From assembly GCA_012719355.1 (NCBI GenBank), contig JAAYAM010000081.1:1-38157 (forward strand): a stretch of DNA of 38,157 nucleotides. The letters are read 5' to 3'. Each line of letters starts with the position of its first letter. Positions within the stretch are counted from its first letter, which is position 1. The notes under the pieces are model-generated. The model did not search any database. It saw only the letters and a program-made list of their open reading frames with translations, and was not told the DNA's origin. The translations under genes and the position numbers were made by a program. Source of the stretch: Acidobacteriota bacterium. Lineage in GTDB: Bacteria > Acidobacteriota > UBA6911. Positions 1 through 38,157 of this stretch are shown here, one piece after another.

Positions 1-2
1 CG

Positions 3-80
3 AAGGCGCATATCTTAATTGAGCATGTTGGCAACTTGACCGGATACGAAATTAGTACGCTTTGTCAGGAGGAATCGTGA
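3..80 (+). CDS. C-terminal tail of an unidentified upstream gene (partial)
   Basis: This frame is open from the window edge to a TGA at 78-80, giving about 25 residues that end in ...STLCQEES. The stop overlaps the GTG start of the transaldolase (GTGA at 77-80), an arrangement typical of translationally coupled operon genes. The fragment is too short to assign to a family. Another pentose-phosphate or sugar-metabolism gene would fit the context, but that is inference. The other two forward frames close within the first 20 bases. Confidence 0.4.
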   Translation, partial: KAHILIEHVGNLTGYEISTLCQEES

Positions 81-1162
81 AAACAACTCAGAAGCTCCAT
101 GAAGCAGGACAGAGTCTCTGGCTGGACAACATAAGCCGCAAGCTGCTGACCGGAGGCGGCTTGAAACGCTACATTGCCGAGTACTCTCTCACAGGATTGA
201 CCTCAAACCCGACCATATTTGAGAAGGCAATCAGGAGCAGCTCCGACTACGATGCGAGCATTTGTGAAAAAAATGCGTCCGGTAAAAGCGGAGAAGAACT
301 ATTCTTTGAACTTGCACTTGAGGATTGCACGGCCGCGGCCGATTTGTTCCGACCCGCTCACGAAATGACCGACGGAGTTGATGGGTGGGTTTCCCTCGAG
401 CTGTCGCCTGAGCTGGCCTACGACACATCAAAATCAGTTGCGGCTGCCCGTCAACTGCACATGAGAGCTGGCCGGCCGAACCTGTTCATAAAGATACCGG
501 GCACTCCTAAGGGAATCCCAGCGATCGAACAGTCGATTTTTGAAGGCATTCCAATCAACGTGACGCTTCTGTTTTCACGCGAACACTACCTCGCGGCGGC
601 CGACGCTTATATACGCGGGATTGAGCGGCGCATCGCCGCAGGTCGCAACCCGTGCATCCAATCGGCTGCGTCGCTGTTTATCAGCAGGTGGGACGTTTCG
701 GTCAACAGAAAGACACCCGAGCAGCTGCACAATCGGATCGGCATAGCCATGGCTAAACGCACCTATAAGGCTTACCGTGATCTACTCGACAGTGATCGCT
801 GGTTGCGGCTGGCAAATTTCGGCGCTCGGCCGCAGCGCCTGCTATGGGCCAGCACCGGCACTAAAGATCCCAAGGCTTCCGATGTGCTCTATATCGAATC
901 CCTAGCTGCACCGCATACCATCAACACTATGCCTGAAGCTACACTAACCGCATTCGAAGATCACGGGAGGGTAGGCCGGATGCTCCCTCGCAACGGGGGC
1001 AATGCGGAACAGGAACTGTCTGAGTTTATCCGCGCAGGGATCGACGTAGACAAGACAGCGGAGGACCTTCAGGAGGAAGGTGCCGAGGCTTTCGTCAAAT
1101 CATGGGAGAACCTGATGTCGAGCATAGACGGAAAGATCGCCGAACTTAGAAAGGCAGGCTAG
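77..1162 (+). CDS. tal: Transaldolase
   Basis: Transaldolase transfers a dihydroxyacetone unit between sedoheptulose-7-phosphate and glyceraldehyde-3-phosphate in the cytoplasmic non-oxidative pentose phosphate pathway. The protein has 361 residues, as expected for the long bacterial Tal subfamily. The N-terminal segment GLTSNPTIFEKAI is the family signature. NLFIKIPGTPKG carries the Schiff-base lysine, and INVTLLFSREHY forms a following barrel strand. I chose the GTG at 77 because AGGAGG lies at 67-72; the TTG at 62 has no ribosome site. The next gene is zwf, so the two probably form a pentose-phosphate operon with the gene running off the left edge. No truncation or frameshift is seen. Confidence 0.93.
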   Translation: MKTTQKLHEAGQSLWLDNISRKLLTGGGLKRYIAEYSLTGLTSNPTIFEKAIRSSSDYDASICEKNASGKSGEELFFELALEDCTAAADLFRPAHEMTDGVDGWVSLELSPELAYDTSKSVAAARQLHMRAGRPNLFIKIPGTPKGIPAIEQSIFEGIPINVTLLFSREHYLAAADAYIRGIERRIAAGRNPCIQSAASLFISRWDVSVNRKTPEQLHNRIGIAMAKRTYKAYRDLLDSDRWLRLANFGARPQRLLWASTGTKDPKASDVLYIESLAAPHTINTMPEATLTAFEDHGRVGRMLPRNGGNAEQELSEFIRAGIDVDKTAEDLQEEGAEAFVKSWENLMSSIDGKIAELRKAG

Positions 1163-1234
1163 GAACAACACGCCGCCACCGGACTCCCCTGGTTGGCACT
1201 CTTTCTCAAGAATTCCCCATCGAAGGACACAAGG

Positions 1235-2626
1235 ATGAGCAGCAAGTATTTCCAATCATCGCCTGGTGATCTGTCCGACGCTCTGGTGTTTTTCGGCGCA
1301 ACCGGGGACCTGGCCTACAAAAAGATCTTTCCCGCCCTGCAGCACATGATCCAGCGTCAGACTCTGGATGTGCCGGTCATCGGAGTAGCAAAGTCGGGCT
1401 GGAATCTCGATCAGTTCCGATCCAGAGTGCATGAGAGCCTTGCGGATCATGGCGGAGGAGTCGACACGGCTGCTTTCAGCAAGCTGGTTCAGTTGCTTGA
1501 ATACATCGATGGTGATTACAGGGATCCGGACACATTTCGGCGTCTGCGAGAAGCATTGAAGGACGCCAGTCGTCCCATCCATTACCTGGCCATCCCGCCC
1601 AGCCTCTTTTCGGTCGTTGTGGAAGGATTGGAACGAGCCGGTTGCACCCAGGGAGCACGGGTCATCCTTGAAAAACCCTTCGGACGCGATCTTGCATCCG
1701 CCCGTAAGCTGAATAAAGTGCTGCATTCAATCTTTGAAGAAAACAACATATTCCGCATCGATCACTACCTGGGCAAACTGGCTGTCGAAAATCTTCTTGT
1801 CTTTCGTTTCTCCAACACTTTTCTCGAGCCGATTTGGAACCGTAACTATGTGCATAGCATACAGATTACGATGGCAGAAGACTTCGGTGTGGCCGGCCGG
1901 GGAAAATTCTATGACGAGACAGGAGCAATCCGTGATGTCGTGCAGAATCACCTGCTGCAGGTGGTAGCATTCCTTTCCATGGAGCCGCCGACCGCCAATT
2001 ACGTTGAGTCGCTGAGGGATGAAAGGGTCAGAGTCTTCCGTGCAATTCCGCCGCTTGACCCGGCTTGGGTGGTGCGCGGTCAATTTCACGGCTACCGGCA
2101 GGAGGCCGGAATCGATCCGGATTCACAAATTGAAACCTATGCATCCGTGCGCTTTGAGATTGACTCATGGCGCTGGGCCGGCGTGCCGTTTCTCATTCGG
2201 ACCGGCAAGCTGCTTCCGGTCACCGCCACCGAGGTTCTGGCGAAACTCAGGCAAGCGCCGACGGGAAAGCTTCCTCCGGGCAGCAATTATCTGCGCTTTC
2301 GCCTGGGTCCGGATTTGTCACTGAATCTGGGTGCTCAAATCAAGCGTTCAGGACCGGGATTGGAATCTATGCCGGTTGAGCTCTCCGCCGTGAATGCGCA
2401 GGCCGACAACTATTTTCCGTACGAGATACTGCTTGCCGGCGCTATGCACGGAGATCTGATGCTGTTCGTCCGCGAAGACGCTGTCGAAGCGGCATGGACT
2501 ATTGTTGATCCCGTTATCGGTGAAAGAACTCCGCTGTATGGATACGAACCGGGCACCTGGGGCCCGATCGAGGCCGATCGCCTTGCAGCTGATATCGGCG
2601 GGTGGCACAATCCGCAACCGAGCTAG
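1235..2626 (+). CDS. zwf: Glucose-6-phosphate 1-dehydrogenase
   Basis: Zwf oxidises glucose-6-phosphate to 6-phosphogluconolactone with NAD(P)+, the entry step of the oxidative pentose phosphate pathway. The 463-residue length is normal. The N-terminal Rossmann motif is [24 protein letters not shown] and RIDHYLGK form the substrate site, and [14 protein letters not shown] carries the conserved catalytic histidine. The position after RIDHYLGK is Leu where the family signature has Glu. This residue is not the catalytic base, so activity is expected. The ATG at 1235 is preferred because AAGGA lies at 1223-1227; the TTG at 1193 would add 14 unconserved residues. It starts 72 nt after tal and probably shares its transcript. 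Confidence 0.95.
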
Positions 2627-2843
2627 CGAATCTATAGGGCGAGAATACCCCGGGCACTTCAACTATCCGCTCATTGGTCGCAACTTACTCGGGAAGAATT
2701 GCGCACACTTCGAACCTGTACACGGCCGGAACATAAATCCGAACTGGCGTATTTTCCGACCTGTGCTGCGGGAATTCTGTCTTAGCGAACAGAAGAGACT
2801 GATGTTCTCGAAATTGCTTGCCTAAAAAGAGGAGGCAAGGATT
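2627..2843. other. Intergenic gap after zwf, likely promoter region of the SDR operon
   Basis: No convincing gene lies in these 217 bases. A short open frame that begins inside zwf and ends at 2825 shows no family features. The 3' end carries the Shine-Dalgarno sequence GAGGAGG for the gene at 2844. I saw no strong hairpin or clear -35/-10 pair. Confidence 0.5.
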
Positions 2844-3617
2844 ATGAAGATCGTAGTGATCGGCGGTACTGGTCTTATCGGATCAAAGCTTGTCATCAAG
2901 CTTCGTGAAGGCGGATACGAGGCGGTACCGGCAGCCCCCAATTCGGGTGTCAATACCATCACGACCGAGGGGCTCGCCGAGGTGCTGCAAGGTTCGTCGG
3001 TGGTCGTTGACGTGTCAAACGCTCCCTCCTGGGAGGATGCAGCGGTGCTGGAGTTCTTCGAAACATCAACTCGTAACCTTCTCACGTATGGGGCCGACGC
3101 GGGGGTGCAGCATCACGTCGCGTTATCAGTAGTAGGGACCGAGCAGCTGACTGAAAGCGGTTACTTCCGGGCCAAGATGGCTCAGGAGAAACTGATCAAA
3201 GAATCTTCGATCCCTTACTCGATCGTTCACGCGACGCAGTTTTTCGAGTTCCTCAAGAGCCTTGCCGACATTTCCATGGTCGGCGGCAAAGTGCATCTGC
3301 CTCCTGTACTTTTCCAGCCGATGGCTGCCGACGATGTAGCAGGTACTGTGGGCAGGATTGCAGTAGGTCAGCCGCTTAACGACATCGTTGAAATTGGAGG
3401 CCCGGAACAGTTTCGTTTGGATGAACTAGTCCGCCGGCGCCTGGCCGCACTCAAAGACCCTCGCGAAGTCGTCTCTGATCCTGACGCTGGTTACTCCGGA
3501 GCCAAAATCAGCGAGAAAACGCTGATTCCGGGCAATAACGCACGACTCGGTGAGACTCGCTTCGAAACCTGGCTCGTTCAGTCTGCAGCGCAAATTCCGA
3601 GGCGAAAGGTTAGTTGA
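2844..3617 (+). CDS. Atypical short-chain dehydrogenase, NmrA-like NAD(P)-binding protein
   Basis: This 257-residue protein begins with the dinucleotide-binding motif GGTGLIGSKL (GxxGxxG) of atypical SDRs. A YFRAK segment near residue 107 resembles the YxxxK catalytic pair, and SIPYSIVHATQFFEF is typical of the NmrA-like/SDR_a5 group. Such proteins are NAD(P)H-dependent reductases or redox-sensing binding proteins; the substrate cannot be read from the sequence. The start is fixed by GAGGAGG a few bases upstream. A cupin starts one base after the stop and an alpha/beta hydrolase follows, so the three genes form a tight operon. Genes of this trio often co-occur in soil bacteria, and a detoxification role is a guess. 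Confidence 0.85.
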   Translation: MKIVVIGGTGLIGSKLVIKLREGGYEAVPAAPNSGVNTITTEGLAEVLQGSSVVVDVSNAPSWEDAAVLEFFETSTRNLLTYGADAGVQHHVALSVVGTEQLTESGYFRAKMAQEKLIKESSIPYSIVHATQFFEFLKSLADISMVGGKVHLPPVLFQPMAADDVAGTVGRIAVGQPLNDIVEIGGPEQFRLDELVRRRLAALKDPREVVSDPDAGYSGAKISEKTLIPGNNARLGETRFETWLVQSAAQIPRRKVS

Positions 3618-3618
3618 T

Positions 3619-4008
3619 ATGACATTGCTAAAGCTGGGTTTGCTGCTGGTATCTCTCGCGCCAGTCACGCCGCTGCGCGGAGATGTGAAGGTGACGCCGC
3701 TCTTGTCGAAAGACCTGACGGAGGTTCCTGGGAAAGAAGCGCTGGTGATCACAGTTGAATACCCACCGGGTGGCTCGGACCCGATCCATCGCCACAACGC
3801 ACATGCATTCGTGTATGTGCTTGAGGGTTCCATCGTGATGCAGTTGAGCGGCGGGAAAGAAGTAACCCTGACACCCGGGCAAACCTTCTATGAAGGCCCC
3901 GATGATGTTCACGTGGTTGGGCGGAATGCAAGCCGAACCAAACCGGCGAAGTTTCTCGTGTTCCTCGTTAAGAACAAAGGCGCGCCGGTGCTGATACCCA
4001 CCCAGTAA
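3619..4008 (+). CDS. Small secreted cupin-domain protein
   Basis: The 129-residue product begins with a short hydrophobic signal-like segment (about residues 2-20) followed by one cupin domain. Cupin motif 1 is visible as [16 protein letters not shown], with two His and a Glu in metal-ligand spacing; motif 2 lies in the [11 protein letters not shown] region. Single-domain cupins bind a metal and may act as dioxygenases, isomerases or ligand sensors, so no reaction is assigned. The ATG at 3619 lies one base after the SDR stop with GAAAGG upstream; starting earlier would overlap the SDR gene and spoil the signal peptide. It probably acts outside the cytoplasm, unlike its operon neighbours. Confidence 0.82.
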
Positions 4009-4024
4009 CAACTCAAGGAGAATC

Positions 4025-4870
4025 ATGACTACGATTACTGCAAAAGATGGGACGACGATCTACTACAAAGACTGGGGCACGGGCCCGGCCGTCACTTTTT
4101 CTCACGGATGGCCGCTGAATTCGGATGCGTGGGACAGCCAACTGCTTTTCCTGGCTCAGAATGGCTTTCGCGTTGTTGCGCACGACCGTCGCGGCCACGG
4201 CCGGTCCAGCCAACCCTGGTCTGGAAATGACATGGATGGATATGCCGACGATCTGGCCGCCGTCATTGAGGCGCTGGATCTCGCTGAAGTGACGCTGGTA
4301 GGTCATTCAACAGGCGGAGGCGAAGTCGCGCGGTATATCGGACGCTACGGCACAAAGCGAGTCGCCGCCGCCGTCCTGATCGCCGCCGTACCCCCGATCA
4401 TGTTGAAATCTGCTGCCAATCCCGAGGGACTCCCGATCGAAGTGTTTGACGAATTGCGCAACAACCTTATCAAGGACCGCTCGCAATTCTACAAGGACCT
4501 TGCCGTAATGTTCTACGGTGCCAATCGAGCGGGTGCGAGCGTTTCGCAGGGGACGGTGGATCAATTCTGGCTGTGGAGCATGCAGACCGGCCTCAAGAAC
4601 GCGTACGACAGCATAAAGGCGTTTTCCGAGACCGACTTCACCGAGGATCTCAAGAAGTTTGATGTGCCTACGCTAGTAATGCATGGTGAAGACGACCAGA
4701 TAGTGCCCGTAAAGGACTCAGCGAAGAAGTCGGCCAGGCTCATTAAGGGAGCGAAGGAAATCTATTATCCAGGCTTGCCGCACGGCCTCACCGCCACGCA
4801 TGCGGATCAAGTCAACACGGATCTCTTGGATTTTCTGAGGTCGGTTCAAGAAGCTCGCAGGGCAGCCTGA
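4025..4870 (+). CDS. Alpha/beta hydrolase, non-heme chloroperoxidase/arylesterase type
   Basis: This 281-residue cytoplasmic alpha/beta hydrolase closely resembles the cofactor-free haloperoxidase/esterase family. The oxyanion-hole motif is [12 protein letters not shown], the nucleophile elbow is [13 protein letters not shown] (Ser), the acid is in [10 protein letters not shown] (Asp) and the histidine is in [10 protein letters not shown], so the triad is complete. Such enzymes hydrolyse esters and show a perhydrolase side activity. AAGGAG at 4015-4020 fixes the ATG. It is the last gene of the SDR-cupin-hydrolase operon, 16 nt after the cupin. Confidence 0.92.
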
Positions 4871-5307
4871 ACCTTTGCGGTTGATATATACCATGGTCCG
4901 GCACACGGCATTCGAACCATATGTTAACAATGTTCTGTCGGAATGCTTATCACCGGGTCTATACGTGCTGCGAGTATATGACGGTACTGCGCCACGCGGC
5001 ATCCGGATGGCCCCTGAAAAGCCTGACCGTAAATTCACGCCCTGGTCAGCCGTCGACCCCCCCGGCGGCGGACGGGCGACATGCGTAATTATACGCAGAT
5101 GCGATCACGCAGATGTACCCATTGCGCCGTCCGGTGAATAATGTATGAATAATACATACAGATTGAGAATAAAGGAGTTTTAGTATTTACACATCAATTT
5201 CTGGCCGGCTCATCAACGCATCAAACTCCGCAGGTTACCGCTGCTCTTCCTTATAACTCATTCTGATATTTTTCCGCCGGTCAAACTCATCTTTACAGGA
5301 ATCACCG
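4871..5307. other. Intergenic region with AT-rich palindrome upstream of a hybrid kinase
   Basis: These 437 bases lie between the hydrolase operon and the kinase at 5308. An 88-codon open frame (4875-5141) has no ribosome site and no family features, so I do not call it. The notable structure is an AT-rich block at about 5130-5200 in otherwise GC-rich DNA, containing the inverted repeat at 5142-5160 and an isolated AAGGAG at 5171-5176 that does not precede a start codon. Confidence 0.5.
5142..5160. promoter_or_regulatory. Operator-like inverted repeat TGTATG-N7-CATACA
   Basis: Perfect 6-bp arms (TGTATG at 5142-5147, CATACA at 5155-5160) flank an AT-only 7-base core. Size and symmetry suit a dimeric DNA-binding protein. 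It lies about 150 bases upstream of the kinase start. The binding protein is unknown, and chance occurrence in AT-rich DNA is possible. Confidence 0.35.
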
Positions 5308-6855
5308 ATGAGAGACAAAGAAAGACAGTTCTGGCATTCATTAAAGAACGGCCCTCTGCCAAGCGCCCTCTGGCATGCAGACGGGCACCTTGCGGACGCA
5401 AACCAGCCGTTTTGCGACATGATCAGCTACACTCCCGAAGAAATCCACAGCGGCACAGTCAACTGGAGGCTCATCACCGTCCCTGAACTCATGGAGCAGG
5501 ACAGCCGGCTGGTGGAAGAAGTGAGCACGTCAGGCATCTGCAGGCCTTACGAGAAGATCTTCCTGCGCCGCGACGGCAACCTGGCTCCGGCCATTGTCGC
5601 AGGTGGGCGGCTCAACAAGTTCCGCAACCACACGGTAGTGTTCGCTATCGACATCTCGTCAATCGAGCCCGAAAGCGACCTGCTCAACAGCCTTCGCGAG
5701 CGGATGCTCAAGCTTTCCAGCGTCGTCTCGGACATGCAGGACGAACTGCTGCTGCACGCCAGGGCGGAAAACGCGCTGCAAATCCGCAGAGGAGAGTTTC
5801 AGTCACTTTCCGAAAAGATGGCTCAGGCAAGGCAGCACGAATGCCACACGGCGATCCAGCTGCTCAACGAAGCACTGCAGCAGCTCTTTGCTTCGAGCTT
5901 CGACAAAACGGTGGCGGCATCTCGCAGAGAAATGCGCCGTGCTGCCGCAGCCACGACTTCAATCACAAGACAGTGCCTCGAGACATCGCGTCATCTGGCG
6001 GGCGATCTTGCCCTTTCGATCCTGCCTGAAGCGGAGCTGATCCCGACACTGAAGCTGCTGGCGCAGTCCTTCCGGGATCGCCATGGGATTCAGATAGAGC
6101 TGGCAGTCTCTGACGCGGTCGAATCCACCTCCGACGAGATCAAGCTCGCGATCGTGCAGGCGGTCCGCGAGCTGCTGACCAATGTCGTCGAACACTCCCA
6201 CGCAAAGCTGGCCCGCGTCAGCGCCGGCCGAACCGGGGAATTGCTCCAGATTGAAGTGGAAGACAGCGGCGACGGCTTTGATCCTGATCGAGTGTCGCTT
6301 CAGACCGGCAGCGCGGGCGGCCTGGCGGCGATCAGCGAGCGCGTTCGCGAACTCGACGGTGAACTGCAGATCTTCAGCACTCCGGGACTGGGTACCAGGT
6401 GCAGGATCGGCTTGCCGCCCACGACCAGGGCCGAACGAGCCCGAATGATTCAGCAGCAGGGTGTCCAGACATACGCAGGCCACGATGACCGGAAGAAGAT
6501 CCAGGTCATCCTCGTCGATGATCACACGGTAATTCGACAGGGAATAGTCAGCCTTCTCAAGGTCGCACCCGATGTAGAGATCGTGGGAGAAGCAGCCAAT
6601 GGCGAGGCGGCAGTTGAGCTGGCACGAACCGTTCGGCCGGACGTCATCCTGATGGATGTATGCATGCCCGGGATGGACGGGGTGCAGGCCACCCGGCTGA
6701 TTCACGACGAAATGCCGCAGGTACGGGTGATTGGATTGTCGATGTTCGAGGAAGCAGAGATGGCTTTCCTGATGCGGGAAGCCGGTGCCGTCGGTTACCT
6801 CTCGAAAAACGGCCCGTCGGATGCGATGATTTCCGCCATCCGGGCGTCGGTGTGA
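5308..6855 (+). CDS. PAS/HATPase_c/receiver hybrid protein with degenerate H-box (possible pseudokinase)
   Basis: The 515-residue cytoplasmic protein has a PAS domain (about 12-120), a coiled linker (about 120-170), a DHp-like helix, an HATPase_c domain (about 275-370) with N-box ELLTNVVEHSHA and G1 box DSGDGFD, and a receiver domain (about 397-515) with DD404-405, phospho-acceptor Asp450 and Lys500. Against the kinases at 11191 and 15244, the H-box aligns without gaps: their ILHDGLQQIL and KLHDGLQQIL are LLNEALQQLF here. The phospho-acceptor His is therefore Asn187 (codon AAC, 5866-5868) and the next Asp is Glu. The SPPILHQ motif downstream has also decayed. The receiver lacks a DNA-binding output domain. 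AGGA at 5298-5301 supports the ATG. It probably cannot autophosphorylate normally; a decoy, phosphatase or phosphate-sink role is possible. Confidence 0.88.
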   Translation: MRDKERQFWHSLKNGPLPSALWHADGHLADANQPFCDMISYTPEEIHSGTVNWRLITVPELMEQDSRLVEEVSTSGICRPYEKIFLRRDGNLAPAIVAGGRLNKFRNHTVVFAIDISSIEPESDLLNSLRERMLKLSSVVSDMQDELLLHARAENALQIRRGEFQSLSEKMAQARQHECHTAIQLLNEALQQLFASSFDKTVAASRREMRRAAAATTSITRQCLETSRHLAGDLALSILPEAELIPTLKLLAQSFRDRHGIQIELAVSDAVESTSDEIKLAIVQAVRELLTNVVEHSHAKLARVSAGRTGELLQIEVEDSGDGFDPDRVSLQTGSAGGLAAISERVRELDGELQIFSTPGLGTRCRIGLPPTTRAERARMIQQQGVQTYAGHDDRKKIQVILVDDHTVIRQGIVSLLKVAPDVEIVGEAANGEAAVELARTVRPDVILMDVCMPGMDGVQATRLIHDEMPQVRVIGLSMFEEAEMAFLMREAGAVGYLSKNGPSDAMISAIRASV

Positions 6856-6869
6856 TCCTCTGCCGAGAA

Positions 6870-6910
6870 GCCGCGGATTTTGCAGGTTCGTGAAATTTAG
6901 AATCCGCGGC
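6870..6910. terminator. Perfect 10-bp inverted repeat between convergent genes
   Basis: GCCGCGGATT (6870-6879) and AATCCGCGGC (6901-6910) are exact complements around a 21-base spacer, in the 60-base gap between two convergent stops. There is no clear U-tract on either side, so it is probably a bidirectional or Rho-assisted terminator. Confidence 0.55.
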
Positions 6911-6915
6911 GCCTT

Positions 6916-7917
6916 CTACTGATACTGAATATACAAAGGAACAGGCTTCAGCCGCAGGACCTCTCGCGGGGTAAGGAGCGGATGCCCCTTCTTGGTGTCG
7001 TTGTGGTAGAAGAGCTTGAAACCTGTAAACTGCACCGGCTCCCTGACGATGTAGTCCCGGTACGTATCGCGTTTCAACCATGGAGCGCCCCAGCCGTCCA
7101 TATTCATGACGATCTGCACTTCCGGGCACAACTCGATTTCTTTCGAATTCGTCACCATCTTCCGCGTGAAGCGATGCACCACCAGAACCTTTGGAGGGAG
7201 ATCGTACTTCTTCACGATTCGCGACAGGTAACCGGACACATAATTAATGTCAGACGCATCGTACGTCCCGATTTTGGTCCCCGGGCGTTTCCCGCTCGTG
7301 ATCAGATTGAATTCGGGATCGATTGCCAGGTGCACATCCGGATCCTTCAGTATCCATTCAAAGCGCGGGAGAAGATTCCGTATGTCGTCATGCCCCGTCT
7401 GAATATCGATAAACAGGATCGCGTTGCTCTCCTTTGCCCACTCATACACTTGATTGATGATCTTATCCGGCATGATCATCCGGTACTTGCCGGCTTTCCC
7501 GGGATCCTTCTGGGCCACAACAGCAATGAGGTGGAGGGCCGGCTGCACCTTTACAGACGGATCGGCTTTCTCCCACCTGTGAACTTCGTTTCTCAGACGG
7601 CGCAGCATCTCCTCTTTCGGATACTGGCCGAGCACGCCCATCCTCTTCGAGAGCGGATTTCCGTAGTACGCGACTATGCGCTTTTTCGGGAGAATCGACC
7701 CTGACAAGGGATCCGGGTACTTAACCGGCCATCCGTGCTTTTCTGCAAATTCAGGATCTTCTCCCGCCAGATACTTGATTTTCGGAGTAACCGCCGCAGC
7801 CTTCTTGGCTGAAGCGGCGGTCTTGGGCGTTGACGCCGCCGGCTTGTCTTCACATACCGCCGTCATCACGCAAAACCACAGAAGGAACGGGAAGGAAAGA
7901 AATTTCAGCTGCTTCAA
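6916..7917 (-). CDS. Secreted protein of unknown function
   Basis: The product is 333 residues if translation starts at the TTG at 7917-7915, which has GGAG eight bases upstream. This start gives a typical signal peptide (LKQLKFLSFPFLLWFCV..., cleavage near the following AVCED). An Ala/Lys/Pro-rich linker follows, then a globular domain beginning KRIVAYYGNPLSKRMGVLG. Strand-like segments ending in acidic residues (FIDIQTGHDD, LAIDPEFNL, VMNMDGWG) suggest a TIM-barrel hydrolase-like fold. I do not recognise the exact family, and no reaction is assigned. It lies 58 nt downstream of the flavin reductase gene on the same strand and is probably co-transcribed. Longer starts would run into that gene. 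Confidence 0.75.
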   Translation of the reverse strand: MKQLKFLSFPFLLWFCVMTAVCEDKPAASTPKTAASAKKAAAVTPKIKYLAGEDPEFAEKHGWPVKYPDPLSGSILPKKRIVAYYGNPLSKRMGVLGQYPKEEMLRRLRNEVHRWEKADPSVKVQPALHLIAVVAQKDPGKAGKYRMIMPDKIINQVYEWAKESNAILFIDIQTGHDDIRNLLPRFEWILKDPDVHLAIDPEFNLITSGKRPGTKIGTYDASDINYVSGYLSRIVKKYDLPPKVLVVHRFTRKMVTNSKEIELCPEVQIVMNMDGWGAPWLKRDTYRDYIVREPVQFTGFKLFYHNDTKKGHPLLTPREVLRLKPVPLYIQYQ

Positions 7918-7975
7918 ATGCGTTTCTCCAGATTGAGGCCACATATCTTGCACCGGAAAAAACCGAAACGCAACT

Positions 7976-9973
7976 TTACAAACGGGCGGCTGCCTTAAAA
8001 GCGGACATGACTGCGCCGGCGATGTTGCCCGGCTCGGTTGCGTCCCCAACGACAAATACTTCCGTTTCCGGAGCACAGCGTCGCAGGGAATCGGCGATAT
8101 CGTGTCTCGCGCTCATCCCGAGGGCAAGAAGTACGGTGTCGGCGGCAAACTCAGTCTTGCCGCTGGAAACGACGTCACGACATACCACGCTGGTATCGGT
8201 TATTTCCTCGAGACTGCAGTTGAAATGCACCGGAACGACAAGTTCCTGCACGAGCGACATCAACTCCATGGCCACCGCACCGCCGGCTGAAACGGGCAGA
8301 TTCGACAGGTCCGGGGCCTTCTCGACAACGGTGACACTCTTCCCTGCCCGCTTGAGCTCTATCGCACACTCGATCCCGACTGAGCCGGCACCCACCACAA
8401 CCACCCGGTCACCCACTTTCACGTCCCCGTTATCCGCCTCCGGCGCCCAGTGGACATGCGGCTTCTCGATTCCGGGGACAGTCGGAATCAGCGGCCTCGA
8501 CCCGACGGCGATTATGAGGGCGTCATAGCGCTCCGCCTCGAGCATTTCTTTCGTGGCTTCAGTGTTGAGAAGTACGCGCGCAGGCATCTTCATCGCCTGG
8601 CGCACGAGCCAGGCGAGATAATCCTTCATATCCTGCTTGAACGAGAGCGCAGATCCGGGAACCACATGGCCCCCCAGCCGGTCGCTCATCTCGTACAACG
8701 TGACATCATGTCCACGTTCGCACAACGTCAAGAGGGCCTGAATGCCTGCCGGTCCGCCCCCGATCACCGCTACCTTCTTCTTCACCTCGGCCTTGCCCAC
8801 CCTTGCTTCCGGAAACTCGGTTTCATTGCCAAGAAACGGATTCACGGCACAGTTGATCACGGCCGGAATCAGGAGGCGGCTGCCGCAGTACTGGCAGCGG
8901 ATGCAGGGACGGTGATCCTCTTCTTTTCCAGTCGCGTATTTCCGCGGCATTTCCGGATCCGCGAGGATAGGGCGGCACATCGCGACGAAATCGGCCTGAC
9001 CCGACGAGATTATCCGTTCGGCCTGCGCGATATTCATGATCGACCCGACAGTGCATACCAGAAGGTCGGGGAATGCTTTCTTGATGTCGGCCGCATAATG
9101 CACGTTGTACATCCTGTCCATCAGGTAGTTCTGCCACCAGTTGCGCATGTACTGGAGTTCGCCGTGCAGGCCCGCCGAGACGTGGAGTATGTCGACCTTG
9201 TGCCGGATCAACTCGACGAACCTGAGAGTCTCGTCAAAGTGCATGCCGTCGGGATGGATTTCATCGGCGGAGATCCGGTATTCGATCACGAAGTTCTCTC
9301 CGCACAACTCGCGGATCCTGTCGAGCACCTCGATGGCGAAGCGGGCACGGTTTTCGAGAGAACCGCCATATTCGTCGGTGCGCTTGTTGTAGAGGCGGCT
9401 CGCGAACTGCGAAATGAGGTTTCCATGTCCGCCGTGGACCATGCACATCTTGAAGCCGGCTCTCTTGCAGCGGTACGCAGCAACGGCATACTTCTCCACC
9501 GTCTCTTTGATCTTTGCATGATCCATCTCTATCGCCGGAATCGGTTCCCTGCCGTGCAGCTTCGCACGCATCAGTTCGCTCGAGGCGATAATGGGTGAGG
9601 CGCTGTACGCCGGCCTCCCGGTCTTCTCGTACTGCGAATCCTTTCCGTTGTGGTTGATCTCGAGAGACGCAAGCGCGCCATAGCCGTGGCACATCTCGAC
9701 AAAACGGGTCAGCGGCAGAATGCAGGCATCGCTTCCGAGATCAAGCTGCCGTTCCTCGTCGCACGCTTCCCTGATATCGACAACGGAATTGCCGACGTGA
9801 ATGACGGCAACGCCCCCTTTTGCTATGGGCCGGAAGAAATTCACAAACTCTGTCGTCACCCGTCCTTCCCTGTCAGCCAGGTTCGGCGAAGGAGGGGCCA
9901 TCTCGAGCCGGTTCTTGAATTGAACGCCTCTGATCCTCAGAGGCTCGAAAACATGTGGATATCCTGATGTCAT
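7976..9973 (-). CDS. NADH:flavin oxidoreductase of the 2,4-dienoyl-CoA/2-enoate reductase family
   Basis: The 665-residue protein has the full FadH/2-enoate reductase layout. An FMN-binding Old-Yellow-Enzyme barrel (about 1-330) carries HGGHGNLISQFAS and TDEYGGSLENRARF. A cysteine cluster CIRCQYC...C (about 345-365) serves a 4Fe-4S centre. Two dinucleotide folds follow (VAVIGGGPAGIQALL for FAD; VVVVGAGSVGIECAIEL for NAD(P)H). Such enzymes reduce activated C=C bonds in the cytoplasm, often in anaerobes. The residue matching the FadH active-site Tyr (GYLINEF in E. coli) is Asn here, so a simple dienoyl-CoA reductase assignment is unsafe. The ATG at 9973 has GAGGGA upstream; a TTG 33 bases earlier lacks one. 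Its partner is the secreted protein downstream. Confidence 0.9.
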   Translation of the reverse strand: MTSGYPHVFEPLRIRGVQFKNRLEMAPPSPNLADREGRVTTEFVNFFRPIAKGGVAVIHVGNSVVDIREACDEERQLDLGSDACILPLTRFVEMCHGYGALASLEINHNGKDSQYEKTGRPAYSASPIIASSELMRAKLHGREPIPAIEMDHAKIKETVEKYAVAAYRCKRAGFKMCMVHGGHGNLISQFASRLYNKRTDEYGGSLENRARFAIEVLDRIRELCGENFVIEYRISADEIHPDGMHFDETLRFVELIRHKVDILHVSAGLHGELQYMRNWWQNYLMDRMYNVHYAADIKKAFPDLLVCTVGSIMNIAQAERIISSGQADFVAMCRPILADPEMPRKYATGKEEDHRPCIRCQYCGSRLLIPAVINCAVNPFLGNETEFPEARVGKAEVKKKVAVIGGGPAGIQALLTLCERGHDVTLYEMSDRLGGHVVPGSALSFKQDMKDYLAWLVRQAMKMPARVLLNTEATKEMLEAERYDALIIAVGSRPLIPTVPGIEKPHVHWAPEADNGDVKVGDRVVVVGAGSVGIECAIELKRAGKSVTVVEKAPDLSNLPVSAGGAVAMELMSLVQELVVPVHFNCSLEEITDTSVVCRDVVSSGKTEFAADTVLLALGMSARHDIADSLRRCAPETEVFVVGDATEPGNIAGAVMSAFKAAARL

Positions 9974-10114
9974 ATCGCAGATCCCTCTGATGAACGGTGC
10001 CTTCAAAGATAAACCAGGAGCGGCGCAAAAGATAGGGGATTGAATTCGAAGTTGGCACTTCCCGGTTCAGCGGTCTACAATCCTGCGGCAAAGCGGGCTT
10101 TCAATGGAGATGAT

Positions 10115-11137
10115 ATGAAGATTGACACTCGACTGCTTAAGATACTGGACCGTACCCAGGAGGGGATTCCGCCTTCAAGGCAGGATTGCGCGGCGATGCT
10201 GGCCTATCCTGCCGCTTCTGCCGAAGCCTCAATGACCCGTGCCATCGCCGATGCCATCGGCAGGGAACGTTTCGGCAATTCGGCAGTTGTTCTCAGCCAG
10301 ATAGGAATAGAGATCCAGCCCTGTCCGGGCCGGTGCGGCTTTTGCAGCCTTGGAGAAAACCACACACGGCTGACCCCGGGCGCGATGGCGCCTGATGAGA
10401 TTCTCGCGATCGCGGGCAGTCTCACTGCTTCCGGGCCGGTCTATGCCGTTTTCCTGATGACCACCCACCGCTTTGATTTCCGACAACTCGTCAGGACAGT
10501 GGAACGGCTGCGCGACAAGTTGCCCCGCGGCCCCCGGATCGTAGTCAACACGGGCGATTTCAACCTCGACCAAGCGCGCGCCCTCAAGGAAGCGGGGGTA
10601 AGCGGCGCTTACCACATCCTCCGTCTGCGGGAGGGGAAGGACACCGAGCTGAGCGTCGAACAAAGGCTGGCGACGATCAAGGCCGTCAGGGATGCAGGGC
10701 TTGACTTGTACTACTGCTGTGAGCCGATAGGACCCGAACACACTCCGGAAGAGATCGTTGATCAGCTGTTTGTCGGGTTAGACTATGGGTGCGTCCAGCA
10801 TGGGGCAATGCGCCGCGTCCAGGTTCCCGATAGTCCGCTGGCGGCGCTGGGTCAGATTACCGAATTGCGGCTCGCCCAGGTAACCGCGGTGGTAGCCCTT
10901 GCCAGCCTGGCATGCCGGGAAATCAGAAGCATCGGGGTGCACGAACCAAATCCTGTCGGATTGACTTCGGGCGCAAATGCAGCCTTTGCCGAAACGGGCG
11001 CCAATCCCCGCGATACCGAGCGGGACACTACCGGGAACCGTGGACTGGGTGTCGACGCATGCGTGATGATGCTGCGCGAGGCGGGATTTGAGCGCCTCAT
11101 GGCGCCCAACTCCGGCATCGCTTGCCCTTCGACATAG
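10115..11137 (+). CDS. Biotin-synthase-like radical SAM protein
   Basis: This 340-residue protein resembles the BioB/HydE/PylB group. The cluster motif CPGRCGFC (CxxxCxxC) lies near residue 70, preceded by a BioB-like helical N-terminus. A BATS-like C-terminal part ends with GANPRDTERDT and RGLGVDACVMMLREAGF. It should cleave S-adenosylmethionine to a 5'-deoxyadenosyl radical, but the substrate is not evident. No other biotin, thiamine, hydrogenase or pyrrolysine gene is nearby, so true BioB function is doubtful. The ATG at 10115 has GGAG upstream and is preferred to the 25-residue extension from 10040. It is divergent from the flavin reductase, with about 140 bases between them holding both promoters. 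Confidence 0.85.
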   Translation: MKIDTRLLKILDRTQEGIPPSRQDCAAMLAYPAASAEASMTRAIADAIGRERFGNSAVVLSQIGIEIQPCPGRCGFCSLGENHTRLTPGAMAPDEILAIAGSLTASGPVYAVFLMTTHRFDFRQLVRTVERLRDKLPRGPRIVVNTGDFNLDQARALKEAGVSGAYHILRLREGKDTELSVEQRLATIKAVRDAGLDLYYCCEPIGPEHTPEEIVDQLFVGLDYGCVQHGAMRRVQVPDSPLAALGQITELRLAQVTAVVALASLACREIRSIGVHEPNPVGLTSGANAAFAETGANPRDTERDTTGNRGLGVDACVMMLREAGFERLMAPNSGIACPST

Positions 11138-11190
11138 CCGAGTTGCAGAAAGCGTATGCCAAAGAACCGTTTGCCGATTCGCTTGCCGAT

Positions 11191-13170
11191 TCACGTTCCC
11201 TGTAACAGCGGTGCGGTAAGCCGGATCCGGGTTCCCCGCCCGGGTGCGCTGTCGATGTGAATGTCTCCGCTCAGGTAGGAGAATCTTTCCGCTATGCCGA
11301 AGAGCCCGATTCCGCTTTGATCACCTTCGCCGCGGTTGGAGCTGGCAGGAGCAAAGCCGGATCCGGTATCGGCAACAGTCATTGAAAGGCTGCCATTGAG
11401 ACGTTCCAGGGAGAGGTGAGCAGACCTGACGCCGGCGTGCTTCACCACGTTGAAGAGCAATTCCCTCGCCGCACTGAAAAACAGCAGCAGTTCGGTCTCC
11501 TGTACGGGCGGTATCTCACCGCTTACACTTATCTCGACATCGAGTCCATGCTTGTCATGCATCCAGCCCGCCAGCCACTTGATCGAGGTCACGAGATCAC
11601 CCCGCGCCTGGTGAAGAATCGGCGGGCTGATTTCATAGGTAAGCGAGCGCGAAATCGCTATAGCCTCGTCGATCAGTTTGTCGACCTCTGACAGTCCTTC
11701 GTGCGCCGGATTTCTTGCCGTGAGTGATACCCTGAATTTTGCCGCCACGAGGATCTGTTGCAGGCCGTCGTGCAGGATGCGCGCCAGATTCTGCCGTTCG
11801 TGATGCTCGGCCAGCATCAGATTCCTGCGGGATCGGATCAACTCGGACTCCATCCTCTGGCGTTCCTTCTCGGTTTCCATCAGCTGCGTGATATCGACGA
11901 AGGCCGAAACGGCGCCGCGCACGCTTCCATGGTCGTCGATGAGCGGTGCGGCGCCGCCTATGACATAAACGTGTCGTCCGTCCGGGAAGCGCAGTTCGAT
12001 CTCAACGTCCCTGACCGGTTCTGCCGTCAGCATTGCCTTCAGCATCGGGAGTTCATGCGACGCGTATTCGCTGCCGTCAGGCTTGAACCGCTGCACGGGA
12101 GGTTCAACCCCCGGCTCCGGGTTAACCAGGTAAGAGACGTTGGTTCCGTTGGCGACACCCAGCAGCTCGTTGGCGGCCCTGTTACCGGTTATGATCCGGC
12201 GAGCAGGATCGGCGCTTATCCATACATATACGGGAAGGGTCTCGAGCAGCTGCTCGAGCTCCTCTGTCCGTTTGCGCAGGTCTTGGGAATAGCCGCGCAG
12301 CCTGTGAAGCATCGCCGCCAGCGCAAACCCGAGTTCGTCGCGATCCGAAACCGGCGCGATGGTCGCGGTGTAGTCGCCCGCCGCCAGCTGGCGGGCTTTT
12401 TCGGAGATATTCCTCAGCCACGAAGTCATCCGCCGGAAGCTCTGCTGCAGTTCTCCAAGTTCATCCCGCCGGTTTGCGGAAACCGGAGACTCTGCGAGTT
12501 CGCCTCTGGAGATGCGGTCGGCTGTGCGAGCCAGTGCGTCGAGCGTCCTGGACATGTTCCTCGCAAAGAGCACCCCAAGAACCACAAGGCTCACGATGAG
12601 CAGCGGCAGGCCGATCATCAGCACCCGGTTCACGATCAGGGCGTTGTTCAACGCATTCTGGCGGCGCGCTTCCAGCCTTTTCAACTCGTCCGATTCGATC
12701 TCATCCAGGGCCGCCCGGATGTCATCCATGATCTGTTTCCCATGCCCGCTCTGGATCAGCGGCAATACCGCGGAGAGTCCCTCCCGCTGCCGAACCTCTA
12801 TTGCGTTTTCGAGTTGCCTGATGCGCCTCTGTGCAAGCGCCTTTATCCGCTCGAACCTGACTGTGGCCGCCGGATCTCCCTTAACGCTGGCGGAAGCCAG
12901 ATCCAGGTAATGAGGATATGCGCGAAGACCGGTTTCGTAGATGTCGAGATATTCCATCCTACCTGTCAGCAGAAACCCGCGCTGGCCTACCTCAACATCT
13001 TTCAGCGACGAGCCGACTTTCTCGAGGTTCCTAAGCAGGCTGATCGTATCGTTGACCTCTGCATTCGCCCGAACCATCCTTTGACTCGAAATGGCTATCG
13101 CCGCGATGCCCACAATGCCCAGCATCAAAACCAAAAGGAATGCTCCACCGATCTTCACGCCGATCCGCAT
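11191..13170 (-). CDS. Membrane histidine kinase: CHASE3-HAMP-PAS-HisKA_3-HATPase
   Basis: The 659-residue sensor kinase has TM1 (about 8-28), a periplasmic CHASE3 domain containing VEVGQRGFLLTGRMEYLD, TM2 (about 183-207), a HAMP region that seems doubled (two DELG segments), and a PAS domain. A NarX/HisKA_3-type dimerisation helix with intact phospho-acceptor in ARILHDGLQQIL follows, then HATPase_c (N-box ELLFNVVKHAGV, G1 DTGSGFA). It has no receiver, so the partner regulator is elsewhere, possibly a receiver domain of the hybrid kinases at 5308 or 15244. I chose the ATG at 13170 (GAGG six bases upstream, TM1 directly after); a 74-residue extension to 13392 is Ser/Gly/Pro-rich and unlikely. 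It converges with the radical SAM gene. Confidence 0.9.
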   Translation of the reverse strand: MRIGVKIGGAFLLVLMLGIVGIAAIAISSQRMVRANAEVNDTISLLRNLEKVGSSLKDVEVGQRGFLLTGRMEYLDIYETGLRAYPHYLDLASASVKGDPAATVRFERIKALAQRRIRQLENAIEVRQREGLSAVLPLIQSGHGKQIMDDIRAALDEIESDELKRLEARRQNALNNALIVNRVLMIGLPLLIVSLVVLGVLFARNMSRTLDALARTADRISRGELAESPVSANRRDELGELQQSFRRMTSWLRNISEKARQLAAGDYTATIAPVSDRDELGFALAAMLHRLRGYSQDLRKRTEELEQLLETLPVYVWISADPARRIITGNRAANELLGVANGTNVSYLVNPEPGVEPPVQRFKPDGSEYASHELPMLKAMLTAEPVRDVEIELRFPDGRHVYVIGGAAPLIDDHGSVRGAVSAFVDITQLMETEKERQRMESELIRSRRNLMLAEHHERQNLARILHDGLQQILVAAKFRVSLTARNPAHEGLSEVDKLIDEAIAISRSLTYEISPPILHQARGDLVTSIKWLAGWMHDKHGLDVEISVSGEIPPVQETELLLFFSAARELLFNVVKHAGVRSAHLSLERLNGSLSMTVADTGSGFAPASSNRGEGDQSGIGLFGIAERFSYLSGDIHIDSAPGRGTRIRLTAPLLQGT

Positions 13171-13497
13171 TGCCCGCCTCGATCCGGAAACCAATACCCC
13201 CGCACCAGCCGATTGTGCTCCAAAACAGGGTCCAGATCCGGAGTCCTGTGCTTTCCTGGAAGGAGAACAACTTGGAGAGCTGATCGGGAATCCAGATCCA
13301 TTCATGCAGGATAAACTCTCGGCCCGCGCAGGAACAGGAGTAAATTCCTGCAATATCCATTCCAGCTTCCTCGCCCGCGCACAACGGGTCACCTTCTCCT
13401 TTTCTCCCGCTCTGCAAAGGACTATAGTTTTCTGAGTATCTCCCCCCCTGACACAATCCTGAATCCTGAATCGAAACTGAATCCGAGGAGGTGCCGT

Positions 13498-13782
13498 ATG
13501 GTTTACGTTATCCTCAGCAGGTTTTCACCTGAAGCATTCCGTAATCCGAAGGATTTCAAAAAGCTGGCCGAGGAAGTGTCCGGGAAAATCAAGAGCGAGT
13601 GTCCCGGAGTTCGCTGGAGAGAGAGTTATGCAACGATGGGCCGTTTCGACGTAGTCGACATTGTGGAATCGGATGATCCGAAGCAGATTGAAAGAGCGGC
13701 AATGATCATTCGAGGAAGCGGGCATTCGACGACCGAAACGCTGGCGGCGACCGGCTGGCAGGATTTTCTGTCGATGCTCTGA
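13498..13782 (+). CDS. GYD-domain protein
   Basis: This 94-residue cytoplasmic protein fits the GYD family of small ferredoxin-like alpha+beta proteins. It starts with strand MVYVILSRFSPEAF, includes a central YATMGRFDVVDIVESDD and ends TLAATGWQDFLSML. The motif that usually reads GxYDxV appears as GRFDVV. Members are of unknown function and resemble dimeric AsnC-ligand or monooxygenase-like folds. GAGGAGG upstream of the ATG is strong. The FAD oxidoreductase begins 12 nt downstream on the same strand, so the two are probably co-transcribed. The promoter lies in the gap to the divergent kinase. Confidence 0.85.
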   Translation: MVYVILSRFSPEAFRNPKDFKKLAEEVSGKIKSECPGVRWRESYATMGRFDVVDIVESDDPKQIERAAMIIRGSGHSTTETLAATGWQDFLSML

Positions 13783-13794
13783 TGTGCTCATGTG

Positions 13795-15234
13795 ATGTTC
13801 GTCGACTGCGGATCATATTCGAACGACTCGAGGGGCGTCGTCGTCGGAACGGGTCCCAACGGGCTGGCGGCGGCGATTACGCTTGCCGCCGCCGGAATCC
13901 CGGTCACTGCTTTCGAGGCAGACGAAGCGGTGGGCGGCGGCATGCGCTCTTCGCAGCTGACGCTCCCCGGATTTGTGCATGACGAGTGCTCGGCAGTGCA
14001 TCCCCTGGGATCCGCGTCCCCCTTTTTTCAGACACTCCCGCTTGCCGCCCACGGCCTCGAATGGATTCATCCGGGAGCGCCGCTGGCGCACCCGCTTGAT
14101 GACGGAAGCGCGGTTCTGCTCGAGCGCGCGGTTGAAACCACGGCCGCCGGGCTCGGACCAGACGCCCGCACGTACATCCGGGTGATAGGTGCGCTCGTGC
14201 GGCAATGCGGCCGGCTTCTGCCGATGATCCTGCGCCCACCGCTCAGTCTTCCGCGTTATCCGCTTCTCCTCGTCCGTTTCGGAATTCCTGCACTGTTGCC
14301 TGCCCGCCTGCTGGCTTCGCTGATATTCAAGGGAGAGCGTGCGCGTGCACTATTCTCCGGAATGGCAGCACACTCGCATCTTTCGCTCGACTCGCTTCTC
14401 AGCGCATCTTTCGGACTGGCGCTCGCTCTGCTCGGACATGCGGCTGGGTGGCCGATAGCGCGCGGAGGATCGCAGAAGATTGCGGATGCGCTCGCAGCTC
14501 ATCTGCGCGCACTCGGAGGGCGGATTGTTACGAAAACCCAGGTCGACTCGCTTGATGCACTGCCGCCGGCAGGCAGAATCCTCCTCGACCTGGGTCCGCG
14601 GCAAGTGCTCAGGATTTGCGGCGACCGCCTTCCAGCTTCGTACCGGAAACAGCTGCGGCGTTACCACTACGGTCCCGGAGTGTTCAAGATAGACTACGCT
14701 CTTGAGGCGCCGGTCCCCTGGACTGCACAGGAGTGCCTTCGCGCGGCCACAGTTCATCTCGGCGGGACGATGGCAGAAGTGGCCGAAGCGGAGAGTTCTG
14801 TCACCCGCGGCGATATACCCCCAAGGCCTTTTGTCCTCGTCGCGCAGCCAAGCCTGTTTGATTCTTCCCGGGCTCCTGATGGAAAGCATACGTTGTGGGC
14901 ATACTGCCATGTTCCCAATGGATCGGCCTTCGACATGACGGAACGGATCGAGGCGCAGATCGAACGTTTCGCCCCGGGATTCAGGAATCGCATTCTGGCG
15001 CGCCGAACAACGTCGCCTGCAGGCCTGGAGAGCCGGAATCCGAATTGCGTCGGCGGGGATATCATGGGAGGGGCAATGGATATAAGGCAGTTTGTCGCCA
15101 GGCCGGCTCTGAGGCTGAATCCGTACAGGACTCCGGTCAGGGGATTGTATCTTTGCTCCGCATCGACACCGCCGGGCGGCGGAGTACATGGCATGTGCGG
15201 ACATCACGCCGCCGTCGCTGCCCTGCGCATCTGA
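13795..15234 (+). CDS. Phytoene-desaturase-like FAD-dependent oxidoreductase
   Basis: The roughly 479-residue protein belongs to the NAD(P)/FAD-dependent amine-oxidase/phytoene-desaturase superfamily (PYROXD2/CrtI-like). The N-terminal FAD motif is VVVGTGPNGLAAAI with the ribose-binding acid in FEADEAVGGGMR. The C-terminal GLYLCSASTPPGGGVHGMCGHHAA is the second FAD contact typical of the family; NPNCVGGDIMGGAMD is also characteristic. The substrate is unknown, and no carotenoid genes are nearby. The start is uncertain: GTG at 13792 and ATG at 13795 are adjacent and neither has a good Shine-Dalgarno sequence, suggesting reinitiation after the GYD gene. The stop is 9 nt from the convergent kinase. 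Confidence 0.87.
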   Translation: MFVDCGSYSNDSRGVVVGTGPNGLAAAITLAAAGIPVTAFEADEAVGGGMRSSQLTLPGFVHDECSAVHPLGSASPFFQTLPLAAHGLEWIHPGAPLAHPLDDGSAVLLERAVETTAAGLGPDARTYIRVIGALVRQCGRLLPMILRPPLSLPRYPLLLVRFGIPALLPARLLASLIFKGERARALFSGMAAHSHLSLDSLLSASFGLALALLGHAAGWPIARGGSQKIADALAAHLRALGGRIVTKTQVDSLDALPPAGRILLDLGPRQVLRICGDRLPASYRKQLRRYHYGPGVFKIDYALEAPVPWTAQECLRAATVHLGGTMAEVAEAESSVTRGDIPPRPFVLVAQPSLFDSSRAPDGKHTLWAYCHVPNGSAFDMTERIEAQIERFAPGFRNRILARRTTSPAGLESRNPNCVGGDIMGGAMDIRQFVARPALRLNPYRTPVRGLYLCSASTPPGGGVHGMCGHHAAVAALRI

Positions 15235-15243
15235 AAGAACAGC

Positions 15244-17394
15244 TCAGTGCCTCTTTCCTGCGCACGCATTGATTGCGGTGATTACGTCATCGGGAGGGCC
15301 GCTCTTGGAGAGATAGTTCACGGCGCCCGCCTCCATCATTGCTGTCGCCTGTTCCTTTTCCTGGAACATGGACAATCCAATGACACTGATCTCGGGAAAT
15401 TCCGAATGGATGATACGGGTCGCCTGAATCCCGTTCATTCCCGGCATGCTGATGTCCATGAGAACGACATCGGGGTGAAGTCGTCGGACCATCTCGATGG
15501 CGGACTCGCCGTCCGAAGCTTCTCCTGCAACCTCCAGTTGCTCATGTTCCTGCAGCATGACAGCAAGCCCGTGCCTGACCACTGCATGATCGTCGACCAG
15601 CAGTATCCGGATCTTCTTTTTCGCCTTTCTTATCGAACCGGCTTGTCTCGATCTGAACCGTGGAGCCCGGCTTGCGCGACTCGAGGCAAGATCTCTCCCT
15701 GGTTCCACGGCCAGCGCCTGAGGAAGGACAAGGGTTATCTTCGATCCTGCTCTCGGAGCGCTTTCGACTTTCATCCGGCCGCCGAGCATCGAAAGACGTT
15801 CGCTGAGCATGAAGAGGCCGAAGCCTCCGGCCGTCCCCCCTCCAGACCTGATCTGGTTCGTGTCGAAGCCGCATCCTTCGTCCGCCACCGTGATCCAGAC
15901 CGACTCATCGTGACTTGATATGGTGATTCCAGCCGCTTTCACGCCGGCGTGTTTCCTTACATTCGACAACAGTTCCCGTATTGCATGAAACAGGAATGTT
16001 GATACCTTATCGGAGAGCCCGCTGTTCACGTCATGAATCTCCAGGCGCACGTCAAAGCCGTACTTGTCGTGCATCCACTGCGCCAGCCATTTTAGTCCTG
16101 CAATCAAGCCACTCTGGTGCAGAATCGGAGGGCTGAGCTCGGCAGTCAGCGAGCGGGAGGTCTTGATCGCCTCGTCGATCATGGCAGCCACTTCAACCAC
16201 TGCGTCTTTCCTGTCGGCACTTCTTTCAATTGTGGCAAGCTGGTATCTCGCACCGGCCAGGATCTGCTGAAGTCCGTCGTGCAGTTTCTGGGCAAGCCTC
16301 TTCCTTTCCCGGTCTTCAGCCACAATCAGTTCAAGTGCCAGAAGGCGAAGCTGCTCCGAGCGCTGTTCCACTTCGGCAGTCCTGGCCGCAACCTTGTGTT
16401 CAAGGAGTTCGTTCAGGGATCTCAGTTCCTCCTGAACCTGCATGCGCCTCAGGGCAAGTCCGAGCTGATCGCCCAACCCCTCGAGATAATGGACCAGATC
16501 AAGGGTCAGTCTGCCTTCTTCCCTTCCGTTGAGTTGGAGCAACCCGATGATCTCCCGACCGGAACGGACCGGAACGAGAGCCACCGATTGGTACCCCTGG
16601 CTTATGCAATTGTTGCGCGGCGATTTCCGCAATTCAGCTTCCGCCGGTATTGCAAGAAGGTCCGACGCCTTGTTGGTCCAAAAGCTCCCGTTGGAAGTGA
16701 AAAACGGCAGGTCTGGATCGGTACGGCCGGTGAGTATCAACCCGCAGGTGCATTCAAGAACGGGCTTTCCATCCTTGCCCAGTACCGGCTGTCCGTCTTC
16801 AGACCTGCTACAGAGCTGATTTTCCAGTAGAATGAATTCCTTCGAGAATCCTTTCTGCTCAAAATACGGATAGTCGTCCCCCTGTCGCAGCCGCAATCCT
16901 ACGGCATCGAGCCCGGTCGACTCCTGTATGAGGGCGAGAACTTCGCGTATCGATTCCGAGATGTCGCGGGTATCGCGGTTCAGGATCCGCAGGACCCCGG
17001 CCGTAAGAGTCTGCTGGGTCTTCTGATGGGAAGCTTCGCGGACGATCACCTGTATCGAGGGCTTGCCCTTCCATAGTATTGAGGCCGCGGTCATCTCGAC
17101 AAGAAACTGGATTCCGTCCAATCGTTTATGGCGGCACCCCATGCAGGACATGGTCTCCCCGGAATGAACTTTCCGGGCTTTCGCCTTCGCTTTCCTCCTC
17201 TCCCTGGGATGCAGCAATTCCAGCGGCGCCTTGGATTGAAGGTGTTCGATACAGGCCGCCTTGTACAGTCTCAGCGCTGCAGAATTGCAGTAGACGATTT
17301 TCTCATCCTGGCAGACGATGACCGCATCCGGCATACGCTCCAGCAACTCACGATAATGCCCTGTGGCGTCCTGAGGCATCATGTCAAATCCCAT
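15244..17394 (-). CDS. PAS-GAF-HisKA_3-HATPase-receiver hybrid histidine kinase
   Basis: The 716-residue soluble hybrid kinase has PAS (about 10-120), a GAF domain (about 135-320) with cysteines at LCSRSED and ECTCGL, a coiled coil, a HisKA_3 helix with phospho-acceptor His372 in KLHDGLQQIL, and HATPase_c (N-box ELLSNVRKHAGV, G1 DEGCGFD). A receiver follows (about 594-716) with DD601-602, Asp647 and Lys697. The receiver is NarL-like but stops without a LuxR helix-turn-helix, so phosphate must move on to another protein. It shares its layout with the degenerate protein at 5308, but here all catalytic residues are present. The ATG at 17394 is taken; the ATG at 17382 is an equally plausible start. 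Confidence 0.9.
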   Translation of the reverse strand: MGFDMMPQDATGHYRELLERMPDAVIVCQDEKIVYCNSAALRLYKAACIEHLQSKAPLELLHPRERRKAKAKARKVHSGETMSCMGCRHKRLDGIQFLVEMTAASILWKGKPSIQVIVREASHQKTQQTLTAGVLRILNRDTRDISESIREVLALIQESTGLDAVGLRLRQGDDYPYFEQKGFSKEFILLENQLCSRSEDGQPVLGKDGKPVLECTCGLILTGRTDPDLPFFTSNGSFWTNKASDLLAIPAEAELRKSPRNNCISQGYQSVALVPVRSGREIIGLLQLNGREEGRLTLDLVHYLEGLGDQLGLALRRMQVQEELRSLNELLEHKVAARTAEVEQRSEQLRLLALELIVAEDRERKRLAQKLHDGLQQILAGARYQLATIERSADRKDAVVEVAAMIDEAIKTSRSLTAELSPPILHQSGLIAGLKWLAQWMHDKYGFDVRLEIHDVNSGLSDKVSTFLFHAIRELLSNVRKHAGVKAAGITISSHDESVWITVADEGCGFDTNQIRSGGGTAGGFGLFMLSERLSMLGGRMKVESAPRAGSKITLVLPQALAVEPGRDLASSRASRAPRFRSRQAGSIRKAKKKIRILLVDDHAVVRHGLAVMLQEHEQLEVAGEASDGESAIEMVRRLHPDVVLMDISMPGMNGIQATRIIHSEFPEISVIGLSMFQEKEQATAMMEAGAVNYLSKSGPPDDVITAINACAGKRH

Positions 17395-17854
17395 CCTAAC
17401 TGATTTTGGTACTGCAGACGGAAATACACCTGCTGAATCTTCACTCCCTTAAGCAGGCCGGTCTCAGAAGCTTTCCGGAGTCTCAGGAGCTCTTCATCCG
17501 CCACCCAAACACCCCAATTATGGCTGTCTCAGCCTTGGACGGCGGTTATCAGAGGGCCATTCCTGCAGACTGGCCCCGGACGAGCAAACTCGTGCGGCGC
17601 CGTGAGGGGAACGAGCGCCAGGTTGCATTGTGCTTACACATTTTACACGTCGCGGTTGCGGTTTCAATGCTGCGAACAAAGATCATCGGAAGATTCGATC
17701 AAATACGGGCACGCCTGCCCGGAGACTCTCGTTTGGGTAGAAACACGCCTCTATTTTTGCGTAGTTCTCCGGATTCACTTGCCGGGCAAAAGGACATTTA
17801 ATCCTTCAGTTAGCACAACTTATGTCCTCGCAGGCACATACCGGAGTCTCGACC
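17395..17854. other. Divergent intergenic region between a hybrid kinase and thyX
   Basis: I see no credible gene in these 460 bases; a 131-codon open frame (17406-17801) has no ribosome site or recognisable protein features. The region must hold promoters for both flanking genes, but I could not fix a -35/-10 pair. A small GC hairpin (GGGCA...TGCCC) lies near 17708-17721. Confidence 0.45.
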
Positions 17855-18763
17855 ATGCACCAGCTTTACGATCCACTCCCCATTTCGGAAATCGACAACA
17901 TCATCGGAGTGCAGTTCAGGGTCCTCGACCAGGGGTTTGTGCGGGTCATCGATTACATGGGAGATGACGCCGCAATCATGCAGGCCGCCCGTGTTTCTTA
18001 CGGCCGGACCACGAAAGGCGAAATCAGAGACGCGCGCCTGATCAGGTACCTCATGCGCAATCGGCATACCAGCCCGTTTGAAATGTGTGAAATCAAGCTG
18101 CACGTCCGGGTCCCGATGGACTGCTGGCGCCAGTGGGTGAGGCATAGAACGGCAAGCATCAACGAGCATTCGACAAGATACGCGATTGCTAATGAAGGGA
18201 CCGCCAGGACAGCACCCGATGCATGGCGGCGCCAGAACCCCGTCAGGAAGCAGGGGAGCGACGGTTTGCTCGATTCGGAAACCGGGATGCAGCTGACGCT
18301 CGAGGAAGAGCAGCTTCTGATTCACTGCCGTGAGGTGTATGCAAAGAGAATCAGCGCCGGCGTCGCCAGGGAACAGGCCAGGAAGGATCTGCCGCTTTCG
18401 ACTTACACCGAGGCATTCTGGAAGACCGACCTGCACAATCTCCTCCATTTCCTGGAGCTTCGGATGCATCCGTCGGCACAGCTTGAAATCCGCAGCTATG
18501 CAAGAACGATAGGCTATGAAATCGTACGGCGCTGGTGCCCGGTGACATGGAAGGCCTTCCTTGATTACCGGATCGACTCGATCACGCTGAGCCGTCCTGA
18601 AATCTCAATTATCGCCGCTCTGACAAAGGGGCGGAAACTCGAGGCCATCAGGCTTGCCTCTGATTTCGGCTGGCTGACGGAAGCGAATTCCGAAAGGCTC
18701 GAAGCGGAACGAAAGCTGGAATGCCTGGGGCTGGAAATACCCTGGGGCGCATACTACGAGTGA
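17855..18763 (+). CDS. thyX: Flavin-dependent thymidylate synthase
   Basis: ThyX makes dTMP from dUMP using methylenetetrahydrofolate, FAD and NADPH. The 302-residue protein carries the diagnostic ThyX motif RHRTASINEHS (RHRx7S), preceded by HTSPFEMCEIKLHVRVPMDCWRQW split over the FAD/dUMP site, and RMHPSAQLEIRSYA further on. It is longer than the compact (about 220-residue) ThyX proteins; the extra part is mainly C-terminal after VTWKAFLDYR. I prefer the ATG at 17855 (GGAG at 17843-17846) to the one at 17822, which has no ribosome site. It converges with the cation-efflux gene, 8 nt away. No thyA is visible here. Confidence 0.93.
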   Translation: MHQLYDPLPISEIDNIIGVQFRVLDQGFVRVIDYMGDDAAIMQAARVSYGRTTKGEIRDARLIRYLMRNRHTSPFEMCEIKLHVRVPMDCWRQWVRHRTASINEHSTRYAIANEGTARTAPDAWRRQNPVRKQGSDGLLDSETGMQLTLEEEQLLIHCREVYAKRISAGVAREQARKDLPLSTYTEAFWKTDLHNLLHFLELRMHPSAQLEIRSYARTIGYEIVRRWCPVTWKAFLDYRIDSITLSRPEISIIAALTKGRKLEAIRLASDFGWLTEANSERLEAERKLECLGLEIPWGAYYE

Positions 18764-18771
18764 GGTTCAGG

Positions 18772-19683
18772 TTACAAATGCCTGTCGACGGCTTCGTGCG
18801 GCTCCAGGTGAGTGGAAACCGATGTCTTCGGCAGCCGCTCTTCAATCGCCGTCTCGATGCGTTCGCAGCGGTCATGGCCTTCCGTCACACTCATATTTCC
18901 GGGAACCGTCACATGAAGCTCAACGAAGCGGCGCGATCCTGACTTGCGCGTCCGGAGACTGTGGAAGGCCGTTCCGTCAGGCATCGAATCCCGTATCGCA
19001 TCCTCGATCTGCCGGATCTCATGGTCGGAGAGGCTGCTGTCCATGAGGCCGGAAATTGAACGTCGTATCAGCCCCGCCCCGGTACGCACGATGTTGAGGC
19101 CCACCAGGATCGCAATTACCGGGTCCAGGATCGCCCATTGCGGGGGAGCGAACGCAACGACGGCCAGCGCTGCGATGATGGCCGCCGACGTCCAGACGTC
19201 GACCATCAGATGTTGTGCGTCAGCCTCGAGCGCGATGCTGTCGTAGCGCTTTGCCATTCGCATCATGAAACGCGAGACGCCGAGGTTGATCCCTGACGCG
19301 ACAAATGCCACCGTCAGTCCGACATCCAGATTTTCCAGCGGCACCGGATCGATGAACCTGCGGACGGCGGCATAAGTGATGAATACTGCGGCCACGACGA
19401 TAAGTGCACCCTCGGCGCCGCTCGAGAAGTATTCGGCCTTATCATGGCCGTATGCGTGCGAGCTGTCGGCGGGGCGCTCGGCAACGACGAGTGCGGCAAA
19501 GGCAACCAGCGCCGCAACAAGGTTGACGGACGATTCGAGAGCGTCGGACAGGAGGCTTACCGAACCGGTGAGATAGTAGGCAGAGAGCTTCAGGGCCATC
19601 GTGACGATCGAGGCGCCGATCGATAGCAGAACAACCCGGCCGCCCGGGGATATCCTTGGTGACGACCTGCGGGCAGGTGGCAT
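18772..19683 (-). CDS. Cation diffusion facilitator (CDF) family metal efflux transporter
   Basis: This 303-residue inner-membrane protein exports divalent metal ions in exchange for protons. About six membrane segments lie between residues 15 and 205. Metal-site and family motifs are LLSDALESSVNL in TM2, AYGHDKAEYFSS in the loop and EADAQHLMVDVWTS in TM5, the last with the His/Asp pair. The cytoplasmic C-terminal domain (SGSRRFVELHVTVPG to STHLEPHEA) dimerises and binds metal. Specificity (Zn, Fe, Mn or Co) cannot be decided. The ATG at 19683 follows GGAGGGGAG, so the 22-residue extension to 19749 is rejected. The upstream universal stress gene is on the same strand, 100 nt away. Confidence 0.92.
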   Translation of the reverse strand: MPPARRSSPRISPGGRVVLLSIGASIVTMALKLSAYYLTGSVSLLSDALESSVNLVAALVAFAALVVAERPADSSHAYGHDKAEYFSSGAEGALIVVAAVFITYAAVRRFIDPVPLENLDVGLTVAFVASGINLGVSRFMMRMAKRYDSIALEADAQHLMVDVWTSAAIIAALAVVAFAPPQWAILDPVIAILVGLNIVRTGAGLIRRSISGLMDSSLSDHEIRQIEDAIRDSMPDGTAFHSLRTRKSGSRRFVELHVTVPGNMSVTEGHDRCERIETAIEERLPKTSVSTHLEPHEAVDRHL

Positions 19684-19785
19684 ACTCCCCTCCAGTCTCT
19701 CGACGCGGCCCGGGATTGCACAGACCGGAATCCGTGCAATCCGTAACATCAGCGTCCGAGTCAGGCCCGCTACTTCATATCAATA

Positions 19786-20238
19786 TTAGCGGGGGGCTCG
19801 TATCGTAAGAACCGGCTGGCCGGCCAGCCGCACCACCTTTTCTGCAACGGAACCGAACACGAGCCGGTCGAATCCCGTCCGTCCGTGAGTAGCAATGACG
19901 ATCAGGTCCACCTGTTCGTCCTGCCCGAATCTGACAATCTGGTCGGCTGCCCCGCCTGCCAGGATCTGGCTGCGGATCTGGATATCGCGATTCCCCAGCT
20001 TTGAGATTTCCTTCTGAAGCTCGCTTTCCGCGGAGCGTTCGATTTCCTTTTGATATGCCGTCACGTCGAACTGCGACGAGCTGATGAAGTCGACATCGAG
20101 ACCCGGAACAGGCGGAACGACGTTGAGCACGATCAACTCGGCCGAGAAATGTCGGGCGAGTTCAGCAGCGGCTTCCAGAGCCATGAACGAGGGATCACTG
20201 AAGTCCGTGGGACACAGAATCTTCTTAACTGGTAACAT
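19786..20238 (-). CDS. Universal stress protein (UspA family)
   Basis: This 150-residue single-domain Usp starts VKKILCPTDFSDPS and ends VLTIRAP. The ATP-binding signature G-x2-G-x9-G-[ST] appears as HGRTGFDRLVFGSVAEKVV, so it should be of the ATP-binding type. Such proteins are cytoplasmic dimers induced by starvation or energy stress; the specific role is unknown. The ATG at 20238 has GGAGA five bases upstream, excluding a 12-residue extension to 20274. It lies upstream of the CDF gene on the same strand and may share its transcript. Confidence 0.92.
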   Translation of the reverse strand: MLPVKKILCPTDFSDPSFMALEAAAELARHFSAELIVLNVVPPVPGLDVDFISSSQFDVTAYQKEIERSAESELQKEISKLGNRDIQIRSQILAGGAADQIVRFGQDEQVDLIVIATHGRTGFDRLVFGSVAEKVVRLAGQPVLTIRAPR

Positions 20239-20553
20239 GCGTCTCTCCAATCTCTTTGTTACGTGCACGAACACTGCATCAGTATAACGCTCCGTATGCT
20301 CTCAGCCCGGACGGTTTATTTCAAGAAAATCTCGCGGCCGGAATCGCGGACCGGGACAACGCTACTAAGGACTTGCGGTTCCAAAACTTAGGGAATACAA
20401 TCACATACGAAACGGTTTGTGATGGATGATGTGAAGGCCGAATCACCGGCCTTTACAGCGGCTCATCACCTCGCAGGCTCCAAAATGCATCCGGTGGAGA
20501 GTCCTGCGAATATGTCAGCCTACCCTGGGCTCGAGATTTGTTGTGCAGTACAT
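20239..20553. other. Intergenic region upstream of tRNA-Ser and usp
   Basis: The 315 bases between the divergent universal stress gene and the tRNA contain no supported gene. Promoters for both should lie here. No strong repeat or hairpin was seen. Confidence 0.45.
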
Positions 20554-20644
<91 letters not shown>

Positions 20645-20719
20645 CTGGATTTGCTCTATCATGAGTCCCTGCATCTGAACCACACCAGAGTTCCTTTTGC
20701 TCTGCCTGGAGGTAACACT

Positions 20720-22051
20720 ATGGCAAAGCTGAAAGAAGTTTTATTCCGGAAAATCAAAGAACACCGTCCCCGGACCCAGTCGCTGCTCAAAAACTCGTCG
20801 GATGTGAGAGTGGGTGAAGTCACAATCGGACAGGTCATCGGCGGCGCCCGCGGTGTCCGATGTCTGGTTACCGACATTTCTTATCTCGATCCCTACGAGG
20901 GCATACGGTTCCGCGGCAAGACGATCCCGGAATCCTTTGCAGCATTGCCGAAGTATCCCGGCAGAGCATACCCGTCGGTGGAAGCGTTCTACTGGTTCCT
21001 GCTGACCGGAGACCCTCCAACACAACAGGAAGCCGACGAACTGACCAGGGAGTTCGTGAGCCGCCGGCCCCTGCCGCAGTACGTGATCGATCTCATCCGC
21101 GCGATGCCCCGCGACACGCACCCGATGACCATGTTCTCTGCGGCTATCCTGGCAATGCAGCGCGAGTCGCTGTTCGTCAAGCGCTACAACGAAGGTCTGA
21201 AGAAGGACGACTATTGGGATCCGATGTACGAGGACTGCACCAATCTCCTCGCAAAGATCCCGCTGATAGCGGCCTACATCTACCGCATGAAGTACAGGTC
21301 CGACATCCACATACCGTCCAACAACGAGCTTGATCTGGGCGGAAATTTCGCCTGGCAGATGGGGTTCCCCGAGCCTTGCGACGACGTCGCCAGGATGCAT
21401 TTCATACTGCACTCGGACCACGAGTCGGGCAACGTCTGCTCCCACACCACGCACCTGGTCGCGTCGGCCCTGTCCGACGCGTACTATGCCCTGTCGGCAG
21501 GCATGAACGGCCTCGCCGGCCCTCTGCATGGACTGGCCAGCCAGGAAGTGCTGCGCTGGATCATGAATGTCCGTGCCGAGCTGGGAAACAAGATCCCAAG
21601 CGAAGAGGAAATGAAGAAATACGTGTGGGACACCCTGGAATCCGGGCAGGTCGTTCCCGGATACGGACACGCGGTATTGCGCAAGACGGACCCGCGCTAT
21701 ACGGCGCAGCGGGAATTCTGCCTTAAGCACCTCCCTGACGATCCGCTGTTCAAGTATGTGGACCTGCTGTACAAGGTCGTCCCCGACATTCTCGAGAAGC
21801 AGGGCAAAGCGAAGAATCCGTGGCCGAATGTGGATGCGCAGTCGGGCGTGATTCACTGGCATTACGGGTTGACCGAATGGGACTTCTATACGGTGCTGTT
21901 CGGAATCGGGCGCGCCATCGGAGTTCTTGCGAATATCATCTGGGACCGTGCTTTGGGTTATCCCATCGAAAGGCCCAAATCTCTTACCACGAAGATGCTG
22001 GAGGACCTTGCATCGAATACCATCAGGCTCGAGGACATCCCCGCCGATTGA
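20720..22051 (+). CDS. gltA: Citrate synthase, eukaryotic (mitochondrial)-like type
   Basis: Citrate synthase condenses acetyl-CoA and oxaloacetate at entry to the TCA cycle. The 443-residue protein resembles the eukaryotic-type enzyme also known in Geobacter rather than the common E. coli type II form. Family segments are LHSDHESGNVCSHTTHLVAS, GLAGPLHGLASQEVL with the first catalytic His, GYGHAVLRKTDPRY with the second, and WPNVDAQSGV with the Asp. The match to the mammalian active site extends over whole blocks. GGAGG nine bases ahead fixes the ATG at 20720. It begins 76 nt after the tRNA. A perfect GC-rich hairpin follows the stop. Confidence 0.95.
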   Translation: MAKLKEVLFRKIKEHRPRTQSLLKNSSDVRVGEVTIGQVIGGARGVRCLVTDISYLDPYEGIRFRGKTIPESFAALPKYPGRAYPSVEAFYWFLLTGDPPTQQEADELTREFVSRRPLPQYVIDLIRAMPRDTHPMTMFSAAILAMQRESLFVKRYNEGLKKDDYWDPMYEDCTNLLAKIPLIAAYIYRMKYRSDIHIPSNNELDLGGNFAWQMGFPEPCDDVARMHFILHSDHESGNVCSHTTHLVASALSDAYYALSAGMNGLAGPLHGLASQEVLRWIMNVRAELGNKIPSEEEMKKYVWDTLESGQVVPGYGHAVLRKTDPRYTAQREFCLKHLPDDPLFKYVDLLYKVVPDILEKQGKAKNPWPNVDAQSGVIHWHYGLTEWDFYTVLFGIGRAIGVLANIIWDRALGYPIERPKSLTTKMLEDLASNTIRLEDIPAD

Positions 22052-22058
22052 AACCTGA

Positions 22059-22082
22059 ACCGGGACCGCCAGCGGTCCCGGT
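22059..22082 (+). terminator. GC-rich perfect hairpin after citrate synthase
   Basis: ACCGGGACCGC (22059-22069) pairs exactly with GCGGTCCCGGT (22072-22082), an 11-bp stem with a minimal loop, starting eight bases after the citrate synthase stop. It is followed by a C-rich stretch rather than U residues, so it may act as a terminator, an mRNA 3' stabiliser or a partial attenuator before the M16 gene. Confidence 0.6.
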
Positions 22083-22123
22083 CCTCCCCCAGCCGATCCG
22101 AATTCCAACAAGAGGAGAATACC

Positions 22124-24838
22124 GTGCCGGAATCCACAATCCCAAACCTTCACTTCAAGAAGTACAAGCTGAAAAACGGTCTCGAAGTCATCCTTAGCGA
22201 GGATCACCGGCTGCCGCTTGTCGCCGTCAACATCTGGTATCACGTCGGTCCGGCAAACGAACGACCGGGACTTACCGGATTCGCCCATCTGTTCGAGCAC
22301 ATGATGTTTGAGGGTTCCAGGTACGTCGGGCCCAAAGCGCACTTCCTTCACCTTGAATCCGCAGGCGCAAGCAGCATAAACGGCACCACCGATTTCGACC
22401 GCACCAACTACTTCGAAACGCTCCCCTCGAATCAGCTGGAACTGGCCCTGTGGCTCGAGAGCGACCGCATGGGTTTTCTGCTCGACTGCGTTGACGACAA
22501 GAAGCTCGAGAACCAACGCGACGTGGTCCGCAATGAACGTCGCCAGAGCATCGAAAGCGCCCCTTACGGCCTTGTGCAGGAAGAGCTTTTCCACCTCCTC
22601 TTTCCGCCGGATCATCCCTACTATGCCTCGGTCATCGGGTCGCACCAGGATATCGAAGCGGCACGGCTGTTGGACGTAAGAGAGTTCTTCCAGCTCTACT
22701 ATGCTCCCAACAACGCAAGCCTTGCGATTGTCGGGGATATCGACCCCGCCGCGACAGAGCGCCTCGTCGAGAAATACTTCGGCCCGATTCCCGCCGGGAA
22801 GCCGGTACCGCGCCCCCGGGTGATTACGCCACCTATCACTTCTCAAAGGCGCATTACGGTCGAAGATCAGGTTGAATTGCCCCGCATCTACATTGCCTGG
22901 ATCACGCCGCCGATATTCTCGCAGGGAGATGCCGACTGCGATCTTGCGGCCCGAATACTGGGAGGAGGCAAGTCGAGCCGCCTGTACCGGAAACTTGTCT
23001 ATGACAGGAGGATCGCGCAGGACACAATCGCCCACCAGTATTCGCTGGCGCTCGGTTCCGTGTTCACGATCGAAGCCACATGCAAGCCCGGAGTCGAGCC
23101 GCGGCAGGTGGAGGACGCGATCTGGGAGGAGCTGGCCGAATTCAGCAGGAACGGCCCGACTGAGGCTGAACTCGAAAGGGCAGGAAATACCATAGAATCC
23201 CACATTATTCGCGCTCTCGAGAACCTGGGCGGATTTGGAGGAGTGGCCGACCGCCTCAACCAGTACAACCACTTTCTTGGCGATCCCGGCTATCTCCCCA
23301 GGGACATCGGAAGATACAGGAGCGCCACGCTGGAATCGCTCCGCCGTCTGGCGGAAACCGAACTGCGGCAGGAAAAAAGCGCCGTGGTATACGGTGTTCC
23401 CGGAACAAAGGTGATTACAGACGTTCCCAGGATCTCTCATCCCGCCAGTGTCGTCTCTGACCCGCAGCCGATTCCGGGGCAGGAATGGCGAAGCAATCCT
23501 CCTGCACCCGGGCCTTCACCTGCCTTGAGTCTCCCGATCCCAAACCGGCTCACACTTTCCAACGGGCTGTCGGTCTTCCTTGTCGAACAGCATAGTCTCC
23601 CGATAGTCTCGGCAAACCTCATCGTGCTGAGCGGCAGCGACAGGAATCCGCCCGATCTTCCGGGCCTCGCTTCCTTTACGGCTGAAATGCTGGACGAAGG
23701 GACGGGCAGGCGTTCTCCGCTCGAAATTGCGGCAGACGCCGATCAGATCGGCGCATCACTGTCTACCGGGTCGTCAATGGACCTGTCGTACGCCGCTATG
23801 CGCACCCTCAGGAAGAACACGGATGCGGCGTTCGAGCTTCTGTCGGACGTTCTTCTCAACCCGCTCTTTGCGCCGGAGGAAATCGAGCGCATCCGCCACC
23901 ACCGCGTCACCCACATCCAGCAGCAGAAGGATAATCCGGCAGTGCTTGCCATCAAGGTCTTCTTCAATGCAGTGTACGGCCCGTCACACCCCTACGGGTT
24001 CACCGATATCGGCACGGAGGAATCCAACCGGGTTCTGACACGAGATCTGCTCCGGGGATTCTACCAGGGCGGATATACAGCAGCGAATTCGGCCCTGATC
24101 GTCGCGGGGGATCTTACGCAGCCCGAGCTTGAATCGCTGGCGGAGAAACATCTTGGAGGATGGAGATCAGAAGGCGAGGCAAGGGAAATATCTGAAGTCG
24201 GCACAAGACCCGGGCGCCGCATCATTGTCGTTCATAAGCCGGCCTCGCCTCAGACGGTACTGAGGATCGGACACGTCGGCACGCCGCGTTCCAATCCCGA
24301 CTACGTCGCCCTTGAGGTGATGAACACGGCCCTCGGCGGCCTGTTCTCCAGCAGAATCAACCAGAACCTGAGAGAAAAACACGGCTACACCTATGGTGCG
24401 TCGTCAGCTTTCATCTTCCGGCGGGGCGCGGGCCCGTTTCTGGTGGGAACCTCTGTGCGCACGGACGTGACCGCCGATGCTATACGCGAAATCTTCCGGG
24501 AGATCGAGCGAATGAGAGAGAGTGAAATCCTGCCCGAAGAACTGGCGACAGCGAAAGACTCCATCTCACGGTCGCTCCCCGGTCTGTTTGAAACGACCCC
24601 GGAAGCAGCATCGAGCATAGGGCAGCTTTTCGTCCACGGTCTTCCGCTCGATTATTATCACAACCTTCCCGACCAGATTGAAAGCGTTTCCACTTCAAGG
24701 GTCAGGGAAGTGGCGGAGAAATACCTCAGGCCCGACGAGGCCATCATCGTGGCTGTAGGCGACAGGAGCAGGATCGAACCGCAACTCGAAAAGCTCGATT
24801 TCGGTCCCATAGAATTCCGTGATTCCATCGGGAAGTGA
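22124..24838 (+). CDS. M16 family metallopeptidase, fused active and inactive modules
   Basis: The 904-residue protein holds two M16 modules in tandem, each of two subdomains. The first (about 1-440) has the inverted zinc motif HLFEHMMFEG (HxxEH) and a downstream Glu in ENQRDVVRNERRQ, so it should be catalytic. The second (about 460-904) keeps the fold but has FTAEMLDEG where the zinc motif should be, so it lacks metal ligands. It probably completes the chamber, as in pitrilysin-like and processing-peptidase-like pairs. Substrates are usually short peptides. The GTG at 22124 has AGAGGAG upstream. No clear signal peptide is present, which is unusual for Gram-negative homologues and suggests a cytoplasmic location unless the start is misjudged. 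Confidence 0.93.
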   Translation: MPESTIPNLHFKKYKLKNGLEVILSEDHRLPLVAVNIWYHVGPANERPGLTGFAHLFEHMMFEGSRYVGPKAHFLHLESAGASSINGTTDFDRTNYFETLPSNQLELALWLESDRMGFLLDCVDDKKLENQRDVVRNERRQSIESAPYGLVQEELFHLLFPPDHPYYASVIGSHQDIEAARLLDVREFFQLYYAPNNASLAIVGDIDPAATERLVEKYFGPIPAGKPVPRPRVITPPITSQRRITVEDQVELPRIYIAWITPPIFSQGDADCDLAARILGGGKSSRLYRKLVYDRRIAQDTIAHQYSLALGSVFTIEATCKPGVEPRQVEDAIWEELAEFSRNGPTEAELERAGNTIESHIIRALENLGGFGGVADRLNQYNHFLGDPGYLPRDIGRYRSATLESLRRLAETELRQEKSAVVYGVPGTKVITDVPRISHPASVVSDPQPIPGQEWRSNPPAPGPSPALSLPIPNRLTLSNGLSVFLVEQHSLPIVSANLIVLSGSDRNPPDLPGLASFTAEMLDEGTGRRSPLEIAADADQIGASLSTGSSMDLSYAAMRTLRKNTDAAFELLSDVLLNPLFAPEEIERIRHHRVTHIQQQKDNPAVLAIKVFFNAVYGPSHPYGFTDIGTEESNRVLTRDLLRGFYQGGYTAANSALIVAGDLTQPELESLAEKHLGGWRSEGEAREISEVGTRPGRRIIVVHKPASPQTVLRIGHVGTPRSNPDYVALEVMNTALGGLFSSRINQNLREKHGYTYGASSAFIFRRGAGPFLVGTSVRTDVTADAIREIFREIERMRESEILPEELATAKDSISRSLPGLFETTPEAASSIGQLFVHGLPLDYYHNLPDQIESVSTSRVREVAEKYLRPDEAIIVAVGDRSRIEPQLEKLDFGPIEFRDSIGK

Positions 24839-24851
24839 GTTGAGGCGGCGC

Positions 24852-24879
24852 TGTCAGGTCTTCAGCTGAAGACCTGACA
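24852..24879. terminator. Perfect 28-bp palindrome after the M16 gene
   Basis: TGTCAGGTCTTCAG (24852-24865) is immediately followed by its exact reverse complement (24866-24879). As RNA it gives a strong hairpin 14 bases after the M16 stop. Only C-rich sequence follows, no U-tract. It may be a terminator, a cruciform-forming site or a copy of a dispersed palindromic repeat. No second copy is present in this window. Confidence 0.6.
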
Positions 24880-24908
24880 CCCCTGCCTCACTGTGATAGA
24901 TTCCTTTT

Positions 24909-26312
24909 ATGCAACTAGACATAAAGATTCAGGGAGAAATCCTGAATGTCACGCAGGAGCTGCTTGACAGGTACAATGTGGCCGGACCGCGCTACACCAG
25001 CTATCCGACGGCCCCGGAGTGGGTCGATTCGTTCGGCGCCGCGGATCTCGAGGAAGCGCTGAACAGGTCCAATCAGGCAAGCCCCGCGCGTCCTCTGTCG
25101 CTTTATACTCATCTTCCGTTCTGCGAGAGCCTCTGTCTCTACTGCGGCTGCAACGTCGTCATCAACAGAAACCACGATGTGGTCATTCCCTATTTCGAAA
25201 AACTGAAATGGGAAATCGACCGGCTCGCACGCAGCCTCGACCTCTCCCGCCCGGTTGTGCAGTTTCATTGGGGAGGCGGTTCACCCACCTTTCTCAATGC
25301 CGAGCAGGTGGAAGAACTGTTCTCCTATACCAGAAAACACTTCACATTTGCGCAGGACGCGGAAATAGGGGTCGAGATTGATCCCCGGACGACAAATGAA
25401 GCTCAGCTGACCACGATGCGCCACATGGGCTTCAATCGCGTCTCGATCGGGATACAGGATTTCAACCCTGAGGTGCAGAAGATCGTTCGCCGGATCCAGC
25501 CGTACGAAATGACGAAGGAGGTCTTCGACCTGTGCCGCGCGCTCGGGTTCGAGTCGATCAACGTCGACCTCATTTACGGCCTGCCGCTGCAGACGCCGGA
25601 GTCGTTTCTTGAATCGGTGGAGAAAGTGATCGGGATGGGCCCCGACCGGGTGGCGATGTTCAGCTACGCCCACGTGCCGTGGCTCAAGAAGCAACAGGGC
25701 TCCTTCGCCAGGCATGTCCCGCAGGGGATGGAGAAGTTCCGGATTTTCCGAGCCGGAATCGAGCGGTTCACGGCCGCGGGATATGTCTACATCGGGATGG
25801 ACCATTTCGCCCGCCCGGAAGACGAATTGTGCCTTGCGCAGAAAAACCGCACGCTGCACCGCAATTTCCAGGGCTACACGACAAAAGCCGGCGCAGACCT
25901 GATCGCGTTCGGCGTAAGTTCCATCAGCGACATCGACAGGAGCTATGCGCAGAACCAGCGCGGTTTGAATGAGTATTACGCCGCGATTGAAGCCGGGCGG
26001 CTCCCTGTAATGCGCGGAGTGCACCTGAATGATGACGACGTGCTGCGCCGTGCCGTCATCAGCAGGCTTCTCTGTCACTGTGTCATTCACAAGCGGGAGA
26101 TCGAATCGGAGTTCGGTATCCGTTTTGATGAGTATTTCAGCGATGAACTCGTCAGGCTCCAGGCGCTGGAGAAAGACGGGCTGGTGATTCTCGACCCCGA
26201 CACCATATCAGTGACGCCGCTGGGCAGGATCTTCATTCGCAATGCAGGCATGGTGTTTGACAGGTACCTGCAGGTTCCCAGGACAAAACCGCTGTTCTCG
26301 AAGACGCTCTAG
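24909..26312 (+). CDS. hemN: Oxygen-independent coproporphyrinogen III oxidase
   Basis: HemN is a radical SAM enzyme that decarboxylates coproporphyrinogen III to protoporphyrinogen IX without oxygen. The 467-residue length is standard. The cluster motif is CESLCLYCGC with Cys72, Cys76, Cys79 and the HemN-specific Cys81. Other family blocks are the N-terminal GPRYTSYPTAPEW, HWGGGSPTFLN, FNRVSIGIQDFNPEVQ, NVDLIYGLPLQTPE and YIGMDHFARPEDEL, which separate true HemN from HemW. The ATG at 24909 has no obvious Shine-Dalgarno sequence, so the start is supported only by alignment of the conserved N-terminus. Ferrochelatase follows 12 nt later, forming a haem-synthesis operon. Confidence 0.96.
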   Translation: MQLDIKIQGEILNVTQELLDRYNVAGPRYTSYPTAPEWVDSFGAADLEEALNRSNQASPARPLSLYTHLPFCESLCLYCGCNVVINRNHDVVIPYFEKLKWEIDRLARSLDLSRPVVQFHWGGGSPTFLNAEQVEELFSYTRKHFTFAQDAEIGVEIDPRTTNEAQLTTMRHMGFNRVSIGIQDFNPEVQKIVRRIQPYEMTKEVFDLCRALGFESINVDLIYGLPLQTPESFLESVEKVIGMGPDRVAMFSYAHVPWLKKQQGSFARHVPQGMEKFRIFRAGIERFTAAGYVYIGMDHFARPEDELCLAQKNRTLHRNFQGYTTKAGADLIAFGVSSISDIDRSYAQNQRGLNEYYAAIEAGRLPVMRGVHLNDDDVLRRAVISRLLCHCVIHKREIESEFGIRFDEYFSDELVRLQALEKDGLVILDPDTISVTPLGRIFIRNAGMVFDRYLQVPRTKPLFSKTL

Positions 26313-26324
26313 GGCTTCCGATAC

Positions 26325-27296
26325 ATGCGACGAGGAGTGCTGCTTTTCAACCTGGGCGGTCCTGAAACACTCGACGACATCAAGCCCTTTCTGTACAACC
26401 TGTTCTCCGACCCGGACATCATCCGGATAAAGAACGGCGTCCTGCGCAGGACGCTGGCTCGGATCATCTCTACACTCCGGCACGAGAAATCGAAGGCACT
26501 CTACCGCCAGATAGGAGGAGGGTCACCGCTTCGACGCGTCACAGATGAGCAAGCGAGGGCACTCGCGGCGGCCCTTGAATCAAAGGGGCGCCCGACGGCT
26601 ACTTACGTCGGGATGCGCTGCTGGAAGCCTTCCATCGACGATGCGGTCGAACAGATTCTTCGCGATGGCATTGAGGAACTGGTGCTTCTGCCTCTTTTTC
26701 CTCAATACTCCGTAACCACTACGGGCTCTTGCCTGAAGTACTTTGAATCTCTCGCGAAAAATCTGGGACTCTCATCGAAGATGCGCATTGCGACCGTACG
26801 AGAGTGGTTTTCCGAACCTCTCTACATAAAGGCGATGGCAGGTCTGATTCGCGAAGCCACCGACGGATTTCCGCCCGATGATGAAGAACTGTGCCTGCTC
26901 TACAGCGCGCATTCGCTTCCCGCGAGCTACATCGAAAAAGGCGATCCCTATTTCGAGCAGACGAAGAAAACCGTCGAGCTGATCAATGCTGAACTCGGCC
27001 GAAAGCATTCATTCCGGCTGTCGTTCCAGAGCAAAGTCGGCCCGGTCAGATGGCTCGGCCCCGCGACCATGGATGTCCTGCTTGAACTGGGACGGAATGA
27101 CACCAGGAGAGTCGTGGTCGTTCCGGTGAGTTTCGTGTCCGATCATATCGAGACGCTGCAGGAAATTGATATTTCGTATCGAGATGTCGCCTTGAGCGCG
27201 GGCATCAAAGATTTCAGGCGGGTCGCAGCCCTCAATACGCATCCGGCTTTCATAGAAGCGCTGGCCGCCATCGTCCTCAACGCATTGAAGCGGTAA
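26325..27296 (+). CDS. hemH: Ferrochelatase
   Basis: HemH inserts Fe2+ into a porphyrin at the end of haem synthesis. The 323-residue protein starts with GVLLFNLGGPETLDDIKPFL and contains GGGSPL, VGMRCWKPSI, the metal-site motif SAHSLP, and VPVSFVSDHIETLQEIDI with the catalytic Glu and substrate-loop residues. It is co-transcribed with hemN. No protoporphyrinogen oxidase gene (hemY/hemG/hemJ) lies between or next to them in this window, so that step must be encoded elsewhere. Confidence 0.96.
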   Translation: MRRGVLLFNLGGPETLDDIKPFLYNLFSDPDIIRIKNGVLRRTLARIISTLRHEKSKALYRQIGGGSPLRRVTDEQARALAAALESKGRPTATYVGMRCWKPSIDDAVEQILRDGIEELVLLPLFPQYSVTTTGSCLKYFESLAKNLGLSSKMRIATVREWFSEPLYIKAMAGLIREATDGFPPDDEELCLLYSAHSLPASYIEKGDPYFEQTKKTVELINAELGRKHSFRLSFQSKVGPVRWLGPATMDVLLELGRNDTRRVVVVPVSFVSDHIETLQEIDISYRDVALSAGIKDFRRVAALNTHPAFIEALAAIVLNALKR

Positions 27297-27384
27297 ACGG
27301 TGCGTTCCTTTGTGCTATGCTTCACAACAGCCCCCCGTAACCACTTCATTCAGGAAATAGCAATTTACAAGGGAGGGTTCTCAG

Positions 27385-28257
27385 ATGATTTCTTGCGACC
27401 CGGAAAAAATCTTCACCCTGATCCCGGAATTCGAGAGCACTTCGGCGCGCGTCGCCCGTTCCATTCACAACACGGTGATGAAGCATGAAGATGCGCGTGA
27501 GGTTGCGGATGCCTTCCACGGCACATGGCTCAAGCATCCGCTTCATCCCGCACTCACCGACCTGGTTGTCGGAGCATGGACGCTTGGCACCGTGCTGGAC
27601 GGCATTTCGTGCATCAGCCCATCTCGGAGCACGAACAAGGCAGCCGATCTCCTGATTTCAATCGGCAACATAGCAGCGATCCCGACCGCCTTATCCGGCA
27701 TTGCCGATGCTTCCGCGGCTCCGAAAGGCTCGATCACGACGGCGTCTAGCCACGCGCTGATGAACGTCGGAGGTCTCGCGCTCAATCTCATGTCGGCCTC
27801 GCAACGCCGCATCGGGAAGCGCCGCACCGCACGGTGCCTTTCGGCTGCAGCCTCGGGAATGCTGCTGATTTCGGCATGGCTTGGCGGGAAACTTGTCTTC
27901 AATCAACGAGTAGGGGTAAGCAAGATCAGCGGGCCGCCGGCTTCGGCTGACTGGAAATTCGCCCTGCGCGAGAACGAACTCCAGGAAAGCACGCCGCGGC
28001 GCATCGAGGTAGACGGGGCGCAGGTAATGCTCTGCCGCTGCGGCGGGACCATCAATGCAATCGGGGCCGTCTGCGGACACGAAGGAGGGCCGCTGGAAAA
28101 AGGCAAGGTCGAGGGGACGCACGTCACCTGCCCATGGCACCAGTCGGTGTACGACGTACAGAACGGGTGCGTCGTGCATGGGCCGAGCACATACGACGAG
28201 CCGGTCTACGAAACGAGAGTCGTCGACGGCAATATTGAAGTCCGTCCGGCCGGATAG
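27385..28257 (+). CDS. DUF2231-type membrane domain fused to a Rieske [2Fe-2S] domain
   Basis: The 290-residue protein has an N-terminal DUF2231-like membrane part (about 45-180; HPLHPALTDLVVGAWTLGTVLDG and further hydrophobic helices) and a C-terminal Rieske ferredoxin domain (about 190-290). Cluster ligands are visible in CGHEGGPL (C-x-H) and CPWHQSVYD (C-x2-H). It should be a membrane-anchored electron carrier; the redox partner is unknown. The ligand spacing is that of bacterial Rieske ferredoxins, not of cytochrome bc1 subunits, and no cytochrome b gene is adjacent. GGGAGGG seven bases upstream fixes the ATG. The gap after hemH is 88 nt. Confidence 0.9.
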   Translation: MISCDPEKIFTLIPEFESTSARVARSIHNTVMKHEDAREVADAFHGTWLKHPLHPALTDLVVGAWTLGTVLDGISCISPSRSTNKAADLLISIGNIAAIPTALSGIADASAAPKGSITTASSHALMNVGGLALNLMSASQRRIGKRRTARCLSAAASGMLLISAWLGGKLVFNQRVGVSKISGPPASADWKFALRENELQESTPRRIEVDGAQVMLCRCGGTINAIGAVCGHEGGPLEKGKVEGTHVTCPWHQSVYDVQNGCVVHGPSTYDEPVYETRVVDGNIEVRPAG

Positions 28258-28357
28258 AACCTATGAAACATGCGCGGTCTGCGGCCGATGTAATACTATG
28301 TTTTTGCTGGAAGGAAACAGAATAATACTTTAATCTTGTGGTTTCCGTGGACAGACC

Positions 28358-29299
28358 ATGCAAGCCTCTGCCGAAATACGAAGAAAACTTGCGATGTTGA
28401 TCGGGAGCCTCATCTGCAGGTGCATCTCCGAAGCACGGATGATCCCGCACGTTCTTCATCGTGAAGAAGTGATCAAGATCCTGATGGAGGATCCGGCGCT
28501 GTTTGAGAAGCTCGTCGGAGATGAACACTCAGGCAACGCCGAGCTCTCGAAAGAAGATCTGACAATCAGGGTGGATGTGGCCCGAGAGCTTGGACAGCTC
28601 GAGAAGCTTGAAGCCTTTGAACAGTCCGTGTGGGAGGGGCCGGAGGTGGATCTTACCCCGGTTCTCGACTCGATCAACCAGCTGACGCGGGTCTTCGCCG
28701 TCTATCTTGGAAACGCCGCGACGCTCTTCGACAAGACGTTCGATGACTTCATGGACAAATTCCGTAACTCGCTGCAGCGCGCGGGAATGACGTTGAAGCG
28801 AGTCGATTTTACTGTGGCCGACGCCGAGGTGCTGCAGTCCGAAGCAATGTCCTATCTCGAGGCTGGAGACTTTTTCCAGGCATTCACGTTCGAGCGGCTC
28901 CTGACCTCGCAGATCATGATGAAACAGGTAGTGAATCTTCCGGCCGACGGATTCTCGCTGCGCGACAACCTGGTCGGCCGAGCCCTCGGCGATTCCGGCC
29001 TGTACCCTCAGCTTGTGAAGTTCCTCCTGCGCATTTCCTATATAAGCCAGGGAGCGTGGGACGACCTTCTCACGGTACTGGTCAGGAAGGTGTATCAGGA
29101 CGACGGGGTGTGCAGCCCGGCCCGGCTGCTTGATTTCGTCGAGCAGGATGTCGTTTTCTGCTGCAATCTTCTGTGCGCTTCTTATGCGGAAATAAGGGAG
29201 TGGCCGTCCTCCCGCAGGAGATCGGCCCTCGAGAGCAGTCTGGGGCGGTACAGAGGTTTGTCATCGCCTCCATTTAAGCCTGCTTCACCAGATCACTGA
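28358..29299 (+). CDS. Hypothetical helical protein
   Basis: I do not recognise this 313-residue protein. It is predicted soluble and mostly helical, with acidic segments such as LMEDPALFEKLVGDEH and a middle part (LDSINQLTRVFAVYLGNAATLFDKTFDDFMDKF) that looks amphipathic. Several Cys occur near both ends (ICRC, VVFCCNLLC), but without a metal-binding pattern. The N-terminal start is uncertain because no good ribosome site precedes the ATG at 28358; Met codons at 28394 and 28439 are alternatives. Its last 26 bases overlap the convergent small coiled-coil gene. Confidence 0.72.
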   Translation: MQASAEIRRKLAMLIGSLICRCISEARMIPHVLHREEVIKILMEDPALFEKLVGDEHSGNAELSKEDLTIRVDVARELGQLEKLEAFEQSVWEGPEVDLTPVLDSINQLTRVFAVYLGNAATLFDKTFDDFMDKFRNSLQRAGMTLKRVDFTVADAEVLQSEAMSYLEAGDFFQAFTFERLLTSQIMMKQVVNLPADGFSLRDNLVGRALGDSGLYPQLVKFLLRISYISQGAWDDLLTVLVRKVYQDDGVCSPARLLDFVEQDVVFCCNLLCASYAEIREWPSSRRRSALESSLGRYRGLSSPPFKPASPDH

Positions 29300-29516
29300 T
29301 GTTCAGATCCGTCACTTCCAGTACCGACTTGACACCCATCCTGGCGCAGGCGCCGTCATAGATCTGCTTCACCGCCTTCTTCGCCTGCTGGAGTTCGAGC
29401 AGCTTGTCCTTCACCTTGGCCAGTTCGGCACTGATTTCCTTGTCCAGCTGGTCGAGTTCTTCCTTGGCCATTTGCCGGGTCATCTCGAATTTGTGCTTCT
29501 GCTGTTCTGTCAGCAT
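29274..29516 (-). CDS. Small coiled-coil protein next to TonB-like gene
   Basis: This 80-residue protein is a long charged helix (about 1-55, heptad-like with MAKEELDQLDKEISAELAKVKDK) followed by a short C-terminal part ending LEVTDLNISDLVKQA. The family is unknown. GGAG six bases ahead supports the ATG at 29516, which lies 12 nt after the stop of the TonB-like gene, so both are probably in one operon. A scaffold or partner role for the TonB-like protein is inference. Its 3' end overlaps the convergent gene at 28358 by 26 bases. Confidence 0.75.
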   Translation of the reverse strand: MLTEQQKHKFEMTRQMAKEELDQLDKEISAELAKVKDKLLELQQAKKAVKQIYDGACARMGVKSVLEVTDLNISDLVKQA

Positions 29517-29528
29517 TCCTATCTCCGT

Positions 29529-30818
29529 TTATTTCATGTTAAAGACCATCGTGACTCTTGCATTGCTTGCCACGTTGGAACCGCCGAGAGAGGCAGGTTT
29601 GTAGCGCCATTTCAGAGCAGCCTTCACCGCCGCATCACGCAGCATGATCGGTCCGCTCACCGGGGTTGCCTTCACCACTTTTCCTTCTGCATCGATTTGA
29701 AGATCAAGAACAACTGACCCCGAAACCCGCGTCCGGACTGCCAGCTCGGGGTAAACGGGACTGGTCTGCGAAATAAGGACCGGAGCGGTCGCCTTCCCTG
29801 AGACCTTTGGGGCCGGCGGTTGGGGCTTTGCCGGAGCCGGAGGATCCACCTTCGAAGCAACGGTAGGAGGAGGCGTCGGCGGAGCGGCAGGCTTGCTCGC
29901 CTGCACCGTCGGCTGCGGCGCTTCTCTTACCGGTTCGGGCGATGGAACAGGAGCCGGCTTTTCGATTACCGGCGGCGCAGTCGCCTGCGTCGTTCGTTCC
30001 TCGACTACAGGAGACGGGGAAGGCTGTACTGGCGGCGCAGGCGGCGGCGTTGTCACCGGCACGACCGGCGCCTGCCTCGCGGCCATTACAGGTTCAGGCT
30101 CTGCAGGAGGCGGGACAGGAGCCGCAGCAACCGGTTCGGGAGCAGGCGGAGGTTCGACTTTGACCGGTTTTGGTTTCGATGCGGTTGCCGCCGTCGTCGG
30201 CGGTTGCACCTCGGATCGTCTCACAGGAGCGGGTGCGCTTTTCGCTTCCGTTACCGGAGCAGCGGCCGATGCACCGGTCGGTTCCTGCGCCGCAGGAGGC
30301 GGGGGAACAACGGCCTGCTGTACCGTCTCCGGATTCGCAGCTTCCTCGGAAGAATTGGTGAAGAAATAGACGCCCGCGCCCACGGCGACAAGAATGCACG
30401 CGAAGGCGATCACCTTCATAGGCAGCTTCCGTTTGGGCTGTTCTTTGGCGGCAAACGGAATTGCCGCGGCCGTCGAGGCCGGTTTCGCTTCGTGCACTGC
30501 CATGGACGTCGCCGATGCGGGCGGCTGCTCTGTTTGTGCCGGTTCGGCGTGCAGCGGATTCTCCCTGCTTGGAGTTAGTCCGGCAAACAGTTCGTCTTCT
30601 TCATCTATGAGAAGGTGCTTCCCGGATGAAGGCTTCTCGTCGGATTCCGTGATCACTTGCTTCAGCAGGTCGGTAACAAGTGCGTCCAGCTCATCAGCCT
30701 GATCGTTCTTCTTCTGCGGCTGGACCGCAGCCATTTCCTTATCGAGAAATTCCAGGACTGCTGATTCGTACTTCTCCCGGTCTTCCGGGTCACCGGTCTC
30801 GGTCTGATTGCGGTTCAT
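29529..30818 (-). CDS. TonB C-terminal domain protein with internal membrane helix
   Basis: The 429-residue protein has an acidic cytoplasmic N-terminus (about 1-130; LIDEEDELFAGL), a single TM helix (about 135-153; VIAFACILVAVGAGVYFF) after a KRKLP stretch, a very long Pro/Ala/Val-rich spacer (about 160-345), and a TonB C-terminal domain (about 350-429; SPVYPELAVRTRVSGSVVLD...LKWRYKPASLGG). TonB proteins link the inner membrane to outer-membrane receptors, but true TonB starts with a short TM containing the ExbB-contact His. The large cytoplasmic region and absence of nearby exbB/exbD suggest a TonB-like linker in a motility, secretion or envelope machine. The ribosome site is weak (GGAAA). 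Confidence 0.88.
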   Translation of the reverse strand: MNRNQTETGDPEDREKYESAVLEFLDKEMAAVQPQKKNDQADELDALVTDLLKQVITESDEKPSSGKHLLIDEEDELFAGLTPSRENPLHAEPAQTEQPPASATSMAVHEAKPASTAAAIPFAAKEQPKRKLPMKVIAFACILVAVGAGVYFFTNSSEEAANPETVQQAVVPPPPAAQEPTGASAAAPVTEAKSAPAPVRRSEVQPPTTAATASKPKPVKVEPPPAPEPVAAAPVPPPAEPEPVMAARQAPVVPVTTPPPAPPVQPSPSPVVEERTTQATAPPVIEKPAPVPSPEPVREAPQPTVQASKPAAPPTPPPTVASKVDPPAPAKPQPPAPKVSGKATAPVLISQTSPVYPELAVRTRVSGSVVLDLQIDAEGKVVKATPVSGPIMLRDAAVKAALKWRYKPASLGGSNVASNARVTMVFNMK

Positions 30819-30972
30819 TTTTCTGTTTTTCCATTTGTCCGGGAGGTCAAGACCTTCCGGGAGATGTCCGTTAACTCCACCATTGCCGTGGGACTCCGTC
30901 CCTTGTTCCTATTCATCGGCGGGAAGATCGGGGACTTCACAACTGTTTGCGCGCAAGCCGTGGTTTTCAAAG

Positions 30973-31090
30973 GTCGGTCGTCCCTCCGGGACTTAAATTA
31001 TTTCTTTGGTCCTACTGTATCCCGGCACGTAAGTGCCGGGAACCCGAGAAACCGCAAAAAGAGAAATCAAGTCCCATAGGGACGACCGAC
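30973..31090. repeat. Nested inverted-repeat element (MITE/REP-like), 118 bp
   Basis: Terminal arms of 22 bases (30973-30994 and 31069-31090) are complementary at 20 of 22 positions. Each arm contains its own small palindrome (GTCCC...GGGAC), and in the middle lies a perfect hairpin CCCGGCAC-GTAA-GTGCCGGG (31021-31040). The interior has no open frame. This layout is that of a non-autonomous mobile or REP-like repeat. It ends 6 bases before the kinase stop and occupies the spacer between two minus-strand genes, where it could also terminate or stabilise transcripts. Confidence 0.7.
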
Positions 31091-31096
31091 ATTCAA

Positions 31097-31537
31097 CTAT
31101 CCTTTCGGCTCATCATGCACCACTACCAGCTCGTCGCACTCCTCCGCCCGAGGAATCTCCAGCCTTGACTGGTAATTTGCAATCGCCTCCTCCATACGGT
31201 CGCGGGCAAGCGTCGGATGGCCTGTTCGGTTGCGGATTCTCTCCCGGCACACTTCCTCGGGAATGTCGAAATAAATGATCTTCAGGTAATATCCGACCGC
31301 TCTCGCCATCTCCGCAAACTTGCTGCGTTGCTCGAGCAAGGGGTTTGTCCGATCTATCACGATCCTCGGCGCACCTTCGAGCAGCCGCTCGAGTCTCTTG
31401 AGCACGCCGGCGTAAGTGCGCGGTCCTTCATCCTGCGAAATCCGTTCGTAATCGGCGAGGAACTTCTCGCAATAGTAAGTCTTTCCGGCCCCCTGCATGC
31501 CCACGAGAATAACCAGTTCACGATTCCTCCGCACCAT
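31097..31537 (-). CDS. P-loop kinase, polynucleotide-kinase-like (AAA_33 type)
   Basis: This 146-residue protein has Walker A GMQGAGKT near the N-terminus, an Asp in VIDRTNP at the place of the Walker-B-type strand, and a lid region with ERIRNRTGHPTLARDRMEEA, typical of small polynucleotide-kinase/zeta-toxin-related kinases. The phosphate acceptor is unknown. The ATG at 31537 has AGGAG eight bases upstream; the 23-residue extension to 31606 is rejected. Its start overlaps the end of the VWA gene by 20 bases, indicating translational coupling. Confidence 0.8.
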   Translation of the reverse strand: MVRRNRELVILVGMQGAGKTYYCEKFLADYERISQDEGPRTYAGVLKRLERLLEGAPRIVIDRTNPLLEQRSKFAEMARAVGYYLKIIYFDIPEEVCRERIRNRTGHPTLARDRMEEAIANYQSRLEIPRAEECDELVVVHDEPKG

Positions 31538-32804
31538 GATCGGAGCTCCTGTGCCCTTTTGATTTCCCCTCGGCATCACGATTGCGCATCGTATGCTGCA
31601 CAGCATAGTAGCGGGATTTCATCTCTGATGATGTCATCCTCTCCTCATATTCTCTCGCTTCCCGCAGCAGAGCGTTCGCAAGATTCTGAAGGTCCCGGCT
31701 GTCTCCCGCATATTTATGGATACGCTCTGCCGTCCTCTGCATTACGGCGCCGGCGGAGCTGAAATGCCCTCTCCGGTTGAGCTCTAGAGCCTCGTCCCGC
31801 GCATTTGCAGCGTAGAGTTCGGCGACGGCGACATCGACTGCCCTATCGCGCGGCTGCCTGTCGTTGGCCTCGTGGTCGGCGAATGTCCAGCTCAAAGACA
31901 CTGGTACGGTATCAAACACGCGGTCGCGGTCGCACATGCTCACGCCGGCCGCGAGTATGTCCCCGTTGTTGCCGACCGGAAACCGCAGTTCGACGACGAT
32001 CGAGACTTCCTCCCCTGATACCATGTCGCCCAGTTCGATCCGGAGAGATTCGCCTGAATGCTCAAAGCGGAAGCGGTTCAACAACCTGGCTTCAACGCCG
32101 GCCGGCACCATGAATCGCAGCGCGGCATCTCGAGCGACGATCTCGAGTGTTTCGCCCAGTTCGCTTGTCAGGAAATCCGGGATCTGGACTGCGTCTTCGA
32201 TGTAATACGAATGTCCTCCTCCCGCGTCTGCAATTCTCTGGAGCAGCACCTCGTCGAAATCACTGCCGACGCCGAAAGTTGATGTCCGCACGCCGCGCTG
32301 ACGCAGTTCGCCCGCATGGTGTGTAAGCTCCCCGGGGCGTGTGATGCCGACATTTGCCAGACCGTCGGTCAGCAGGAAGCACTTGGCGGGAACCGAGTCA
32401 TCGAGATGCATCGCCGCCTGTTCACATCCGGTGAGCCATCCTCCGCCAAGATCCGTGCTCCCGCGGGCCGTGATACTCCTGAGCCGTTGCCGCACGGCGT
32501 GCTTTGCTTCGTCGGACGCAACTGTCGACTCGATCAGAACGTCGATTCGGTCGTCATAAACAACAACGCTGAACCTGTCCTCGGGACGCAGCATTCCTAT
32601 GGCCTTCTCCGCTGCCTTCCGGACGATCTCGATTTTTTGCTCTCCTTCCATGGAACCGGAGCGGTCAAGGACGAATGCCACGTTCACCGGGATGCGGTCG
32701 GGTTTGGGCGGAATCAACGGAGCCGCGCATGATATCAGGACGTAGCGCCGGCTTCCGCCGGCGGCGCGGATCAAGCCGCGGTCAGATCGCACATCGAATT
32801 TCAT
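31518..32804 (-). CDS. von Willebrand factor A (VWA) domain protein
   Basis: The 428-residue protein has a VWA domain (about 38-215) with a complete MIDAS metal site: DRSGSM, the Thr in ARGSTDLGGG, and the Asp in LLTDGLANVG. A beta-rich domain follows (about 225-320) and then a helical charged C-terminus (about 330-428; YAANARDEALELNRRG). No signal peptide is present. It is likely a cytoplasmic protein-interaction module, as in MoxR-type chaperone systems, although no MoxR ATPase is adjacent. GGAGG before the ATG is clear. The C-terminal codons overlap the start of the P-loop kinase, so the two are probably made in linked amounts. Confidence 0.88.
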   Translation of the reverse strand: MKFDVRSDRGLIRAAGGSRRYVLISCAAPLIPPKPDRIPVNVAFVLDRSGSMEGEQKIEIVRKAAEKAIGMLRPEDRFSVVVYDDRIDVLIESTVASDEAKHAVRQRLRSITARGSTDLGGGWLTGCEQAAMHLDDSVPAKCFLLTDGLANVGITRPGELTHHAGELRQRGVRTSTFGVGSDFDEVLLQRIADAGGGHSYYIEDAVQIPDFLTSELGETLEIVARDAALRFMVPAGVEARLLNRFRFEHSGESLRIELGDMVSGEEVSIVVELRFPVGNNGDILAAGVSMCDRDRVFDTVPVSLSWTFADHEANDRQPRDRAVDVAVAELYAANARDEALELNRRGHFSSAGAVMQRTAERIHKYAGDSRDLQNLANALLREAREYEERMTSSEMKSRYYAVQHTMRNRDAEGKSKGHRSSDHGAEES

Positions 32805-33128
32805 TTCGTTCCTCCTTCAGGGTTGACGTCCTGAGAGTACTGGAACGGAGTGACAACAGAGGTCATTCCTCAGACGAACTGCCCGCCCTGGCTCATAGAA
32901 TCTTTGAACAACAAAATATGAACAAAATGCTTGACATTCGTTGAAACGCGCAAATACGGTGAAAATTGATACTGGTCTTGTCGGGCCCGATGATCGAATT
33001 TCCGAAGCAAAACTGAGGCGAGCGGGCTGGAGCTCCATAAAGAAACCAGCTGTGGATGGCGAAGCTGTGTCCGCGTGGCCGTGCGGTCACTCCGCCTGAT
33101 TCCAATTCAAAGAAGGAGAAGCAGTCGC
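32805..33128. other. Divergent intergenic region with candidate promoter
   Basis: These 324 bases separate the minus-strand VWA gene from the plus-strand 33129 cluster. Short open frames here lack ribosome sites and protein features. A candidate plus-strand promoter is listed at 32931. Confidence 0.45.
32931..32959 (+). promoter_or_regulatory. Candidate sigma70-type promoter for the 33129 cluster
   Basis: A perfect -35 hexamer TTGACA (32931-32936) is followed after 17 bases by ATACGG (32954-32959), a weak -10; shifting by one gives TACGGT with an 18-base spacer. It would read towards the genes at 33129 and 33444. Confidence 0.35.
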
Positions 33129-33434
33129 ATGTGCCAATCACAGGAGGAATTCGATGCGTCCGTCCTGAATCCGTCGGGAGTGGAAATCCGTCTTCCGTTC
33201 TGGGCGTTCAGGCGGCTTAAGAAATTGCATTTGCTCGAGAGAGACCGGGAAACCGGAAAACGCAGAATATGCGAACAGGTGTTTGAGCTGATCGAGCTCT
33301 GGGAACGACCGGAATTCAGGCCCTGCCGCTCCCTGCGGGCGTCGCTGCCGCGCGGGCCCGATCATGACAAGAACAAGAACCATGGCAATCCCTTTCTCAA
33401 AGTGCTCGGGCGTGACTGCTCCGGGCTCGCGTGA
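33129..33434 (+). CDS. Small hypothetical protein, first gene of lysis-like cluster
   Basis: The 101-residue basic protein has no recognisable family. Its N-terminus is helical (LPFWAFRRLKKLHLLERDRE) with a FELIELWERP segment; the C-terminus is Lys/Asn-rich. No membrane segment is seen. AAGGAG lies 10 bases before the ATG at 33129. The holin-like gene begins 9 nt after the stop, so the genes are probably co-transcribed. Length and context resemble small phage-derived genes, but there is no direct proof. Confidence 0.6.
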   Translation: MCQSQEEFDASVLNPSGVEIRLPFWAFRRLKKLHLLERDRETGKRRICEQVFELIELWERPEFRPCRSLRASLPRGPDHDKNKNHGNPFLKVLGRDCSGLA

Positions 33435-33443
33435 GGTAATCCT

Positions 33444-33737
33444 ATGGGCGATCTGTTGCCGGACAACATGGCTGGAATTGCGGCCGAGGTAGCGGTTCTC
33501 ATCGTCAGCGGCGTAGTGCTTCTGGATCGCGTGAAGAATGCCACGCGCCAGCTGACCACCCGAATGGCGGCGCTGGAGCAATGGCGCGGCGAGCACGCCT
33601 CGAGCATTCAGCCCCACACGGTGTGCATCCTGGAGGACCGTCGTAAGGTGGATGAACGGGAATGGCTCGAGAGGATCGAGCGGAAGATCGACCGACTCGA
33701 AGAACGCATCGATACCCTGGCCGAAAAAATACGCTAG
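33444..33737 (+). CDS. Small membrane protein with coiled coil, holin-like
   Basis: This 97-residue protein has one membrane helix (about 10-28; MAGIAAEVAVLIVSGVVLLDRV) followed by a charged coiled coil that runs to the end (REWLERIERKIDRLEERIDTLAEKIR). Such an N-terminal TM plus C-terminal coil resembles small holin/XhlA-like phage proteins in general shape, although those often place the TM at the C-terminus. GAGG precedes the ATG by seven bases. With a lysozyme-like gene downstream, a membrane-permeabilising or anchoring role is a reasonable guess only. Confidence 0.65.
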   Translation: MGDLLPDNMAGIAAEVAVLIVSGVVLLDRVKNATRQLTTRMAALEQWRGEHASSIQPHTVCILEDRRKVDEREWLERIERKIDRLEERIDTLAEKIR

Positions 33738-33749
33738 CCGGAAAACCAG

Positions 33750-33853
33750 GCGGAACATCAAGCGGAACACCCAGAGGAACACTTTACTATATGCACATAC
33801 AGGACTTACAGTTCAGAGCGAAACAGCCGGCGGAACACTCAGCGGAACACTAT
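33750..33853. repeat. Five copies of a 12-bp repeat (consensus GCGGAACACTCA)
   Basis: Three units are in tandem at 33750-33761, 33762-33773 and 33774-33785. Two more are in tandem at 33830-33841 and 33842-33853. All share the core GGAACA; units 2, 4 and 5 are identical over GCGGAACAC. The 44-base gap between the blocks has no repeat. The units are shorter than CRISPR repeats or typical plasmid iterons. They may be protein-binding sites or slippage products. Confidence 0.6.
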
Positions 33854-33887
33854 TAAAGAAGTTTTTAGATAAGTATTTAAAGAAGGT

Positions 33888-33935
33888 AAAAAAAAGACAC
33901 ACACCTTTGCCGGCTAACGCCGGCGTGTGCGTGTC
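33888..33935 (-). terminator. Strong hairpin with T-run on the minus strand
   Basis: An inner stem GCCGGC-TAAC-GCCGGC (33909-33924) is extended by GACACACAC (33896-33904) against GTGTGCGTGTC (33925-33935) with an internal bulge. The eight-base A-run just before it (33888-33895) makes this an intrinsic terminator for minus-strand transcription, although the flanking genes are on the plus strand. Confidence 0.5.
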
Positions 33936-34096
33936 GCTGAAAATTCTTTCCTAAGAATCTATCAACGACAAACGACAAAATCACTCGCTGCCCGAGGTGA
34001 AGGCGCTCAGTTCCGGTCGAGGATTAACCAGGCCGTTTGCGACGGATGCCTCGAACCATACCTCGCAGATTCAAGGCAGTAAGAAAAGCTCAGCAA

Positions 34097-34123
34097 ACGC
34101 CCTTCTTTCGCGAGGAAGGGCGT
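34097..34123 (+). promoter_or_regulatory. Leader hairpin upstream of the muramidase gene
   Basis: ACGCCCTTC (34097-34105) and GAAGGGCGT (34115-34123) form a perfect 9-bp stem with a 9-base loop, 50 bases ahead of the start codon. No U-tract follows, so an mRNA leader structure is more likely than a terminator. Confidence 0.4.
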
Positions 34124-34172
34124 GCCGTCGGCGGGCGAGCTTCGACTGATTTTGTTGGGAGGGAGAATCTGC

Positions 34173-34754
34173 ATGAAGGAAATTGGAATTTTGAGGCATA
34201 TCAGAACGGCTTACGGCGCGCTGATTGTTGAGGCCGCGTCCCGGCACCGGCACCGGCCGGAGGTGTTGGCCGGGATCCTGATGCGTGAGACACAAGGTGG
34301 TTTGTCTCCCCTGCTGGATCGGCCGGGTCCCGAAGGCCGTGGAGACCGCGATTCAAAGGGACGGTACCACGGCTACGGTCTGTGCCAGATCGACGACCGC
34401 TCTTTTCCGGAATTCTGCGCCGGTCCTGACTGGAAGGATGCCGGAAAGAATATTGCAATGGCCGCATGGGTGCTGGCACGCAAGCGTGCTTTCCTCGCCG
34501 CCAGAACGCTCGGACTCAAGCTCACCGACGAAGACCTGGAAAGAGCAGCGATCGCCGCATTCAACGCGGGTGAGGGACGCGTGCTGAAGGCCATACGGGA
34601 AAATCGCGATCCCGACTCATGCACCAGCCATAGCAACTATGCCGCTTCCGTCCTGCGCTATGCAAATCTGTATCTGAAGCTGAGGACGGACGCAAAGAAC
34701 AACGTTGTGTTCATGCGTCAAGTAATGCCCGCTCCCGCGCGGGCGTTAACGTAG
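34173..34754 (+). CDS. Lysozyme-like / SLT-type muramidase
   Basis: The 193-residue protein has the lysozyme-like transglycosylase fold. The catalytic Glu is in ILMRETQGGLSPLL, the glycine-rich GYGLCQIDDRSFPEF matches the substrate-cleft segment, AAFNAGEGRVLKAI matches the family AYNAG motif, and YAASVLRYANLYLKL forms the closing helix. It should cleave peptidoglycan between MurNAc and GlcNAc. There is no signal peptide, as in phage endolysins that rely on a holin, in keeping with the small TM gene upstream. The ATG at 34173 follows GGGAGGGAG; an extension to 34122 is rejected. A 10-bp inverted repeat (34723-34732 with 34739-34748) overlaps the 3' end and may act as terminator. Confidence 0.83.
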   Translation: MKEIGILRHIRTAYGALIVEAASRHRHRPEVLAGILMRETQGGLSPLLDRPGPEGRGDRDSKGRYHGYGLCQIDDRSFPEFCAGPDWKDAGKNIAMAAWVLARKRAFLAARTLGLKLTDEDLERAAIAAFNAGEGRVLKAIRENRDPDSCTSHSNYAASVLRYANLYLKLRTDAKNNVVFMRQVMPAPARALT

Positions 34755-34792
34755 CAGGAAGGCGTCCGTCAGGGGCTCCAGCCCTGCGAAGG

Positions 34793-34821
34793 TTGTTTAT
34801 CGGAACCTGATGAGGTATAAT
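34793..34821 (+). promoter_or_regulatory. Sigma70-type promoter of the candidate sRNA
   Basis: TTGTTT (34793-34798, four of six consensus bases), a 17-base spacer and a perfect TATAAT (34816-34821). Transcription would start at about 34828. This is the best consensus promoter I see in the window. Confidence 0.6.
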
Positions 34822-34827
34822 TCAGCT

Positions 34828-34901
34828 CTTGGTAGGGTTTTTGTAACACTCCGTCGTTCGAGGACGCTGCGACTCCTGAAGGGGGGACGCAGCTTTTTTT
34901 T
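34828..34901 (+). ncRNA. Candidate small RNA or terminated leader (about 74 nt)
   Basis: The segment from the predicted start site to the end of the T-run contains no start codon with a ribosome site. It begins with a loosely structured part (CTTGGTAGGGTTTTTGTAAC), then a small CGTC...GACG hairpin around 34851-34868, and ends with a GC-rich terminator stem. It matches no RNA family that I recognise. It may be a free sRNA, or an attenuated 5' leader of the zinc-ribbon gene starting 143 bases after the terminator. Confidence 0.45.
34866..34901 (+). terminator. Textbook intrinsic terminator
   Basis: GCTGCG (34866-34871) pairs with CGCAGC (34888-34893), with further CTCC/GGGG pairing inside, followed directly by eight T residues (34894-34901). 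It is the only plus-strand hairpin in the window with a proper U-tract. Confidence 0.8.
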
Positions 34902-35043
34902 GTGCCTGAAAAAGAGGCAGGACATCAGGGCTCCTCCAAAGCCCTCACCAGGGTTACCGAAGTCCAATTGGTATTCCGAACACAACAAGAAGTGATCTGG
35001 CGAGAGCTTTCTTGCGGAATGCCCGCGAAGGAGGATATGAACT

Positions 35044-35301
35044 ATGGCACGAGGCGAAGCATTTGTGACGTGTCCCGAATGCGGTGCGCAATCACGTGTT
35101 CCCGTCATGGCGCTGCAGCGCGACAACTATCACTGCTCCCGATGCGGCAACCGCATCCCGCTGACCAATGTCAGCATGCCGGGAGACAATCAGAATCGGC
35201 CGCCGTTTCGCAGCAGATCGAAAAGCCGGTTCCAGAGGCGGCGACGCGCCAAACCGACCGGGCGCACATCAACAAAAACCACCTCCTCCGCGTCTCGGTA
35301 G
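35044..35301 (+). CDS. Small zinc-ribbon protein with basic tail
   Basis: The 85-residue protein has an N-terminal zinc ribbon (about 8-40): CPEC and CSRC pairs separated by 20 residues, ending GNRIPL. The C-terminal half is rich in Arg, Lys and Ser (RSRSKSRFQRRRRAKPTGR), suggesting nucleic-acid binding. The family is not recognised. AAGGAGG lies about 10 bases before the ATG at 35044. An ATG six bases earlier is in another frame that shows no such pattern. It follows the candidate sRNA and may be controlled by that terminator. Confidence 0.72.
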   Translation: MARGEAFVTCPECGAQSRVPVMALQRDNYHCSRCGNRIPLTNVSMPGDNQNRPPFRSRSKSRFQRRRRAKPTGRTSTKTTSSASR

Positions 35302-35410
35302 GGACGCGCTGGAAATAGTCCGGCACGGAAACGGAAGTGCCGGGAACAGATCGAATTCAACGATCGAAAGTTTGAAGAGCCCTGATGTCCTGGAGAAAGG
35401 ACAAGAGCAA

Positions 35411-35734
35411 TTGACAGTTTTTTACCCTCGGTTGAGATATCTTGGAACGATTTCCGGACCGGAGCAATCTGAGTATGGTTTCCAGTTGGAAAACCAGGAC
35501 AAATCCCTGAGGCTAATCGTTGTGACAATCCCGAGCTTCGTTTTTCTGAGCAGGCAGCTGTTGGTCCAGGAAGCGCCGGATCTGTGTTATCAGAAGCTGA
35601 TGGCGTACCTCCGGGACGAGCCTGCCGGTCCGGCCGAAGATTACATTTCCATCAGCGATTCGGACATCGAACACTATCGCGACTCGCACGCGACAGGAAA
35701 GTCTCGGGGGAAAACGAAACAGCGGCAACTCTAG
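35411..35734 (+). CDS. Small hypothetical protein
   Basis: This protein of about 107 residues is of unknown family. It starts with a likely beta-rich part (FYPRLRYLGTISGPEQSEYGFQ, split by charged turns; RLIVVTIPSFVFLSRQLL) and ends with an acidic helix and basic tail. I chose the TTG at 35411 because GGAGAAAGGA lies just upstream. A TTG at 35372 is possible, and a start at 35168 would overlap the zinc-ribbon gene. Its last 83 bases overlap the convergent radical SAM gene. Whether it is expressed is uncertain. Confidence 0.5.
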   Translation: MTVFYPRLRYLGTISGPEQSEYGFQLENQDKSLRLIVVTIPSFVFLSRQLLVQEAPDLCYQKLMAYLRDEPAGPAEDYISISDSDIEHYRDSHATGKSRGKTKQRQL

Positions 35735-37397
35735 ATCTGTCGGGATACACAACGCGGCTTGTCGGTGGTTGCCGCATGATCGTGCCTTCCCTGTTCATCC
35801 GGCGGCTCTCACGGAGAGCCAGAAGGCGCACTGCCGCAGATTTCAACCGTTCGACCATCGTCATCGGGCCAAACGCCTCGTGGTACAGAGCCATGACTTC
35901 GCGGCACTTCTCGGCAGCCTGCGCGTTTGGCGAATATTTCAGAGTGCTGCCAAGCGCCGGCCGGAACCGCAGGGCATTCCGTCTCATCGAATCCAGTCGC
36001 AGCCGCATGAATGCATCCTGAGATCCATTTGTGCCGGCAACATAGCGAAGCGTCTTAGGGTCCCAGGACAAGCCTGATCTTTCCCTTTCCGCAATCCGGG
36101 CCTTCTCCTGCATGTATCCTCTGATTGCGGTTCGCGCCATGCCCAGGACGCCCGGTCCATGAGCGAGGTATTTCCTGATGAATGCGTCGCGCAGGTAACT
36201 GGCGGTTTCCTCGGGCGTGAAATGCGGGTGCCGAAACCATATTTCGTCCTGGCCGTGCTGCCGTTTCCAGGGAACGTCGGGAAGCAGCTTTCCGGCGGCG
36301 GCATACTCCCGGTACAGTTGTGTTCCCGGGACAGGTCCGAGTTCCATGAACTGGAGCAGGTCCGATTCCAGCCCTATGGCCCAGTCGATATCTTCGTGAA
36401 TCGTCTGTTTGTCATGATGTTCCAGGAACAGGATGGCGGAGGCGAGCACCGTAATTCCGTGATTCTGCAGATCGGCAATCAGGTTGTGGAGGTCGATCCC
36501 CCTGGTCTTTTCAAACAGATTTGCTTTGGATTCGACACCGAGCCACAGGAAATTCACTCCCAGACGGACAAGGAAATCGATTCCCAGCCTGGTGATGGTC
36601 TCTGCGGAAGAGAACGTGCTGAACGTGTACGCCTTTCCGTGCGTCTCCATTTCCTCGAGCAGCTGGCGTGCGCGATCGGGGTCCTTGCAGAAATTCTCGT
36701 CCATCAGGCCGAAATCAGCGGTGCCGAGCTTTTTCTCGGATCTGAGACAGGCCTGGAATATATCGCGGCCGGTTCGCAGAAACGGTGTGTACTGCCGGTC
36801 GAATTTGTGCGAGGTGGCGCAGAAACGGCAGGAATTCTGGCACCCGACCCCGGGGATAATGATCCCCGCTTTGCCGATAATGGGGGCGCCGTAGATGAAG
36901 GAGTTGATCGCGGAAGGGACAACGGGATGGCTGATGGGCTGATCTGTGTCTTCGCCGAAATATCTTCGCAGCCAGGAAATTCCTTCGCCATGGCAGATCT
37001 CATCGCACTCCACCAAATCCTTTAATTCGGGAATGGACGTGCCGTGCCCCCCGAGAATAATCCTGGTGCGGGGAGAACGGTGCCTTATGTATTCGGCCAT
37101 TCGCGCCGCCTTGACAACATTCGGGCCTATGAAGGAAATCCCGACGTGCGTGTAGGCCCCGGAGTCGATCTCCTTCGTGAATTCTTCCCACGAGGGGAAA
37201 TCCAGCACGGTTGCGGGAACGCTGATGTTCTCGGCCATCAGATAGAGGGCGAAACTGGGATTGTTGGATCTGGGCGAATGGATCCCCTGTTCGCGCGTCA
37301 CCTGGTTGTTCAGCAATTCCATCATGCACAGCGGCTCGGTCGTTTCGTCTTTGACTCCAAAGGGCTTGAACACCCCGCAAAGCAACAATCTTGTCAT
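35652..37397 (-). CDS. B12-binding-domain radical SAM protein
   Basis: The 581-residue protein has an N-terminal cobalamin-binding-like Rossmann domain (about 1-155; HVGISFIGPNVVKAARMAEY and RIILGGHGTS), then a radical SAM core with cluster motif CQNSCRFC near residue 188. A C-terminal helical part follows (ERSGLSWDPKTLRYVAG...). This is the BchE/methyltransferase-type class B layout, which commonly methylates unactivated carbons or modifies lipids and secondary metabolites. The usual DxHxxDxG B12 contact is not evident, so cobalamin binding is uncertain. The ATG at 37397 has GGA eight bases upstream. The last 60 or so residues look unconserved (Arg/Ser-rich) and overlap the convergent gene ending at 35734, so the original stop may have been lost. 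Confidence 0.88.
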   Translation of the reverse strand: MTRLLLCGVFKPFGVKDETTEPLCMMELLNNQVTREQGIHSPRSNNPSFALYLMAENISVPATVLDFPSWEEFTKEIDSGAYTHVGISFIGPNVVKAARMAEYIRHRSPRTRIILGGHGTSIPELKDLVECDEICHGEGISWLRRYFGEDTDQPISHPVVPSAINSFIYGAPIIGKAGIIIPGVGCQNSCRFCATSHKFDRQYTPFLRTGRDIFQACLRSEKKLGTADFGLMDENFCKDPDRARQLLEEMETHGKAYTFSTFSSAETITRLGIDFLVRLGVNFLWLGVESKANLFEKTRGIDLHNLIADLQNHGITVLASAILFLEHHDKQTIHEDIDWAIGLESDLLQFMELGPVPGTQLYREYAAAGKLLPDVPWKRQHGQDEIWFRHPHFTPEETASYLRDAFIRKYLAHGPGVLGMARTAIRGYMQEKARIAERERSGLSWDPKTLRYVAGTNGSQDAFMRLRLDSMRRNALRFRPALGSTLKYSPNAQAAEKCREVMALYHEAFGPMTMVERLKSAAVRLLALRESRRMNREGTIMRQPPTSRVVYPDRSRVAAVSFSPETFLSRASRDSVRCPNR

Positions 37398-37581
37398 GGG
37401 CAATTTCCATTATCGTTAGCAAGATGACTTGTTTTCACAGGCGAGGAATGCAGCGGAGCGGCAGAGGATTCCAAGACTGAAAAATCAGTCAACAAGGCGA
37501 CTAACTGTACGCGAATAACGCCCGTCGGGCAAGGCAATAACGAACGAATCAAAATAGGTATCTATCCCCGGGGACCGACAC

Positions 37582-37587
37582 TATAAT
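37582..37587 (+). promoter_or_regulatory. Perfect -10 hexamer upstream of the carboxylesterase gene
   Basis: TATAAT at 37582-37587 lies 37 bases ahead of the start codon in the 227-base divergent gap. No good -35 is present at 16-18 bases, so an activator may be needed. Confidence 0.35.
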
Positions 37588-37624
37588 GCTGATTATTTCA
37601 CCTCAGGCACGGAAGGAGAGAGAA

Positions 37625-38157
37625 ATGACCAGAAAAGTGGGAGACAATCGTCACCCGATAAACCGCAGGGAGTTCTTCAACTGGACCACCGGAACCGCAG
37701 CAGCAGTGGCGGTGGCGTATTCACTGCCATCTGTCTCATGCACGTCAAAGCGATCGACGCCCGTGACCGGCGATCCCATCGTCGAAACGTCGAACGGGAA
37801 AGTGCGCGGCTACACGGCCGATGGCGTGTGCACCTTCCGGGGGATTCGCTACGGAGCCTCGACTATTGGAAAGAACCGGTTTCTTCCTCCCCAAAAGCCG
37901 GATCCGTGGACAGGCGTTCGAGACGCCACCAGCTACGGCTACAGCGCGCCTCAAACCGATCCTTCGACGCGGGGCATCGCAGGCCCTGAAAGCACCATGA
38001 CGAGGATCCTGGGCGCATCCGATGGATTCCGCGCGGCACCGGCGGAAAGCGAGGATTGCCTTTTTCTGAATGTCTGGACGGCAGGTCTGGGCGCCGACAG
38101 AAAGCGGCCGGTAATGGTCTGGCTGCACGGCGGCGGCTATGCCATGGGAACCGCTTC
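37625..38157 (+). CDS. Type-B carboxylesterase with Tat-like signal (N-terminal part, runs off the window)
   Basis: This frame is open from the ATG at 37625 to the window end (177 codons). AAGGAG lies about eight bases upstream. A twin-arginine-type leader (INRREFFNWTTGTAAAVAVAY) is followed by a Ser/Cys-containing stretch (LPSVSC), perhaps a lipid-attachment or cleavage site. The mature part shows the carboxylesterase type-B blocks VETSNGKVRGYTADGVCTFRG (interrupted by variable residues), EDCLFLNVWTA, and the oxyanion-hole motif MVWLHGGGYAMG. The catalytic Ser-Glu-His would lie beyond the window. It should be an exported ester hydrolase of unknown substrate. Confidence 0.9.
   Translation, partial: MTRKVGDNRHPINRREFFNWTTGTAAAVAVAYSLPSVSCTSKRSTPVTGDPIVETSNGKVRGYTADGVCTFRGIRYGASTIGKNRFLPPQKPDPWTGVRDATSYGYSAPQTDPSTRGIAGPESTMTRILGASDGFRAAPAESEDCLFLNVWTAGLGADRKRPVMVWLHGGGYAMGTA

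Follow-up and report, generated by a model that had tools for sequence, protein, structure and literature searches.

What does a histidine kinase do when it has no histidine to phosphorylate? The question is raised by a hybrid kinase gene in a 38,157-nucleotide stretch of DNA from an Acidobacteriota bacterium (assembly GCA_012719355.1, contig JAAYAM010000081.1), the whole of which is termed the window. A first-pass annotation of the window had proposed that the phospho-acceptor residue is replaced by asparagine, that the protein may bind ATP and accept phosphate on its receiver but not make phospho-His, and that it may be a pseudokinase that tunes intact paralogues. A His-to-Asn exchange is familiar from an engineered mutant of NtrB (H139N, NRII), a kinase-dead phosphatase, although this mutant is not used as evidence here. 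The features on which the argument turns are collected in the table.

Features of the 5308-6855 gene and of two kinase paralogues (positions are those of the window; residues are those of the 5308-6855 protein)
Feature	Position	Strand	Remarks
Putative pseudo-histidine kinase gene	5308..6855	+	515 aa: PAS, helical linker, DHp, HATPase_c, receiver
PAS domain, residues 25-117	5380..5658	+	Weak PAS_9 match, slightly below curated cut-off
Degenerate DHp, residues 160-240	5785..6027	+	10/21 conserved columns broken; helical hairpin still predicted
Asn187 (AAC) at phospho-acceptor His position	5866..5868	+	His in 33/33 relatives
Glu188 at conserved Asp of HisKA_3 DxxxQ phosphatase motif	5869..5871	+	Alignment
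Gln192, phosphatase glutamine (DesK Gln193 equivalent), kept	5881..5883	+	Alignment; PMC5231405
Asp199 at His+12 (DesK Leu200 receiver-docking equivalent)	5902..5904	+	Hydrophobic in 26/26 hybrid relatives; PMC5231405
Leu-Ser 236-237 replacing Pro-Pro of SPPILH after DHp helix 2	6013..6018	+	Alignment
HATPase_c, residues 241-371	6028..6420	+	Fold nearest VraS and DesK ATP-binding domains
Glu295 at N-box Lys	6190..6192	+	Lys in 32/33 relatives; Asn292 and His296 kept
Shortened G2 box (SAGGLAAISER; GGFGLFSIRER-type in relatives)	6310..6342	+	Alignment
NarL-type receiver, residues 396-513	6493..6846	+	Every active-site residue present; no DNA-binding domain behind
Asp450, receiver phospho-acceptor	6655..6657	+	Sequence and alignment
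Intact HisKA_3 kinase without receiver	11191..13392	-	CHASE3, HAMP, PAS, HisKA_3 (His), HATPase_c; candidate phosphate donor
Intact paralogue of similar layout	15244..17394	-	PAS, GAF, HisKA_3 (His), HATPase_c, receiver; candidate phosphate donor

The substitution itself is seen directly in the sequence. As annotated, the H-box aligns without gaps (LLNEALQQLF here, ILHDGLQQIL in the 11191 kinase and KLHDGLQQIL in the 15244 kinase), with Asn187 in place of His and Glu188 in place of the next Asp. For comparison, 33 related kinases whose sequences cover this helix were used, of which 14 are encoded in this genome and the other 19 in seven related ones (eight genomes in all). All of them carry His, as do three more HisKA_3-type kinases of this genome that lie outside the set; the 33 were collected by similarity to the protein under study, such that a highly divergent His-less kinase could be missed. 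The residue that follows is Asp in 31 relatives and Glu in the other two. The phosphatase glutamine, Gln192, is retained here as in every relative, and the HisKA_3 phosphatase motif DxxxQ accordingly reads ExxxQ.

Asparagine at this position is only one of many changes in the dimerization and phosphotransfer (DHp) domain. The SPPILHQ segment, which had been described as degraded, reads LSILPEA, and both of its prolines, found in 33/33 and 32/33 relatives, are gone. The position twelve residues after the His, whose DesK equivalent, Leu200, docks into the regulator (PMC5231405), is assigned to Asp199, an assignment in which an alignment shift by one residue could place Phe198 there instead. When conserved columns are defined as those at least 85% conserved among relatives, ten of 21 are broken in this DHp, compared with six of 22 in the second-worst, that of L017. 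The protein gives no match to Pfam HisKA_3 (PF07730) at E 0.001, and both paralogues in the window do. Asn187 therefore belongs to a domain-wide loss of the DHp, and the observation is stronger than the annotation had stated.

The ATPase and receiver domains are better preserved. Pfam matches to HATPase_c (PF02518) and to the receiver (PF00072, 8e-26) exceed their cut-offs, and an AlphaFold2 model, built on a shallow alignment of six sequences (mean pLDDT 61) and used for fold only, keeps at moderate confidence the long helical hairpin, the ATPase fold and the receiver. The best structural alignments are to VraS and DesK for the ATPase part and to CheY- and NarL-type domains for the receiver part. 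Conservation of the ATP site is mixed. The N and G1 boxes had been called intact, which holds for Asn292, His296 and the G1 motif D319-x-G-x-G, but Glu295 stands in for the N-box lysine, and compared with its nearest relatives the protein lacks two residues of the G2 box. Since both of these elements are altered, ATP binding is uncertain on the sequence, and the earlier suggestion that the protein may bind ATP is weaker than it had appeared. The receiver active site, on the other hand, is complete, with the acidic pair Asp404 and Asp405, the phospho-acceptor Asp450, Ser478 and Lys500 all in place. The domain-by-domain pattern of conservation thus lends good support to the proposal that the protein makes no phospho-His at the usual site while its receiver could still accept phosphate.

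This uneven erosion can be expressed in several ways. Broken conserved columns number 4/27 in the ATPase domain and 3/38 in the receiver, and the difference between DHp and receiver is significant by Fisher's test (p = 0.0008), a rough value as the columns are non-independent. Mean identity to 26 hybrid relatives is 0.56 for the receiver, similar to that of the relatives among themselves (0.57), but is 0.24 for DHp helix 1 (0.65 among the relatives) and 0.35 for the ATPase domain (0.46). When branch lengths were refitted for each domain on a fixed tree of all three domains from 27 hybrid kinases (the 5308-6855 protein and the 26 relatives), its terminal branch was the longest of the 27 for the DHp (3.9, saturated, versus a median of 0.32, or ∼12-fold) and for the ATPase domain (1.23 versus 0.40, ∼3-fold), while that of the receiver was ordinary (0.42 versus 0.31, rank 10). 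From these comparisons the kinase core appears to be largely freed of constraint and the receiver to be still constrained; because no orthologue was found, purifying selection on the receiver is judged from the relatives rather than from dN/dS. There is also no sign that the receiver was swapped in from elsewhere. In the receiver tree it clusters with those of the hybrid kinases L034 and L022 and not with receiver-only genes, and L022 is the nearest by identity, at 68% for the receiver and 54% for HATPase plus receiver; the tree of HATPase plus receiver does not settle the position of the gene (no starred set).

The gene appears to be species-specific as far as sampled. An orthologue was not found in 38 genomes of the class or 396 of the phylum, where the best match had 44% identity, none of the nine other genus genomes searched carries the gene, and no closer copy emerged when GTDB contigs and IMG/VR were scanned with patterns. 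Neighboring genes have orthologues at 68-80% identity within the genus, which counters an origin in foreign DNA or contamination. The gene on the 3′ side lies on the opposite strand, and scans for promoters and terminators found nothing.

Pseudo-histidine kinases of the DivL and RetS kind keep the kinase fold but have lost a catalytic residue, and in this respect the 5308-6855 protein resembles them. By analogy with RetS of Pseudomonas aeruginosa, tuning of the intact paralogues is its most likely function. The receiver of RetS accepts phosphate from GacS, and RetS also dephosphorylates GacS and inhibits GacS autophosphorylation (PMC5992135). The reading that we favor, to which we would give an even chance, is that of a pseudo-histidine kinase that makes no phospho-His and whose working receiver is phosphorylated by paralogues, draining or redirecting their phosphate. 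In such a scheme the protein would be unable to phosphorylate itself, its kinase core would survive as a dimeric, PAS-controlled scaffold that governs access, Asp450 would receive phosphate from at least one intact HisKA_3 paralogue in the same cell, and that phosphate would be drained or redirected, the protein being a sink or branch point, much as RetS acts on GacS. Transmitter phosphatase activity via Gln192 or inhibitory heterodimers are possible but less certain additions; paralogous sensor kinases can heterodimerize, as with ChrS and HrrS (PMC9491836). A fuller version, held more tentatively, is that of a naturally evolved HisKA_3 pseudo-kinase in which the phosphotransfer helix was released and the receiver selected, yielding a sink or branch point, controlled by PAS, for the phosphate of an enlarged set of hybrids that lack DNA-binding outputs. 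Some points count against the favored reading. The receiver has no output domain; in every hybrid relative, too, the receiver is followed by a tail of no more than 28 residues and by no DNA-binding domain. A recently dead gene could also show such a receiver if the DHp was the first part to lose constraint.

The latter point leads to the main rival, early gene decay, in which the kinase function was lost, selection ceased and the gene is a future pseudogene. This is improbable but must be taken seriously, as the gene is missing from the other genus genomes searched, has no close relative that could be found elsewhere and has the longest branch in two of three domains. However, the frame is uninterrupted over 515 codons, and third-position G+C equals or exceeds that of the neighbors in the PAS, ATPase and receiver parts and is similar to it in the DHp part. 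Moreover, the receiver is not accelerated despite the saturated DHp branch, which neutral decay of the whole gene would not give.

Slightly less probable is that the protein tunes its paralogues mainly through the kinase core, by dimerizing with them or by dephosphorylating their receivers via Gln192, with its own receiver being secondary. The glutamine of the HisKA_3 phosphatase motif positions the hydrolytic water in DesK (PMC5231405) and NarX (PMC3510030), the helical hairpin is still predicted by the model, and RetS, with its degenerate kinase core, does act as a transmitter phosphatase (PMC5992135). Yet the DHp is the most eroded part of the protein, NarX depends upon both residues of DxxxQ (PMC3510030), and the well-studied pseudo-kinase DivL, whose His is replaced, is inactive both as a kinase and as a phosphatase (PMC4211667). 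A transmitter phosphatase role is therefore possible from the sequence but is weakened by loss of the conserved Asp (although two relatives share the Glu) and by Asp199 at the hydrophobic docking position, so that the docking surface looks damaged.

Autophosphorylation on another histidine of the helix is very unlikely. His177 and His180, ten and seven residues before Asn187, both lie within the predicted DHp helix, but His180 has no counterpart in aligned relatives, His177 is matched only in the 11191 kinase, which has the normal His, and the G2 box and the N-box lysine are changed too. A sequencing or assembly error hardly merits consideration: a single base separates AAC from CAC, and the draft assembly is split into 377 contigs, but nine further conserved DHp columns are changed in an intact frame with no frameshift. 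A hidden frameshift within the DHp was likewise rejected, as neither of the other two frames matches a DHp any better.

A phosphate-accepting pseudo-histidine kinase would have partial counterparts among known systems. RetS, a hybrid sensor that likewise joins a degenerate kinase core to an intact receiver in a cell with working sister kinases, is the closest in design, but it keeps the H-box, lacks the ATPase G-boxes, is of the HisKA type and is membrane-bound (PMC5992135), whereas the 5308-6855 protein combines a PAS domain with a HisKA_3-type core that has lost its H-box, and its partners are candidates only. DivL of Caulobacter shares the replaced phospho-acceptor (Tyr, or Ala in one species), PAS input and a retained kinase fold; it differs in that its other kinase motifs are kept, in its conservation across the alphaproteobacteria, in sensing phosphorylated DivK and in a described layout of PAS, DHp and CA domains with no receiver (PMC4211667). 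DesK, NarX and VraS have the same DHp and ATP-binding fold and the glutamine of the phosphatase motif, but possess the His and following Asp and act on separate NarL-type regulators (PMC5231405; PMC3510030). The ChrS pseudokinase of Corynebacterium glutamicum is a catalytically dead sensor kinase whose partner is a paralogue, but it arose by a laboratory frameshift in the ATP domain, has its His and works with a separate response regulator (PMC9491836). In RcsD an inactive HATPase, less conserved than its active counterpart, is joined to a PAS-like domain and a working phosphotransfer part, although the latter is an Hpt domain rather than a receiver (PMC7418988). RdmS and other Methanosarcina kinases also lack a phospho-acceptor H-box, and RdmS has no autokinase activity under reducing conditions, but these proteins are archaeal, lack the entire H-box, and bind and hydrolyze ATP (PMC11784639). 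Studies of pseudo-histidine kinases are few, and most of the described examples that were found belong to the HisKA type. The 5308-6855 protein is a plausible new example of a kind of protein that is already known. Within its one chain the phosphotransfer helix is saturated, the ATP domain is worn in part and the receiver is ordinary. This clear split predicts that the protein works through its receiver, and by duplication of hybrid kinases one copy may have become a regulator of the others.

Possible phosphate donors in this genome are seven intact hybrids that share this layout, along with additional HisKA_3 kinases. Other kinase types were surveyed by motif, with incomplete coverage of the HisKA type. 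HisKA_3 kinases that end in a NarL-type receiver and lack a DNA-binding domain (L002-L008 and L021-L040) number eight in this genome, the 5308-6855 gene included; at E 1e-60 they are also numerous in genomes G001 and G031 but few or absent in most others searched. Three receiver-only genes of the same genome (L010, L011, and L012) are ∼50% identical to the receivers of the hybrids and may be shared partners. No response-regulator gene was seen adjoining the 11191-13392 (-) kinase within the window. Elsewhere in the window, a gene at 27385-28257 (+) appears by eye to join a membrane-like part to a Rieske-type iron-sulfur motif (CRCGG...CPWHQS).

Follow-up and report, generated by a model that had tools for sequence, protein, structure and literature searches.

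The window, the whole 38,157-nt stretch of DNA analyzed here, is contig 367 of the 377-contig, 4.57-Mb genome of an Acidobacteriota bacterium. The segment of interest begins with a promoter, continues through a hairpin and a run of T residues, and is followed on the same strand by znr, a gene for a small zinc-ribbon protein (Table 1). A radical-SAM gene lies behind znr. Two genes lie upstream of the segment (33444-34754): the first encodes a small protein that matches XhlA weakly, short of the cut-off, and the second a transglycosylase-like protein whose SLT match was just under the cut-off.

Table 1. Leader elements and the gene behind them, in window coordinates.
Feature	Position	Strand	Basis and remarks
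-35 element, TTGTTT	34793..34798	+	sequence; TTG or ATG at the equivalent place in relatives
-10 element, TATAAT	34816..34821	+	sequence; TATAAT-like hexamer kept in relatives; 17-base spacer to -35
Expected short terminated RNA, ~74 nt	34828..34901	+	predicted from promoter and terminator; start inferred from the -10 position
Box A, GGTTTTTGTAA	34836..34846	+	alignments; kept in csp leaders close to their 5' end
Terminator hairpin, outer stem GCTGCG/CGCAGC, -17.1 kcal/mol	34866..34893	+	folding
Terminator U-tract, 8 T	34894..34901	+	sequence
Candidate box D, GTTACCGAAGTCC	34953..34965	+	picked by eye; pairing in the window unsupported by shuffles
Likely znr ribosome site, AAGGAGG	35028..35034	+	sequence
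znr, gene behind the leader; 85-aa zinc-ribbon protein with basic tail	35044..35301	+	ORF; Pfam zinc-ribbon matches all below cut-off

A preliminary description of this DNA had reported TTGTTT, a 17-base spacer and TATAAT, then a strong hairpin with eight T residues and no credible ORF between, and these features proved real. The arrangement TTG-20N-TATAAT occurs once in the window with both strands counted, compared to a shuffle mean of 0.06 and at least one occurrence in 6 of 100 shuffles. A run of seven or more T after a hairpin with a folding energy of at most -12 kcal/mol was found in the window at 34894 alone, the only strong intrinsic terminator there, and in none of 20 shuffles of the + strand. 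The 75-nt RNA folds with -25.1 kcal/mol (z -2.35). A stricter rule-based scan of the window called neither the promoter nor the terminator; its promoter rule was four of six positions per hexamer, of which TTGTTT scores three, and in our reading the terminator was probably missed because an internal loop interrupts the stem. A 61-aa ORF that runs across the segment (34810-34995) was rejected as a gene: its ATG precedes the -10 box, and its frame is not conserved. The frame is open in L013 and in the window; most relatives have stops in it or no start codon.

The segment was then compared with related genomes. A DNA search of 60 relatives gave matches in four genomes, the window's own included (G000, G001 in two places, G007, and G008), and every match outside the own genome covered the part from promoter to terminator. 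In all four matched places outside the window, a cold-shock gene (csp) begins about 90 bases past the terminator; its identity, tested on L014, is supported by a Pfam CSD match with an E-value of 2e-28. The -10-like hexamer and the outer stem are conserved, the letters of box A are the same in the window and the four aligned csp leaders, and the five outer pairs of the hairpin form in all 15 leaders of a wider alignment. By eye, candidate box D resembles GATTACCGAAGCC, found after the terminator of the relative L025, and would pair with box A apart from a bulge and a mismatch.

A covariance model, R1, was built from the csp leaders of four relatives with the window excluded, and it matched the window segment with 62 bits (E 1.9e-10). 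R1 matched 12 of 149 relatives at E ≤ 0.1, a count that includes L024 (E 0.04), which was dropped as a chance match inside a coding region; L030 was dropped as a contig-end copy of L028. A second model from 11 csp leaders, R2, scored 55.2 bits against the window and found 17 places in 12 of 38 genomes of the class at E ≤ 0.05. All 17 lie directly upstream of, and in line with, either csp (13 places) or znr (four places: the window, G003:C70, G005:C17, and G006:C82). These matches show that this leader and those of csp genes in the same Acidobacteria class are homologous. This kinship lay beyond what the preliminary description could see.

Over the phylum, R2 found matches in 12 of 396 genomes at E ≤ 0.01, and R3, a model of 15 leaders, in 13 of 396. 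A motif pattern run on named genomes gave 13 matches, eight of them in Acidobacteria MAGs. Seven of the 13 were inspected: L060 and L063 are csp leaders, and none of the five from other phyla (L059, L061, L062, L065, and L068) has a csp gene behind it; the other six Acidobacteria matches are loci already in the set. By the R2 and R3 counts and the pattern matches, the leader family is therefore narrow, being confined in essence to a single family of the class with a few further members. Beyond that main family, the model found the leader in one genome of another family, and L084, L113, and L089 were recognized by eye. The leader has no matching Rfam family: the Rfam search proposed as a check gave no match to it in the window or in 15 loci at the gathering threshold. 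At L021, two Acido-Lenti-1 RNA matches (1412-1457 and 1207-1252) lie beside the csp leader, and the first ends just before the -35 region of the leader.

Terminator-like sites were found on the sense strand in 25 of the 51 csp upstream regions of the class, a set that includes close relatives; for L095, which is among the 25, the call fell on a hairpin other than the homologous one. The other strand gave four and the shuffle expectation was 4.8; the remaining 26 regions are without such a terminator. The 142 nt between the end of the U-tract and the znr ATG in the window lie inside the 60-150 nt range used for csp terminator leaders of the class. A second group of csp genes (L086, L108, L109, L111, and L112) has another terminator, GCCGCC...GGCGGC followed by T5-T6, right after the promoter and without box A. 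At L010 (G000:C99), the csp gene of the window's own genome is preceded by a -10 box and by AGGTTTTGTGAAATTCCGG, a stretch resembling box A, but no hairpin with a U-tract is present.

Examination of the genes behind the leader pointed to how it came to precede znr. Relatives of znr were found in eight of 60 genomes, the own genome included, and all within one genus. G001, G007, G008, and G009 have csp between leader and znr, and in G000 (the window), G003, G005, and G006 znr follows the leader with no csp; the gene-order scan located znr in six of these eight regions, and G007 and G008 were read from search coordinates. At the window locus znr stands directly downstream of the leader, where csp is absent. 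Because znr and the radical-SAM gene of the window match G008 (the latter at 77% over 572 aa), where csp lies between leader and znr, the window locus is the G008 locus minus csp. The leader probably came to head znr when the intervening csp gene was lost.

An RpoB tree was made from nine genomes of the genus, G001 being absent as no RpoB was found there. G003, G005, and G006 grouped apart from G000, and forcing the four leader-znr genomes into one clade was rejected (p-AU 0.029). This rejection suggests, as the simplest reading, two separate losses of csp with the leader kept each time. Alternatively, there may have been one gain of csp in the other branch, as the placement of G000 is weakly fixed by the RpoB tree. 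A tree built from six znr sequences (69 columns) gave no resolved branching.

Pairing across the terminator was tested in the csp leaders. The part before the terminator pairs with RNA beyond the terminator more strongly than in shuffles (Fisher p 2e-7), in 16 representatives that, like the leader boundaries, were picked by hand before the test. In the same 16, pairing with the own partner beat pairing with the partners of other leaders, a level reached by 9 of 20000 permutations. In 15 aligned leaders, changes on both sides were seen in 7 of 19 pairs, reached by 0 of 500 shuffles, and the helix pairs in 89.1% of cells compared to 42.7 to 56.6% for slid controls, figures from an alignment that was fitted to the structure and so is biased towards the helix, with L021 and L022 off by one at box A. 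The conserved helix can form only in RNA that has been read through the terminator, and therefore read-through RNA matters for csp and is under selection in csp leaders. The helix was unsupported in the three znr leaders tested (window p 0.33, L027 0.93, L029 0.90).

In csp leaders of the genus, visual inspection strongly suggested an antiterminator, box A paired with the 5' arm of the terminator; this candidate failed against shuffles (Fisher p 0.36, 16 representatives). It was rejected, and therefore no switch that would free the terminator was found.

Since a model of csp leaders finds the window, and csp or znr is downstream at every R2 place, we consider it most probable (roughly 0.68) that the segment is no separate gene and opens a 5' untranslated leader of the csp type, which attenuates znr by its terminator. 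Put most simply, znr now stands behind the promoter and terminator of a csp gene. Transcription attenuation is the most likely mechanism. RNA polymerase would start at about 34828, make some 74 nt, and meet the intrinsic terminator, and a fraction of the transcripts would read through into znr. Read-through could be set by the level of Csp proteins or by temperature, acting via the U-rich 5' box and the hairpin; that the terminator functions, and that read-through is regulated in this way, we infer.

Csp proteins are the obvious candidates because CspD overproduction increases read-through at intrinsic terminators of E. coli, those of the tnaCAB and thiMD leaders included (PMC9765468, excerpt), because CspE and CspC bind U-rich RNA (PMC4520561, excerpt), and because box A is U-rich. 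The direction of any Csp effect could be either, since in Bacillus subtilis CspB and CspD favored termination at several sites (PMC8307031, excerpt). The anatomy still predicts a terminated RNA about 74 nt long, which may have a side function in trans. More tentatively, we suggest a leader family outside Rfam in which Csp proteins control the terminator of their own message, with the U-rich 5' box and hairpin as targets and a read-through-only helix stabilizing the mRNA; znr would have taken this leader over after the loss of csp, perhaps twice, and so come under cold-shock control.

An unlikely reading, though slightly ahead of the other rivals, is that the leader in front of znr is a relic: it would have belonged to a csp gene since lost, would regulate nothing and would just happen to precede znr. 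The absence of csp between leader and znr in the window fits such a relic, as does the missing support for the long helix in the znr leaders. Against it, promoter, box A, and terminator are kept in all four leader-znr genomes, and the full stem of the terminator is retained in the GC-richer L027 and L029. Two losses of csp, as the RpoB tree suggests, would also mean that the leader was retained each time.

The headline of the preliminary description was a free-standing small RNA. In this reading the RNA would act in trans, and the genes behind it would use other promoters. A full promoter and a strong terminator with no ORF between are what such an RNA would have. We nonetheless regard it as improbable because csp or znr is downstream at every R2 place, so that the element is not conserved independently of that gene, because the half of the leader past the terminator is also conserved in the alignments and in csp leaders pairs back to the 5' part, and because no promoter-like site between terminator and gene rose above shuffles in any of 24 leaders. 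The alternative raised there in passing, that the terminator attenuates the zinc-ribbon gene at 35044, is the one that the homology favors.

It is also doubtful that the leader is a structured RNA of the cold-shock type, an RNA thermometer acting on translation or stability, in which the hairpin and U-run are no working terminator. The best supported conserved feature of the csp leaders, a helix formable in read-through RNA only, would suit this reading, and E. coli cspA works as a thermosensor of this kind (cited in excerpts of PMC3738593 and PMC3890552). In most members, however, seven to eight T follow immediately after the GC stem, and exposure of the start site showed no consistent change between folding at 10 and 37 °C in 24 leaders. 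That the segment is the terminator of the upstream transglycosylase gene was rejected, because the promoter lies between them and the element recurs in relatives before csp or znr.

Several known systems bear comparison with this leader. The cspA thermoregulator (Rfam RF01766) likewise forms long-range structure in the 5' leader of a csp gene. RF01766 had no match in the window and none in the 15 loci at the gathering threshold; the csp relatives L014 and L025 reached 38.1 and 26.7 bits where the cut-off is 78, and their matches span the coding region and leave out the terminator. To our knowledge, the RF01766 family includes no terminator. The cold shock boxes in the 5' UTRs of B. subtilis cspB and cspC are likewise conserved boxes of csp leaders that set expression, a likeness by description and not by sequence, and the excerpted description gives no terminator there (PMC8307031). 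Attenuators of the riboswitch, tnaC, and pyr types share the order promoter, leader, intrinsic terminator, gene, but unlike them the leader here is without a supported antiterminator and is tied to csp genes. Agrobacterium C1_109596F was likewise first listed as an sRNA and later shown to be a csp 5' UTR; unlike the leader here, it is made only within the mRNA and was assigned to RF01766 (PMC3738593, excerpt). E. coli cspB and cspG are affected by Rho-dependent termination (PMC7815308, excerpt). In our literature search, which covered a minority of subscription journals, neither a conserved intrinsic terminator of csp leaders nor an RNA of this kind from Acidobacteria came up.

It is already known that Csp proteins alter intrinsic termination and that csp genes are controlled through their leaders, and a terminator built into csp leaders would unite both facts in one feedback circuit. 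Read as above, the locus also shows a leader passing from a gene to its neighbor, and a poorly studied class of Acidobacteria gains a regulatory RNA with a covariance model. The case further warns that a promoter followed by a terminator, when recognized purely from the sequence, may mark an attenuated leader and not an sRNA.

Two repeats were noted in this part of the window. Clustered direct repeats of the type GCGGAACACC, paired at 12-nt spacing, occupy 33738-33863. A 22-nt inverted repeat (34918-34939 and 35371-35392, 91% complementary) flanks znr on both sides, and its 16-nt core has two exact copies in the genome, which are these two sites.
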